DNA of 64,000 bases from an uncultured Verrucomicrobiota bacterium (lineage in GTDB: Bacteria > Verrucomicrobiota > Verrucomicrobiia > Limisphaerales > UBA9464). The DNA lies in contig CAIVQB010000092.1 in assembly GCA_903907925.1 (NCBI GenBank), positions 1 to 64,000 on the forward strand. Direction: 5' to 3'. Shown piece by piece: positions 1-64,000 of the stretch. The translations under genes and the position numbers were made by a program. Within the stretch, counting starts at the first letter, position 1, and every line of letters begins with the position of its first letter. Below the pieces are notes generated by a model that was not told the DNA's origin, searched no databases, and saw only the letters and a list, made by a program, of their open reading frames with translations.

Positions 1-109
1 CTCACTTCCCCCCTCATTCCGAGCCTCTCCGTACCATTCTTCAGAACCTTCTCCACCGGATCTCGAAATCATTCAGCCTTTTTGCTCCATTCCCAGAATG
101 CCGTGAGAC

Positions 110-433
110 ATGCGGGCTAACCCCCTACTGTGGTACTATATTCCTTCAATTGCTGTGAATGGCACCGGCGATGTTCTAATGGGGTTTTCGGGCTCAAACG
201 TAGACACATACCCTGCGGCATTCTTCTCGACGCTGCCTTTCAACAGTACTTCACCCTCAATCCCATTCGAATTTCGAGGCGCGTCGGATTCAAGTGTCGA
301 AGGAGGAAACTGGGGTGATTTCTCATCAACTGTAGTTGATCCTACGGACGGATTGTCCTTTTGGACATTTCAAGAGACATCTTCGCCCGACAATGAATTC
401 TGGACAAGAATTCAAAAAGTTCATTCGCCATGA
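110..433 (+). pseudogene. C-terminal portion of a secreted/propeller-like protein, 5' part not in this frame
   Basis: ORF contains 'IPSIAVNGTGDVLMGFSGSNVDTYPAAFFS...WGDFSSTVVDPTDGLSFWTFQE', which looks like the C-terminal end of a larger protein. An in-frame TGA lies just upstream (about 104-106). Confidence 0.45.
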
Positions 434-969
434 ATAACAGATATGTAATCACTACCGTTGGTGTAGCCGTTGGATTGGTAATCGCTCACCAGACAAAGAC
501 CTTGGCGGACGGTTACTTCAAGCTGTCAAATAGTGAAACTCCAACCAGGTTGGACTCAACTACAGGTCCGCGTGCTGGTTCGAACGTGGTTTCAATGGCG
601 TTGGTGGGTTCTGTGGCGAGTACATTGATCCCGGTGGGAGATCCAATACATAATCTTCAGGGCGGTGGTATAATCTTGCCGGCACTCGTTGATGTGCCAT
701 TTGCCAACGATGGCGATTCCGTGTTCGTTGAGATGGCCGTCTGGGATGCGTCAAAGTGGGGTTTAAGATACGACAAAGTGCCGCCAGCGTTCGTTGGCTA
801 TTCTGACGTTGTGTCTGTTGCCCTGTCTGGCGCTCACTCAGATGCGTATTCCTCTCCATTGTTTACACGTGCTGCGATCGTGCCGCAGTCGGTACCTGAG
901 CCATCTGAGGTAGCCATGCTGGTCATGGGCCTTGGTGTGATCGGATGGCAGGCTTGGAGGCGGCGATAA
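430..969 (+). CDS. PEP-CTERM sorting domain protein
   Basis: N-terminal hydrophobic signal and C-terminal 'VPEPSEVAMLVMGLGVIGWQAWRRR' (PEP motif, TM helix, Arg-rich end). ATGA overlap with the upstream ORF. Confidence 0.85.
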   Translation: MNNRYVITTVGVAVGLVIAHQTKTLADGYFKLSNSETPTRLDSTTGPRAGSNVVSMALVGSVASTLIPVGDPIHNLQGGGIILPALVDVPFANDGDSVFVEMAVWDASKWGLRYDKVPPAFVGYSDVVSVALSGAHSDAYSSPLFTRAAIVPQSVPEPSEVAMLVMGLGVIGWQAWRRR

Positions 970-1041
970 ATGGGGTATGTACCTCGCAGCTAAAGAAAAG
1001 GATCAGTCTCCAGCCCAACAGGCCAAAGACCAATCCCCCTC

Positions 1042-1215
1042 TCACGCTGACAACGAGACAGTAGCCAACCCAAACGCCCGCGCCTTCACCCTGTAGTTCT
1101 CCCCAAACCACAGGGAGTTCAGTCGTTGCCCAGGATTCTGTCGGGTCTTCCTGTGGTCCAACCATTCAGTGACGCCGTTGAAGGCGGCCCAGAGGGTGCC
1201 ATTGACTCCAGACAT
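1042..1215 (-). pseudogene. DUF932 (phage/plasmid-like) protein, C-terminal remnant
   Basis: Minus-strand translation MSGVNGTLWAAFNGVTEWLDHRKTRQNPGQRLNSLWFGENYRVKARAFGLATVSLSA resembles the DUF932 C-terminus (GTLWxAxNxVTExxDHR...RLxSxWFGxxxxxKARAF). Only 57 aa, so absent from the ORF track. Confidence 0.65.
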
Positions 1216-1226
1216 GCGATTTCCTC

Positions 1227-1577
1227 GTAAGCGTCACCCCGAGGACCTACATGGAGCATAAATGTCGTAGCGTAATGCTATGACATTTACGCAGCGAGTT
1301 GACCGGCGAGTTGGTGGGATTTGAGCCAGTTGGCCGGGGTGATGTGGCCGATCTGGTGGTTGGTCATCGAAGGCAGGCGGGAGAGGACATCTCGGAGGTA
1401 GGCCATGGGATCGATCCCGCGCCGGCGACAGCTTTCGATCACCGAGTAGAGGATGGCTCCGCGTTGACCGGCACCGGCTTCTCCCACGAATAACCAGTTC
1501 TTTTTTCCGATGGCAGTCGGCCGGATGGCGTTCTCCACCAGGTTTTGATCGATCTCAATCCGACCGTCCTCAAGGTA
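1227..1577 (-). mobile_element. IS66-family remnant: 3' end of transposase gene plus terminal GTAAGCG end
   Basis: Translation 'YLEDGRIEIDQNLVENAIRPTAIGKKNWLFVGEAGAGQRGAILYSVIESCRRRGIDPMAYLRDVLSRLP' is the IS66 transposase C-terminus. 'GTAAGCGTCACCCCGAGG' at 1227 fits an IS66-type terminus. No tnpA/tnpB or N-terminal transposase is present. Confidence 0.85.
1259..1289. repeat. Inverted repeat/hairpin spanning the chimeric ORF stop codon
   Basis: taaatgtcgtagc-gtaat-gctatgacattta; arms match 12 of 13. Confidence 0.75.
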
Positions 1578-2135
1578 GACCGTGCTGGCGGTGAGCATCG
1601 TATCCTGTCTCGGCTGCGCGATGACTTTCGTCAGTCCAGTCTGGGGATCATAGCGGCGCAATGCCGCCCAGCCAGACCCCGCGTAGGATGAAGTGATCAA
1701 TAGCGACCCGTCCGCGCAGAATGCCACCGTGTAAGTTCCACTTTCCCCAAACCCAACCGCGAAGAACACCGGTTTATCCGTGCCCGTCCGCAAATCCACC
1801 ACGTGAACCTGATTGCTGCCATTTACAGGCGCAGCCTGATCCGCGACTGCCAGCAGGTTTCCATCCGGTGATAAATCCATTCCGTATAGGCTGCCTCCCA
1901 GCGCGTAAGACGGAACAAAACTATTTGATGACAAGGAATACCGCAACACTTCTGCGCCGGAACTGATATAAAGGAGGTCGCGACCGGCATCATGCACCAT
2001 ATCCACCCGATTCGCCGCCGGTATGAACGACCCAACCGCTCCCCAGAGCGTCTGCATTGCCCCGATATGCAGCACCGCCAATATGATCCCCAATGCCACT
2101 CTTGGCTTCGTTTGCATAAGTTCGCGATTTCTCAA
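1287..2135 (-). CDS. Chimeric ORF: beta-propeller (YVTN-like) N-terminal part fused in frame to IS66 transposase C-terminus; probable pseudogene
   Basis: N-terminal signal plus 'LYGMDLSPDGNLLAVADQ...HVVDLRTG...' propeller-type repeats up to about residue 186, then an IS66 tail. Confidence 0.75.
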   Translation of the reverse strand: MRNRELMQTKPRVALGIILAVLHIGAMQTLWGAVGSFIPAANRVDMVHDAGRDLLYISSGAEVLRYSLSSNSFVPSYALGGSLYGMDLSPDGNLLAVADQAAPVNGSNQVHVVDLRTGTDKPVFFAVGFGESGTYTVAFCADGSLLITSSYAGSGWAALRRYDPQTGLTKVIAQPRQDTMLTASTVYLEDGRIEIDQNLVENAIRPTAIGKKNWLFVGEAGAGQRGAILYSVIESCRRRGIDPMAYLRDVLSRLPSMTNHQIGHITPANWLKSHQLAGQLAA

Positions 2136-2187
2136 AGATTATTTCGTTACTTCTTCAATGGCAGTAACTCGCATCCTCCTTGGAGTT

Positions 2188-3372
2188 TTAAATAGCGGCG
2201 CGATCTTCTTCCCTCCAACGAGTGAAATCCAGCCCTATTTGACCAGTGGCCCGACCGGCGCCGGTTCGGCCCGGGGCGACGGACTGACGATCGGCAAACA
2301 GGTGGCGGACAAGGTAATCGAAGTCAGGAGTGCCGATGGCGTGACCACGACGGTTCCGTATGTTCCCGTTCCGCTTCCTGGACATTGGCGTCGGACGCCG
2401 CCGTTTTTTCGCCCGCCCGATTCTCCGCAATGCCCGTTCGTTACGCCGTTTGCAATGTTGGCAGGCAGTCAGTTTCGTCCACCGGGTCCGCCGGCTCTGA
2501 CCAGCGCCCGGTATGCGGCCGATGTCAACCAGGTCCAGCAGTTGGGCGCGACGAACAGCACCGTCCGCACCGCGGAACAGACGCAGATCGCCCGGTTCTG
2601 GTCCGACTTCAGCTACACCGCCACGCCACCGGGACATTGGAATTGGATCGCTTCGGTGATCGCCGAAAGCCGCGGTCTTTCACTGGTGGACACGGCGCGA
2701 CTCTTTGCATTGCTGAACATCACGATGGCCGATGCGGGGATCCTGTGTTGGGATGCGAAATACACTTACGACTTCTGGCGGCCGGTCACCGCGATTCGGG
2801 CGGCGGACACGGATGACAATCCGGATACTGATCCCGATCCCTATTGGAATTCGCTCCTGCCCGCACCGCCGTTCCAGGAATACACCTCCGGCCACAGCAC
2901 CTTCAGCAAGGCGGCGGCCGTCATTCTGGCCCGATTCTTTGGCACCGATGCGATTGCGTTCAGCATCAGCAGCGATGCGCTTCCGACGGTGACCCGATCC
3001 TTTGCCACTTTGTCGGCGGCGGCCGATGAATGTGGGATCAGCCGGATCTACGGCGGGATTCATTTCTACTCGTCCAACCGGGATGCCAAGACCGCGGGTT
3101 CGGCTCTTGCGGAGTATGTCCTCGGTAATTTTCTCCTGCCGGTTTCCAGTCTGCCGCAGTTGAACGCGGTCCGCGTGGTGGGTGGCGACCCGCAATGGCT
3201 GCTCCATGGCATCGCAGGACAACGCTACGTCGTGGAAGCCAGTCCGGATTTGGTGCAATGGTTGCCGGTGGGGACGAACGTGGCCGGGTTGAACGGCATA
3301 TCGATCGTCGATCCGTTGTCGGTTTCCGATGACCAAAGGTACTACCGCGCGGGACCGTTCTTGTTTCGGTAG
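2188..3372 (+). pseudogene. Vanadium-dependent haloperoxidase / PAP2-superfamily protein, probably 5'-truncated
   Basis: 'FWSDFSYTATPPGHWNWIA...DAKYTYDFWRPVTAIRAAD...PPFQEYTSGHSTFSKAAAVIL...RIYGGIHF' is characteristic of the vHPO/PAP2 family. The usual N-terminal helical region is missing. The open frame extends to 2023, antisense to the chimeric ORF. Confidence 0.8.
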
Positions 3373-3419
3373 GTCCCGTCGGACTTGATCGAGGATCGGT
3401 TTGGGTCGAGGGTGGTCCG

Positions 3420-4334
3420 GTGACTCCGACCCGTCAGGGATCCTTTCGACTATTCCAAATCGCCGGCATCGAGGTGTTTCTCCACTTCTCGTGGTTCATT
3501 GTCGCGTACTACGGGATCAAGGTGCGGATGCCCGGCTACTCGTCGTTGGTTTGGCCCGTTGCCGAGTACGTCGCCCTGTTCGCCACCGTGCTGCTGCACG
3601 AATTCGGTCATGCATTGGCCTGCCGATCCGTGGGTGGGAAGGCTGAAGAAATCGTTCTCTGGCCGTTGGGCGGCGTGGCTTATGTGGCGGCACCGCCGCG
3701 GCCCGGTGCGCAATTGTGGAGTATCGCCGCCGGCCCGCTGGTGAACGCGGTGTTGTTGCCGTTTTTTTGGATTCTTTCCTCGGCTACGGCCTCCGCTGGT
3801 TGGGCGGATTCAAATCCCAACGCCCAGACGTTCCTGGTGGCGATGAAATATCTGAATGGCGGGTTACTCGCCTTCAATCTGCTGCCGGTCTATCCGCTGG
3901 ACGGCGGCCAAATCCTTCGCTCGCTCTTGTGGTTCGGACTGGGTCGGGCAAAGAGCCTGAAGGTCGCGAGCGTCGTCGGCTTCCTCGGGGTCGCCGGGTT
4001 GGGGTGTCTGGCGCTTTGGTCGACGGACGTGTGGCTGGGTTTGATGACCGCCTTTGTCGGCCTGAACTGTTGGCGCGGCTGGAAGGAGGCCCAATTGTTG
4101 TCGCGGATCGAACAATGGCCGCGTCGGGTGGGTTTCAAATGCCCCACGTGCAGCAAGGCGCCGCCGGTTGGGCCGTTCTGGCGCTGCGAAGCCTGCCGCG
4201 CTCCCTTCGACACCTTCGAATCGTTCGGCGGCTGTCCCGCCTGCGGAATGGCCCAAACGGCCACGCCCTGTCCGGATTGCGGTGCCATCGGACCCACGGC
4301 GAACTGGGTGTCCGCACCGCCCCGACAGGCTTGA
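3420..4334 (+). CDS. Site-2 protease family (M50) membrane metalloprotease with C-terminal zinc-ribbon region
   Basis: HEFGH motif, 'NLLPVYPLDGGQILRS' motif, multiple TM segments, CxxC pairs at the C-terminus; GTG start. Confidence 0.9.
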   Translation: MTPTRQGSFRLFQIAGIEVFLHFSWFIVAYYGIKVRMPGYSSLVWPVAEYVALFATVLLHEFGHALACRSVGGKAEEIVLWPLGGVAYVAAPPRPGAQLWSIAAGPLVNAVLLPFFWILSSATASAGWADSNPNAQTFLVAMKYLNGGLLAFNLLPVYPLDGGQILRSLLWFGLGRAKSLKVASVVGFLGVAGLGCLALWSTDVWLGLMTAFVGLNCWRGWKEAQLLSRIEQWPRRVGFKCPTCSKAPPVGPFWRCEACRAPFDTFESFGGCPACGMAQTATPCPDCGAIGPTANWVSAPPRQA

Positions 4335-4423
4335 TTCGCCGGGGTGCACCGCCGAGAAACCCATCGTCGGCCTCGATTTGCAGACTTGACCGGACCGGGT
4401 GGGTCTCCGTTTACTGTCCGGCA

Positions 4424-4498
4424 ATGCAACCGTGCACGAACCTTGTAGTAGTCCTTGTAGCGGGCGGCGACGCCGCTGCTGGGACGTGTCGTGCATAA
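4424..4498 (+). CDS. Putative ilvB leader peptide MQPCTNLVVVLVAGGDAAAGTCRA
   Basis: Short ORF with Leu-Val-Val-Val-Leu-Val codons, 13 nt before a perfect intrinsic terminator and 97 nt before ilvB. Confidence 0.75.
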   Translation: MQPCTNLVVVLVAGGDAAAGTCRA

Positions 4499-4511
4499 CT
4501 GCGCTTTCACT

Positions 4512-4545
4512 AAAACCCACGGCTGGCAACGGCCGTGGGTTTTTT
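4512..4545 (+). terminator. Intrinsic terminator/attenuator upstream of ilvB
   Basis: AAAACCCACGGC-tggcaacg-GCCGTGGGTTTT TT: perfect 12-bp stem, 8-nt loop, T-run. Confidence 0.88.
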
Positions 4546-4594
4546 GTCGCCAAATGACCGACGCCGTTCCGGCCCGAATTCCAGCAAAAGCACC

Positions 4595-6484
4595 ATGAGC
4601 ACTGCGACCACCCCCTCCAATCCATCCCACTCGTCCTCCACCGCCGCCGGCGGCAAGGAGGTCGGGCCCATGATGTTTGGCCGTGACATCTTTGTGGAAG
4701 CCCTCGAACGGGCCGGGGTCGAGGTGATCTTCGCCTATCCCGGCGGCGCCTCGATGGAAATCCATCAATCGCTGACCCGCTCCAAGATCCGCACCATCCT
4801 CCCGCGGCACGAACAGGGCGGCAGCTTCGCGGCGGAAGGTTATGCCCGCGCCACCGGCAAGGCCGGCGTCTGCATGGGTACCAGCGGACCGGGCGCGACC
4901 AACCTGGTCACCGCCATCGCCGATGCCTACATGGATTCCTGCCCGCTGGTCGCCATCTCCGGCCAGGTGACCCAGGCCATGATCGGCCGCGGTGCCTTCC
5001 AGGAAACCGACATGCTCGGCGTCACGATGCCGATCGTGAAGCACAGCTATCTCATCACCGACATCAAGGACATCCCCCGCGTGGTCGCCGAGGCGTTTTA
5101 CATTGCCGAATCCGGCCGGCCCGGTCCGGTGGTGATTGATTTCCCCAAGAACCTGCAACAGGCCAAGGCTCAGCCCGTCTGGCCGACCCTCGCCGAAATC
5201 AAAAAGGGTCTGCGCGGCTACAATCCCGACGTGTTCGCCGGTGACCTGGAATTGAACGAAATCATCGGCCTGATCGAGAAGGCCAAACGCCCGGTGCTGT
5301 ATTGCGGCGGTGGCATCATCACTTCTGGTGCGGCGGCGGAACTCAAGAAATTCGCCGAGGCGGCGCAAATCCCGGTGACCACCACGTTGATGGGCATCGG
5401 CGGTTTCCCGGAGACCAATCCGTTGTCGATGCGCTGGCTGGGCATGCACGGATCGGCCGTGGCCAACTGGGCGGTCAGCGGTGAATTCCAACAGCGCAAG
5501 GATCCCTCGGAACCGATGGTCAAGGTGCACGATGGGGCCGATCTGTTGCTCGCGTTCGGCGTGCGGTTCGATGACCGCGTGACCGGTGCCTTCAGCGAAT
5601 TCGCCAAGGGTGCCACCATCGTCCACATCGACATCGATGCCTCCGAGCACAACAAGAACAAGCGCGCCCATCTCGCCGTGCAGGGCGACATCAAGGACGC
5701 CCTGACCCGGCTCAACGCGCTCGTCACCCGTCACGGCGGCGTTCGCAAGAAGTTCGACGCCTGGCATGCCCGGATCGCGGAATGGAAGAAGAAGGCTTCG
5801 TTCCACTACGAGATCACCCCGGAGATCTCCAACAGTGATCACATGAAGGATCACATGAAGGGTCAGGAAGATCAGGTCATCCTGCCGCAGATGGTGATCG
5901 AGATGTTGTACGAGTTGACCGGCGGCGATGCCATTATCACCACCGGCGTCGGCCAGCACCAGATGTGGTCGGGCCAATGGTACAAGTATTCCGAACCGCG
6001 CACCTTCATCACCTCGGGCGGTCTGGGGTCGATGGGTTACGGCTATCCCGCGGCGCTCGGCGCCAAGGTGGCCCGCCCTGACAAACAGGTCGTGGACATC
6101 GACGGCGACGGTTCCTTCCTGATGAACATCCAGGAACTGGCGACCGCGCACGTCGAGAAGATCGCCGCCAAGGCCATCATCCTCAACAACCAGCACCTCG
6201 GCATGGTGGTGCAATGGGAGGACAGCTTCTACGCCGGCAACCGCGGCCACACCTACCTCGGCAATCCCGAGAACCGCTCGCAGATCTATCCGGACTACGT
6301 GCGCGTCTGCAACAGCTTCAATGTTCCCAGCGAACAGGTGATGTTCCGTCGCGACCTCAGGGCCGCGTTGCAGCGCATGCTGGATTCCGAGACCGCCTAC
6401 GTCCTCAACGTCGTGACTCCGTACGCCGAGCACGTGCTGCCCTTCATCCCGGCCGGTCGCACGGTGGCGGACATGAAATACTGA
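4595..6484 (+). CDS. ilvB: Acetolactate synthase large subunit
   Basis: ThDP-enzyme signatures ('AYPGGASMEIHQSL', 'RHEQGGSFAAEGYARATGKAGVCMGTSGPGATNLVT', 'DGDGSFLMNIQEL'). Confidence 0.95.
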   Translation: MSTATTPSNPSHSSSTAAGGKEVGPMMFGRDIFVEALERAGVEVIFAYPGGASMEIHQSLTRSKIRTILPRHEQGGSFAAEGYARATGKAGVCMGTSGPGATNLVTAIADAYMDSCPLVAISGQVTQAMIGRGAFQETDMLGVTMPIVKHSYLITDIKDIPRVVAEAFYIAESGRPGPVVIDFPKNLQQAKAQPVWPTLAEIKKGLRGYNPDVFAGDLELNEIIGLIEKAKRPVLYCGGGIITSGAAAELKKFAEAAQIPVTTTLMGIGGFPETNPLSMRWLGMHGSAVANWAVSGEFQQRKDPSEPMVKVHDGADLLLAFGVRFDDRVTGAFSEFAKGATIVHIDIDASEHNKNKRAHLAVQGDIKDALTRLNALVTRHGGVRKKFDAWHARIAEWKKKASFHYEITPEISNSDHMKDHMKGQEDQVILPQMVIEMLYELTGGDAIITTGVGQHQMWSGQWYKYSEPRTFITSGGLGSMGYGYPAALGAKVARPDKQVVDIDGDGSFLMNIQELATAHVEKIAAKAIILNNQHLGMVVQWEDSFYAGNRGHTYLGNPENRSQIYPDYVRVCNSFNVPSEQVMFRRDLRAALQRMLDSETAYVLNVVTPYAEHVLPFIPAGRTVADMKY

Positions 6485-6527
6485 CGGACCTTGGTTCGGG
6501 ATTGCGGTCCGCGAACGGGAGCGCTGT

Positions 6528-7451
6528 TCAGCGGAACTGCGGGTGATTCATTAACGCCTGCCGGCTGGCCTCGGACAACGGGGCCTGCCGGTAGACGGCT
6601 TCCTCCAACGGTTCGGCACTGGTCGAACGCAACGCCCGGCCCAGCCAGGTGGCGTCGAGCGGGCGTCTCAGCAACTCCAGGCTGCTCGCGGCGACGGTTG
6701 TTTCCTCTTTTTCGCCGGTGGCTGAACCCGCTCCGACAAACCATCCGGCCCGGAGCAGGCTGACCCGGAACAAGGTCGCCCTCGAATAGGTGGCCAAGGA
6801 GCACGGACGCAGCGGATCCACCCGGTCCCGCATCGAGCGGAACAGCGGCAGCGTCCACATGGCGGCGTTGCGGGCGGGTGAAAACGCGTCGAACAAAATC
6901 GCCTCGGGGCAGGGCAGGGCGGCGGCATCGCTCGATGCCAGTCGGGTCGGAAAATCACCACCGTGGAATTCCCAACGCACCGTTCCCGATCCGTGCGCGA
7001 ATTCGACAGTGCCCGATTTCAGCAGGCCGGCGACGTGATCCTCGTAGCCGCCGAAATACCCGAGCGGTTCGGCATGACGGAGGGCGAACTCCAGCGGGAT
7101 CGGCGTGTGATCAAAGCTCACCATCCGCACCGAATGTCCGGGGATTTCGCGCAACGCGCGCAGGGCGGTCAGGGTGTTCGCCGCTGCGCCGAGTCCGACA
7201 TCCCAGATGACGAACGTCTTGCCAGCGGATTCCGCGACCCGTTGCGGCAATTCGAGTTGCTGGACATACAACGATTCCGCCTCGGCAACCGGGCCGATAA
7301 CGGGATGAAAGGTTTCGCCCTCGGCATTGGAACGGACGCTCCAGGCACCGTTTTGGAGTTGGACCAGTTGGTAATCGGAAGAATCGATGGACACGACAGG
7401 GGCGCTGATCGTAGCGCCACACCGCCGGGGATGTCGCGAAGGATTCGACAT
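6528..7451 (-). CDS. MnmD/MnmC-N-like SAM-dependent tRNA methyltransferase
   Basis: 'VIWDVGLGAAANTLTALRAL' SAM motif and 'ILFDAFSPARNAAMWTLPLFRSM', as in MnmC N-terminal domain/MnmD. Confidence 0.75.
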   Translation of the reverse strand: MSNPSRHPRRCGATISAPVVSIDSSDYQLVQLQNGAWSVRSNAEGETFHPVIGPVAEAESLYVQQLELPQRVAESAGKTFVIWDVGLGAAANTLTALRALREIPGHSVRMVSFDHTPIPLEFALRHAEPLGYFGGYEDHVAGLLKSGTVEFAHGSGTVRWEFHGGDFPTRLASSDAAALPCPEAILFDAFSPARNAAMWTLPLFRSMRDRVDPLRPCSLATYSRATLFRVSLLRAGWFVGAGSATGEKEETTVAASSLELLRRPLDATWLGRALRSTSAEPLEEAVYRQAPLSEASRQALMNHPQFR

Positions 7452-7480
7452 CGCTTGAAGTTTGGCCCTAGCGTCGTCGC

Positions 7481-8755
7481 ATGGCCGCAGGCGTACCGCT
7501 TTCCACACGGGTTGGGGACATCGTGACCCGCACCCCGGTGCTCGACATCCACACCCATCTCTACGATCCGGGGTTCCGTTCGCTCTTGTTGCGCGGCATC
7601 GATGACCTGCTGGTCTATCACTACCTGGTCAGCGAGTCCTTCCGGCAGATGGATATTCCCTACGATCGCTTCTGGGCGGCGTCGAAAACCGAACAGGCAG
7701 GCTACATCTGGGATGCGCTGTTCGTGAAGCATTCGCCGGTCTCCGAGGCCTGCACCGGTGTGTTGACCGTGTTGCACGCACTGGGAATGGATCCCCGACA
7801 GGGCGATTTGAAATCGCTGCGCGCGTGGTTCGCCGCGCTTCCCGCCGATGAACACGTGGAACGCGTGATGAAGGCCGCGAATGTGTCCGCGGTGGGCATG
7901 ACAAATTCGCCCTTCGACGACGAGGAACGTCCCTACTGGGAACAATCGATTCCGCGTGATCCGCGTTTCTTCGCCGCGCTGCGCATTGATCCGCTCCTTT
8001 TGTCGTGGGAGACCGCGGTGCCGTTTCTGCGCCAGCGCGGCTACGATCTCACCACCGACCGCACTGCGAGGAACGCCGCGGAAGTTCGCCGGTTCCTCGC
8101 CGATTGGACGCGCCGGATTGGTTCGCGTTACTGCATGGTGTCGTTGCCGCCGGAGTTCCGCTATCCCGCCGACACCGACACGAATTGGCTGCTCGATCAG
8201 GCGGTACTGCCGCACTGCCGCGAGTTCAACCAGCCGTTCGCGTTGATGATGGGGGTGCGCCGCGCGGTGAATCCGTCGCTGCGCATGGCCGGGGATGGCG
8301 TGGGTCGCAGCGACCTCAATGCGCTGCGCGACCTGTGTTCAGCGAATCCGGAGAATCGTTTCCTGGCCACCTGTCTGAGCCGCGAGAACCTGCACGAACT
8401 GGTGGTGTTGGCGCGGAAGTTCCGCACGCTGCATCCCTTCGGCTGCTGGTGGTTCACCAACACCCCGCAGTTGGTCGAGGAGATCACCCGAATGCGACTC
8501 GAACTGCTCGGCACCAGCTTCACCCCGCAGCACAGCGACGCCCGCGTATTGGATCAGTTGATCTACAAATGGCGCCACACCCGGGCGGTCGTGACGAAGG
8601 TGCTCACCGACCGCTACCAAGCTTTGGAGGCCGCCGGTTGGTCGGTGAGCGATTCCGAGATCCAACGCGACGTTACGGAATTGTTCGGGGGGGCGTTTGA
8701 TCGATTCCGAGAAAAGCCGCTTCAATCCGAGCGCCCGGTTCAATCCTTGGACTGA
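7481..8755 (+). CDS. Glucuronate isomerase family protein
   Basis: 'VLDIHTHLYDPGF' metal-binding motif and 'CWWFTNTPQLVEEITRMRLELLGTSFTPQHSDARVLDQLIYKW' typical of UxaC-like proteins. Confidence 0.8.
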   Translation: MAAGVPLSTRVGDIVTRTPVLDIHTHLYDPGFRSLLLRGIDDLLVYHYLVSESFRQMDIPYDRFWAASKTEQAGYIWDALFVKHSPVSEACTGVLTVLHALGMDPRQGDLKSLRAWFAALPADEHVERVMKAANVSAVGMTNSPFDDEERPYWEQSIPRDPRFFAALRIDPLLLSWETAVPFLRQRGYDLTTDRTARNAAEVRRFLADWTRRIGSRYCMVSLPPEFRYPADTDTNWLLDQAVLPHCREFNQPFALMMGVRRAVNPSLRMAGDGVGRSDLNALRDLCSANPENRFLATCLSRENLHELVVLARKFRTLHPFGCWWFTNTPQLVEEITRMRLELLGTSFTPQHSDARVLDQLIYKWRHTRAVVTKVLTDRYQALEAAGWSVSDSEIQRDVTELFGGAFDRFREKPLQSERPVQSLD

Positions 8756-8776
8756 TCCTTCATCCGTCCATTCTCG

Positions 8777-9442
8777 ATGTGCCAAAATCTTGAACGGGAT
8801 GGATTTGAAACGGTTGATGATGTCGTCGGAATCGGGACCAGACAGGCGCTGATTAACCTCCTTGGTCCCACCACCGGCGCAGGCAAGCGCGACCTCCTCG
8901 CCAATCCAGCGGTGGCTGAACTGGCACGATCAGGGCCGATCTTAACACTTTGCCGGCGTCACCTGGCTGCCGAGTCGTTTCCGGTTCGGGCGATTTATTT
9001 CGACAAATCTCCTGAAGCGAACTGGCTGGTTCCATGGCATCAGGATTTGACGATCGCGGTTCGTGAACGTGGGGAGGTGCCTGGATTCGGGCCGTGGAGC
9101 AGTAAATGCGGTATTCCCCACGTCCAACCTCCGCTCGAACTCCTTCAGCGGATGTTGACGATTCGAATCCATCTCGACCCTGCCGATGAGTTTACGGGCG
9201 CCCTGAGAGTCCTGCCGGGTTCTCATCGATTGGGCCGGCTCAATCCTGAACAAATCCAGGAGTACCGTAATCAACGAGTGGAACACCTCTGTGTTGCCTC
9301 CGCGGGCAGTTGCCTGCTGATGCGTCCACTGCTTCTTCACGCCTCGAGTCGTTCAACGGGTGGCAGCCATCGCCGGATCCTTCACATTGAGTTTGCCGAT
9401 TTCGATTTGCCGTCGCCATTGAGATGGAATGACGGGGCATGA
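8777..9442 (+). CDS. Phytanoyl-CoA dioxygenase (PhyH) family protein
   Basis: 'WHQDLTIAV...TIRIHLDPADEFTGALRVLPGSHRLG...LLMRPLLLHASSRS' Fe/2OG HxD...H pattern. Confidence 0.85.
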   Translation: MCQNLERDGFETVDDVVGIGTRQALINLLGPTTGAGKRDLLANPAVAELARSGPILTLCRRHLAAESFPVRAIYFDKSPEANWLVPWHQDLTIAVRERGEVPGFGPWSSKCGIPHVQPPLELLQRMLTIRIHLDPADEFTGALRVLPGSHRLGRLNPEQIQEYRNQRVEHLCVASAGSCLLMRPLLLHASSRSTGGSHRRILHIEFADFDLPSPLRWNDGA

Positions 9443-9821
9443 GAAATCAGAGTTGTGGACGAGAACGGGGCTGCATCTCCAGATTCCCAGGGTTGCGTCA
9501 CGACAACGTCCTTGTGTGCGTGCGGCAGAGCCGCCGCCTTGCCGGACGGGCGTGGTTCGCCATCCCGAATCCCGCTCCAAAGCGGTGTCGGCGCTTCGCT
9601 CTACCCCCGCACCGCTCCATGACGACAGGCGTTTTGCTGAATCGCTGCGCGGAAGTTGACCCTCGTGAATGTGACTCCTCCGAAGCGCCAACGACGCGGC
9701 CACCTGCCAGACCGGGGCAATGCCCTCGGATTTGGTGGACCGCGGTCTCTCGAGGGCTGAATGCCAGCTCCATTGTTGATCCTGGGAGAGCGGCGTGCCA
9801 GTGGGACCTTTCGATTCGATG

Positions 9822-9871
9822 CTTCCCGGTTTCATAGCGCCGTCGACGCTGCGCTCTGCCGGCGCACTCCA
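9822..9871 (+). repeat. Intergenic repeat, copy 1
   Basis: cttcccggtttcatagcgccgtcgacgctgcgctctgccggcgcactccat, nearly identical to 10008-10058. Confidence 0.85.
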
Positions 9872-10007
9872 TAACGGAGTTGCGCTCGACCTATGGAGCG
9901 CGGTGGGAAGCGGAGCGCCACACCGCTGTGTAACCGGTGGTGCGGATGGGCCAGGTCGGAGTCATTTCGGACGAGAGGGCGTGCGGTGCAGCGTCGGTGT
10001 CTCGTAA

Positions 10008-10058
10008 CTTCCGGGTTTCATAGCGCCGTCGACGCTGCGCTTTGCCGGCGCACTCCAT
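10008..10058 (+). repeat. Intergenic repeat, copy 2
   Basis: cttccgggtttcatagcgccgtcgacgctgcgctttgccggcgcactccat. Confidence 0.85.
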
Positions 10059-10143
10059 GGGGCGGGCAAAGGCGCTCCACCAGTTGGCGAAAAACCCCTT
10101 CCCATCCCGGGTGACTGGCCGATATTCTCCGCCGTTTATCAGT

Positions 10144-11022
10144 ATGTTTACCGGCACCTATACCGCGATTGTCACTCCGTTCCGCAATGGCCTCATCGAC
10201 GAGGCCGCGCTCGAGAAGCTCGTCAAATCCCAGATCAAGGGAGGCGTGGACGGCATCGTGCCGGTGGGGACGACCGGCGAATCGCCGACGCTCGACACCG
10301 ACGAACACATCCGGGTGATCGAACTCGCAGTGCGCTTTGCCGCCGGCCGGGTGAAGGTGCTGGCGGGGACCGGCGCGAACTCCACCCACGAAGCCGTGAC
10401 CCTCACGCAGCGGGCTGAAAAGGCGGGTGCCGATGGAACGCTTCAGGTGGCTCCGTATTACAACAAGCCGACGCAGGAAGGCATCTTCCAGCACTTCCGC
10501 GAGATCGCCCATGCGGTGCGGTTTCCGGTGGTGCTCTACAGCATCCCGGGTCGGTGCGGCGTGGAGATCGGCGTGGACACCACCGCGCGGCTCGCCAGGG
10601 AATGCGCCAACGTAGTGGCGATGAAGGAAGCGGGTGGCGATGCCGACCGGGTGAGCCGGTTGCTGGCCGCCTGTGGTCCGAAGTTCACCGTGTTGAGCGG
10701 CGACGATTCCCTGACTCTGCCGTTCATGGCGGTCGGCGCGAAGGGCGTGATCAGCGTGGCGTCGAATGTGGCACCGGGGCCCGTGAGCACGATGGTTCGC
10801 AAATTCGCCGCCGGTGACCTCAAGGGTGCCCTCAAGCTGCACCAACGGCTCTATCCATTGTTCAAGAACCTCTTCGTGGAGACCAATCCGGCGCCCTGCA
10901 AGGCGGCGCTGGCGTTGATGGGCATGATGACCGAGGAGATTCGGCTGCCGCTCGTTCCGGTGACGGCGCCGACCCGGGCTCTGATGGAAAAGACGCTGCG
11001 CGACCTCGGACTGCTGAAGTAG
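10144..11022 (+). CDS. dapA: 4-hydroxy-tetrahydrodipicolinate synthase
   Basis: 'MFTGTYTAIVTPFRNG', 'GIVPVGTTGESPTL', 'APYYNKPTQEGIFQHFREIA', 'VVLYSIPGRCGVEI'. Confidence 0.95.
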   Translation: MFTGTYTAIVTPFRNGLIDEAALEKLVKSQIKGGVDGIVPVGTTGESPTLDTDEHIRVIELAVRFAAGRVKVLAGTGANSTHEAVTLTQRAEKAGADGTLQVAPYYNKPTQEGIFQHFREIAHAVRFPVVLYSIPGRCGVEIGVDTTARLARECANVVAMKEAGGDADRVSRLLAACGPKFTVLSGDDSLTLPFMAVGAKGVISVASNVAPGPVSTMVRKFAAGDLKGALKLHQRLYPLFKNLFVETNPAPCKAALALMGMMTEEIRLPLVPVTAPTRALMEKTLRDLGLLK

Positions 11023-11109
11023 TCCACGGGGCGTCGCAATTCCGCACGGCGTGGTCGCGTGCTTTTTCGGCGTGGCACCCGGGCGCGCCAATGGCAGGCT
11101 GCGTTCCGG

Positions 11110-11844
11110 ATGACGAAACTTATCATCAACGGATCGAAGGGTCGGATGGGGCAGGCGCTGTTGGCCTGCGCGAAGCGGATGCCGGACCTCGCGGTGGTCG
11201 GGGCGATGGATGCTGGGGACGACCTCGCATCGATTCTTCCCGGGGCCGATGTGGTGATTGATTTCAGCTTTCACAGCGTGACGGCCGGCGTGGCGGCGTT
11301 GTGCGCGAGCCACGGCAAGGCCTTGGTGATTGGAACCACCGGACACTCGGACGCCGAAAAAGCCGTGATCCGCGGCCACGCGGCCCGCATCCCCATGGTC
11401 TGGGCCTCCAACTATTCCACCGGGGTGAACACCCTGTTCTGGCTGACCCGCAAGGCGGCGGAGATCCTCGGGCCGTCCTTCGATTTGGAAGTCATCGAGA
11501 TGCATCACCGGCTCAAGAAGGATGCGCCAAGCGGCACGGCTACCACTCTGTTGGAAATTCTGGGCGACGTGCGACAGGTGCAGTTGAAGGAAGTCGTTCG
11601 TCACGGGCGTCAGGGCATCACTGGCGAACGGACCTCGTCGGAAATCGGCATGCACGCCATTCGCGGCGGTGATGTGGTTGGGGATCATACCGTGATTTTC
11701 GCGGCCAATGGTGAGCGGGTGGAATTGACCCACAAGGCCAGCAGCCGGGAGACCTTCGCCAATGGTGCCTTGCGCGCCTCGGCGTGGGTCGTTGGCCGTT
11801 CGCCCGGGGTCTACGACATGCAAGATGTCCTCGGACTCAAGTGA
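11110..11844 (+). CDS. dapB: 4-hydroxy-tetrahydrodipicolinate reductase
   Basis: 'INGSKGRMGQAL', 'VIEMHHRLKKDAPSGTA', 'HTVIFAANGERVELTHKASSRETFANGALRA'. Confidence 0.95.
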   Translation: MTKLIINGSKGRMGQALLACAKRMPDLAVVGAMDAGDDLASILPGADVVIDFSFHSVTAGVAALCASHGKALVIGTTGHSDAEKAVIRGHAARIPMVWASNYSTGVNTLFWLTRKAAEILGPSFDLEVIEMHHRLKKDAPSGTATTLLEILGDVRQVQLKEVVRHGRQGITGERTSSEIGMHAIRGGDVVGDHTVIFAANGERVELTHKASSRETFANGALRASAWVVGRSPGVYDMQDVLGLK

Positions 11845-12409
11845 CTCGAGCGGGCTGACCGGCTTGGAGGGGCCGTGGGTGATCGTGGCCCTCGGCGCGA
11901 ACCTGGGCGACCCGGTTGCGGCTGTGACCGACGCCTTCGAGGCGCTTGCTCCTTTTGCGGAGGGACCGATGTTGCGATCGCCACTGTACTGGAGTTCGCC
12001 CGTTGACTGTCCCCCAGGTTCGCCGCTGTTCGTGAACGCGGTTGCGGTGTTCCGTCCGCGGGCGGGCGAATCTCCCGAGGCGTTTTTGGAGGCGACCCAG
12101 GACTTGGAACGACAAGCCGGACGGCGGCCGAAACACGTGGTTAACGAGGCGCGGCCCCTGGATTTGGATCTGATCGCCTGGGGCAGGGAACGACGCAATG
12201 GCGACCGGTTGATCCTGCCCCATCCGCGGGCTCATTTGCGGCGCTTTGTGCTGGCTCCCTTGGCGGATTTATTGCCCGACGGGATTCTTCCGGGCCAGAC
12301 GATGACCGTGGCGCGACTCCTGGAACAACTGCCGGCGGACCCGTTGTTGCGCCGGCTGGAGATTGGGACCGGACGGAAAATTCCTTGGAATGCTGGCGCG
12401 TCGCCCTAG
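11825..12409 (+). CDS. folK: 2-amino-4-hydroxy-6-hydroxymethyldihydropteridine diphosphokinase
   Basis: 'VALGANLGDP', 'LFVNAVAVF', 'RPLDLDLIAWG', 'LPHPRAHLRRFVLAPLADL'. Confidence 0.92.
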   Translation: MSSDSSDSSGLTGLEGPWVIVALGANLGDPVAAVTDAFEALAPFAEGPMLRSPLYWSSPVDCPPGSPLFVNAVAVFRPRAGESPEAFLEATQDLERQAGRRPKHVVNEARPLDLDLIAWGRERRNGDRLILPHPRAHLRRFVLAPLADLLPDGILPGQTMTVARLLEQLPADPLLRRLEIGTGRKIPWNAGASP

Positions 12410-12428
12410 GGTTCCCGCAGTCGCGACC

Positions 12429-12701
12429 ATGAAAAAATTCTCAGGCCTAGCATTGCTTGCCGGTGTTCAGGTGGTGGCCGCCGTGGGTGTTGCGGGGCTT
12501 GCCGCCTGGAATGTCTGGGCGACTCGAACCGTGTCCCGCCAGGCGCAGGCGATTAACATGTTTCAAAGCAACAAGTCGGCGATGGACGTGATGATCGCCG
12601 TCAGTGCCGAGTATTCCCGCACGAATCCGTCGATCGACCCGCTGCTGGTGCGGCTCGGTATCAAGAAAACCATCAATCCCGGTGTCAAACCGGGCAAGTG
12701 A
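12429..12701 (+). CDS. Small single-TM hypothetical protein
   Basis: N-terminal TM helix, ATG start; short spacing to the next similar ORF. Confidence 0.6.
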   Translation: MKKFSGLALLAGVQVVAAVGVAGLAAWNVWATRTVSRQAQAINMFQSNKSAMDVMIAVSAEYSRTNPSIDPLLVRLGIKKTINPGVKPGK

Positions 12702-12704
12702 GCC

Positions 12705-13046
12705 ATGGAACAACCCCAGGACGAATCCAACATCCAACAGGAGTTGCACCTGATCCGAAACGATCAGGGCGAGCTCGCCAATGTCATGTGGCGCGCCCTG
12801 GCGGGCCTGCTGGTTCTCACCGCGAGTTGCGGCGTCTACCTGCTGCGGCAGGACATGCTGCTCAGCAAACAGGCGGCTGTCCAAAGGCCGATGGTGGGTG
12901 AAGCCATCAAGCGCAATGAGGAACTCCTGGCCGTTGCCGCCGAGTTCCAAAAGTACGGTGCCGGTCACGCGGATTACGCGACCAACGTGTTGAATCGCTT
13001 CGGCCTGAAGCCGCTGGCCCCGACGAACTCCACCCCGGGTCGGTAG
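12705..13046 (+). CDS. Small single-TM hypothetical protein, possible paralogue of the upstream ORF
   Basis: TM helix and similar C-terminal pattern ('AEFQKY...VLNRFGLKP' vs 'AEYSRT...LLVRLGIKK'). Confidence 0.6.
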   Translation: MEQPQDESNIQQELHLIRNDQGELANVMWRALAGLLVLTASCGVYLLRQDMLLSKQAAVQRPMVGEAIKRNEELLAVAAEFQKYGAGHADYATNVLNRFGLKPLAPTNSTPGR

Positions 13047-13062
13047 GCACCGAGGCGCGCGT

Positions 13063-13473
13063 TCAGGTTCGCGCGAGAGGCAGCCCCTTGCCGCATTCCT
13101 GGCAAAAACGGGCTCCCGGAGGGTTCACATTGAGACACACCCGGCATTCCATGTGGGCGGCCAGGTGGCGCTTGTGGATGATGAGATTCCGGATGTAGGG
13201 GATCCAGTTGAAGAGGTTGGCGAAGATGAAGACGGAGTCGTGGGTCTTGAAGAGGGCGTAGCTCAGCAGGCAGAACGATCCGAGGATGCTCAGCCACCAA
13301 AACGCGATCGGAACCACCACCTGTTTGCGGTTTTCCGATGCCCGCCACTGGATCAGGAACCTCGAAAAAAAGGCCAAGTTGCCGATCCATCCGATGACCT
13401 TCCACGTACTCCAGGCAATCCCGAAGAAATGGCCGCCCGGGAAAAAAATGTTGTTCAGGTCCTCAAGCGACAC
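13063..13473 (-). CDS. Lipid-A-disaccharide synthase N-terminal domain-like membrane protein with C-terminal zinc ribbon
   Basis: 'GWIGNLAFFSRFLIQWRASENRKQVVVPIAFWWLSILGSFCLLSYAL...YIRNL', then 'CRVCLNVNPPGARFCQECGKGL'. Confidence 0.8.
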   Translation of the reverse strand: MSLEDLNNIFFPGGHFFGIAWSTWKVIGWIGNLAFFSRFLIQWRASENRKQVVVPIAFWWLSILGSFCLLSYALFKTHDSVFIFANLFNWIPYIRNLIIHKRHLAAHMECRVCLNVNPPGARFCQECGKGLPLART

Positions 13474-13577
13474 CGGCGCAGACTCGCCCGATCCCGCCGT
13501 CGGGGCAAGGCTGGACGAAGCCGTTCGGACAGGGTGATTTCAGGCGAATCCGCGGTCTCCCGGCGGAAAATGACCGG

Positions 13578-15158
13578 TTACCGGCCGGCGACTGCGTAAA
13601 TGCGGGTCAGGGTGGCGATGAACAGGGTTCCGTTCGCCGCCGTGGTCGTCGAACAGATGGGCGAGGGAAGGTCGACGTGTCCGAGCACTTCCTTCTCGCG
13701 GCTGTCGCGAAAGGTCCAGAATCCGCCGCGCCGCGTCCCCACATAAACCTTGCCATCGGCCACCAGCGCGGAGGCCCACATCTCCGCACCCAGATCATGG
13801 CTCCACAACGGGGTGCCCGTGGAAACGTCCACGCAGCGCAGTTGATATTCGGAGTCGGTGACGTACACCCGGCCTTCGTGGATGGCCGGCGTGGCCATGG
13901 TATGACGCCCGATCGGACAGCTCCATTTGAGGCTGTCCGCGGTGATAATCCCCGCGGCATTGGGCTGGAAACATTTCAGCCACGATTCGTTTTTGCCCCA
14001 GAACCAGTCCCCGCCGCCCGCGACGAAGAGGCGTCCCGCGTCAATCACGGGCATTCCGTAGATGTTGCTGGGTCCTTCGCGCCGGTTGCTCAGGAATTGA
14101 TGGATGTCTCCCGGCGGATGATTCGTGTCGAACTCGACTTGCCACCGTTTGACGAGGGTCAACGGTTGGCCGCCACTCGGCGCAGATTTCACGGGTTCAA
14201 AGCCGTAAAGCCATCCATTTCCACCGGCGAAGACGATGGTCCGCCGGCCTGAGAAAGTGGCCAGGGCGGGGGAGGACCAGGTGCAATGGAAGATGTTGGG
14301 GGCGATGTGTTCCTGGTCCCGCGCCACCAGTTGGCCGGTGTGTTTGTTGAGCACCACCAGGCTCGGGGCGTCCGGCGTTCGGATCACCTTGTGGGTGTTG
14401 TCCACGCCGGTGCTGGTGTTGATGTAGAGAAAATCACCGTCGATGAGGATCGAGGAATGGGCGCCGTCGTGGGACCAAATTCCCACCTCACGGGTGAGGT
14501 CAAAGGTCCAGAGAATATCCGCGTCGAGCGGCCCGGAAGGCGCCGGATTGTTGGTTGCGGGTTCCGTGCGCGGGGTCAGATACAGGGCTTCATCGCGGTA
14601 CGGGCCATCGTTTCCGTTGGCCATGCCGCGGGCATCGAGACAGGCGACCTCGCCCCGGTTGTTGACCTGGTACACCCGATTGCCTTCGACCGTGACCGGC
14701 GACGACATGCCGGTCTTGGGCCAGTCGTAGAAGGGGTCCAGTTCGCGCTTGGGGACGGCGAATTGCCAGAGGAGGTGTCCGTCCTTCTCATCCAGGCACA
14801 GGAGCACGCCGCGGTCTCCGGGGCGTCGCGGATCGCGCGGATGCTCGTTGTTGGTGCTGATGTAGACCCGTCCGCTGGCGACGATCGGCGTGGAATAGGT
14901 TTCGGTTCCCAGTTCCGTCGTCCATTTGACGTTGTTTCCGGAGGCCGGGTCGAAGGTCACCGGCAACCCGCGTTCCGCGGAAACGAGATTGCGATCCCAG
15001 GCGTGACCCCATTGAGGTTGATCGGCGGCCGAGGCAACGGTCCCGACGAGGGCGAGAGCAGTGACCACGACAGCGAAACGGGACACGGTCAGCGGAGTGA
15101 GGGAAGGTGCCGACGCAAAAAGCGGTCGGCGGGTGTTGCATCGCGGAGCGGTGGTCAT
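13578..15158 (-). CDS. PQQ-binding-like beta-propeller repeat protein (secreted)
   Basis: Signal peptide; repeats such as '[32 protein letters not shown]', '[27 protein letters not shown]'. Confidence 0.85.
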
Positions 15159-15334
15159 CGCCAACGAGGACGCCACAGATGCCGTTGGGATTCAGCTTCA
15201 AACGCAACCATCGGCCGGGTTCCCGCAAATTCCGTGGAGACGGACCGAAGTTCTCCGTGGAGATTGGCGAACAACAGGACCCTTCCGAATTCCCGGACCG
15301 GCCCGTAGAATCGGGCACGGAACGGATTTATCTC

Positions 15335-17113
15335 ATGATACCTCAGACCAAATTGGGCACCCGGCAGCCGGCGAATGAACACGTGGCGCGCTGGGTGCAG
15401 ACGATGACGGCGCTGACCCAGCCCGACCGGATTTTTTGGTGCGACGGATCGGAAACCGAGCGGGCCCACCTTCAGGAAGTGGCGGTTCGGGAAGGGGTGT
15501 TGATTGCGTTGAACCCGGAAAAACTCCCGGGCTGTTTCTACCACCGGTCGAATCCCAACGACGTCGCCCGGGTCGAGCAGTGCACCTACATCTGCACCGA
15601 AACCGAGGAGGAAGCCGGTCCGACCAACAATTGGGCGGAACCTGTCGCCATGCGGGCCAGGGTGTTGGAATTGGCCCGGGGTTCGATGCGGGGACGGACG
15701 ATGTATGTCGTACCCTATTTGATGGGGCCGCCGGGATCGCCGCTGGCCAAGGTGGGGTACGAGATTACCGATTCGGTGTACGTGGTGTTGAACATGGGAA
15801 TCATGACCCGCATGGGTGAAGTCGCCCGACGGGAGCTGGGTGAGCGTTCGAACTTCAACCGCGGACTGCATTGCCTGCTCGATCAGGATCCCGCCCGCCG
15901 TTACATCTGCCATTTTCCCCAGGATGACGAGATCATCTCCGTCGGCTCGGGATATGGTGGCAACGTCCTGCTCGGGAAAAAGTGCCTGGCCCTCCGCATT
16001 GGATCCTGGCTGGGACGCAAGCAGGGCTGGCTGGCGGAACACATGCTGATCCTCGGGGTGGAATCTCCGACCGGGGAAAAAACCTACGTGGCGGCGGCGT
16101 TCCCGAGTGCGTGTGGGAAGACGAACTTCGCCATGCTGATTCCGCCCGCGCGGTTTGGCGGTTGGAAGATTTGGACGGTGGGCGATGACATTGCCTGGAT
16201 GCGGCCCGGCCCGGACGGCCGTTTGTGGGCGATCAATCCGGAGGCCGGCTATTTTGGCGTGGCACCGGGAACCAATGGGCGGACCAATCCAAATGCAATG
16301 GCCTCGCTGTCGCGGGACACCTTGTTCACCAACGTGGCCTTGAAGCCTGATGGAACGGTGTGGTGGGAGGGACATGACGATCCGCCCCCGGAACACTGTC
16401 TCGACTGGCAGGGACGTCCGTGGACCCCGGAATCGAAGGAAAAAGCAGCCCACCCGAATTCGCGGTTCACCGCGCCGATGAAGAACAACCCGTCACTGTC
16501 GGCCGAGGCGGATCTGCCGGACGGCGTTCCCATCTCGGCGATTATTTTCGGCGGTCGCCGGGCAACGACACTGCCCTTGGTGTACGAGGCATTCAATTGG
16601 GTCCACGGAGTTTACCTGGGAGCCACCATGGGCAGTGAAACCACGGCCGCGGCGGTCGGGGCGGTGGGGCAGGTGCGCCGCGATCCGATGGCGATGCTGC
16701 CGTTCTGTGGCTACAATATGGGGCACTATTTCCGCCACTGGCTGAACCTTCGAAAACGGCTCCGGTTTCCGCCAAGAGTCTTCCAGGTCAATTGGTTCCG
16801 AAAGGACGCTGCCGGAAAGTTCCTGTGGCCGGGGTTCGGCGACAACATGCGGGTTCTGAAGTGGATCGTCGATCGGGTCCACGGCCGGGCCGGGGCCAAC
16901 GAGTCGCCTCTCGGTTGGTTGCCCCGGGTGGAAGACGTGGATCTCGAAGGGATTCCCGGGTTCGGACCCGCCGAGTTTGAGCAGGTCCAATCCATCAATC
17001 TGGAAGAGTGGCGACGGGAGATTCTTTCCCAGGACGAGCTGTTCATGAAGCTCTACAGTTACCTCCCGAAAGAGATGATCTTCCAACGGGAATTGCTGGT
17101 TGCCCGACTCTAA
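15335..17113 (+). CDS. pckG: Phosphoenolpyruvate carboxykinase (GTP)
   Basis: '[17 protein letters not shown]' P-loop, '[21 protein letters not shown]', '[38 protein letters not shown]'. Confidence 0.95.
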
Positions 17114-17203
17114 CCGGCTGTGCCAGAAACGATGTCGGATTCTAAGAAAACGGCTTAGAGCCGGTAGGGTTTAGATGTTGCAGCATTGTGACCAGAGTGC
17201 GCG

Positions 17204-18346
17204 GTGATGCTCAGTAGTCCATCCGTCGGTACGACTGACCTCAGCGGGGGGGGGATTCCTGTTCCTGCGGAAATTGGGGAGACGTTGTCTGGCAACTCGG
17301 ACGCCCGGGTTTTGGTCGTCGACGACGATCCCATTTTTGCACGCCTGCTGGCTCATTTTCTGTATCGCGAAGGATTTACCACCGAGGTGGCGCGCTCCGG
17401 TGAAGAGGCGTGGACGAAGGCCATTCCTCCGCTGGCGTTGATGCTGGTCGACATCCGGCTGCCCGATGTGGATGGCCGGGAATTGATTCAGCGCCTGCGT
17501 CGGCAGCCGGGGATGGCGTTGGTGCCGGTTGTTTTCCTCACCGCATTTCCCCTGTCGACCGCGAATGCCCTGCTGACCGTGGGTGGCAACAGCCAGACGT
17601 CGGTCGTGTTCAAGGACAAGACTCCGGCCGAGCTGTTCCGCTGCCTGCGCCGGCATCTCGTCCAATCGGATGCCCGCCCGGTGGCCAACGAGTGGCCTGA
17701 CTGGTTTTCGGTGTTCGATCATGAACTGAACAACCAATTGGCCGGAATCCAGGGCGTTGCAGAGTTGCTGAAGAGCCCGGGTGGATTGTTCAGTCCGAGC
17801 GAACTCCAGCGTTTTGGACGCTTGATCAACGGTGCCGTGAACGCCCTGCGGTCGGCGTCGCATCAGGTGACCCGTTACGCCGAGCTCAAGGCGGAGATGA
17901 ATTCCTGGAGTCTTTCCAGTCCAGAGCACGGAGCTTCGCCGGAACTGACCCACGATCAAATCACCCGCGCCGCCGTCCGTCGCACGTCCATCTGGCATCG
18001 GTCGGGTGAGCTGTCCTTCGACCTCCGCGGCGGTGCCAGTCCGCTGCGACCGGTCGCGCTTCAGGTGGTGGTGGAGGAGTTGGTGGGGCATGGGTGTCGC
18101 TACAGTCCGCCCGGGTCCGGCATCGAAATCTGCACCTATGCCGATGCCACCTCATGGACCCTGAAGGTCACCATGGTGGGAGTGGATTCCACGTCCACTC
18201 CGCCGGACGTTACCGGAGAACTGGTTCCCGGTGTGGACGTGAGCTTCAGTCTTGTGCGCCTGGCCATCGAGCCGGTGAAGGGGCGGATGGAAGTGTCCGC
18301 GGCGGAGGGATTGGGTCGGGTCGTGGCCATCCGGGTGCCACTCTGA
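17204..18346 (+). CDS. Response-regulator receiver domain fused to histidine-kinase-like domains
   Basis: 'VLVVDDDPIFARLLAHFL...LMLVDIRLPDVDGRELI...VFLTAF' receiver; 'VFDHELNNQLAGIQGVAELL' HisKA-like; degenerate HATPase region. Confidence 0.8.
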   Translation: MMLSSPSVGTTDLSGGGIPVPAEIGETLSGNSDARVLVVDDDPIFARLLAHFLYREGFTTEVARSGEEAWTKAIPPLALMLVDIRLPDVDGRELIQRLRRQPGMALVPVVFLTAFPLSTANALLTVGGNSQTSVVFKDKTPAELFRCLRRHLVQSDARPVANEWPDWFSVFDHELNNQLAGIQGVAELLKSPGGLFSPSELQRFGRLINGAVNALRSASHQVTRYAELKAEMNSWSLSSPEHGASPELTHDQITRAAVRRTSIWHRSGELSFDLRGGASPLRPVALQVVVEELVGHGCRYSPPGSGIEICTYADATSWTLKVTMVGVDSTSTPPDVTGELVPGVDVSFSLVRLAIEPVKGRMEVSAAEGLGRVVAIRVPL

Positions 18347-18445
18347 CGGGGGTCCGTCCGGGCCCGAACGCGGTTCCGCGCTTTGACCCGCCCGGTTTTT
18401 GCGATTGCTGGTCCGTGTGTGTGCGTGGTCTCTTTTCGGGGTTCG

Positions 18446-19609
18446 ATGATCCTTTCGCACCCCGACGACGCCCTGCCAACCAAGGAGCCCTCTCCGCTTC
18501 CCAGCACGGTGCGGCTGCTTTCCCTCGATGCCCTGCGGGGATTCGACATGTTTTGGATCATGGGAGCCGACTCGTTCGGCGCTGCCGCCGCGGGGGTGGC
18601 TTCCGGTCCGGTGACCCGAGCCGTGGCCCATCAGCTCGAACATGTGCCCTGGATCGGGTTCCATTTCTACGACCTGATTTTCCCGCTGTTCATCTTCATT
18701 TCCGGAGTCTCGCTGGTCCTATCGCTCGATGGCTTCACGCCCCGCTATGGGAAGGATGCCGCGGTGTTGCGGGTGGTGCGGCGCACCTTCTGGCTCTACC
18801 TCCTCGGCATCTTCTATTACGGAGGATTCTCGACGCCTCTGGAAGGGATCCGGTTGTTGGGTGTCCTCCAACGCATCGCCTTGTGCTACGGGGCCTGCGG
18901 TCTGGGCTTAATTTTCTTCAAGCCGCGGACGCTGGCGATTCTCGGCGGACTGATCCTGATCGGCTATTGGGCGTTGCTGGCGCTGGTGGCGGTTCCGGGG
19001 CAGGCGGGAGGCGTCAGCTTCGACGAGGGACACAACATCGTGAATTGGTTCGATTCGCGTTTTCTGCCCTTTCGAAAATGGGACGGTGACCACGATCCGG
19101 AGGGCGTTCTCAGCACCTTCCCGGCGATCGTGAGTTGCCTGCTCGGAATCTTTGGCGGATTGATCCTGACCGATCCCAAACGAAGCCCGTTGCAACGGGT
19201 CAAGACACTGGCGATCGCGGGAGTCGTCCTGCTGGCGACCGGTTATCTCTGGGGTCTGTCCTTCCCGATCATCAAGAAGCTGTGGACCTCGTCCTTCGTC
19301 CTGGTGGCCGGTGGATGGAGCGCGCTCCTGCTGGCGGCCTTCTACTGGTGCATCGACATCAAGGGCTGGCGTGGTTGGTGTCAGCCGCTGGTCTGGGTCG
19401 GTCTGAACCCGATCACCGTCTACCTGGCGAGTCACCTCATTGATTTCGAACAGCTCTCCTCCCGGCTTGCTGGCGGCAACGTTCAGGCGCTTTTGGATCG
19501 TCTGACGTTTTCTGGAATGGGGGGCGTGGTGCTCGCGGTGATCGGAGCGGGCTACGCCTTCGGCCTCGCCTGGTACCTGAATCGCCGGAAGATCTACATT
19601 CGTCTCTGA
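18446..19609 (+). CDS. DUF5009 / HGSNAT-like multi-TM acyltransferase family protein
   Basis: 'SLDALRGFDMFWIMGADSF', 'FYDLIFPLFIFISGVSLVLSL', 'GVLQRIALCYG', 'KKLWTSSFVLVAGGWSALLLA'. Confidence 0.85.
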   Translation: MILSHPDDALPTKEPSPLPSTVRLLSLDALRGFDMFWIMGADSFGAAAAGVASGPVTRAVAHQLEHVPWIGFHFYDLIFPLFIFISGVSLVLSLDGFTPRYGKDAAVLRVVRRTFWLYLLGIFYYGGFSTPLEGIRLLGVLQRIALCYGACGLGLIFFKPRTLAILGGLILIGYWALLALVAVPGQAGGVSFDEGHNIVNWFDSRFLPFRKWDGDHDPEGVLSTFPAIVSCLLGIFGGLILTDPKRSPLQRVKTLAIAGVVLLATGYLWGLSFPIIKKLWTSSFVLVAGGWSALLLAAFYWCIDIKGWRGWCQPLVWVGLNPITVYLASHLIDFEQLSSRLAGGNVQALLDRLTFSGMGGVVLAVIGAGYAFGLAWYLNRRKIYIRL

Positions 19610-19619
19610 ACCTCCGACC

Positions 19620-20951
19620 ATGCCCTATCGTTTTGAATCGGCCGGTTATCGTCGCGGGGGCGCTTCGCGCGGCGGACGGGGTGGACGGGCGCCGCGCGGT
19701 TCGCGAAATCTTCCGGAGATCCCGGAACGGTTTGTCTGCGTGGATGCGCTGCGGGGGTTCGACATGTTCTGGATTGTCGGTGCCGCCTACCTCGTCAGCG
19801 CACTCGAACGGTGGACCGGATCGGGCATTCTGACCGCCTTGAAGGGGCAGTTGCATCATGTGGAATGGGAGGAATTCGCCTTCTACGACCTGATCTTTCC
19901 ACTGTTCGTTTTCATCACCGGGGTTTCCGCGGTGTTTTCCATCCGGAAGACGATTGCCCGGGAGGGTCGTGGTGTTGCGGCACGGCGTATTCTGAAGCGG
20001 GGGATCATCCTTTTCGCCATCGGGCTTTTCTATTCGGGCGGGTTCCACGGGACACCCTATGTCCCTCCCGACGGCGGCGATGCCACTTCGCGCGAACTGC
20101 TGCGTCATCTGTTCGACAACACCCGGCTGTTGGGAGTCCTCAACCGCATCGCCCTGGCCTACCTGGCCGCCGGGTTTCTGTTTCTGATTCTGCCGGTGCG
20201 TCTGCTCTTGGTGGTCTTTGTGGGCATTCTATTCGGCTACTGGAGCATCATGGCCCGGGTGCCGATCAGGGACATCGAGCTGAGCCGCGAGCGGATTGCA
20301 GCGCTGGGTGAGGAGACGGGGGAAACCAATGCGATGAAGCTCTATCTCGCCACCACCAACCGGGTGGAGGGCCGTTTTGGGCCCGGATACAACGTGGCGA
20401 ATCACATCGATTTTCTGTATCTGCCGGGCCACAAGCTGGATGGGTTCTACGATCCGGAAGGCCTGCTGAGTACGCTTCCGGCGATCGCCACCTGTCTGCT
20501 CGGAATGCTGGCGGGTGCCATGCTGCAACGGGTCGATTTTGAGCCGACCACCAAGTCCATCTTCTTCCTCGTGTCGGGAATATTCCTGGTGGCGATCGGG
20601 TTCGTCTGGGGCTTTTCGTTCCCGGTGGTCAAGAAGCTGTGGAGCTCGTCGTTCGTTTGTGTCGCGGGGGGTTACAGTCTCATCCTGCTCGCGGTGTTCC
20701 ACCAGATCATCGACGTCTGGAACAAGGAACTCTGGTGCCAGCCGTTCGTCTGGGTGGGCTCCAATTCGCTGGTGATCTATCTCGGCGCACAACTCCTGAA
20801 CTACCGCAAAGTGGCGGAACGTTTCGTCGGCGGACCGGTCAGCTCCCACCTGGGACGCTTCGGGGATGTCGTGCTGGGAATCGCTGCATTGTTCGTCCTC
20901 CTCGCCTTCGCACGGTTTCTGCATCGACGACAGTTGTTCCTGCGCCTGTGA
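19620..20951 (+). CDS. DUF5009 / HGSNAT-like multi-TM protein, tandem paralogue
   Basis: 'CVDALRGFDMFWIVGAAYL', 'FYDLIFPLFVFITGVSAVFSI', 'VKKLWSSSFVCVAGGYSLILLA'. Confidence 0.85.
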   Translation: MPYRFESAGYRRGGASRGGRGGRAPRGSRNLPEIPERFVCVDALRGFDMFWIVGAAYLVSALERWTGSGILTALKGQLHHVEWEEFAFYDLIFPLFVFITGVSAVFSIRKTIAREGRGVAARRILKRGIILFAIGLFYSGGFHGTPYVPPDGGDATSRELLRHLFDNTRLLGVLNRIALAYLAAGFLFLILPVRLLLVVFVGILFGYWSIMARVPIRDIELSRERIAALGEETGETNAMKLYLATTNRVEGRFGPGYNVANHIDFLYLPGHKLDGFYDPEGLLSTLPAIATCLLGMLAGAMLQRVDFEPTTKSIFFLVSGIFLVAIGFVWGFSFPVVKKLWSSSFVCVAGGYSLILLAVFHQIIDVWNKELWCQPFVWVGSNSLVIYLGAQLLNYRKVAERFVGGPVSSHLGRFGDVVLGIAALFVLLAFARFLHRRQLFLRL

Positions 20952-22282
20952 ACCTCCGATTGCGCGTTCTGCTGGCCGCGGCGTGGTCCCTGGTCCACGT
21001 TTCCGCCGCCGACACGCTGGTCGTGATTTCGCCTCATCCCGAGGAGATCCGGTCCGAGTTTGGAGAGGGGTTCTCACGATGGCACCAGGCACGGTATGGC
21101 ACGCCGGTCACTTTCGATTGGCGGGATCCCGGCGGCTCCGGCGAATCCCAGCGTTTCGTTGAATCGGAATTCAAGGGCCGGCCGGAGGGCATCGGGATCG
21201 ATGTATTCTTCGGCGGCGGACCCGAGCCGTTTCTGGCCCTGGCGGCGCGGCACTGGCTGGACGGGAGCGGCATTCCCATTTCAGCAACCGACGGGATACC
21301 GGCGCGCCGGGGTGGGGCGGATCTGTTTGATCCGAACCGGACCTGGTTCGGAGCCTGCCTCGCCACTTTTGGAATTCTTCAGAACCGCCGGGTTGCCGCG
21401 CTGACCGGCCTACCGCGCGTGAGCCGCTGGGAGGACCTGGCGCAACCGGCCGTGCGCGGATGGGTCGGTGCCGGTGATCCCCGGAACAGCGGGACGATGA
21501 ACAACATGTACGAAGCCGTCCTTCAGGCCTACGGATGGGAGCGCGGCTGGCGCCTGCTCACCTGCATTGCCGGCAACGTGCGGCAATTCGACCGGTTGAG
21601 TTCCCACACCGCCAAGGAGTGCGCCCTCGGCCAGGTGGCGTATGCGTTCTGTATCGATTACTACGCCTTCATTCAACGGGACGCGGCGAGTCCGGGCAGT
21701 CTGGAATTCGTCTTGCCGGAGGACTTTACATCGATTTCTCCGGACGGAATTGCCGTGCTCCACGGCGCACCGCACCGGGAAACGGCGTCGCGATTTGTCA
21801 CCTACGTCCTCAGCGAGGAGGGACAGAAGCTGTGGTACCTGCCCGTGGGAACGCCCGGCGGACCCGCACATCATGCGATCGAGCGGCTCCCGGTGAGGCC
21901 GTCGCTGTATTCGGAATATGGCGGCCAAAGCCGGATCCGGGTGAACCCCTTCACTTTGAATCCGTCGTTCCGCTACGATGCCGCCCTCGCGCGAAGCCGG
22001 CGCGACGTGGTGCGGTCGCTGTTTGGTTCCATGTTGATCGACCTGCATCCGGAGTTGTGCCGGGCTTGGGAAGCGGTGATCCGCCGTGGAAACCGAGCGG
22101 CGGAAGTCGCGGATTTCGGGGCCGTGCCGCTAACCGAACTCGAGGTGACCGCGCTGGGGCGGCGGACGGGATTGGACGCCCGTGTGCGGCAACGGATGAA
22201 GTTGGACTGGCAGAAGTGGGCCCAGGCAAAATACCGGCGGCTGTCGGAGGCTCGCGCGACCGACACCGCTTCCGCGCCATGA
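20948..22282 (+). CDS. Extracellular solute-binding protein (ABC transporter)
   Basis: GTG start overlapping upstream stop; signal peptide; 'LVVISPHPEEIRSEFGEGFSRWHQARYGTPVTF', 'AQPAVRGWVGAGDPRNSGTMNNMYEAVLQAYGWERGW'. Confidence 0.82.
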   Translation: MNLRLRVLLAAAWSLVHVSAADTLVVISPHPEEIRSEFGEGFSRWHQARYGTPVTFDWRDPGGSGESQRFVESEFKGRPEGIGIDVFFGGGPEPFLALAARHWLDGSGIPISATDGIPARRGGADLFDPNRTWFGACLATFGILQNRRVAALTGLPRVSRWEDLAQPAVRGWVGAGDPRNSGTMNNMYEAVLQAYGWERGWRLLTCIAGNVRQFDRLSSHTAKECALGQVAYAFCIDYYAFIQRDAASPGSLEFVLPEDFTSISPDGIAVLHGAPHRETASRFVTYVLSEEGQKLWYLPVGTPGGPAHHAIERLPVRPSLYSEYGGQSRIRVNPFTLNPSFRYDAALARSRRDVVRSLFGSMLIDLHPELCRAWEAVIRRGNRAAEVADFGAVPLTELEVTALGRRTGLDARVRQRMKLDWQKWAQAKYRRLSEARATDTASAP

Positions 22283-23331
22283 AGATCACCGCCCGCAATC
22301 TCACCAAGAGCTTTGGAACAACACCGGTCCTGCGCGACGTTTCGCTGGAGATTCAACCCGGCGAACTGTTCTTCCTGCTCGGACCCAGCGGCTGCGGTAA
22401 AACCACCCTCCTGCGCATCGTGGCGGGTTTTCAACTTCCGGACCACGGCGACCTTCTGTTTGACGATCGGGTGGTGACGGAGATGCCCCCCCACCAGCGC
22501 AATGTCGGAATGGTCTTTCAGAACTACGCGCTGTGGCCCCATCTCACCGTCGCGCAGAATGTCGCCTACGGTTTGGAGGTGCGAAAGGTCGAATCGACCG
22601 AACGCCGGCGCCGTGTCGCCGAGGCCTTGGAAATGGTGCGAATGGGCGGTCTGGGTGACCGGTTGCCGAACCAGCTTTCCGGCGGCCAACAGCAGCGGGT
22701 GGCTCTCGCCCGGGCACTGGTGATCCGACCCGGCGTCCTGCTGCTCGATGAACCGTTGTCCAACCTCGACGCCCGGTTGCGACTCGAACTCCGCGACGAG
22801 ATTCGACGCATCCAGAATGCCACCCGGATTACCACCGTCTACGTCACCCACGATCAGCGCGAGGCGTTGTCGCTCGCCGACCGGATGGCGGTGCTGGATC
22901 GGGGGGGCGTCGCGCAGATCGGGACCCCGCGTGAAGTCTATTGTCGTCCGTTGAACCGCGGCGTGGCGGAGTTCCTTGGGGATGTGAACTGGATTGATGC
23001 AGTGGTGGAATCCGCGGGATCGGAGGCCCTGATGCTTTCGACCGCGGAAGGACCGCTCCAGGCGGCCCCGCGCGGTGATCTGGTGCCCGGGATGACGGTC
23101 TCCGCCGGATTCCGCCCCGAATCCGTGCAGTGGGTCTCTACACCCAATTCCGGGTGGACCTGTTCCATTCTTCGCAGTCTGTATCAGGGCGACTCGGAGG
23201 AATATCACCTCCAGACCCGGTCGGGTGCCATCTTCAAGGCGCTCGTCCCCAACCCGTCCCTTCACCCGCGGTCCGGGGACGCGGTGCAGGTTTCCGTGCG
23301 GTCGCAGGACGTGTTTGTCGTCAACCGCTGA
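22279..23331 (+). CDS. ABC transporter ATP-binding protein (Fe3+/spermidine/sugar type)
   Basis: Walker A 'GPSGCGKTT', signature 'LSGGQQQRVALARAL', Walker B 'LLLDEPLSNLDA', C-terminal TOBE-like region. Confidence 0.92.
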   Translation: MKITARNLTKSFGTTPVLRDVSLEIQPGELFFLLGPSGCGKTTLLRIVAGFQLPDHGDLLFDDRVVTEMPPHQRNVGMVFQNYALWPHLTVAQNVAYGLEVRKVESTERRRRVAEALEMVRMGGLGDRLPNQLSGGQQQRVALARALVIRPGVLLLDEPLSNLDARLRLELRDEIRRIQNATRITTVYVTHDQREALSLADRMAVLDRGGVAQIGTPREVYCRPLNRGVAEFLGDVNWIDAVVESAGSEALMLSTAEGPLQAAPRGDLVPGMTVSAGFRPESVQWVSTPNSGWTCSILRSLYQGDSEEYHLQTRSGAIFKALVPNPSLHPRSGDAVQVSVRSQDVFVVNR

Positions 23332-23518
23332 ACGCCGCGGGGTTCCGAGCCGCCGCTGTCGTTGATCGGAAGGCTTCCCGAAATCCCGGGTTGCGTTTTT
23401 TCCGTTTTTTCTTTGAGCCGTTTTCACGACCCGGTGTCTCAACGGGCATGATGGGACGGGTCTTCGAGTTGGCCGCGCACTTGCTCTGAACGCTCGAATC
23501 CTTCCTGCGAAAGGCGTT

Positions 23519-24742
23519 ATGATTACAAATATAAAACGTTCGAGCCCTCCTCGGGCGGTTGGGCGTGGGAAACGCAAATCAACGGTTCGGGCCGTCCGGG
23601 CTGTTCCACCACCGCATCGCCTGCGAGGTCGCTCCACCGGTCGATCCGCCCGCCGCTTGGACGCACGGGCCACGGTCCGCCCGGCCACCGACCGTTCGCC
23701 AGCGGTTCCCAAGCCTCTGGAACGGCCTTCTGAACCTGCGGTGCCGCCCACGGTTTCGGTCGCGGTGCCGATCGATATGCCTGCCGCAACGTTGCCTGCC
23801 GAACTGCTGCCCACCGGAGCGGTCGGGCCGGTGCCAGCGACGATTCCCGCTCGCCCGCGGCCGGAACGGACGACGGGTCCCGGTGATCGTGACGGGGACA
23901 TGAGTTTACGGTTGTACTTGCGGGAAATCAGCGAGACCCCGCTGCTGTCGATTCAGGATGAAATCGACCTCGCCGGGCGCATTCAAAAAGGCGATGCCGC
24001 CGCCCGTGAGCACATGATCACCGCCAATCTCCGGCTGGTGGTAAAGATCGCCCGCGACTACGAGGGGATGGGTTTGCCGCTGCTCGACATGGTGAATGAG
24101 GGCAACATGGGTTTGATGCGGGCCGTCGAACGGTTTGATCCGACCAAGGGTGCCAAGCTCTCAACCTATGCCGCATGGTGGATCAAGCAGTCGATCAAAC
24201 GCGGGATCGCCAATCAGGGGAAAACGATCCGTCTGCCGGTGCACCTGGTGGATCGCGTGGCCAAGATTCGCCGGGCGGCCCTCAAGCTGCATGAAGAACT
24301 CGGGCGCGAACCCACCGAGTCGGAAATAGCCGAGGTCATGGGGATGAAAGCCGAGCGGGTCGGCGAGTTGCTCGCCGCCAGTTGCCGTCCGGCATCATTG
24401 GATGCACCCGTGGGCGATGACGACGACACCCGGTTTGCCGACCTGGTCCGCGACGAAAACTCCACCACGGCCTTCGAGCGCCTCGATGAGTCGTCACGGC
24501 ACGACATGGTGCTGGAACTGGTTGGACGACTGGATCAGCGCGAGATCGCCGTGATCCGGGAGCGGTTCGGATTGAACGGCCGTTCCGAACGGACGCTGGA
24601 GCAGATCGGCCAGCGGTTCGGCGTCACACGCGAACGCATCCGTCAGATTGAGGCGGGCGCGCTCCGCAAGTTGCGCAAGCTCGTCGAACGCCGCGAAGCC
24701 CAGATTGATCCCGACCTTGAGCCTTTCCGCGAGGCAGCCTGA
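23519..24742 (+). CDS. RNA polymerase sigma-70 family factor (RpoD/SigA-like) with basic Pro/Arg-rich N-terminal extension
   Basis: 'LRLYLREISETPLL', 'NLRLVVKIARDYEGMGLPLLDMVNEGNMGLMRAVERFDPTKGAKLSTYAAWWIKQSIKRGI', 'TLEQIGQRFGVTRERIRQIEAGALRKLRK'. Confidence 0.93.
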   Translation: MITNIKRSSPPRAVGRGKRKSTVRAVRAVPPPHRLRGRSTGRSARRLDARATVRPATDRSPAVPKPLERPSEPAVPPTVSVAVPIDMPAATLPAELLPTGAVGPVPATIPARPRPERTTGPGDRDGDMSLRLYLREISETPLLSIQDEIDLAGRIQKGDAAAREHMITANLRLVVKIARDYEGMGLPLLDMVNEGNMGLMRAVERFDPTKGAKLSTYAAWWIKQSIKRGIANQGKTIRLPVHLVDRVAKIRRAALKLHEELGREPTESEIAEVMGMKAERVGELLAASCRPASLDAPVGDDDDTRFADLVRDENSTTAFERLDESSRHDMVLELVGRLDQREIAVIRERFGLNGRSERTLEQIGQRFGVTRERIRQIEAGALRKLRKLVERREAQIDPDLEPFREAA

Positions 24743-24769
24743 GTTGGAGCTTTGGAAAGGGCTAAAAAC

Positions 24770-24875
24770 GGACACGGATTTCACGGATTCTCACGAATTT
24801 CGGAAGTGCCGATTCATTCGGATCCATTCCGTTCGATTTGCTCCCAATCCGTGATAATTCGTGAAATCCGTGTCC
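24770..24875. repeat. Intergenic inverted repeat with 30-bp imperfect arms
   Basis: ggacacggatttcacggattctcacgaatt (24770-24799) vs reverse complement of 24846-24875, 27 of 30 matching. Confidence 0.85.
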
Positions 24876-24906
24876 AATATCGTCTGAGTCAGCTCGAATT
24901 TTCGCG

Positions 24907-26712
24907 TCAGATTTTTGCCGTTTCCTTCGCCCACGTGTCCTTGAGCGGCAGCGTGCGGAGGAAAACGGTCGGGCTGCCGGACGGTGTCTTCGGGTCGGGC
25001 CAGAAATAGCCGAGGCGTTCGAACTGAAAGCGTTCACCCAGGGCCGGCGCGGCCAGCGAGGCTTCCAACCGGGCGGTTACCGTTTCCAGGGAACGCGGAT
25101 TGAGCACTGATTTGAAATCGCGTCCGTCCTTCTCCGGTTCCTGTTCGGTGAACAGCCGATCGTAAAGCCGCACCTCCGCCGGCACGCTCTCGGTGGCGCT
25201 GACCCAGTGGATCGTTCCCTTGACCTTCCGCGCGGCGTTGGCTCCACCGGACCGTGATTCCAGATCGGCCGTGCAGTGCAATTCCGTGACCTTCCCGGCG
25301 GCATCCCGGATCACCGCGTCGCAGTGGATGATGCAGGCGTATTTCAGACGCACATCGCCGTCGGGCCGGAGTCGGAAATACTTCGGTGGCGGGCCTTCCA
25401 TGAAATCGTCCTGCTCGATGAACACCTCGCGAGTCAATACGACCCGGCGCGATCCAGCCGACGGATCCTCCGGGTTGTTCACTGCCTCGCATTCGATCCG
25501 GTCGTCCGGCCCGAGATTGGTGAGGATGATCTTGAGCGGGCGAAGCACCGCCAGACGGCGCTGGGCGGTCCGGTTCAATTCGTCCCGGATGGAATGTTCG
25601 AGGACCGCCACGTCCGTCTGGCCGCTGAATTTGGTGACACCGATGCGGGTTGCGAAATGACGGACCGCCGACGCGGGAACCCCCCGGCGCCGGAGACCCG
25701 AGATCGTCGGCATCCGGGGATCGTCCCAGCCGGTCACCCGGCCCTCGGTCACCAACTGGTGCAGCTTGCGCTTGCTCATGACCGTGTAGCCGAGGTTCAA
25801 CCGCGCGAACTCGAACTGGTGCGGCAGCGCACGGGGCAGGTTCAACTGTCCCAAAATCCAGTCGTACAGCGGCCGATGGACCTCGAACTCCAGGGTGCAG
25901 ATCGAGTGGGTGATGCCTTCGATGTAGTCGCTCAGGCAGTGGGCGAAGTCGTACAACGGATAAATGCACCAGCGGCTTCCGGTGTGGTGATGTTCGGCAT
26001 GGCGGATCCGGTAGAGGAGCGGATCGCGAAGCCAGATGTTGGGCGAACCCATGTCGATCTTCGCCCGCAACGTCCGGGCTCCGTCAGGGAATTCACCCGC
26101 GCGCATCCGTGCGAACCAATCGAGGTTCTCGGCAACCGACCGGTTTCTGAAGGGACTGTCGGTCCCCGGCCGGTCGGGTGAACCGCGAAGGCGCTCGGTG
26201 TCTTCCGGGGACAAATCGCACACGTAGGCGCTGCCCTTCTGGATCAACTGGATCGCATAGTCGTGGAGTTGATCGAAATAATCCGATGCGAAAAAGGGTT
26301 CCCGCCCGGTGATCTCCGGACCGGTTCCGGTGACGGCCGGAAGGTGGAAATCGGTTCCCGGCGCCCCGGGCATCGGCGGGCGTGCACCGACCGGCTTGAG
26401 CCCCAGCGTTTCATCGGCCCAACCGCCGATGAGCCACCGGACGTCGGCCTGGATGGAGTCGACGTACTCGATGTCCTCCTTGGTGGGATTGGTGTCGTCC
26501 ATCCGGAGGTTGCAGACCCCGCCGAACTGACGGGCGATCCCGAAGTTCAGGCAGATGGATTTGGCGTGGCCGATGTGGAGATAACCGTTGGGCTCGGGCG
26601 GAAACCGGGTGTGGATCCGGGAATGACGGCCGGCGGCGAGATCGGCGGAGACAATGTCCCGGATGAAGTCAGCGGGCTCGGCTGCGGCGGCTGTTGCGGC
26701 GGGTTCGGACAT
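24907..26712 (-). CDS. glnS: Glutamine--tRNA ligase
   Basis: 'RFPPEPNGYLHIGHAKSICLNFG', 'RMDDTNPTKEDIEYVDSIQADVRWL', 'TVMSKRKLHQLV'. Confidence 0.93.
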   Translation of the reverse strand: MSEPAATAAAAEPADFIRDIVSADLAAGRHSRIHTRFPPEPNGYLHIGHAKSICLNFGIARQFGGVCNLRMDDTNPTKEDIEYVDSIQADVRWLIGGWADETLGLKPVGARPPMPGAPGTDFHLPAVTGTGPEITGREPFFASDYFDQLHDYAIQLIQKGSAYVCDLSPEDTERLRGSPDRPGTDSPFRNRSVAENLDWFARMRAGEFPDGARTLRAKIDMGSPNIWLRDPLLYRIRHAEHHHTGSRWCIYPLYDFAHCLSDYIEGITHSICTLEFEVHRPLYDWILGQLNLPRALPHQFEFARLNLGYTVMSKRKLHQLVTEGRVTGWDDPRMPTISGLRRRGVPASAVRHFATRIGVTKFSGQTDVAVLEHSIRDELNRTAQRRLAVLRPLKIILTNLGPDDRIECEAVNNPEDPSAGSRRVVLTREVFIEQDDFMEGPPPKYFRLRPDGDVRLKYACIIHCDAVIRDAAGKVTELHCTADLESRSGGANAARKVKGTIHWVSATESVPAEVRLYDRLFTEQEPEKDGRDFKSVLNPRSLETVTARLEASLAAPALGERFQFERLGYFWPDPKTPSGSPTVFLRTLPLKDTWAKETAKI

Positions 26713-26805
26713 ACAAATTGGCGGCGATTGATAGGGTGGGATGGCTCCGAAGTCGAGGGGGAGGTTGCGGGAAACCGGCACCCGGTGGGGTGCCGACGCG
26801 GTGAA

Positions 26806-27960
26806 TCAGATCCGGGTCAACCGGCCGTCGGAACCGACCCGATAGCTTACGCCGCGCCAGACCACGCGGTTTCCAAACAGCGCCGCCGCCCACAGCACAA
26901 CGCCGGCCGCATCCTTGAACAATGCGAAGAGCGCGGGTGACGCCTGCCGCGTGTCGCCCGCGAGCCGGCGGGCCAGCAGATGGACCTGGAGCATCCGCCA
27001 GGCGAAGAGCGGCAACAGGCCCAGTCGAAGGGCGAGGGCCACCCGCGGGGACGCCGCTCCACTGGTGGCGAGGAGCAGGAGCCACCAGAATGTTTGGTTG
27101 CTGAGCAGGCTGGCCGCGAAGGGCAACGGCTGGCAGACCCGGATGGTTCGGTTCCAGCGGAGTTGATGAGCCCAGACTTGTCCCCAGCCCATTGGGGGAT
27201 CCCAGCACTCCACCACCACCGGACTCAACGCGATCTTGAAGCCGTTCCGCACAATACGGCGGCCCAGTTGATAGTCGTCGGCCAAATGGTCGGCCAGGGC
27301 CGTGAATCCGCCGATCTCCGCCAGCCGACCGGCCGGCAGTGCCATCGTGGCACCCAAGGCGAAATCCTGTTCCTGGAGGGTGCGCGACTGCAGGACTTGG
27401 CTCCAAAAATCGGCATTGATGGCGACCGCCTCCCAGTGCATGGCGGCGGTGGAGGGATTGGCGAGCCGGTAGAAGCAATTCACCAGACCGACCTTCGAAT
27501 CCCGCAACGGGGCCAGGACTTGAGAGAGAAAATCGGCCGGGACCCGGACATCGGCATCGCTGATCACCAGGTAGGGATGACGGGCGAGGGGTTCGAGGTG
27601 GGCCAGTTTGGAGACTTTGGCATTGGCCCCGATCAACGTCGTGACGATCTCCAACCGCGCATCAGCCCGCGGGAATTCAGACATCAGTTCCCGGACAATG
27701 TTGCACGCCGGATCGGAGGCGTCCTGTACCGCGAACAGGATCTGCACCGGACCGGGATAGTCCTGGGTGAACCAGCTCCGCAGACAGTTGCGGGTGGACG
27801 GGTCGCATCCCTTGAGCGGTTTGAGTAGGGAAACACCGGGCGTGAAATCACCAGTCGCCACGCGGCGATGCAGCGGAAACCGCAGCGCGGCGATGAACTG
27901 CCAGAGTCCAATGAAGGCACTCAGGACCGCCAGTCCGCCGAAGAGGGCGCAAAAAAGCAC
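26806..27960 (-). CDS. Glycosyltransferase family 2/21, ceramide glucosyltransferase or HpnI-like
   Basis: 'VSLLKPLKGCDPSTRNCLRSWFTQDYPGPVQILFAVQDASDPA', 'LVISDADVRVP', 'ADDYQLGRRI', 'QLRWNRTIR'. Confidence 0.85.
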   Translation of the reverse strand: MLFCALFGGLAVLSAFIGLWQFIAALRFPLHRRVATGDFTPGVSLLKPLKGCDPSTRNCLRSWFTQDYPGPVQILFAVQDASDPACNIVRELMSEFPRADARLEIVTTLIGANAKVSKLAHLEPLARHPYLVISDADVRVPADFLSQVLAPLRDSKVGLVNCFYRLANPSTAAMHWEAVAINADFWSQVLQSRTLQEQDFALGATMALPAGRLAEIGGFTALADHLADDYQLGRRIVRNGFKIALSPVVVECWDPPMGWGQVWAHQLRWNRTIRVCQPLPFAASLLSNQTFWWLLLLATSGAASPRVALALRLGLLPLFAWRMLQVHLLARRLAGDTRQASPALFALFKDAAGVVLWAAALFGNRVVWRGVSYRVGSDGRLTRI

Positions 27961-28078
27961 GGGCTGTTGTCGCTGGTTCGCCCGCCCGACGGCAAGCCGG
28001 GCGATTGGAAAGCCGGGGTGAATCAGTGACCCGACCTGCCGGCTTCACTCCCGACCCGGGCCGTGGCTTACTCGCGGC

Positions 28079-28717
28079 ATGTCGCACGCTTCACCGCTTC
28101 GCATTGGCGTTCTGGGCTCGGGAAAGGGGTCCAATTTTGCCGCCATCGCCGACGCCATCGGTTCCGGAACCATCGCCGCCCAGGTGGCCCTGGTCCTAAG
28201 TGACGTCGCCGGAGCCGGCATCCTGGCGCATGCGACCACCCGGAATCTGCCGGCCCGTTTCATTGAGCCCGGAAAGTTCCGCACCAAGCTGGATGAAACT
28301 GCCGAGGCGGCTTTCGTCCAGGCGCTCCGGGAGGCCGGGGTTGAACTCATTGTTCTGGCGGGATTCATGCGGATCCTGAAGGGAGAGTTCCTCCGCGCCT
28401 TCGAGGGACGGGTCATCAACATCCACCCTTCGTTGTTGCCGTCGTTCCCGGGTCTCGAAGCCTGGAAACAGGCGCTGGACTACGGCGTCAAGGTGACCGG
28501 ATGCACCGTTCACTATGTCGACCAGGGTATCGACACCGGGGCCATCATCGGACAGGAGGCGGTTCCCGTCATGGCAGGCGACACTGCGGGCACGTTGCAC
28601 GAACGGATCCAGGAAGCGGAACGCCGGCTGTATCCCGCGGTGGTCGGTGCCATCGCCCGGGGTGAGATCCAGGTCCGCGGCCGGTTGACGCGGGGATTCG
28701 ATCCGGCACGCGGATGA
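28079..28717 (+). CDS. purN: Phosphoribosylglycinamide formyltransferase
   Basis: '[19 protein letters not shown]', '[33 protein letters not shown]', '[24 protein letters not shown]'. Confidence 0.94.
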
Positions 28718-28776
28718 TCGTTCTTTGGCCTGATTTTCCAGTTTGGCGGGTTCCGGACCGAGGATAAGGTGGGAGC

Positions 28777-29631
28777 ATGGCGCCGTTGACGACATTGAAA
28801 CTCGGGTACTCTCCCGATCCGGATGATGCCTTCATGTTTTATCCGCTGGTTGAAGGGAAGATCGACTCGGGGGATCTCCGGTTCGAAGCCGTCCGGCAGG
28901 ACATTCAAACCCTCAATGAGCGCGCCACGCGGGGTGAACTGGATGTTTCCGCCATCAGCATTCACGCCTACGCCCACGTCAGCGGCCAGTACGCACTGCT
29001 TCCCAGCGGTGCCAGCATGGGCGATGGCTACGGACCAATGCTGGTGGCCAAACGCCGCTGGAATCGCGAAGAGATCGCGCGGCTGCGAATCGCCGTGCCG
29101 GGCACCATGACCAGCGCCTTCCTCGCACTTCAATTGTGGCTCGGTCGCACGAGTGACCAGATCAATTATGTGGTGGTTCCGTTCGACCGTATTTTCGATG
29201 CCGTCAACTCCGGTGGGGCCGACGTCGGGCTGATCATTCACGAAGGTCAGTTGACCTATGAGAGCGAGGGGTTGGTGGTGTGCACCGATTTGGGCGTGTG
29301 GTGGGGCGGTGAAAATGGCGGTCTGCCGCTGCCGTTGGGGGGCAACGTCATTCACAAGCGGCATTCACCGGAAGTGCGCCGTCAGGTCAGCGCCCTTCTC
29401 ACCTCCAGCATTCAGTACAGCCTCGACCACCGACAGGAGGCCGTCACCTACGCCCTCCAATGGGCGCGCAACATGGGGATCGATCTCGCCGACCGGTTCG
29501 TCGGCATGTACGTCAATCACTGGACCCTCGACTACGGCGATGCCGGGCGAGAAAGCATCCGGCGGTTCTTCGACCGTGGCAGTGCGCTTGGAGTGTTTCC
29601 AACGGCTCCGGTTCTGGAATTCGTGGTGTAG
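28777..29631 (+). CDS. MqnA/MqnD family (1,4-dihydroxy-6-naphthoate synthase-like) protein
   Basis: 'LKLGYSPDPDDAFMFYPLVEGKID', 'ELDVSAISIHAYAHVSGQYALLPSGASMGDGYGPMLVAK', 'GLIIHEGQLTY'. Confidence 0.85.
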   Translation: MAPLTTLKLGYSPDPDDAFMFYPLVEGKIDSGDLRFEAVRQDIQTLNERATRGELDVSAISIHAYAHVSGQYALLPSGASMGDGYGPMLVAKRRWNREEIARLRIAVPGTMTSAFLALQLWLGRTSDQINYVVVPFDRIFDAVNSGGADVGLIIHEGQLTYESEGLVVCTDLGVWWGGENGGLPLPLGGNVIHKRHSPEVRRQVSALLTSSIQYSLDHRQEAVTYALQWARNMGIDLADRFVGMYVNHWTLDYGDAGRESIRRFFDRGSALGVFPTAPVLEFVV

Positions 29632-29930
29632 CGTGCGCTTGTCCGTCTGTTGGGCCACTGGTCGCTATCACTTTTTGTCTGCTTCGTAGCCGATCGCTCG
29701 ACCACGACATCCATCATCTCTTCGCTCCAGCCGCGCTGAAAATCGCTAAAGTGCCTGTGAAATGGTTTCTGGTCTCGCATCTCCTCTGCACACTCCAAAA
29801 GAAAATTTCCGAGCCGCTCAATCATTTCAGCATCAGCGGACAGGTGAAGAAGCCGGACATTCAACTTCCGCAAACCTCGGTTGTCCGTGTGTGCGTGTTT
29901 GTTGAGCGCAATACCGGTAAGAGATTTCAT
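29532..29930 (-). CDS. Hypothetical protein, possibly Imm32-like in its N-terminal ~75 aa; C-terminus runs antisense into the mqnD-like gene
   Basis: 'LSADAEMIERLGNFLLECAEEMRDQKPFHRHFSDFQRGWSEEMMDVVVE' resembles small H-rich immunity-type proteins; ATG start. Confidence 0.45.
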   Translation of the reverse strand: MKSLTGIALNKHAHTDNRGLRKLNVRLLHLSADAEMIERLGNFLLECAEEMRDQKPFHRHFSDFQRGWSEEMMDVVVERSATKQTKSDSDQWPNRRTSARYTTNSRTGAVGNTPSALPRSKNRRMLSRPASP

Positions 29931-30033
29931 AGAAAGTCGGATAACGCGACGAGTGAGCCACCGCCAGCCACTGACGCTGGACCCGAAAATCCGCGCTCAT
30001 GGCGGTTGGCTCGAACCGATGTAGGCCATCGTG

Positions 30034-30504
30034 TCATCTCCATAAGACAGTGCCGCTGGGATTGATCACTAAAGGCTCGGATACGGTATACCGTTTTCCA
30101 GCCCTCCAAGCTCTGGTGCGCATGACAACCTGAAACCGATCGTCCTCTCGGTGCAGCCACCGCGTGGGCGTTGTCTCAAAGCGGCTATAGCCCGTCCGTC
30201 CAGCATCGCCAAGCTTTCCAAAGTTGGCGCCCTCCACCCCGCTGGCTTCAACCGCCAAATAGGTCGCGTTCGTTTGGCGAATAAATACAAAAACAACTGA
30301 GGCCTTCGGTTTTGGGATTGAAACTGCAACTGCCGTCCGATTGGAATTCCAAAGCCCCGCCTGCAGCGCGCTGACCAATTCATTCGTGGTAACCTCACTG
30401 GGTATAGCCTCTTGCGCAGCGGCGAGCAGCGCGTGGTCGATCTGCGACGCTCGAAGCGATGCGGTCGCTATCAACGCGAAGAGAATGAGTGCGGCGCGAA
30501 ACAT
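30034..30504 (-). CDS. Secreted hypothetical protein
   Basis: Signal peptide 'MFRAALILFALIATASLRA'; no recognised domain. Confidence 0.55.
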   Translation of the reverse strand: MFRAALILFALIATASLRASQIDHALLAAAQEAIPSEVTTNELVSALQAGLWNSNRTAVAVSIPKPKASVVFVFIRQTNATYLAVEASGVEGANFGKLGDAGRTGYSRFETTPTRWLHREDDRFQVVMRTRAWRAGKRYTVSEPLVINPSGTVLWR

Positions 30505-30521
30505 GGCCGAACGGCGGGCTC

Positions 30522-31418
30522 TCACTCCTTCGAGCGCCGTTTCGCCGGACGCGGGCTGGCGGCGACCAGGCGTTTCCGAACTTGTTGCAGCGTGCGTCGC
30601 TGCGGGGCACCCAGTTTTGGAAACTGGGGATCAATCCCGCGCAGGACATGCAGCAGGATGGCTCCGACCGCCACCCGGGCCACCCATTTTCGGTCAGCCG
30701 GAATCACGTGCCACGGCGCCCGTTCGGTGCTGGTTTCACGGATCATTTCCTCGAAGGCCTCCTGATAAGCCTTCCAGTGCTGCCGCTCCCGTTCGTCGCC
30801 GATCTCGAACTTCCAGTTGCGCGCCGGGTCGTCGATACGTTGAAGAAACCGGTCCAATTGTTCCTCCGGTGAAAGGTGGAGGAAGAGTTTCACCACCCGG
30901 GTTCCGTTTTCCACCAGGTGTTGTTCGAAGTCGCGAATCTGCCGGTAGCGCTGGCGCCAGAGTTTCGGCGGCGCGGGTGAATCCTTGGGGAGCCGCTGGG
31001 CTTCGAGCAGTTCCGGATGCACCCGCACCACCAGGACTTCCTCATAGTACGAACGGTTGAAGATGCCGATGTGGCCGCGGTTGGGAGCGTGTTGATGGCA
31101 CCGCCAGAGATAGTCGTGATCCAACTCCCCGGAACTCGGGGCCTTGAAACTGGTCACCTCGCAACCCGCCGGATTGATGCCGCTCATCACGTGCTGGACG
31201 ATGCCGTCCTTCCCCGCCGCATCCATGCCTTGCAGGATGACCAGCACCGAGTTCCGGCGTTCCGCATACAGCCGGCTTTGCAGGGCCTGCAATTGGACCA
31301 GTTGCTGCGCCTGGAGATCCTGGGCGGATTCGCGCGACAGATTTCCCCGGAACCGCGGATCGTGGTCCGCGAGCTTGAAGTGTTCGGGATGCGCCTGAAG
31401 TTTTTGGAAAAGGTCCAT
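30522..31418 (-). CDS. PPK2 family polyphosphate:nucleotide phosphotransferase
   Basis: 'SVLVILQGMDAAGKDGIVQHVMSGINPAGCEVTSFKAPSSGELDHDYLWR', 'GHIGIFNRSYYEEVLVVRVHPE'. Confidence 0.93.
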   Translation of the reverse strand: MDLFQKLQAHPEHFKLADHDPRFRGNLSRESAQDLQAQQLVQLQALQSRLYAERRNSVLVILQGMDAAGKDGIVQHVMSGINPAGCEVTSFKAPSSGELDHDYLWRCHQHAPNRGHIGIFNRSYYEEVLVVRVHPELLEAQRLPKDSPAPPKLWRQRYRQIRDFEQHLVENGTRVVKLFLHLSPEEQLDRFLQRIDDPARNWKFEIGDERERQHWKAYQEAFEEMIRETSTERAPWHVIPADRKWVARVAVGAILLHVLRGIDPQFPKLGAPQRRTLQQVRKRLVAASPRPAKRRSKE

Positions 31419-31454
31419 GGATCTTCCCGAGTGTCGCCGGGTTTACCGAAGACA

Positions 31455-32387
31455 TCAAGCGTCCCTCGGCCGCCGGTCCGGCAATGTCAGCAGGACAATG
31501 CCGCCGATGGTGACTGCCCCGGCGATCAGCATCCGCCCGGTCACCGACTCGTTGAGCACCAGGGAGCCCAACAGGACGGCGATCACCGGATTCACGTAGG
31601 CATAGGTCGAAACTCGCGCGGGCGTGGTAACCTGCAGGAGATAGACATAGGCGCTGTAGGCGATCCACGAACCGAAGACCACCAGATAGCCGAAGGCCAG
31701 CACCGAGCGTTGGGAGAGTGCCCCCCAATTCCAGTCCGATCCTTCTCCACGGATCGCCGCCACCACCAGCGAGGTGGTTCCGCCGCACAACATTTGCATC
31801 GCGGCTCCGAGCAGGGGCGAGGTCGGCTTGTCCCACTTGCGTCCGAAAACCGATCCGGCCGACCAGCAAACGCAGGCACCGAGGACCGCGAGAAGTTGCG
31901 GTGTGTCGCGTCCGTCGCCGGAATGAACGCCAGTTGCGCCGGCCACCAGCCAGACCACACCCGCGAGGCCGATGGCGATGCCCAGACCGGTGATGGCGCG
32001 CGGACGGCGACCGCCCGGTCGGATCCAATCGGACAGGGCGAACCACACCGGTTGGGTGCAGACGATCAACGCGGCGACGCTCGACGACACGCGTTGTTCA
32101 GCCCAGACGATCACCGAGTTGCCCGCGGTCAACAGCAGGAAGCCCAGCACGGTTGCTGTTCCCCATTGTCGCCGGGTCGGTGCAGCGACGCCGTTCCAGC
32201 GGAGGAATCCATACAGAAGTCCGCCGGCGATGACGAAGCGCAGACCGGCCATCAGAAACGGCGGCATGGTCTCGATGCTGATCCGGATGGCGAGGTAGGT
32301 GGAACCCCAGATGAGATAGACGGCGGCGAACGCGGCCAGGATCAGGGATCGCGAGGGAGGGATTGGGGTCCGCGTGGGGATGGGCAT
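31455..32387 (-). CDS. EamA/DMT-family transporter
   Basis: Ten-TM pattern with two EamA repeats ('IWGSTYLAIRISIETMPPFLMAGLRFVIAG', 'AYVYLLQVTTPARVSTYAYVNPVIAVLLGSLVLNESVT'). Confidence 0.92.
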   Translation of the reverse strand: MPIPTRTPIPPSRSLILAAFAAVYLIWGSTYLAIRISIETMPPFLMAGLRFVIAGGLLYGFLRWNGVAAPTRRQWGTATVLGFLLLTAGNSVIVWAEQRVSSSVAALIVCTQPVWFALSDWIRPGGRRPRAITGLGIAIGLAGVVWLVAGATGVHSGDGRDTPQLLAVLGACVCWSAGSVFGRKWDKPTSPLLGAAMQMLCGGTTSLVVAAIRGEGSDWNWGALSQRSVLAFGYLVVFGSWIAYSAYVYLLQVTTPARVSTYAYVNPVIAVLLGSLVLNESVTGRMLIAGAVTIGGIVLLTLPDRRPRDA

Positions 32388-32429
32388 GGTGTGGGTTCCG
32401 GTGGGCACGGAATCCGCCAGGGGCAGGGC

Positions 32430-32465
32430 AATAAAAAACCCCGCCGGTAAGTTCCTGGCGGGGTT
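32430..32465 (-). terminator. Intrinsic-terminator-like hairpin in the leader of the EamA gene
   Basis: Minus strand AACCCCGCC-aggaacttacc-GGCGGGGTT TTTTAT: perfect 9-bp stem plus T-run, 43 nt before the EamA ATG. Confidence 0.75.
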
Positions 32466-32789
32466 CCGAACGATGGGAAATGGATTTATATCATCGTTGA
32501 AGGGATCCGCCATTCGGGCCGTGTTTGGCCCACTTTGCAGCGAGCCAGGCCATCATGGAGGCAGCCGGACGGACGGCGGCCGATACGACCATGCTCCGGC
32601 GGAAGCCCGTCGAGGGCGTGCCGCAGGCAATGTTCATGGTCCCAAAATTCAACACGGCACGACACTGCCACTTCGACCGATGCAGCGTCAACCGCTGTCC
32701 GTCCGTTGGTTTTCCCGACCGAGCGTGATGGGAATTCAACGTCGCATTTTCGGTGGAGAAGGGCGCGCCGGGATCCCTACGCTGTCGTC

Positions 32790-33860
32790 ATGAATCTGCT
32801 GCCTTCGCGCGCGGCCATGGAACGGGCCTTCCAGGAGCGCGACGCGAGTTTCGACGGTCTGTTCGTCACCGCGGTGAAAACCACCGGGATTTTCTGCCGT
32901 CCGAGTTGTTCCGCCCGGAAGCCGCGGGTGGAAAACTGCGAGTATTTTGCCACGGTCAAGGAGGCGATGTTCTCCGGTTATCGAGCGTGCAAACGGTGCG
33001 ATCCACTTTCCGCCAACGGGCGTCCGCCCGACTGGGTGGCCCGATTGTTGGAACGGGTGGACGCCGTTGGGGGCGAACGTCTCAAGGCTGCGGATCTGGC
33101 GGATCTTGGTGTCGAGCCCGCCCGGGCACGACGTTGGTTTCAGAAGAATCATGGGATGACCTTTTCCGCCTTCTGCCGGGCGCGCCGGCTTGGTCGGGCC
33201 CTCGGTGCGCTGCGGGCGGGCGGAACCATCGATGAGGCCGCACTGGGTCACGGTTACGAATCCCACAGCGGATTTCGCGAGGCATTCTCCCGGCAGTTCG
33301 GGGACGCTCCCGGCCGGGCCCGATCCAGCGATTGTATCACCACCGCGCTGATCGAGTCGCCCCTCGGACCGGTGCTGGTCGGCGCGGTGGATGCAGGAAT
33401 CTGTCTCTTGGAATTCACCGATCGCCGCATGATCGAAGCGCAGGTGGAGGCCCTTCGGCGTCGTCTGGGAAAGTCATTGGTGCCCGGCGCTCATCCGCTC
33501 CTGAATCAACTGGAAGCCGAACTGGTGGAGTATTTCACCGGAACCCGCCGCGAGTTTGCCGTGCCGCTGGTCGCCCCGGGAACCGAATTTCAAGAACGCG
33601 TCTGGTCCGAGTTGCGACGCATCCCCTACGGCCAGACGATCTCGTACGAGGACCTGGCGAATCGCGCGGACCGTCCCGGCGCCCAACGCGCGGTGGGCAC
33701 GGCCAATGGCATGAACCGCATCGCGATCGTGATTCCGTGTCATCGAGTGGTGAACAAGGGCGGCGGTCTCGGTGGCTACGGCGGCGGGGTCTGGCGAAAA
33801 CGGCTCTTGCTGAACCTCGAACAGGGGCATCCACCGGGGCGGGAACCTTCCGAACGTTGA
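32790..33860 (+). CDS. ada: Ada-type DNA alkylation repair protein: metal-binding domain, AraC-type HTH and methylated-DNA-cysteine methyltransferase
   Basis: 'TTGIFCRPSCSARKPRVENCEYFATVKEAMFSGYRACKRCDP', HTH region, 'RVWSELRRIPYGQTISYEDLA', active site 'IPCHRVV'. Confidence 0.92.
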   Translation: MNLLPSRAAMERAFQERDASFDGLFVTAVKTTGIFCRPSCSARKPRVENCEYFATVKEAMFSGYRACKRCDPLSANGRPPDWVARLLERVDAVGGERLKAADLADLGVEPARARRWFQKNHGMTFSAFCRARRLGRALGALRAGGTIDEAALGHGYESHSGFREAFSRQFGDAPGRARSSDCITTALIESPLGPVLVGAVDAGICLLEFTDRRMIEAQVEALRRRLGKSLVPGAHPLLNQLEAELVEYFTGTRREFAVPLVAPGTEFQERVWSELRRIPYGQTISYEDLANRADRPGAQRAVGTANGMNRIAIVIPCHRVVNKGGGLGGYGGGVWRKRLLLNLEQGHPPGREPSER

Positions 33861-33943
33861 AACGCGCTCTCAACGGGCACGTCGCGGTAAAATCCAGCTT
33901 TGGAACGAATTCTGAAGCGGCAGTGTTTCGCAGTTGAGCTTCA

Positions 33944-34005
33944 CCTCTCCCGCCTAATGGGCAACCTCCCCTCCATTCGGCATGGAGGGGAGGGCCGGGG
34001 AGAGG
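33944..34005. repeat. Nested intergenic hairpin
   Basis: Inner perfect 12-bp stem cctcccctccat/atggaggggagg (33965-33976 / 33982-33993), outer cctctccc/gggagagg. Confidence 0.8.
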
Positions 34006-34203
34006 CGGTGCTCCACGGTCACTGAGCCTTGCCTGGCATCCTGCCTCGCATATCCGGTCGAACCTTGAGCCCTCCGTCCGACACGGTTTCGTCGCCCCAA
34101 AGTCACCGTCTCTCACCGGTATTGTTCTGAAACGGAGGGCAGAGCGGAATTTGCCCACCAAAACCGTGTTCAAAGCTTCGTGTTCTTGGTTTCCTCCGTC
34201 TGC

Positions 34204-34974
34204 GTGAACCTGGATCCGTACCGAGACTTTATTCATGAACTGGCCGCCGCCAGTGCCGCGGCCATCCTGCCGTGGTACGGAAGCCGGTCCGTCGGTGTCG
34301 AGCGCAAGGCCGACGAATCCCCGGTCACGGTGGCCGATCGCGGCGCCGAAGAGGTGATGCGGCGGATGATCGAGAAGCGCTATCCGCAGCACGGCATCGT
34401 CGGCGAGGAATTCGGAACCGTTCGGGCGGATGCGGAATTCGTCTGGGTCCTGGATCCGATCGATGGAACCAAATCGTTCATCACCGCCGTTCCTCTGTTC
34501 GGGACGCTGGTCGGATTGCTGTACCAGGGCAAACCGGTGTTGGGCTGCATCCATCAACCAGTGCTCGGCAAACTGCTGCTGGGCGATGGGAAAATCACCA
34601 CGCTGAACGGCGAACGGGTTCAGATCCGGCCTGCGCCTTCCATCGACGCCGCCACGCTGCTCACCAGCGATCCGCTGTTGCCCGGTCGGCACCAGAACGG
34701 TCCGGCCTTCGAAGCGCTGGCGCAGTCGGTTCGACTCTACCGTTCGTTCGGCGATTGCTACGGCTACCTGCTGGTGGCGAGCGGTTGGGCCGACATCATG
34801 GTGGATCCCATCATGAATTCATGGGACCTGCTGCCGTTGATTCCCTGCATCGAGGGTGCCGGCGGGCGGATCACCGACTGGCAGGGGCGTGACGCCACCC
34901 GCCCGGGCGCGAATTCCGCGGTCGCCTGCGCCCCCGAACTGCACGACGAAATCCTCAAGCGCCTGAATCCATGA
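34204..34974 (+). CDS. Inositol monophosphatase family protein, histidinol-phosphatase-like
   Basis: 'GIVGEEFGTVRADAEFVWVLDPIDGTKSFITAVPLFGTLVGLLYQGKPVLG', 'WDLLPLIPCIEGAGGRITDWQG'. Confidence 0.88.
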   Translation: MNLDPYRDFIHELAAASAAAILPWYGSRSVGVERKADESPVTVADRGAEEVMRRMIEKRYPQHGIVGEEFGTVRADAEFVWVLDPIDGTKSFITAVPLFGTLVGLLYQGKPVLGCIHQPVLGKLLLGDGKITTLNGERVQIRPAPSIDAATLLTSDPLLPGRHQNGPAFEALAQSVRLYRSFGDCYGYLLVASGWADIMVDPIMNSWDLLPLIPCIEGAGGRITDWQGRDATRPGANSAVACAPELHDEILKRLNP

Positions 34975-35312
34975 TCCCCGGTCAGGGGTTGGCGCAGACC
35001 CCGGAGCCGCCCTACTACGCGGTGATCTTCACCTCTCTCCGCACCTCCGGCGATCAGGGTTATGGTGAAACGGTGGACCGGATGATGGAACTCGCGGTGC
35101 AACAACCAGGATTCCTCGGCGTCGAATCCGTGCGGGATCCGCAAACCGGACTCGGCATCACCGTGAGCTATTGGAAGGACGAAGCCTCCATCGCCGCCTG
35201 GCGCGCCCACGGCGAACACCGCCAGGCGCGCGAACGGGGACGATCCACGTGGTATTCTGATTTTGAACTCCGCGTGGCCCGTGTGGAACGAGCCAGTCGT
35301 CAGGCCAGGTGA
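34971..35312 (+). CDS. Antibiotic biosynthesis monooxygenase (ABM) domain protein
   Basis: 'YYAVIFTSLRT...MMELAVQQPGFLGVESVRDP..GITVSYWKDEASIAAWRAHGEHRQARERGRSTWYSDFELRVARVER'. Confidence 0.85.
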   Translation: MIPGQGLAQTPEPPYYAVIFTSLRTSGDQGYGETVDRMMELAVQQPGFLGVESVRDPQTGLGITVSYWKDEASIAAWRAHGEHRQARERGRSTWYSDFELRVARVERASRQAR

Positions 35313-35398
35313 CTGCGGCGGCACCCAAGAATCATTGCCGAGTCGGATGCCCGCCAGCGTTTCACCTTCGGAGCGCCAACGGTGCGGTGACATATCAG

Positions 35399-35417
35399 CC
35401 CGGGGCGGCGCCCCGGG
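35399..35417. repeat. Palindrome cccggggc-ggc-gccccggg
   Basis: Perfect 8-bp arms. Confidence 0.85.
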
Positions 35418-35442
35418 GATTCGAAGAATCTTAATTTCCAAA

Positions 35443-35498
35443 AGGGCTGAAGGCCCGCTCCATGGGTGACGTTGGGAATGGCACGGGCCTTCAGCCCT
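35443..35498. repeat. 15-bp perfect inverted repeat agggctgaaggcccg ... cgggccttcagccct
   Basis: Arms 35443-35457 and 35484-35498. Confidence 0.9.
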
Positions 35499-35604
35499 CA
35501 CTCTCGTTTCTTTCACCGTCCTGGGGCGATGCCCCAGGCTGGTTTGTCGCGGGCCGTTGGCCCTGGTCCAGTGAAGAAAAATGCCAACGGGGTTGGCAAA
35601 GAAG

Positions 35605-37059
35605 TCAGTCAAAACAACTGTCGGATTCAGACTGCTTCCGAGGTTGAACCGGCAGGGCGGCCAGGATTCCGGCGAGAGTGAAGGCGGTCCAGGACAGGGC
35701 GGGAATGTAGAGTCCGAATTCGACGAAGCCTTGAGCCAGCCATGCAAGAACTCCGAGGGCCATCGCTTGGAAAATCGGTTTTCCGGGGTTCAACGCGTGG
35801 CGTCCCACCGCGGCGACGAGTGCTCCGATCCAGGTCAGGTAGAGCAGGCCGCCGATGATTCCGGAGTCGGAGAATTGCTCCAGGTAATCGTTGTGCACCA
35901 GACGCGCCATTTCGGCGGTTGGTGATTTGATTTGGGCGTAGGGCCGTTGAAAGGTTCCGGGTCCGGTCCCGGTCGCGGGATGAGCCGCAGCGGTCGCTAC
36001 GGCCGCGCGCCAATAGTCGAACCGCGCACCGACGCTGGTGGCACCGGCGGAAAAGTAGGAGTGAAACCGGATTCCGAAGGCGAGCAATCCCAGGACGGCC
36101 ACGGCGGTCAGGACGGCGATTCGGGTGCGGCGCGGAATGGGGAATTGGAACAGGCGGAATCCGATCACGGCCAACGCGATCAGCCAGCCCGATTTGGAAC
36201 CGGTCCAGTACAGGCAGCCGAGCCCGAGAAACGTCACTAACGCGATCAAGACCCGGCGGATGGCAGGGCGAAGTTCACCGGTGCCGAACACCGTCCAGGC
36301 GAGGGTGACTGGAAGCAGCAGGAGGATCGCTCCGGCGAGCGCATTCGGGTAGACGAGCGTGCCGTGGATCCGGCCCCGTTGGAGTTTCAGCAGGATGATC
36401 GGGTTCGCGATGTCGACGCCGTTGGTTTGAATGATGAGACTTTCCCGCTTCATCTGCTCCACAACTTCTGCCGGAAATTCCCGCCAACCGGTTCGCTCGC
36501 CTTCCACCAGGGTTTGGCGGTCCCGCTTGAACTCGACCTGATGCTGGTTCGCGCCCTTCACCAGGCAGACGAGGAATGCACCGAGCAAGAACACCAGCAT
36601 CAGGGGCGGGGAGCCCTTGCGGCTGAGAAGCAACAGCCCCGTCAGGTAACAGGCCACGCAAGCGGCGAAATGAACCTGCGTCGGTCCGCTCAATCCGGCG
36701 TCCACGGTTCGTCCCGCGGCGAAGCGTTGCCAGCCGAACCATAGCAGCGGCGTGAGCCACAGAATCCGCGCCGGTCGCAGGCCGCGCGACGATGGGTCGA
36801 GTAAATACAGAAGCCCGCCCGCCAGGCTGGCGACGAAGACGGCGATTTGTCCCCACTGCGCCGGCCAGGAAACGGTGATGGCTTCCGCGAAATCCTTCGG
36901 GGCTTCAATCTGGTGATCGAGAATCACCGGATTGCCGAACTTCAGAATCGCCATCCCGAGAATGAGCCCGAACACCGCTGCGAAAATGCTGCGCGGCGTG
37001 ACGGTCACGGTGGACGTGGCCGCGCGGTCCGGCGCTGGTGAGACGGAATGGGCGCTCAC
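35605..37059 (-). CDS. O-antigen ligase/polymerase family multi-TM protein
   Basis: Multiple TM helices; 'GRIHGTLVYPNALAGAILLLLPVTLA', 'YWRAAVATAAAHPATGTGPGTFQRPYAQIKSPTAEMARLVHNDYLEQFSDSGIIGGLLYL'. Confidence 0.88.
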   Translation of the reverse strand: MSAHSVSPAPDRAATSTVTVTPRSIFAAVFGLILGMAILKFGNPVILDHQIEAPKDFAEAITVSWPAQWGQIAVFVASLAGGLLYLLDPSSRGLRPARILWLTPLLWFGWQRFAAGRTVDAGLSGPTQVHFAACVACYLTGLLLLSRKGSPPLMLVFLLGAFLVCLVKGANQHQVEFKRDRQTLVEGERTGWREFPAEVVEQMKRESLIIQTNGVDIANPIILLKLQRGRIHGTLVYPNALAGAILLLLPVTLAWTVFGTGELRPAIRRVLIALVTFLGLGCLYWTGSKSGWLIALAVIGFRLFQFPIPRRTRIAVLTAVAVLGLLAFGIRFHSYFSAGATSVGARFDYWRAAVATAAAHPATGTGPGTFQRPYAQIKSPTAEMARLVHNDYLEQFSDSGIIGGLLYLTWIGALVAAVGRHALNPGKPIFQAMALGVLAWLAQGFVEFGLYIPALSWTAFTLAGILAALPVQPRKQSESDSCFD

Positions 37060-38084
37060 AGCTTGAGGTTCAACAGTCCGACCTCCAGCACGAGGGCTTC
37101 CTGCGCGTTGGTGTGCAACAGGCGTTGGGTGGATTCCCAGGCGTCGAGATTCGCGCGGGCATCCGCGGGCGAAAGGCGTGCCGCCACCTTGGCGGTGCAG
37201 GCTGCGAACGCGGGAAGGAAGGCCAGGGTGCCATCGCCGCCGAGGGTTTGAAGCCAGACATCTCGCAGCCAGGCGGCGAGGCCGGCGGCATAATGGCCGC
37301 GTTGGCGGCGATATTCGGCTTCGATTGAGGCCGACAATTCCTCCTCCCACCGTTCCAACTGACTGGCTTCGGCATCGGTATGGCGGGTCAGCGGCGAAAC
37401 CGCGGTGAGTTGGGTTTCGATCGCTTCGCGGGCCTTGCCGAGGGAGGCGATCAGCGAGCCGAGGAGTTGGTAGCGACCGGAGAGGGGTGGCGATGCGGGT
37501 TCGGCGAGCGCGGCGAATTCACCGACCCACGCGGCGACCGTTTCATCCACGCGAACCGTCCCGCTGGCAAAGCTGAGACGCTGGCAGCGCGACAGCAGCG
37601 TGTCGGGAATCCGATCAGGCTCGGTGCTCAACAGAATCAGGACGGAGCCGGGTGGCGGTTCCTCCAGCGTCTTGAGAAACGCGTTCGCGGCAAAGGTGTT
37701 CATCCGGTCGGCGCTGGAAAACACGGCGATCTTGTGGGCGCTTTCCGAGGTCTTCAGGTTCATCCGGTCGATGATCGCCCGGGTTTGATCCACGCTGATC
37801 ACCCGCGATTTCATTTCCGGCCGGACCCAGGAGACGTCGGGATGGTTCCGATGAAGAATGCGCTGGCAGGTGGGGCAGGTGCCGCAGGCTTCGAGGGGGA
37901 TGCCTGTTTCCCCGCGCCGGACCGGCTGCGTGCAATTCAGAGTTAGCGCGAGTTGACTGGCGGCCTCTTCGAGCACGTCGAGATCGTCACCGAGAAACAG
38001 GTAGGCGTGAGCCAGCCGGCCGCGATTCAAACTGCGTTCCAGCAGCGCGGCGGCGGTTCCGGCTCGTGTTTGCGGATCGGACAT
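37056..38084 (-). CDS. holB: DNA polymerase III subunit delta'
   Basis: 'RLAHAYLFLGDDLD', zinc-binding Cys cluster 'CGTCPTCQRI', 'SVDQTRAIIDRMNLKTSESAHKIAVFSSADRMNTFAANAFLKTLEEPPPGSVLILLS'. Confidence 0.88.
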   Translation of the reverse strand: MSDPQTRAGTAAALLERSLNRGRLAHAYLFLGDDLDVLEEAASQLALTLNCTQPVRRGETGIPLEACGTCPTCQRILHRNHPDVSWVRPEMKSRVISVDQTRAIIDRMNLKTSESAHKIAVFSSADRMNTFAANAFLKTLEEPPPGSVLILLSTEPDRIPDTLLSRCQRLSFASGTVRVDETVAAWVGEFAALAEPASPPLSGRYQLLGSLIASLGKAREAIETQLTAVSPLTRHTDAEASQLERWEEELSASIEAEYRRQRGHYAAGLAAWLRDVWLQTLGGDGTLAFLPAFAACTAKVAARLSPADARANLDAWESTQRLLHTNAQEALVLEVGLLNLKL

Positions 38085-38159
38085 GGCTCCGGCGATGTAA
38101 CCGTGGAGCGGCGGAGGCAACAAGGCTTTGCCGATTCAAGATTCGAGCCGGTCGGAACT

Positions 38160-38939
38160 TCACCGATGGCTGCAGGCTTTTCGCAGCCGGTCGCGGCGCT
38201 GTTCCCAATCCTTCCAGACCGGCGCCTGTTCCGGACCGGTCCAGGTGGTTTTGGCCACCGGCCACAGTGTATCCAGGGTGCGAAGTTGTGCTGCGGCCGC
38301 CGCAGTGTGTTTCCATTTGAGTTCCGCCTCGGCAAGACAGAGACGATTTTCCGGAAAGTTCGAATCCAGCGTCACCGCATGTTCCAGATGGGTGCGGGCT
38401 TTGGCGTGGCTGCCGATGCTCGTTGGCCAACCCGGCGCATCGAGGTACAGCAGGCCGAGACAACGATCGGCTCCGGCGTGGTCGAATCCCGGATCCCGGG
38501 CCAGGGTGCCGATCCAGATCGTTTCCATTTCGCGGACGAGTTTGAGTGCGCCGATCCCTTTGGTCCGGGCCAACTGGCCCAGATTCAGAGCAAGATAGTA
38601 TTGAAGGGGAACGGAGCTCGGATCGTGGACTGCTCCCGTCCGGCAGGCGCGGATGGCTTCGGACGCGATTGTGGCGCGTTCCGCATCGTTGACGGCGGAT
38701 TCGGCCCAATCGAAGGCTGTTCGGGCGAGTTCGGCGATCCGGAGTGCGTTGGTTGGATCCGCCGTCCAGGCCGCGCGGGCGTGGGTGTAGGCGAGCTGGA
38801 AAGGCCGGGTTTCACCGGGTTCCGCCGCGGGCAAACGGGACCAAAACAGGCCCCATCCGAGGGCGAAAAGCCCGACGCAAAGCGCCGCCACCCGGGAACT
38901 TTGGCGAAATTGGGCTTGCCGGAGGTTCACTGCCTTCAC
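38160..38939 (-). CDS. TPR-like repeat protein, membrane-anchored hypothetical
   Basis: N-terminal TM helix and Ala-rich helical repeats; GTG start assumed. Confidence 0.65.
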   Translation of the reverse strand: MKAVNLRQAQFRQSSRVAALCVGLFALGWGLFWSRLPAAEPGETRPFQLAYTHARAAWTADPTNALRIAELARTAFDWAESAVNDAERATIASEAIRACRTGAVHDPSSVPLQYYLALNLGQLARTKGIGALKLVREMETIWIGTLARDPGFDHAGADRCLGLLYLDAPGWPTSIGSHAKARTHLEHAVTLDSNFPENRLCLAEAELKWKHTAAAAAQLRTLDTLWPVAKTTWTGPEQAPVWKDWEQRRDRLRKACSHR

Positions 38940-39016
38940 TATACCGTCTCCCGTCTGTCGGTGACAGTAATGGTTTTCACGCCAAACATGTTCAAATTTC
39001 AACCGGAGAGGGTCGC

Positions 39017-39763
39017 TTGAGCCGCCCATTTCCGTCACGTTTTTCCCCGCCCCAGCCGCAATACCGCATCAACGGCAAGATCCGAGCCCGCGAAGTCCGC
39101 GTGATCGGTGCCGACGGGCAGCAGATCGGAGTCATGGAGTTGGGCGGAGCCATCAAGATGGCGCTGTCCCAGGGACTCGATCTGGTCGAGATCGCCGCCA
39201 CCGCCGTTCCCCCCGTTTGCCGCATCGTCGATTTCGGCAAGTTCAAGTACGAGACGGCGAAGAAGGAGCGCGATTCCAAAAAGCACCAGAACGCCAGCAC
39301 CGTCAAAGAGGTGCAGCTCACGCCCCGCATCGATCCGCATGACCTCGGCATCAAGCTCGACCACGCGGTCGACTTCCTGTGCGAGGACATGAAGGTCAAG
39401 GTGGCACTCCGTTTCCGTGGACGCGAAATGGCTCACACCGAAATCGGCAAGGGCGTCGTCGAGAAGTTCCTCAAGGATCTCGCGCCCTGGGGTCATCCTG
39501 ATTTTCCGCCGAAGCTCATCGGCAAGGCCATCAACGTGATGGTGAGTCCGCTGCCCAAGCAGAAGCGGGCCAAGCATCCCCGCGAATTGGGAACGCTGCC
39601 GTCCGAGCTGCACGCCCAGGATCTCCCGGCGCAGATCGCCGTGGTGCGTGGTGTCGCTGTGGCCGGGGCCGCTCCGGCCCGCGTTCCCACCGACGCCGCC
39701 GAGAATCCGGCCTCGTTCGGAAACGACGCCTTCTCCAGTCTGGAACTGCCGCCGCGGGCCTAA
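39017..39763 (+). CDS. infC: Translation initiation factor IF-3 with about 60-aa Ala/Pro-rich C-terminal extension
   Basis: 'YRINGKIRAREVRVIGADGQQIGVM', 'DLVEIAATAVPPVCRIVDFGKFKYE', 'VALRFRGREMAHTEIG'; likely TTG start with ggag upstream. Confidence 0.92.
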   Translation: MSRPFPSRFSPPQPQYRINGKIRAREVRVIGADGQQIGVMELGGAIKMALSQGLDLVEIAATAVPPVCRIVDFGKFKYETAKKERDSKKHQNASTVKEVQLTPRIDPHDLGIKLDHAVDFLCEDMKVKVALRFRGREMAHTEIGKGVVEKFLKDLAPWGHPDFPPKLIGKAINVMVSPLPKQKRAKHPRELGTLPSELHAQDLPAQIAVVRGVAVAGAAPARVPTDAAENPASFGNDAFSSLELPPRA

Positions 39764-40030
39764 GCCGAATCCACGCGGTCGACAAGCGGTTCGACCCTGA
39801 CTCGGTCAAAACGGCACGAATCCTTTGGGCATTCGTGCTCCGGGTGCTCCTTTCACGGAAGGGTGAATCTCATTTTGCACCGGGAATCCACCGGCGTTGC
39901 CGGCCCGGCTGCGATCGAACCCAGAAGAAGAGATTCAGACGAGATGAACTGAATGGACGGAATCCGATCGGATCCGACTCATTCCGTTCCTTCTGTCCAT
40001 TCTGTCTCGATCAATGAATCCGCGGTCCGA

Positions 40031-41953
40031 TCAGGAGGCCGGCGGGATCAATCCGCGCCGGCGGAGTTCCACTTCCATCACCTGATCCATGGCGTGTTCC
40101 GCGAGGGGCGTGGTGATGGTGTCGAGGGCTGAGGTGGCGGCCTTGAGGCGTTCCGGGTCGCCGGTCTTGGTTCGCGGATTTTCCAACGCCAGCACCGATT
40201 CCACCGCTTCCAGTGCGGCTTCGATCTGGGTTTTGTAGTCCGGATCCAACTGGTCGTGGTACTCGGCCATGGTTTTCCGTGTCGCAGTCAGAGTTTCGGC
40301 CGCGCGCAGCTTGGCCTCGATCCATTGACGCGCCCGCAGATCGTCGAAGGCGTGCTCGACCGATTCCTCGACCATCCGCTGTACATCGGCATCGGCGACG
40401 TCGACAGCGGATTTCATTTCGATCCGCTTTTGGTGGCCGGTTTTTACGTCGCGCGCGAGCACGTGAAGGATGCCATTGGCGTCGATCTCAAACTGAACGC
40501 CGACGCGGGGAACGCCCTTCGGTGCGGATTCGAATTCAATCTCGAACCGGCCCAGTGACCAATTGTCCGCCGCCCGCTCGCGCTCGCCCTGCAGCACGTG
40601 GATGAGCATGGATTTCTGGCCGTCCACGGCGGTGGTGAACAATTCGCCGGCCTTCACCGGGATGGTCGAGTTCCGGTGGATGATGACGTTCATCAATCCG
40701 CCGAAGGTTTCGATGCCCAACGACAACGGCGTGACGTCGAGCAGCAGCAGATTCTTGAGCCCGCCGGAAAGGATTTCGCCCTGAATGGCCGCGCCCAGCG
40801 CGATCGCTTCGTCCGGGTTCTGGCCGGTGTTCAACTGCGGACCGGTCGGACCGTGAGGATCGGTCCCGAGCCGCAGATCGCCGCGGGTCTCTTCAAAGTC
40901 GGAACAACCAAACCACTGGCTCACCAGGCGGCGCACCAGCGGCATCCGGGTTTGCCCGCCCACCAGGATCACCTGCTGCAGCTCGCGAGCTTCGAGTCGC
41001 GCATCGGCCAGCGAACGCAGGCAATGGCTGCGGGTTTGCTCGATCAGATCGATCGTCAGCGCCTCCAATTCTTCCCGGGCGATCTCCAGGGAAAAGCTGA
41101 AGTCCGGCGTCAGGAACGGGAGCGCCGCCTCGGTTCGGGTCTCACTGCTCAAGCGGATCTTCACCTGCTCGGCGACTTCACGAATCCGGCTCAACAACGC
41201 CGGGTTTCCGGTCGCATCCGGGCCGCCCGACTCGCGAATGCGGCGGACGAGGAAGTCGGTCAGGCGCCGGTCCAGATCGTCCCCACCGAGCCGGGTGTTG
41301 CCGTGGGTGCTCAGCACCTGGAACACCCCGTTGTTCAATTCGAGGATGGAAAGATCGAACGTCCCACCGCCGAGATCGTACACCGCGACCTTGGAGCGTT
41401 CGCCCAACCGGTCGAGTCCGTAGGCCAGTGCGGCCGCGGTGGGTTCGTTGAGAATGCGTTCGACGGTGAACCCGGCGAGTTCACCGGCGCGGATGGTGGC
41501 GTTGCGTTGGGCGTCGTTGAAATAGGCGGGAACGGTGATCACCGCGCGGGTGACCGGTTCGCCGAGCGCCGCTTCCGCATCGCGCTTCAACTTGGCAAGG
41601 ATCTGCGCGGAGACTTCCTCCGGGGTCCAACTGCGTCCGTGAATCTCGAACGTCACCGGACCGGAGCCCGTGCCCTGGACCGGATAGGTCACCCACAAAT
41701 CCTCCTTGGGAATGTCGCTGCCGCGGCGGCCCATGAAGCGTTTGACCGAATAAAGCGTTTCGAGCGGACGGACGGCTCGAACCCGGTTGGCCGCGTAACC
41801 AACCACGGGCGGTGCACCGTCGGGCGGAATGTGAACCACCGACGGGGTCAGGCGATGACCCTCTGCATCCGCGATGACGTACGGGATGCCGCTGTCCACG
41901 ACCGCCACCAGCGAGTGGGTGGTGCCGAGGTCGATGCCGACGATTTTACTCAT
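40031..41953 (-). CDS. Hsp70 family chaperone (DnaK/HscA-like)
   Basis: 'GIDLGTTHSLVAVVD', 'VITVPAYFNDAQRNATIRAGELAGFTVERILNEPTAAALAYGL', 'VYDLGGGTFDLSIL'. Confidence 0.93.
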   Translation of the reverse strand: MSKIVGIDLGTTHSLVAVVDSGIPYVIADAEGHRLTPSVVHIPPDGAPPVVGYAANRVRAVRPLETLYSVKRFMGRRGSDIPKEDLWVTYPVQGTGSGPVTFEIHGRSWTPEEVSAQILAKLKRDAEAALGEPVTRAVITVPAYFNDAQRNATIRAGELAGFTVERILNEPTAAALAYGLDRLGERSKVAVYDLGGGTFDLSILELNNGVFQVLSTHGNTRLGGDDLDRRLTDFLVRRIRESGGPDATGNPALLSRIREVAEQVKIRLSSETRTEAALPFLTPDFSFSLEIAREELEALTIDLIEQTRSHCLRSLADARLEARELQQVILVGGQTRMPLVRRLVSQWFGCSDFEETRGDLRLGTDPHGPTGPQLNTGQNPDEAIALGAAIQGEILSGGLKNLLLLDVTPLSLGIETFGGLMNVIIHRNSTIPVKAGELFTTAVDGQKSMLIHVLQGERERAADNWSLGRFEIEFESAPKGVPRVGVQFEIDANGILHVLARDVKTGHQKRIEMKSAVDVADADVQRMVEESVEHAFDDLRARQWIEAKLRAAETLTATRKTMAEYHDQLDPDYKTQIEAALEAVESVLALENPRTKTGDPERLKAATSALDTITTPLAEHAMDQVMEVELRRRGLIPPAS

Positions 41954-42000
41954 GTGCGACGCGAAACGTGGGGGATGACACCCCGGAGGGCAAGGGCCGC

Positions 42001-43575
42001 TCAACCGCGGGATTCATCGGTCGATACTGTCGCTTCGCCGTGATGCCGGGACTGGCGTGCGGGCAATCCCGATCGCGGTCGGACGGTACGCGCCGGCGCG
42101 GCAGAAACCGGGCGGGAGTCGGCACCGACGGAAGCGGCCGCCCACGGTGGAACATCGCGGCGTCCGGGCCGCTGGTAGTCGGCGAGCAGGGTGGTCGCGA
42201 TCCGGGCGGAGTCAGCGTTCGGACGGCTCTGGAGGAATTCGCAGAGCAGGGAATACTGGCGGGCCAACGCGATGCCGCTGGTTTTGGTGCCCTGCTGATG
42301 CAACCAGTCCGAGAACGCCAGAAAGCCTTCGAACGGAGATCCGGCATTCCACAGCAACGGCAGGGCGGTGGTGAAGTTGGCGCTGTTGCCGAAGAGGTCC
42401 CAGAAGCTCGCGAACCGTCGCAACCGGCCGAGAGTGGCGAAGTCGAGGAGTCGCGTTTGCACCACTTCGTAGGGCGGATAGGGGCTGTAGACCATGCCCC
42501 ATTCGACGTCATGACGCATGATCGGGGTGCCGCGGAGGCGCTTGAGGATGCCGACCTGGATCTCCTGCGGTCGCAGCGCCAGGAGTTGATCGAATCCAGC
42601 GGCGAAACTCTCCAGGGATTCGCCGGGCAGCCCGGCGATGAGGTCGGCGTGGAGATGCACCCCGCTGCCAGATCGGAGCCAGCGGAAATTGTCGGCGAGG
42701 CGTTCGTGATTCTGGCGTCGGCTGATTCGTTGTTCTACTTCGGGATTCAGCGTTTGAACACCGACCTCGAACTGGAGCGCTCCCGGTGGAAACTTGGCGA
42801 TTAGTTCCCGCAAGGCGACGGGCAACCGGTCGGGCACCATTTCGAAGTGCACAAAGAGTCCAGTCGTCCAGCGTTCGAGGAAGAAGTTGAGGATGGCGGT
42901 GCTGGTCGGGAGATGCAGATTGAACGTCCGATCCACGAATTTGAAATGGCGCGCGCCTCGATCCAGCAAGTCCTGGAGCGCACCGAGAAAGCGGTCGAGC
43001 GGAACCTGTCGGACCGGTATGTCGAGCGACGAGAGGCAGAATTCGCAGGTGAACGGGCATCCGCGCGAGGCTTCCACGTACAGCACGCGATGGGCGAGAT
43101 CCTCGGCGGTGTAGAGTGCGTACGGCAGCTCCAGCCGGGCGAGATCGGGCAGCGGGGAGGCGATGATTTTGGCGGGCGGTGTTTCTCCGGCGAGAAGCTG
43201 ACGGCACAGCGCGGCAAAGCTCTGATCCGCTTCACCGGTCAAGGTGTGATCGGCGAGGTGGACAATCGCCTGCTCCTCCGTCTCAAAGCTCACCTCGGGA
43301 CCGCCCAGCACGATGATGAGATCCGGTCGGGCCCGCTTGAGGATGCCGACCAATTCCGCCGTGAGGGTGACATTCCAAATGTAGACCCCCAGCCCGAGGA
43401 TGCGGGGTGACTGGGCGAGGATGCGTTCGGCGATGTCGACCGGCTTCTGATTGATGTCGAATTCGGCGATGGCCGCGCGTTCCCGCAACTCGCCCAGATT
43501 GGCGAGCAGGTAACGAAGTCCGAACGCGCTGTGAATGTAGCGCGCGTTCAGCGTGGCGAGCAGGATTTCCGGCAT
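42001..43575 (-). CDS. B12-binding domain-containing radical SAM protein
   Basis: 'VGILKRARPDLIIVLGGPEVSFE' B12-binding part, 'VEASRGCPFTCEFCLSS' radical SAM CxxxCxxC. Confidence 0.93.
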   Translation of the reverse strand: MPEILLATLNARYIHSAFGLRYLLANLGELRERAAIAEFDINQKPVDIAERILAQSPRILGLGVYIWNVTLTAELVGILKRARPDLIIVLGGPEVSFETEEQAIVHLADHTLTGEADQSFAALCRQLLAGETPPAKIIASPLPDLARLELPYALYTAEDLAHRVLYVEASRGCPFTCEFCLSSLDIPVRQVPLDRFLGALQDLLDRGARHFKFVDRTFNLHLPTSTAILNFFLERWTTGLFVHFEMVPDRLPVALRELIAKFPPGALQFEVGVQTLNPEVEQRISRRQNHERLADNFRWLRSGSGVHLHADLIAGLPGESLESFAAGFDQLLALRPQEIQVGILKRLRGTPIMRHDVEWGMVYSPYPPYEVVQTRLLDFATLGRLRRFASFWDLFGNSANFTTALPLLWNAGSPFEGFLAFSDWLHQQGTKTSGIALARQYSLLCEFLQSRPNADSARIATTLLADYQRPGRRDVPPWAAASVGADSRPVSAAPARTVRPRSGLPARQSRHHGEATVSTDESRG

Positions 43576-43785
43576 CGGACGTGGAGACTACCGGACCCTG
43601 CGTCGCCGCACCAGATGCACTCTTGAGCGGAGATTCACCCATCGGCCCCCCCGGTGGGCAAGGCTCCCGCCGAGCCGTAGTGGACGGATTCAATGGCGCA
43701 CCGCAGCATCCCTCGCGCTGCCACTTACTCGGCTCGGCAGGAGCACTCGCCCTACCGCCGCCGGAGTTCTACCCAATGTTTCCGG

Positions 43786-44712
43786 TCAGAGGCGCAGGCC
43801 AGCGAAGGGGGTGTTGAAGCCCGAACCTGATTCCAGTCGGGGATTGAGGGCCTGTCGCAGATAGGCGACGGCGGTTTCGGGATCGGTCACGGACTTGGGA
43901 AGGGTCGTGCCCGCCGCGTTGGCGTGACCACCGCCTTGAAGCCGCGAGGCCACCGGCAACGCCTCTCCGTTCTGGCTGCGGAAGCTGACCACCACCGTCC
44001 GGTTGGCCTTGGGAAACAGGGTCACCAGCACCCTGTAGGGAGTCGCGTGTCGCGCGAGGAGTTGATGTACAATGAGGTTGGTGTTGCCGACGGTGGTGCG
44101 GACCAGTCCCACCTCGCTGCTGATTTCCTGGATGTTGTTGCGGCTCCAGTCGAATCCGATTGGATCCTCGACCCGCCGTTTGGTGGTCATCACCTCCAGC
44201 AGGGGATGATCGAGCAATTGTTCGATCTTCCCGTCGATCAGATCGTGGAGATGCCAGAAGCCGTAGGTCTTGACCAAATTGGCGTAGTCGCACGCGAGGT
44301 CGAAGTCGGGATCGCCACACACCCAGAGGTCGCCGACATTGGTGAGATGAACGAGGCGGGTGAGCTCCGGGGATTCCAAGCCCTGTTCCCGACAGAGATC
44401 GTAGACCAGCAGCGCGGCGGAGCGGGTGAGGTCATGGACCAGCTTGGTCTGTTTCGGCGCGGTCGTGGTCGCATGATGATCCACCACCAGCCAGCCCTCG
44501 CGATCCAGCCGGGATTCAAAGGTGAAATCCGTCACCCACGCCGATCGTTCCTGCATCGAGCGGTTCTTCCAGCCCTGATAATTCCACGCCTGAAGCGGTA
44601 CATCGACCGCGAACAAGGCTCGCGCGAGTCGTTGCAGGAGCACGCCGGCGACCAGTCCGTCGAGATCGCTTTCATGGGTCAGAACCACGTCCGGTTTGGG
44701 AAGAGACAGCAC
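43786..44712 (-). CDS. DHH family phosphoesterase
   Basis: 'VVLTHESDLDGLVAGVLL', 'WLVVDHHATT', 'LQGGGHANAAG'. Confidence 0.88.
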   Translation of the reverse strand: MLSLPKPDVVLTHESDLDGLVAGVLLQRLARALFAVDVPLQAWNYQGWKNRSMQERSAWVTDFTFESRLDREGWLVVDHHATTTAPKQTKLVHDLTRSAALLVYDLCREQGLESPELTRLVHLTNVGDLWVCGDPDFDLACDYANLVKTYGFWHLHDLIDGKIEQLLDHPLLEVMTTKRRVEDPIGFDWSRNNIQEISSEVGLVRTTVGNTNLIVHQLLARHATPYRVLVTLFPKANRTVVVSFRSQNGEALPVASRLQGGGHANAAGTTLPKSVTDPETAVAYLRQALNPRLESGSGFNTPFAGLRL

Positions 44713-44837
44713 CCGGCAAAGTTAGAGCCTGCCGCTGAAGTGCGTGAAGTCCTTTTCCCTAAAAACCGGCGTTCAAGGTGCCGGCCCGCCGTCGCCGATC
44801 TTGCCCGGCGGGGCGGCTCTGATAGCTTGCGGGCATC

Positions 44838-45902
44838 ATGCATCTGCGTTCCCTTGTTGCCGCCTGGACCTGCCTCGGATGGCTGTCGCTGTCGGCCGCC
44901 GAACGGGTCATCGACTTCTCAAGTCTGAAGGAAGGCGATGTCCCAACAGGATTCCGTCCCCTGATTGCCGGTTCCGGAAAGCCGGGCGACTGGAAGGTGG
45001 TTCTGGATTCGGTTCCCTCCAAGTTGTCCCTCGGCGGAGCGGTCGGCACCGCGGATCGCTCCCAACGGATTCCCGTGCTCTCGCAGGTTTCCCGGGATCC
45101 GACCGATGAACGCTTCCCGATTTTCCTCTGGGACGGGGATGTTTTCGGGGATCTGACGATGAAGGTTCATTTCAAGATTGTGACCGGGGGTTCGGAGCAG
45201 ATTGCCGGCGTGGTATTCCGGGCGAAGGATGAACGGAATTGCTACGTTGCCCGCGCCAACGCCATTGATGGCAACGTCCGCTTCTACAAGTTCGTGAACG
45301 GTGAGCGCACCGCGCCGATCGGAAACTCGATGCCGGTCACCAAGGGCGAATGGCACGAGCTCTCGGTTTCCTGCCGGGGCACCCGGATTCAGATCCGCTT
45401 CGACGGCAAGGAGGCCATGCCGGAGATCACCGACAATTCCTTCCTGATCGGAAAGGTCGGGTTCATGACGAAATCGGATTCGGTGGCGTCGTTTTCCGAC
45501 GCGGTGATTCAGTTTCAACCCTTGGAATCCCTGGCCGACGCCCTGGTCCAGGATCTGATCCATCGCCAGCCCCGGATGATGAACCTCCGCATTTACGGGA
45601 AGACCACCGCCCGTCCGGAATTGCATGTTCTGGCCGCCCGTCTGGCGCCGGACGTCGGGCTGGTGGCGGAAGAAACCGAACAGAAGGTGTTTTCCGAAAA
45701 CCAGGGTTACTTCTCCAAGACCCAGTTCGAAAACCGGGTCACTCTCCCGCTGCATGACCGGAACGGAGAGACGGTGGGGGTGGTTAAATTCTTCCTGAAA
45801 CCCTTCGCCGGTCAGACGGAAGGAAATGCCATTGCCCGCGTGCTGCCTTTGGTGCGCGACCTCGAAGGACGCATCGGAAGCGCGGTCGAATTGGGGGACT
45901 GA
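44838..45902 (+). CDS. Secreted LamG/DUF1080-like hypothetical protein
   Basis: Signal peptide; 'DLTMKVHFKIVTGGSEQIAGVVFRAKDERNCYVARANAIDGNVRFYKFVNGERTAPIG...GEWHELSVSCRGTRIQIRFDGK'. Confidence 0.75.
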   Translation: MHLRSLVAAWTCLGWLSLSAAERVIDFSSLKEGDVPTGFRPLIAGSGKPGDWKVVLDSVPSKLSLGGAVGTADRSQRIPVLSQVSRDPTDERFPIFLWDGDVFGDLTMKVHFKIVTGGSEQIAGVVFRAKDERNCYVARANAIDGNVRFYKFVNGERTAPIGNSMPVTKGEWHELSVSCRGTRIQIRFDGKEAMPEITDNSFLIGKVGFMTKSDSVASFSDAVIQFQPLESLADALVQDLIHRQPRMMNLRIYGKTTARPELHVLAARLAPDVGLVAEETEQKVFSENQGYFSKTQFENRVTLPLHDRNGETVGVVKFFLKPFAGQTEGNAIARVLPLVRDLEGRIGSAVELGD

Positions 45903-46156
45903 TCCCATCGTTCCGATCGTCCCGCAAATCCGATGGTTTCCGTGAAGTTCAACTGGCGAAAATGCTCCATGGCAACAGGTAGGATCGGCAAGTTGTGATT
46001 CGTTAGGGACTTGTGGAGGCACCACTGCGGTCGCGAAATCGAGCGAAATCGACGCGGGCGGACGAAGTTGCCGGCGGGTCATCGGAATGACACGGTCATG
46101 TCACTGGTCGGAACCGCCGCGGATCTGGCAAGGTCTATGCTGATCGCAAGACCAAG

Positions 46157-46714
46157 ATGAAAGCCGCTGTTTTTCTCGAGAGGGACGGGATTCTAAACGC
46201 GTGCGGGATTCGCTCCGGGCACCCGGCGCCACCCCTGCGACTCGACCAGTTCCAGGTTCAACTTTCCGCCGCGCCCCAGTTGGCCCGACTGAAGGAGGCC
46301 GGGTTCATCATCATCGTCACCACCAACCAGCCCGCTGTGTCGCGTGGCGACCTGCCGCGACGCGAGCTGGACTTGATGCACGCCGTGTTGATGCGCCGGC
46401 TGCCAATCGATGAACTCCTTGTCTGTCCGTACGACGATCCCACTCATCCGTGTTTCAAGCCGCATCCGGGGATGTTCCTGGAAGCCGCCTTCAAATGGAG
46501 CCTGGATCTCGATCGTTCCTTCGTGATCTCGGACAAATGGCAGGATGCCAAGGCCGCCCAGATCGCCGGCTGCACCAGCGTGATGATCGACTCACCCTGG
46601 ATTGGCGGAGATCACCATGACTTCGTCGTCACGGATCTGGAACACGCGGTAAAGAAGATCCTTCAACTGCATTCCACCCTGTTTTCCCACGAATTGCCGG
46701 CGGTCGTGGCTTGA
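46157..46714 (+). CDS. HAD-family phosphatase, GmhB-like, with variant motif I
   Basis: 'AVFLERDGILN', 'IIIVTTNQPAVSRG', 'CFKPHPGMFLEAA', 'SFVISDKWQDAKAAQIAGCTSVMI'. Confidence 0.85.
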   Translation: MKAAVFLERDGILNACGIRSGHPAPPLRLDQFQVQLSAAPQLARLKEAGFIIIVTTNQPAVSRGDLPRRELDLMHAVLMRRLPIDELLVCPYDDPTHPCFKPHPGMFLEAAFKWSLDLDRSFVISDKWQDAKAAQIAGCTSVMIDSPWIGGDHHDFVVTDLEHAVKKILQLHSTLFSHELPAVVA

Positions 46715-46727
46715 GCTTCCACCGGGT

Positions 46728-48089
46728 CTAGGCCTTCCAGGCGATCCGTCCGCCGACCACTGTCAACACCGGCCGGCCGCGCAGGTGCCATCCATGAAAG
46801 GGGTTGTTCCGTGACCGGCTGGCGGTGTCGTCGCGGTTGCAGATCCATTCCGCATCCGGATCGATCACCGTCACGTCCGCCACGCCGCCCACAGTCAGGG
46901 TTCCGCGGCCGTCCTGGAACCGGAGCAGTCGTGCCGGGTTGCAGGTGAGCCGGGCGATGACCCCGGACAACGGCAGCCGTCCGGTGTGATGCAGCGCCAT
47001 CAGGGAGAGGGCCAGTTCCACTTCCAGTCCGAGGATGCCGAACGCAGCGTCATCAAACTCGACGTCCTTCTCCGATTCCGTATGAGGCGCGTGATCGCTG
47101 GAGATGATGTCCAGCGTCCCGTCGGTCAACCCTTCCAGAATCGCCTCGCGATCCGCGGCTGAGCGAAGCGGCGGGTTCATCTTGAAATGGGTGTGGTAGG
47201 AGGGCCAGACGGGCGGCGTATGGCCGCCGAAGAAGCGTTTGACCTGCTCCCGGCCGTCCTCATTCCAGTACGTTTCAGAGCCCGCGATGGAGGCGTCGGT
47301 CAGAGTGAAATGGTGGGGACACCCCTCTCCCGAAATGGGAATGCCACGGGCGCGGGCGTCCCGCAGCATGCGGACGCTTCCGGCGCTGCTGAGGTGCTGA
47401 CAGTGGATGTGGGTCCCGGTGCTTTCCGCCAGCAGGATGTTGCGGGCCACGATCATTTCCTCGCCGGCAGAGGGCCAGCCGCGCAGCCCGAGCATCGTTG
47501 AAAAATAGCCCTCGTGCATGACGCCATCAGTGACGAGCCCGTAGTCCTGGCAATGGTCCATGATCGGCAGGCCGAACATCAGGGCGTACTCACAGGCGCG
47601 TCGCATCAATTCGTTGTTCTGGATGCAATGTCCGTCATCGGTGAGCGCCACCACGCCGGCCCGGGCCAGCGATCCGATCGGCGCCAATTCCTCACCGGCG
47701 ATGCCCTTGGTAATGGCGCCCGCGACCTCGATGCGCACCGTCGCGCGGGTCGCCCGTTCCTGGATCAGGGCCACCGTTCCGGCGTTGTCGATGGAGGGCG
47801 AAGTGTTCGGCATGCAGACGACGGTGGTGAATCCGCCACGGGCCGCGCACTGGGCCCCGGTGAGAATATCCTCCTTCTTGGTCTGTCCCGGTTCGCGGAG
47901 ATGAACGTGAAGATCAATCAGGCCGGGACACACCACGCGACCGGAAACGTCAATGTGTTCCGCACCCGGGGCCACAATTCCGGTTCCAATCGCGGCGATC
48001 CGGCCGTCCGAAAGGTGAAGGTCCGCCACCTGGTCGAATCCCGATGCCGGGTCAAGGATCCGGCCGCCGGTCAGAAGGAGATCACTCAT
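46728..48089 (-). CDS. pyrC: Dihydroorotase
   Basis: 'VCPGLIDLHVHLREPGQTKKEDILTGAQCAARGGFTTVVCMPNTSPSIDN', 'ISSDHAPHTESEKDVEFDDAAFGILGLEVEL'. Confidence 0.95.
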   Translation of the reverse strand: MSDLLLTGGRILDPASGFDQVADLHLSDGRIAAIGTGIVAPGAEHIDVSGRVVCPGLIDLHVHLREPGQTKKEDILTGAQCAARGGFTTVVCMPNTSPSIDNAGTVALIQERATRATVRIEVAGAITKGIAGEELAPIGSLARAGVVALTDDGHCIQNNELMRRACEYALMFGLPIMDHCQDYGLVTDGVMHEGYFSTMLGLRGWPSAGEEMIVARNILLAESTGTHIHCQHLSSAGSVRMLRDARARGIPISGEGCPHHFTLTDASIAGSETYWNEDGREQVKRFFGGHTPPVWPSYHTHFKMNPPLRSAADREAILEGLTDGTLDIISSDHAPHTESEKDVEFDDAAFGILGLEVELALSLMALHHTGRLPLSGVIARLTCNPARLLRFQDGRGTLTVGGVADVTVIDPDAEWICNRDDTASRSRNNPFHGWHLRGRPVLTVVGGRIAWKA

Positions 48090-48280
48090 GCAGGGCGACC
48101 GTACCCGTCGACGGCAGGGGCCGGCAAGCCGGCCGCGCGGAATCGCCGATACAGGTTTTCCAGTGGTTCACCGCCTGTTCGATGCCACTGGAACAGATTC
48201 TCTTTGCGTCGCGGGGAAATGGGCCCCTAGCTTTTCCGGTTGTTCGCGCGCTCCGTGCCGGACGACGACCGGCAGAACCC

Positions 48281-52843
<4,563 letters not shown>

Positions 52844-52883
52844 GTCGAATCCTCTCCACCAACGCTTGAAACCCTTCGCCTCC

Positions 52884-53285
52884 ATGCAACTGGCCACCCA
52901 GCTCGCCCTGTTCCTCGACAACCGCCCCGGAACGCTGGCACGCGTGTGTGACGCTCTGGCCGAGGCCGGGGTGAACATCCACGCGTTCTCCACCAACGAC
53001 GCGGTCGACCACACCGTCATCCGTATGGTCGTGAGCGATCCGCGCAAAGCGATCGAAGTGTTCGAGCAACGCAACGCGCTGGTGGTGGAGAGTGAGGTCC
53101 TGATGGTTCCGGGCGATAATCGTCCCGGTTCACTAGCCGAGATCGCCCGGAAGCTGGGCGAAGCGGGCATCAACATCGACTACGCCTATTGCGCGACGTC
53201 GCCGGGCGCCCGGAACGGTCTGCTCATTCTGCGCGCCACCAATTGCAAAAAGGCGATGAAGGTGTTGAACCAGCCTGTCAAATGA
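52884..53285 (+). CDS. Tandem ACT-domain amino-acid-binding protein
   Basis: 'LALFLDNRPGTLARVCDALAEAGVNIHAFS' and 'VPGDNRPGSLAEIARKLGEAGINIDYAY': two ACT motifs. Confidence 0.88.
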   Translation: MQLATQLALFLDNRPGTLARVCDALAEAGVNIHAFSTNDAVDHTVIRMVVSDPRKAIEVFEQRNALVVESEVLMVPGDNRPGSLAEIARKLGEAGINIDYAYCATSPGARNGLLILRATNCKKAMKVLNQPVK

Positions 53286-53952
53286 CCCGGCCGTCTTCCA
53301 ATTGAACGACACGCCCGGCGCGATCGGCCACCCGGGCATCGTGCGTCGCGATCACCAGCGTGGTGCCGCGTTCGGCTCGCAACGACAACAACAGCTCCAG
53401 TACTTCGGTCCCGGTCCGGGTGTCGAGATTACCGGTCGGCTCATCGGCCAGGATCAATTCCGGGTCGTTGATCAGGCAACGGGCCAGTGCCACCCGTTGC
53501 TGTTCGCCGCCGGACAACTCATACGGCCGGTGTTCCAACCGATCCCCCAGGCCCACGCGGGTCAGCAGTGATTTCGCCAGTTCACGGACCTCGTGGGCGG
53601 GCCGGCGCGCCATCCGGCCGGGCAGGGCGGTGTTCTCCACGGCATCCAGTTCGGGCAATAAATGATAGGCCTGAAAAATGAAGCCGATGCGGCGGTTGCG
53701 AAAGGTGGTGAGGCCGGATTGCGAGAGCGTCGACAGATCCGTCTCCGCTACACGGATCCGACCGGAATCGGGCCGGTCGAGTCCGCCGACCAGGTGCAGC
53801 AGGGTGCTTTTTCCAGCCCCGCTGGCGCCGCGCAGGGCGACGAATTCGCCGCGTTCAACGGTGAGGTCCACGCCCCGGAGCACTTCCAGCCGGCGTCGGC
53901 CGAGGGAGTAGGATTTGTGGACCGATTCGGCGGCGAACATCGGTTCATTCAT
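53278..53952 (-). CDS. lolD: Lipoprotein-release ABC transporter ATP-binding protein (LolD-like)
   Basis: 'LRGASGAGKSTLLHLVGGLD', 'LSGGEQQRVALARCL', 'LILADEPTGNLDTRTG'. Confidence 0.9.
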   Translation of the reverse strand: MNEPMFAAESVHKSYSLGRRRLEVLRGVDLTVERGEFVALRGASGAGKSTLLHLVGGLDRPDSGRIRVAETDLSTLSQSGLTTFRNRRIGFIFQAYHLLPELDAVENTALPGRMARRPAHEVRELAKSLLTRVGLGDRLEHRPYELSGGEQQRVALARCLINDPELILADEPTGNLDTRTGTEVLELLLSLRAERGTTLVIATHDARVADRAGRVVQLEDGRVI

Positions 53953-55240
53953 GGCGCAACGCCTCCACGGGTTGAAGCCAGGCCGCACGAATCGCCGGCA
54001 CCAGTCCGGCAATCAGGCAGCTCAGCAGAGACACGCTACAGATGATCACCACGTCCGAGGTCACGATCTGCGCCGGCAGTTCGCGGAATTGATAGATCGA
54101 CGGCGGAAACAGGTTGAACCCGGTCAGCCGGTTCATCAGTTGCAGGAATTCATTGCGATAGGCCAGGGCGACCCGGCCCAGCACGAACCCGCTGGCAACG
54201 CCCATCACGCCGACGATGAGACTTTGCGAGAGGAACAAAAACGCCACCGACATCGGACTCGCCCCCAGTGCTTTCAACATTCCGATCTCCCGAGTCTTCT
54301 GCACCACGAAGGTGATCAGTGCGCTCATGATGCCGAACGCGGCGACGATCACGATGAAGAAGAGGATGAAGAACATCACCGTCTTCTCGGTGGCCAGCGC
54401 GTTGAGAAAATCGCGGCTCTCCTGGAGCCAGGTGACGACGTTGAACGCCGGTCCGAGCCGGGTTTGCAGGTTGCGCTGCATCGCCTCCGTTCCAGCCATG
54501 TCGGGGTTCTTCAACATCACCTTGAGACCCTGCACGCCCTCCGATTGCCCGCCCAAATCCTGGGCATCGGCGAGTGAGGCGATGATCAAATTGGCGTTCA
54601 GATCGTTCAGCCCGAAATCCGCCAGGCCCCGCACCCGGTAGTCCTCGGCCAGCATCAACTCTTCCGGCTCGCGCTTGCCGGCTTTCCGCGCCTGGTCATG
54701 GGCCGATTTCAACCGGGAAAAGGCCGCCGGGGAATAGACCGCTATGCGATCTCCGACCCGGATGCCCCGGTTGTCGGCGAGGGCATAGCCGACGATTACC
54801 GACTTCGGGGTCAGGCGTCCGTCGCCTTCGACGATGCGGTTGGTGAAGGAGGCGGTCCGGTTTTCCAGCACCGGATCAATTCCGCGGATGATGGTGCCGA
54901 ATGTCGTCGGATTGCTGCCGGCCGATTCCGTCTCGATCAGCACCGGAACGTCGATGTACGGCGAAACGCCGCGCACCCGGGAGTCGGTGGAAATGCGTTG
55001 CATCAACGTCCTCCAGTCGGCGATCGGCCGGCCCCGTTGCTCGATGCGCAGATGGGCGCTGAATCCGATCAATTGATCGCGGAGCTGCCGGTCGAATCCG
55101 GTCATCACTGAAATGACGATGATCAGGACGGCGACCCCGAGCATCACCCCGGCGATGCAGATCAGGGTGATGATCGAGACGAACGTCCGTTTGGGCCGGA
55201 GGTACCGCAGGGCCAGGGCCAGTTCGAAGGGGAGAGGCAT
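53945..55240 (-). CDS. Lipoprotein-release ABC transporter permease (LolC/LolE, FtsX-like)
   Basis: 'FELALALRYLRPKRTFVSIITLICIAGVMLGVAVLIIVISVMTGFDRQLRDQLIG', 'KTREIGMLKALGASPMSVAFLFLSQSLIVG'. Confidence 0.92.
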   Translation of the reverse strand: MPLPFELALALRYLRPKRTFVSIITLICIAGVMLGVAVLIIVISVMTGFDRQLRDQLIGFSAHLRIEQRGRPIADWRTLMQRISTDSRVRGVSPYIDVPVLIETESAGSNPTTFGTIIRGIDPVLENRTASFTNRIVEGDGRLTPKSVIVGYALADNRGIRVGDRIAVYSPAAFSRLKSAHDQARKAGKREPEELMLAEDYRVRGLADFGLNDLNANLIIASLADAQDLGGQSEGVQGLKVMLKNPDMAGTEAMQRNLQTRLGPAFNVVTWLQESRDFLNALATEKTVMFFILFFIVIVAAFGIMSALITFVVQKTREIGMLKALGASPMSVAFLFLSQSLIVGVMGVASGFVLGRVALAYRNEFLQLMNRLTGFNLFPPSIYQFRELPAQIVTSDVVIICSVSLLSCLIAGLVPAIRAAWLQPVEALRHE

Positions 55241-55274
55241 GTCGACGCGCGGACGCTACCGGCGGGCGGCACGA

Positions 55275-55892
55275 TTACAAGAGTGCTGCGATCTGCGCCG
55301 AAGCACTCCGCTCGAGGGGATTCCCGTGCGCGAAGAGCGCGCGATCGAACCGTCGTTGAACCAATCCGCGCAACGACTGCCGCAGACGTGCCGGGTCGGT
55401 GCAATAGCGATCCGGCAGGATCTCCAGACCGCGTCCGGTGAGGTTCACCACGGCATCTCCGAACACCGCCAGTGACAACTCCGGACAAAACCACGCTGCC
55501 TCGCCGCCGGGCAGGGGAACGATCTCCCAACCGGTGATGGGGCAAACGGGTCGCGGACCGGATTCCCAGCGTTGAAGATATGGCAGATGGAGATTGGCGT
55601 CAGGTGAAGCCCATGCAGGAACCGGAAACAACGACTGCCATCGGACGAGATCGCGTTCGTGATTCTCGTTGGTCAGGACGAAGGCGGTCGGCGCACCGCG
55701 TGGGGGAAACCAATCCCAGATCGGCGCGGCCAATGGAATTGGATCGAACACGATTCCAGTATCGCCGATCCCCACCGCGTGCGAGGTCAATTCAACCTTG
55801 TGGGCCGGCGAATAGACCGACCAACGGAGGACGCCCGGGAACACCGTTTCGACCGAGGTGGCCACCGCTGATGAAACCGGTTCCACGGTCAT
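55275..55892 (-). CDS. Metallo-beta-lactamase-fold-like hypothetical protein with variant metal motif
   Basis: 'AVGIGDTGIVFDPI...AFVLTNENHERDLVRWQSLFPVPAWASPDANLHLP...LAVFGDAVVN'. Confidence 0.6.
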   Translation of the reverse strand: MTVEPVSSAVATSVETVFPGVLRWSVYSPAHKVELTSHAVGIGDTGIVFDPIPLAAPIWDWFPPRGAPTAFVLTNENHERDLVRWQSLFPVPAWASPDANLHLPYLQRWESGPRPVCPITGWEIVPLPGGEAAWFCPELSLAVFGDAVVNLTGRGLEILPDRYCTDPARLRQSLRGLVQRRFDRALFAHGNPLERSASAQIAALL

Positions 55893-57349
55893 GCGGAAGC
55901 GGAGATGTCCTTTAAATCGGCACGAATGCTCTGGTAACTGGTCGAAAAGGCGAGCGCCGCCGGATCCGCGGTCACACCGTTGGCATCGCAATACTGTTGA
56001 TAGGTGGCGGGCCACCAGTTGTCGTGGCGGGTGAGCCCTTTCGCGCGCCACTCCTCCCAACCCATCAACACCTTGCTCCAGCAACGATCCCCATATGCTA
56101 CCGCCTCGTGGGCGCTGGGCATCTGGCTCACAAACCAGTCCCGGCCGACCCGCGCATGCAGAACTTCATCGGCCCAATCAAAATCCTGGAAGGTCGCGGC
56201 GAGCGGATTCTTCGAACGCACGCCGACCTCCCATTCATGACGCTTGCCGGTCCTGGGCATCAGACCCTGCTCAATGAAATAGAGAACGGCATGCCGCTCG
56301 ATCGGGGTCAGTTGGGTGTTCAGACCCAGCGACCAGGTGAAGTTGACCCGCACCTTCGACGGCCAGTCGACGCCGACCGCGGCGAATCCGACTTCGCCCA
56401 TCATCGCGTGACGCGCCTCGTCCCAGAGTTGGCGGGTCATGTCGCGGTAGTAGCCCCAGGGTTTGTCCGGGGTTTCGGCGAGAATGCTGGCCATCATCTC
56501 CGGCACATCGATTTCGCGAAGACGTTTGTAGAACATCATCATCACCTTCCCATCAAGCGGGAGCGTGGAGTCGTAGAGGAACACCTCGGCGTTGACCCCC
56601 ATATTGTACGGATCGGGAAACCGTTCATCGCGCCGGGGAATGCCGTCGAACTGGAACGGCTTGGCCGAATGCAACGGCGCAGGAATCGGCCCGGAAACCG
56701 GCGAGCAACCGTCCAAACCACCGGCCGCGCCGAGTGCCGCGCGCAACACCGCGAGCCCTGGCAGCGCCAACCGGCGATCCTCGGGCAACACGGTGCAACT
56801 CACGGCGCGGAGTCCGTAGGCGAGCATGTCGTCGAGATCGATTCGAGCAAACCGGATCAGTCGTCGGGTGGGTTGATCGGCCAGGAGATGGGCGTCGTCG
56901 TGGTGGCGATCCAGCGCATCGCGCACTGCCGGCAGGGCGACTTCGTACAGGCCGAGCAACAAGGAGGCGGTGGTCGGTGCGGCCAGGAGCTCGTCGAAAA
57001 ACCGTTCCAAGGCCGGATGCGGGACCTTTTCCAGGCCGAGTGGAGGTTCGCGCATTTCACCGACCCGCGAGCGCAACGCGGTCACCTGTTCGGCGCAGAG
57101 ATGCGCGTGATAGCTGAAGGCCATCTTCAATTCGTACACCGGTTCCGCGGTAATGTGGGTGATGAAGATTTGGTGAAGCCGGCGCAGGGCGTAGTGATGA
57201 ATCTTGAGACGGCGAACACTCTCCTCGACCGACAAGCCTGGACGGGCGGCTTCGGTGAATCCTCCGAGTCCGGCAAGAGGTGGCAGGCCCTGATGCGTGC
57301 GATAGGCGGCCAACCGGCCCTCGGTGGCGGCAGTGGAAGCGGCATTCAT
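55889..57349 (-). CDS. Ferritin-like/diiron-type hypothetical protein
   Basis: 'WDEARHAMMGEVGF' (ExxH) and 'DWADEVLHARVGRDWF' (ExxH) plus 'HAHLCAEQVTALRSRVGEM'; helical. Confidence 0.6.
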   Translation of the reverse strand: MNAASTAATEGRLAAYRTHQGLPPLAGLGGFTEAARPGLSVEESVRRLKIHHYALRRLHQIFITHITAEPVYELKMAFSYHAHLCAEQVTALRSRVGEMREPPLGLEKVPHPALERFFDELLAAPTTASLLLGLYEVALPAVRDALDRHHDDAHLLADQPTRRLIRFARIDLDDMLAYGLRAVSCTVLPEDRRLALPGLAVLRAALGAAGGLDGCSPVSGPIPAPLHSAKPFQFDGIPRRDERFPDPYNMGVNAEVFLYDSTLPLDGKVMMMFYKRLREIDVPEMMASILAETPDKPWGYYRDMTRQLWDEARHAMMGEVGFAAVGVDWPSKVRVNFTWSLGLNTQLTPIERHAVLYFIEQGLMPRTGKRHEWEVGVRSKNPLAATFQDFDWADEVLHARVGRDWFVSQMPSAHEAVAYGDRCWSKVLMGWEEWRAKGLTRHDNWWPATYQQYCDANGVTADPAALAFSTSYQSIRADLKDISASA

Positions 57350-57608
57350 GCGGCCTTGGTGGTAGCGTTTTCCAGCCGCGTCGACAAATCCGGAGGTGAC
57401 GTCTCTGCCCAGCTCAACGGTCGATCGTCGGAGTGGGAATGGATGGGGCTCCCCGAACCCCGTGAAAGCAGGACTCCGGCGCCACCCACGGAACGCGCCT
57501 TCCTCTTCAACTCTTCAACTCCTCAACAGTTCGACCTTCCGGCTCCTTCCGTGAAATCAGTGTCTCCCCCTCTTTCAATTCGCCGGCCGGCTCTTATCCT
57601 TGACCGAC

Positions 57609-59651
57609 ATGTCGGCGTTTGAACTCGTCTCCAACTATGCCCCGGCGGGCGACCAGCCCGGAGCCATCGTCCGGCTGACCGACGGACTGAAGCGCGGCGA
57701 GCCGCACCAGGTGCTGCTGGGCGTAACCGGTTCGGGGAAGACCTTCACCATCGCCAACGTCATCCGGAACGTGAACCGGCCGACGCTGGTGTTGTCCCAC
57801 AACAAGACCCTGGCTGCGCAGCTCTACGCCGAGTTCAAGGCCTTCTTCCCGCGCAACGCGGTCGAATACTTCGTCAGCTACTTCGATTTTTACCAGCCCG
57901 AGGCCTACATTCCCCGGACGGACACCTTCATCGAGAAGGACAGCAGCGTGAACGACGAGATCGAACGCCTGCGCCTCTCGACGATGAATTCGCTGTTGAG
58001 CCGGCGCGATGTGATCGTGGTGGCCAGCGTCTCCTGCATTTACGGCATCGGCAGCAAAGACGACTACGAGAGCATGGTGATCCCGCTCCGGGTCGGACAG
58101 GCCATCGCCCGCAACACACTCCTCGAAAAACTGGTGGCGCTGCAGTATGCGCGAAACGATTTCGATCTCACCCGCAGCAAATTCCGGGTGCGGGGCGATG
58201 TGGTGGAATTGCACCCGGCCTACACCGAGGACGCCCTGCGCATCGAGTTCTTCGGCGATGAAATCGAACGCTTCACGCGATTCGATCCTCTGACCGGCGA
58301 GGCCCTCGAATCGCTGCAGGCGGTGAACATTTTTCCGAGCAAGCAATTTGCCACGCCGCAGGAGAAGGTCAATCGGGCTCAGCTTTCCATTCGCGAGGAA
58401 CTCGGGAACCGGATCGCGGAATTCGAGCGTCAGGGCAAACTCCTCGAAGCGCAGCGGATCAAGATGCGGACGGAGTACGATCTGGAGCAGCTTCAGGAAT
58501 TGGGATTCTGCTCCGGCATCGAGAATTATTCCCGGCACATCGCCGCGCGGCCGGCGGGGTCGCGACCCGGGGTGTTGATCGACTTTTTCCCCGACGATTT
58601 CCTGATGGTGATCGATGAATCGCACGCCACGTTGCCGCAGATCGGCGGCATGCACGCCGGCGACCTGGCCCGAAAAGGCGTTCTCGTGGAACACGGATTC
58701 CGCCTGCCCAGCGCGTTGGATAACCGGCCTTTGAGTTTCGCGGAGTTTCGCGAGCTGACCGGCCAGGGCATCTACGTGAGCGCGACACCGGGGCCGACGG
58801 AAATGGAATGGGCCGGATCACGGAATGTGGCCGAACAGATTGTCCGCCCGACCGGACTGGTCGATCCGACGGTTGTCCTGCGCCCGTTGACCGGGCAGAT
58901 CGACGATTTGCTGAACGAATGCCGGGACCGGGTGGATCATGGCCAACGGGTGCTGGTGACCACCCTCACCAAGCGCACCGCGGAGGAACTCACCGACTAC
59001 CTGCGCGATCTTGGGGTGAACGTTCGCTATCTCCACAGCGAGATCGACGCCATCGAACGGGTGGAAATCCTCAGGGCCCTGCGCAAGGGCGATTGCGACG
59101 TGCTGGTCGGCATCAATCTGTTGCGGGAAGGTCTCGATCTGCCCGAAGTCTCGCTGGTGGCCATCCTGGATGCCGACAAGGAGGGCTATCTCCGCAGCGC
59201 CACCAGCCTGATTCAGACGGCGGGCCGGGCCGCACGACATTTGGACGGAAAGGTGATCCTCTATTGCGATGTCCGGACCCAGAGCATCCAGAAATTCCTC
59301 GCGGTCACCGAATACCGTCGCGGCCGCCAGCTCGCCTACAACGCCGCGAACGGGATCGTTCCGCGCAGCGTCACCCGTGGGATTGAAGAGGGGTTGAGCA
59401 GTTCGCCCGCGGGTCGGGCAGCCGTTTCCGGTGCGTTGCGTGAGACGATGGAGCAGTTCGACGTCACGGAAACCTTGCGGGAATTGGAGTCGGAGATGAT
59501 CGAAGCCGCCCAGGCATTGCAGTTTGAAAAGGCAGCATTGTTGCGCGATCAAATCCGCGAATTAAAGGTGCGGACGGGGATCGCGGGGCCTGAGCTTTCC
59601 AAGAAGCCCGGAAGCGGCGGCCGCCGCGCGGGACGCGCGCGCCGACGGTGA
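57609..59651 (+). CDS. uvrB: Excinuclease ABC subunit B
   Basis: 'PAGDQPGAI', 'LLGVTGSGKTFTIANVI', 'NAVEYFVSYFDFYQPEAYIPRTDTFIEKDSSVNDEIERLR', C-terminal UVR motif. Confidence 0.97.
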   Translation: MSAFELVSNYAPAGDQPGAIVRLTDGLKRGEPHQVLLGVTGSGKTFTIANVIRNVNRPTLVLSHNKTLAAQLYAEFKAFFPRNAVEYFVSYFDFYQPEAYIPRTDTFIEKDSSVNDEIERLRLSTMNSLLSRRDVIVVASVSCIYGIGSKDDYESMVIPLRVGQAIARNTLLEKLVALQYARNDFDLTRSKFRVRGDVVELHPAYTEDALRIEFFGDEIERFTRFDPLTGEALESLQAVNIFPSKQFATPQEKVNRAQLSIREELGNRIAEFERQGKLLEAQRIKMRTEYDLEQLQELGFCSGIENYSRHIAARPAGSRPGVLIDFFPDDFLMVIDESHATLPQIGGMHAGDLARKGVLVEHGFRLPSALDNRPLSFAEFRELTGQGIYVSATPGPTEMEWAGSRNVAEQIVRPTGLVDPTVVLRPLTGQIDDLLNECRDRVDHGQRVLVTTLTKRTAEELTDYLRDLGVNVRYLHSEIDAIERVEILRALRKGDCDVLVGINLLREGLDLPEVSLVAILDADKEGYLRSATSLIQTAGRAARHLDGKVILYCDVRTQSIQKFLAVTEYRRGRQLAYNAANGIVPRSVTRGIEEGLSSSPAGRAAVSGALRETMEQFDVTETLRELESEMIEAAQALQFEKAALLRDQIRELKVRTGIAGPELSKKPGSGGRRAGRARRR

Positions 59652-59778
59652 GTGGACGTTTGGGAGCGCCGATTCGCGTTGAAGGGCCCGGTTCCACCCG
59701 GGCCCCAATCAATCGCGAACCCCGCGTAAGGATTTCCAGGGCCTGTGACTGGAAGCCCACAGCGTCCGAGACAACAGC

Positions 59779-59912
59779 CCCGGACTTCAGGCCGGGGTAT
59801 GATGGGAAGGATGAGGTGAGTCCCGCCAGGGACAAAAGATTCTGTCGCCCCCAACGGGACTGGAATCGACCGATGAGCCGGTAACCCAGGCGTGAACGCC
59901 TGGGCTATTTTC
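59779..59912. repeat. Cluster of intergenic palindromic units
   Basis: 'ccccggacttcaggccgggg', 'gtcccgccagggac', 'cccaggcg-tgaa-cgcctggg' in succession after uvrB. Confidence 0.75.
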
Positions 59913-60076
59913 AGCGGTGCGAAACCATCGTGAGTTTACTCTCGAGATCGGCAAAACGGTGACGAGGGCCTCAAATTCCAATCGGATTATGGAGATCCAT
60001 TTGGACGCCCGGCTCGCGATCGATTGGGGCGCGGGTGGAACCTCGCCCTCCAAATCGGCATGTCCGCTTTTGCCTC

Positions 60077-60958
60077 TTACGGCGCTTCTTTGAGGAGCTG
60101 GATGAATTGCTTCATCGCGGGGGAGAGGGCCTTGTTCTTCTTGTAGATCACCGCCAGGGGGCGGCCAATGTCGGCGTCGGCGATGGGGATGGCGGTGAGG
60201 GTTAGTTTCGCCACTTCGCCGGCGACGGTTCCGTCGGGCACGATGCTCACGCCGGCCTCGATCTCCACCGCGCGTTTCACCGTCTCGATGTTGTCGAATT
60301 CCATCACCACCTTGATCGTGATGCCGGCATCGCGGAGGACCTTGTCCACCGCTTTACGGGTGGGAATGTCGGGCTCGAATCCGATGAATCGTTGGCCATC
60401 CAGTTGGGCGAGTTTCACCGTCTTGCCGCGCGCCAACGGGTGTTTCGGGTGGCAGATGAGCACCATCTTTTCCTCGCGGAGATGGACCATTTCCAACCGG
60501 GTGTCCTTGTTGGGATAGGCCACCAGGCCGAGATCCACGACATTGCCGAGGACGTCGTCATACACTTGGTTCGCCCGCTGGTATTCCACGTGAACGTTCA
60601 CCGTGGGATAGGCCTTGAGGAAGCGCTTGAGGTAGGGGGGAAGGTCATGCAGCCCGATACTGTAGATCGTCGCCACGCGGATGGTGCCGCTGATGATGTC
60701 CTTCACCTCCTGCAGCCGGTGCAGCAGTGAATCGTAGGTCGAAACCATCTGCCGGCTGTGTTCGTAGAGCAGTTCGCCCTCGCGGGTGAGGCGGAACTTC
60801 TTCTTGCTGCGCTCGATCAACAGCGACTTCAACTGCCGTTCCAGCGAGCTGATTTGCTGGCTCACGGCGCTTTGGGTCACGCCATTGATTTGGGCCGCCC
60901 GGGTGAAACTTTCCGTCTCGACCAGGTCGCAGAAGATTTTGAAGCTCTGAATCTGCAT
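60077..60958 (-). CDS. LysR family transcriptional regulator
   Basis: N-terminal HTH 'FKIFCDLVETESFTRAAQINGVTQSAVSQQISSLERQL' and LysR substrate-binding region. Confidence 0.95.
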   Translation of the reverse strand: MQIQSFKIFCDLVETESFTRAAQINGVTQSAVSQQISSLERQLKSLLIERSKKKFRLTREGELLYEHSRQMVSTYDSLLHRLQEVKDIISGTIRVATIYSIGLHDLPPYLKRFLKAYPTVNVHVEYQRANQVYDDVLGNVVDLGLVAYPNKDTRLEMVHLREEKMVLICHPKHPLARGKTVKLAQLDGQRFIGFEPDIPTRKAVDKVLRDAGITIKVVMEFDNIETVKRAVEIEAGVSIVPDGTVAGEVAKLTLTAIPIADADIGRPLAVIYKKNKALSPAMKQFIQLLKEAP

Positions 60959-61119
60959 GCCGCCAGCGAATCAGGTTTTTTTGGGTTCTGCACCAGAATA
61001 AGCGGGGCTCACTTTGAGGGGCCAAATGATTGTGCTGATAAGTCCTCAAGCAATTCGGATTCCGCGGATCCGGTCAGCAAACGGTGTCTTTGGGCGGTGT
61101 TTCATGATTTACTCGGCCC

Positions 61120-61959
61120 GTGGCCAAACCCACCCAGATTGAACTGTCCGACGGCACGCGGATCCCGATTCTGTACGAGGATCGCGTGGTGATGGCTCTC
61201 GACAAGCCAGTGGGCTGGATCCTGGGCCCGGACGATTGGGAACACACCGCCCGGAACCTGCCCCTGGCCCTGCAATCGTCCATCCAGGCCGGAGATTTCT
61301 GGGCCCGGTCCCGGAATCTGCGCTTCCTCAAACACGTGCACCGGCTGGACGCCGGCACCTCGGGAATCCTCCTTTGCTCCAAGAGCATTGGCGCGATGGA
61401 GCCCTTGTCCCGGCTTTTCGCCGATCGTCGGATCAGCAAGACCTACCTGGCGGTGACCGATGGCATCCCCCGGAAAATGGAGTGGGCCTGCGATGACGCT
61501 CTCGGGCCGGATCCGCGCGAACCGGGACGGCATTGGCTCGATCCGAAGGCCGGCAAGGACGCCCACACCGATTTCAAGGTGCTGGAAAAGCGCCAATACA
61601 CTGCCCTAGTCGAGGCGCATCCGTTGACCGGGCGGACCCATCAGATCCGGCTTCACCTGCTGGCTGTGACCACTCCCGTGCAGGGGGATGAACTCTACGG
61701 AACGCCCCATCCTGACGGCCTGGCACTGCGGTCGGTCGGGTTGGAGTACAAGGATCCGTTCACCGGAAAACCGGTTCGGATTCGCGCTCCGGTCGTGGAG
61801 TTTTGCCGACGATACGGTTTCGCGGTTCCGGCCGCGTTTGCGCCAAGACCCAGCGGTGCCCCGCGCGCGGGCGAAGCCAATCCGAAGGCGGCCGGTGCGA
61901 AGCCGACGAAATCGGCTCCAGCGTCCGGTGTTGTTCCGAAACCTCCGGCAGGCAGCTAA
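61120..61959 (+). CDS. RluA-family pseudouridine synthase
   Basis: 'VHRLDAGTSGILLCSKS' active site, 'HPLTGRTHQIRLHL'; Ala/Pro/Lys-rich tail. Confidence 0.92.
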   Translation: MAKPTQIELSDGTRIPILYEDRVVMALDKPVGWILGPDDWEHTARNLPLALQSSIQAGDFWARSRNLRFLKHVHRLDAGTSGILLCSKSIGAMEPLSRLFADRRISKTYLAVTDGIPRKMEWACDDALGPDPREPGRHWLDPKAGKDAHTDFKVLEKRQYTALVEAHPLTGRTHQIRLHLLAVTTPVQGDELYGTPHPDGLALRSVGLEYKDPFTGKPVRIRAPVVEFCRRYGFAVPAAFAPRPSGAPRAGEANPKAAGAKPTKSAPASGVVPKPPAGS

Positions 61960-62732
61960 CCCTTCGCGGGTTTCTCTGGCTTGGCGGGTGCCGGGTGGAA
62001 CAGTTCGTCGTTCTTCAATCCGGTCAATTGCTCCAGGCCTTTGATCAATCGGAACAGGGCGAAGAGCATCACCACCATCATCGGCAGCGTGACGATCGGC
62101 CATTCGATCCAGTGGAGGCGTCCGATCTGGGCGGTTTGTTCGGAGGTTCCCGGCGGCGCGACCACGATCCAGCGGGCGAGGAAGAAATTGATCACGCCGC
62201 TGGCAAAGAAGGTGGCGGCCATCACCCAAGACGCCCAGAGCAGGAGGGCGTCGAAGCCGGGCACCGTGTTGCGCGCCTTGAGGGCTTCGCCGATCCGATG
62301 GGTGTCGAGCACCTGATCGTTGTAGAGCAGGGCTTTCACCAACGGTTGACGGGTCTTGAGGGTCATCGGAATGGCCAGACCGAGTACCATCGGAATCGCG
62401 GCGGCCTTGGCGGCGAACCAGAAGTTGTCGAGCTTGAGCAACCCCAGTCCGCCGGTGACCAGTGTTCCCACCAATCCGATGATGGAGAACACATTCCAGG
62501 TCTTGCGCTTCAGCAGATCGTAGATGCCGTAGACCAACGGAATGCTGAGGGCCACCACCAGGCCCCAAGCCGGCCCGAGCCGGGATTCCTTGCTGAGTTG
62601 GGTGAGGACGATGCCGGGCAGCACGGCATTGCAGGCAAGGTTGAACCAGACGTTCTCCTGGGCCGGACGGGGCGGGGGAAGAGTGCCGGGTGGGGTCGGT
62701 TGGGGAATGGCGGGGCTTGCTTCGTGATTCAT
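61956..62732 (-). CDS. VC0807-like multi-TM membrane protein
   Basis: Multi-TM pattern 'LVVALSIPLVYGIYDLLKRKTWNVFSIIGLVGTLVTGGLGLLKLDNFWFAAKAAAIPMVLGLAI'. Confidence 0.8.
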   Translation of the reverse strand: MNHEASPAIPQPTPPGTLPPPRPAQENVWFNLACNAVLPGIVLTQLSKESRLGPAWGLVVALSIPLVYGIYDLLKRKTWNVFSIIGLVGTLVTGGLGLLKLDNFWFAAKAAAIPMVLGLAIPMTLKTRQPLVKALLYNDQVLDTHRIGEALKARNTVPGFDALLLWASWVMAATFFASGVINFFLARWIVVAPPGTSEQTAQIGRLHWIEWPIVTLPMMVVMLFALFRLIKGLEQLTGLKNDELFHPAPAKPEKPAKG

Positions 62733-62840
62733 CGGTTCCAAGACTCCCCGCAGGCTTTGCAAGAAGACCCTTCAGTTCAATCCCTTTCCCCAGCGGAATC
62801 AGAAACCGCCGCAGTGGTCGGTGCGATTTCGCCCTACCGG

Positions 62841-63062
62841 ATGCTGGCCTGGCTGTGGTGCCTAGTGACGCCGGGCGCGGTGTTTTTGATGATTCAGAAT
62901 TCCGATTGGCGTCGGGAAGTGGGCTGGAAAGCGATGCTGCAATCGGTCCGGATCGAGCAATGGGTGGGGTTGGCGCTGGTATTGGTGCACGGATGGTTCA
63001 TCGTTCAAGCGCTGCGGAATCGGCAACAATCCGGGCCGGAAACCCGCTTGCCAACGGCCTGA
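62841..63062 (+). CDS. Small two-TM hypothetical membrane protein
   Basis: 'MLAWLWCLVTPGAVFLMIQNSDWRREVGWKAMLQSVRIEQWVGLALVLVHGWFIVQAL'; start uncertain. Confidence 0.5.
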   Translation: MLAWLWCLVTPGAVFLMIQNSDWRREVGWKAMLQSVRIEQWVGLALVLVHGWFIVQALRNRQQSGPETRLPTA

Positions 63063-63103
63063 TGCCGTCGGAGTGTCGTAGAAGTTCAATAGGTTACCTC
63101 CCC

Positions 63104-63349
63104 ATGCCCCTTTACGAATACGAGCTCTGCGACGGCAACTGCGCGGCCTGCGGGGGGCGCTTCACTCTTCGACGACCGTTGAGCGCGCCGGAAATCTCGG
63201 CGTGCCCGGCTTGCAAGAAGCCGATCCGCAAGCTGATTTCCGGGTTCAACACCCCGTCCATCACCAAGCCGTTGTCGATCAGCGACGCCAAGAAGGCCGG
63301 CTTCGCTGTGCTCAAACGAGTCAACAAGGGCGAATACGAAGCGATGTGA
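63104..63349 (+). CDS. FmdB-type zinc-ribbon protein
   Basis: 'MPLYEYELCDGNCAACGGRFTLRRPLSAPEISACPACKKPIRKLISGFNTPS'. Confidence 0.85.
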   Translation: MPLYEYELCDGNCAACGGRFTLRRPLSAPEISACPACKKPIRKLISGFNTPSITKPLSISDAKKAGFAVLKRVNKGEYEAM

Positions 63350-63440
63350 TTCTGCGTTTCGCTGACTTGGGTGGGTAGGCCGCCCGGAAGCGTGTTTCCC
63401 GCTGGCTAATCGGTCCGGTCCTGCCATTAGTTTCAGGAAC

Positions 63441-64000
63441 ATGAACTCCCTGGCGACGATTCAGGAGGCTGCGTCTCAAACGGCGACCCGAATGCGTTGG
63501 CTGCGCGGATGGGCCGGGCTGTGGAAGGGGTTCATCGTCGGGGCGGCGATGTACACGCTGGCGCTCGCGGTTTGGAAGCTTCTGCCGGTGCCGTACTATA
63601 CCGTTAGTCTCGCCGGGGTCATCGCGTTGCTGTGCCTGCCGGTCGGGTTCCTCGTCGGATTCCACCGCAAGATGACCCTCGGCGAGGCCGCGCGGTGGTT
63701 GGATCAAAAACGCGGCTTGAAGGAGCGCCTTTCCACCGCCCTGGAACTCGGAGCCTCTCCCGCAGCGGCGGATTCGGATCAATCCCGCTGGCACCAATTG
63801 GTGTTGGCCGACGCCGAGATGGCCGCCAGCGGTGTCGATCCCAAGGCCCTGCTGCCCCTCCGGTTGCCCGGGGTTTCGCGCTGGGTCGCGGGTGTTTTGG
63901 CGGTGACGGCCACGCTGGGTTTTCTGCCGGAATTTCGAAGTCAGGCCCATGTCCAGGCCAGGAAACAGGCCGAAGTCATTAAGGAAGTGGGTGCCCAGTT
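63441..64000 (+). CDS. N-terminal part of a membrane protein running off the window (function not identified)
   Basis: Open frame from ATG 63441 to the window end: MNSLATIQEAASQTATRMRWLRGWAGLWKGFIVGAAMYTLALAVWKLLPVPYYTVSLAGVIALLCLPVGFLVGF...; absent from the ORF track because no stop is in view. Confidence 0.7.
   Translation, partial: MNSLATIQEAASQTATRMRWLRGWAGLWKGFIVGAAMYTLALAVWKLLPVPYYTVSLAGVIALLCLPVGFLVGFHRKMTLGEAARWLDQKRGLKERLSTALELGASPAAADSDQSRWHQLVLADAEMAASGVDPKALLPLRLPGVSRWVAGVLAVTATLGFLPEFRSQAHVQARKQAEVIKEVGAQ

Follow-up and report, generated by a model that had tools for sequence, protein, structure and literature searches.

In Escherichia coli, the ivbL-ilvBN system combines a Val/Leu-rich leader peptide with alternative hairpins and a terminator located before ilvB, and ivbL has a normal 5′ UTR with a ribosome-binding site. 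The leader described here shares this layout, but it is probably leaderless. In Corynebacterium, an anti-antiterminator (H1), an antiterminator (H2) and a terminator (H3) were proposed for the ilvBNC attenuator (ilvB-II motif), whose transcript begins one nucleotide from the leader start codon (PMC10272879, PMC11857589). In M. tuberculosis, the ilvB1NC attenuator has a uORF rich in BCAA codons (LVVI), among them a GUA control codon, and gives a premature transcript of about 120 nt (PMC13236596). Actinobacterial ilvB leaders had been predicted in 2005. The ilvB-OMG and Leptospira ilvB motifs, which were later reread as probable BCAA-rich uORFs (PMC10272879), also lie upstream of ilvB, but they were defined on other sequences than the element of our window, i.e. 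the whole stretch of 64,000 nucleotides analysed.

The likeness to these systems is one of architecture. As in Corynebacterium ilvBNC, the element is found upstream of ilvB and contains a short Val/Leu ORF including CUU and GUA codons; the Corynebacterium attenuator, however, belongs to another phylum, encodes a 15-residue peptide and controls an ilvBNC operon, and a sequence match is not part of the likeness. With Mycobacterium tuberculosis ilvB1NC the element has in common the BCAA-rich uORF, the GUA control codon and an antiterminator/terminator switch, but the two differ in lineage, RNA sequence and number of control codons. Taking the comparative and folding data together, we consider that the element is most probably (with a probability of about 0.92) a ribosome-mediated transcription attenuator of ilvB, which would sense mainly charged valyl-tRNA, leucine being secondary.

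The leader ORF, its start and the terminator

The features of the locus are collected in Table 1. The original prediction had placed a 24-codon ORF ahead of ilvB, followed after 13 nt by a 12-bp stem with a T-run, and had pointed to two complementarities, TGCACGA/TCGTGCA and GCCG(ctgc)TGGG/CCCACGGC; all of these are present in the sequence as described. Counted to the CCC, the distance from the leader stop is 17 nt. The 64 kb window contains 708 ORFs of 15-35 codons that begin with ATG or GTG; of these, the leader ORF alone has six V/L/I residues in a row, and the hairpin is the only exact stem of 11 bp or longer for which the search applied here detected a T-tract. The leader ORF and the hairpin are therefore not chance features of the window. 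The frame of the leader is open 260 codons back through the protease gene (window 3716-4498), and since it is already open there, its openness is no evidence for the leader ORF.

Table 1. Coordinates of the features of the ilvB leader region in the window
Feature	Position	Strand	Basis or remark
M50-type protease gene	3420-4334		upstream of the leader, co-directional with ilvB
-35-like box TTGACC	4386-4391	+	sequence; TTGAC kept across loci
-10-like box TTTACT, 18-nt spacer	4410-4415	+	sequence; TAnnnT-like box across loci
Leader ORF, 24 codons + TAA (ATG at 4424, TAA at 4496-4498), peptide MQPCTNLVVVLVAGGDAAAGTCRA	4424-4498	+	sequence; without Shine-Dalgarno
Segment 0, TGCACGA, putative anti-antiterminator 5′ arm	4433-4439	+	pairs with 4489-4495; swap test
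Candidate control codons Leu-Val-Val-Val-Leu-Val, CTT GTA GTA GTC CTT GTA	4442-4459	+	sequence, Val conservation, GTA enrichment
Segment 2 outer strand, GCCG(ctgc)TGGG, putative antiterminator	4472-4483	+	pairs with 4516-4523
Segment 2 inner strand, GTG here, CTTGTCG in most relatives	4486-4488	+	pairs with CAC 4508-4510
TCGTGCA, putative anti-antiterminator 3′ arm	4489-4495	+	sequence; swap test
Segment 3, CAC..AAAACCCACGGC	4508-4523	+	common to antiterminator and terminator
Intrinsic terminator: 12-bp stem, arms AAAACCCACGGC (4512-4523) and GCCGTGGGTTTT (4532-4543), 8-nt loop TGGCAACG, T-run 4540-4545	4512-4545	+	sequence, folding, alignment pairing
GC-rich stretch GACGCCGTTCCGGCCC between terminator and ilvB	4560-4575	+	conserved; swap test, tentative
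ilvB, acetohydroxyacid synthase large subunit, 629-aa ORF	4595-6484	+	regulated gene (proposed); homologues in relatives

Related genomes keep both the Val/Leu ORF and the terminator, as anticipated: a counterpart ORF is present in 99 of the 100 loci examined upstream of ilvB, with a length of about 22-28 codons and a stop-to-stem spacing of 17-23 nt in those 99. When codons are numbered back from the stop, no residue is as frequent as Val from -11 to -18, its conservation peaks at -12 and -13, and codons -11 to -13 specify Val in 69-86% of loci. The choice of codon is equally biased. GTA accounts for 230 of the 638 leader Val codons (36%) versus 23 of 1244 (1.8%) in ilvB itself at the first set of loci, i.e. 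an enrichment of about 20-fold for a rare Val codon (Fisher p 2e-93). This enrichment fits a stalling site, since a rare codon is expected in a sensor block and is hard to explain otherwise. The Leu/Val block had been put forward as the sensor, and the Val/Leu ORF is indeed kept; the conserved Val at -11 to -13, mostly GTA or GTC, suggests more precisely that the sensor would respond mainly to valine. The conserved C terminus of the leader peptide is partly imposed by RNA pairing.

How is the leader ORF translated? In 96 of 99 loci TTGAC precedes the start codon of the leader by 32-43 nt, a distance that hardly varies, and across loci the best -10 hexamer (TAnnnT-like) typically ends 6-10 nt 5′ of this codon. 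In the window, the leader ATG lies about 8 nt past the -10 box and is devoid of a Shine-Dalgarno sequence; a Shine-Dalgarno-like 4-mer precedes the leader ORF in only 5 of 99 loci. The proximity of the -10 box to the start codon and the lack of a Shine-Dalgarno sequence suggest that translation of the leader ORF probably begins at a leaderless 5′ end. A simple promoter/terminator scanner, at its settings, listed neither this promoter nor this terminator, a result which is neutral either way.

The alternative pairings and the position of the ribosome

The proposed switch would operate as follows. Transcription would start at the ATG or within a few nucleotides 5′ of it, and ribosomes would load straight onto the start codon. 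When valyl-tRNA is plentiful, the ribosome would reach the stop codon and cover segment 2, in the 3′ part of the ORF; segment 3 (CCCACGGC) would then pair with GCCGTGGG to form the terminator, and transcription would stop before ilvB. When valyl-tRNA is scarce, the ribosome would stall on the GTA/GTC/CTT block and mask segment 0 together with the 5′ half of the hairpin that comes next, so that segment 2 would be freed to pair with segment 3, the terminator would be blocked and ilvB transcribed. Without a ribosome on the leader, segment 0 would pair with the 3′ end of the ORF, and termination would be the default. We infer that stalling, termination and the response to valine take place in this way in vivo.

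The pairings on which this scheme depends are well conserved. In the covariation alignment, which has 103 rows, three of them spurious reverse-strand, 98.4% of the terminator cells are paired, and 87.7% of the cells of the antiterminator outer helix; CCCACGGC in segment 3 is near-invariant in alignment A2. Free leader RNA folds 5.0 SD below dinucleotide shuffles (z -5.0). In most relatives, segment 2 consists of GCCG..GG and CUUGUCG, and segment 3 of CGACAAG-AA-CCCACGGC. The inner helix, weak in the window itself, displays changes on both sides at 5 of its 7 pairs, and 27 antiterminator cells have both sides changed, compared to 12.3 in shuffles (0/500). When segment 3 was exchanged between genomes, the antiterminator energy went from -22.8 kcal/mol (own) to -21.1 kcal/mol (swapped), with a z of -8.1 and 0/2000 permutations, and the corresponding test for segment 0 and the 3′ end of the ORF gave a z of -9.3 (0/2000 permutations), the permutation and swap tests ignoring relatedness among genomes. 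Compensatory change is thus visible in both of the alternative pairings proposed at the outset. The window antiterminator has a 4-nt bulge and, at -18.0 kcal/mol compared to -22.8 on average, ranks below most others in strength.

The pairing of 4433-4439 with 4489-4495, first noticed as one of two alternative pairings, does co-vary, but these data suggest for it a different role, that of an anti-antiterminator rather than a part of the antiterminator. In 26 of 99 loci, compared to 6.2 expected, a word of 6 nt or more occurs both in segment 0 and in the stretch before the terminator, and at locus L051 the three partners are altered together (TTCGACAGG, CCTGTCG and CGACAGG).

Folding with a ribosome placed on the leader agrees with this arrangement. 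The RNA was folded to the end of segment 3, with the 3′ edge of the ribosome 15 nt from the first base of the P-site codon, a prefix folding which presumes that equilibrium is reached ahead of the synthesis of segment 4, the partner of segment 3 in the terminator. The mean antiterminator probability is 0.87-0.88 for an A site at codons -14 to -11, where Val occurs most often; it drops to 0.12 at codon -8 and to 0.00-0.01 from -4 to the stop. For the window, values of 0.96-1.00 are predicted over codons -16 to -11, and a ribosome at the stop codon gives 0.00. As originally expected, a ribosome on the control codons would thus free segment 2 and allow the antiterminator, whereas a ribosome on the stop codon would not. 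The order of the codons matters: at codon -13 the value was 0.88 for the real order and 0.56 after the last ten had been shuffled, and the real order exceeded the shuffled one in 97 of 99 loci. In the ribosome-free prefix the antiterminator probability is 0.00 for the window and on average 0.54 for its relatives; default termination in the absence of translation is therefore predicted for the window and is less uniform in relatives.

Many relatives carry a GC-rich CCCGCGRCC or CCGGCC between the terminator and ilvB (window 4546-4594). The swap test of this element against the terminator 3′ arm GGTCGTGGG gave 14/2000, and the GC-rich stretch may possibly, and only tentatively, pair with this arm. 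A more elaborate proposal can be built on this, namely a leaderless five-segment valine attenuator ancestral to the whole order, in which two partners of nearly the same sequence, one located 5′ in the ORF and the other immediately ahead of the terminator, would compete for the strand that reads CUUGUCG in most relatives, and in which the conserved downstream element would pair with the 3′ arm of the terminator and lock the antiterminated state. We regard it as possible, but rather doubtful as a whole.

Other readings of the locus

The hairpin is located between two co-directional genes, and its 5′ A-run would allow bidirectional action, as could be expected if it were the plain terminator of the upstream M50-type protease gene and the short ORF were accidental. 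Yet it is kept right before ilvB throughout the order, a promoter-like box separates the protease gene from the leader ORF, and Val codons, codon choice and alternative pairings are all conserved, which makes such an origin extremely unlikely. It is hardly more credible that the leader is a ligand-binding riboswitch or a T-box containing an ORF by chance. The leader RNA has a high degree of structure and its terminator sequence hardly varies within the order, two properties that would suit such a regulator; but outside the ORF there is no large conserved aptamer domain, and the conservation is explained by Val codon identity and ribosome geometry. Moreover, a search of the window against Rfam, at the gathering threshold and with E up to 5, returned no family above threshold, T-boxes included, the best weak match being His_leader (21.5 bits versus a cut-off of 49).

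A last explanation stays closer to translation. A Shine-Dalgarno-like word precedes ilvB in 3 of 92 loci, and ilvB is without a Shine-Dalgarno sequence, so that its translation could hinge on upstream events. Ribosome-mediated control could then rely dominantly on Rho-dependent termination or translational coupling, with a secondary role for the intrinsic terminator. However, the strong intrinsic terminator and the antiterminator that excludes it are the best-conserved parts of the locus, and we find this division of roles very improbable. The reading as ribosome-mediated attenuation, which was that of the original prediction, is the one supported by the retention of ORF and terminator, by the compensating pairings and by the predicted folds.

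Distribution, novelty and neighbourhood

The upstream regions of 28 loci with the shared layout served to construct a covariance model, which matches 182 of the 195 genomes of the window's order, and 107 of the 110 of good quality; ilvB homologues were identified in 37 of 39 relatives. Elsewhere in the phylum the model gave weak matches only, and 28 readable ilvB upstream regions from other orders contained no V/L/I-run ORF and no matching terminator. Fourteen model matches from outside the order were fetched and rejected as terminator look-alikes, none having ilvB alongside. We also scanned 85,488 species genomes (one per species, bacteria and archaea) with a terminator-only pattern. Among the stretches listed, at least 118 in number, 113 are followed by ilvB within 200 nt, and a leader ORF can be recognised in 101; the matches listed include Verrucomicrobia subdivision 3, Limisphaera and Pedosphaera records. 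We infer that the order carrying the element is Limisphaerales. Six element-bearing public MAG records (L166, L168, L173, L178, L196 and L209) are titled Akkermansia muciniphila, Omnitrophota or Opitutaceae, and some of these titles look wrong.

Open-licence papers on Verrucomicrobia and Pedosphaera yielded no description of an ilvB attenuator element. The mechanism is known, but with no Rfam match and no paper found, the RNA family and its lineage appear undescribed, in line with the early suggestion of novelty in Verrucomicrobiota. The element constitutes a clear new family for Rfam and would extend ribosome-mediated ilvB attenuation to Verrucomicrobiota, with unusually deep comparative support. 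In its GUA/CUU codons and its anti-antiterminator it closely parallels the leaderless attenuator of Corynebacterium, although the two phyla are distant; this raises the question of convergence, and suggests that leaderless initiation, suited to tight coupling between ribosome and polymerase, recurs in such leaders.

Elsewhere in the genome of the window, the covariance model has a second match on C121, a CCCACGAC...GGTCGTGGG terminator (L091, 14493-14545) before an unrelated gene; we rejected it as a second attenuator, as there is no ilvB nearby. In the window, the next ORF after ilvB is on the opposite strand, and the best match for ilvN comes from a different contig, C9. The AHAS small-subunit ACT domain (PF22629) is matched weakly, and twice, at 52902-53273, within a single open frame of 179 residues. 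Finally, on the minus strand at 1287-2135, the translation of an ORF resembles the end of an IS66-type transposase in its C-terminal half, with an unrelated N-terminal part, and this ORF is perhaps a broken insertion.
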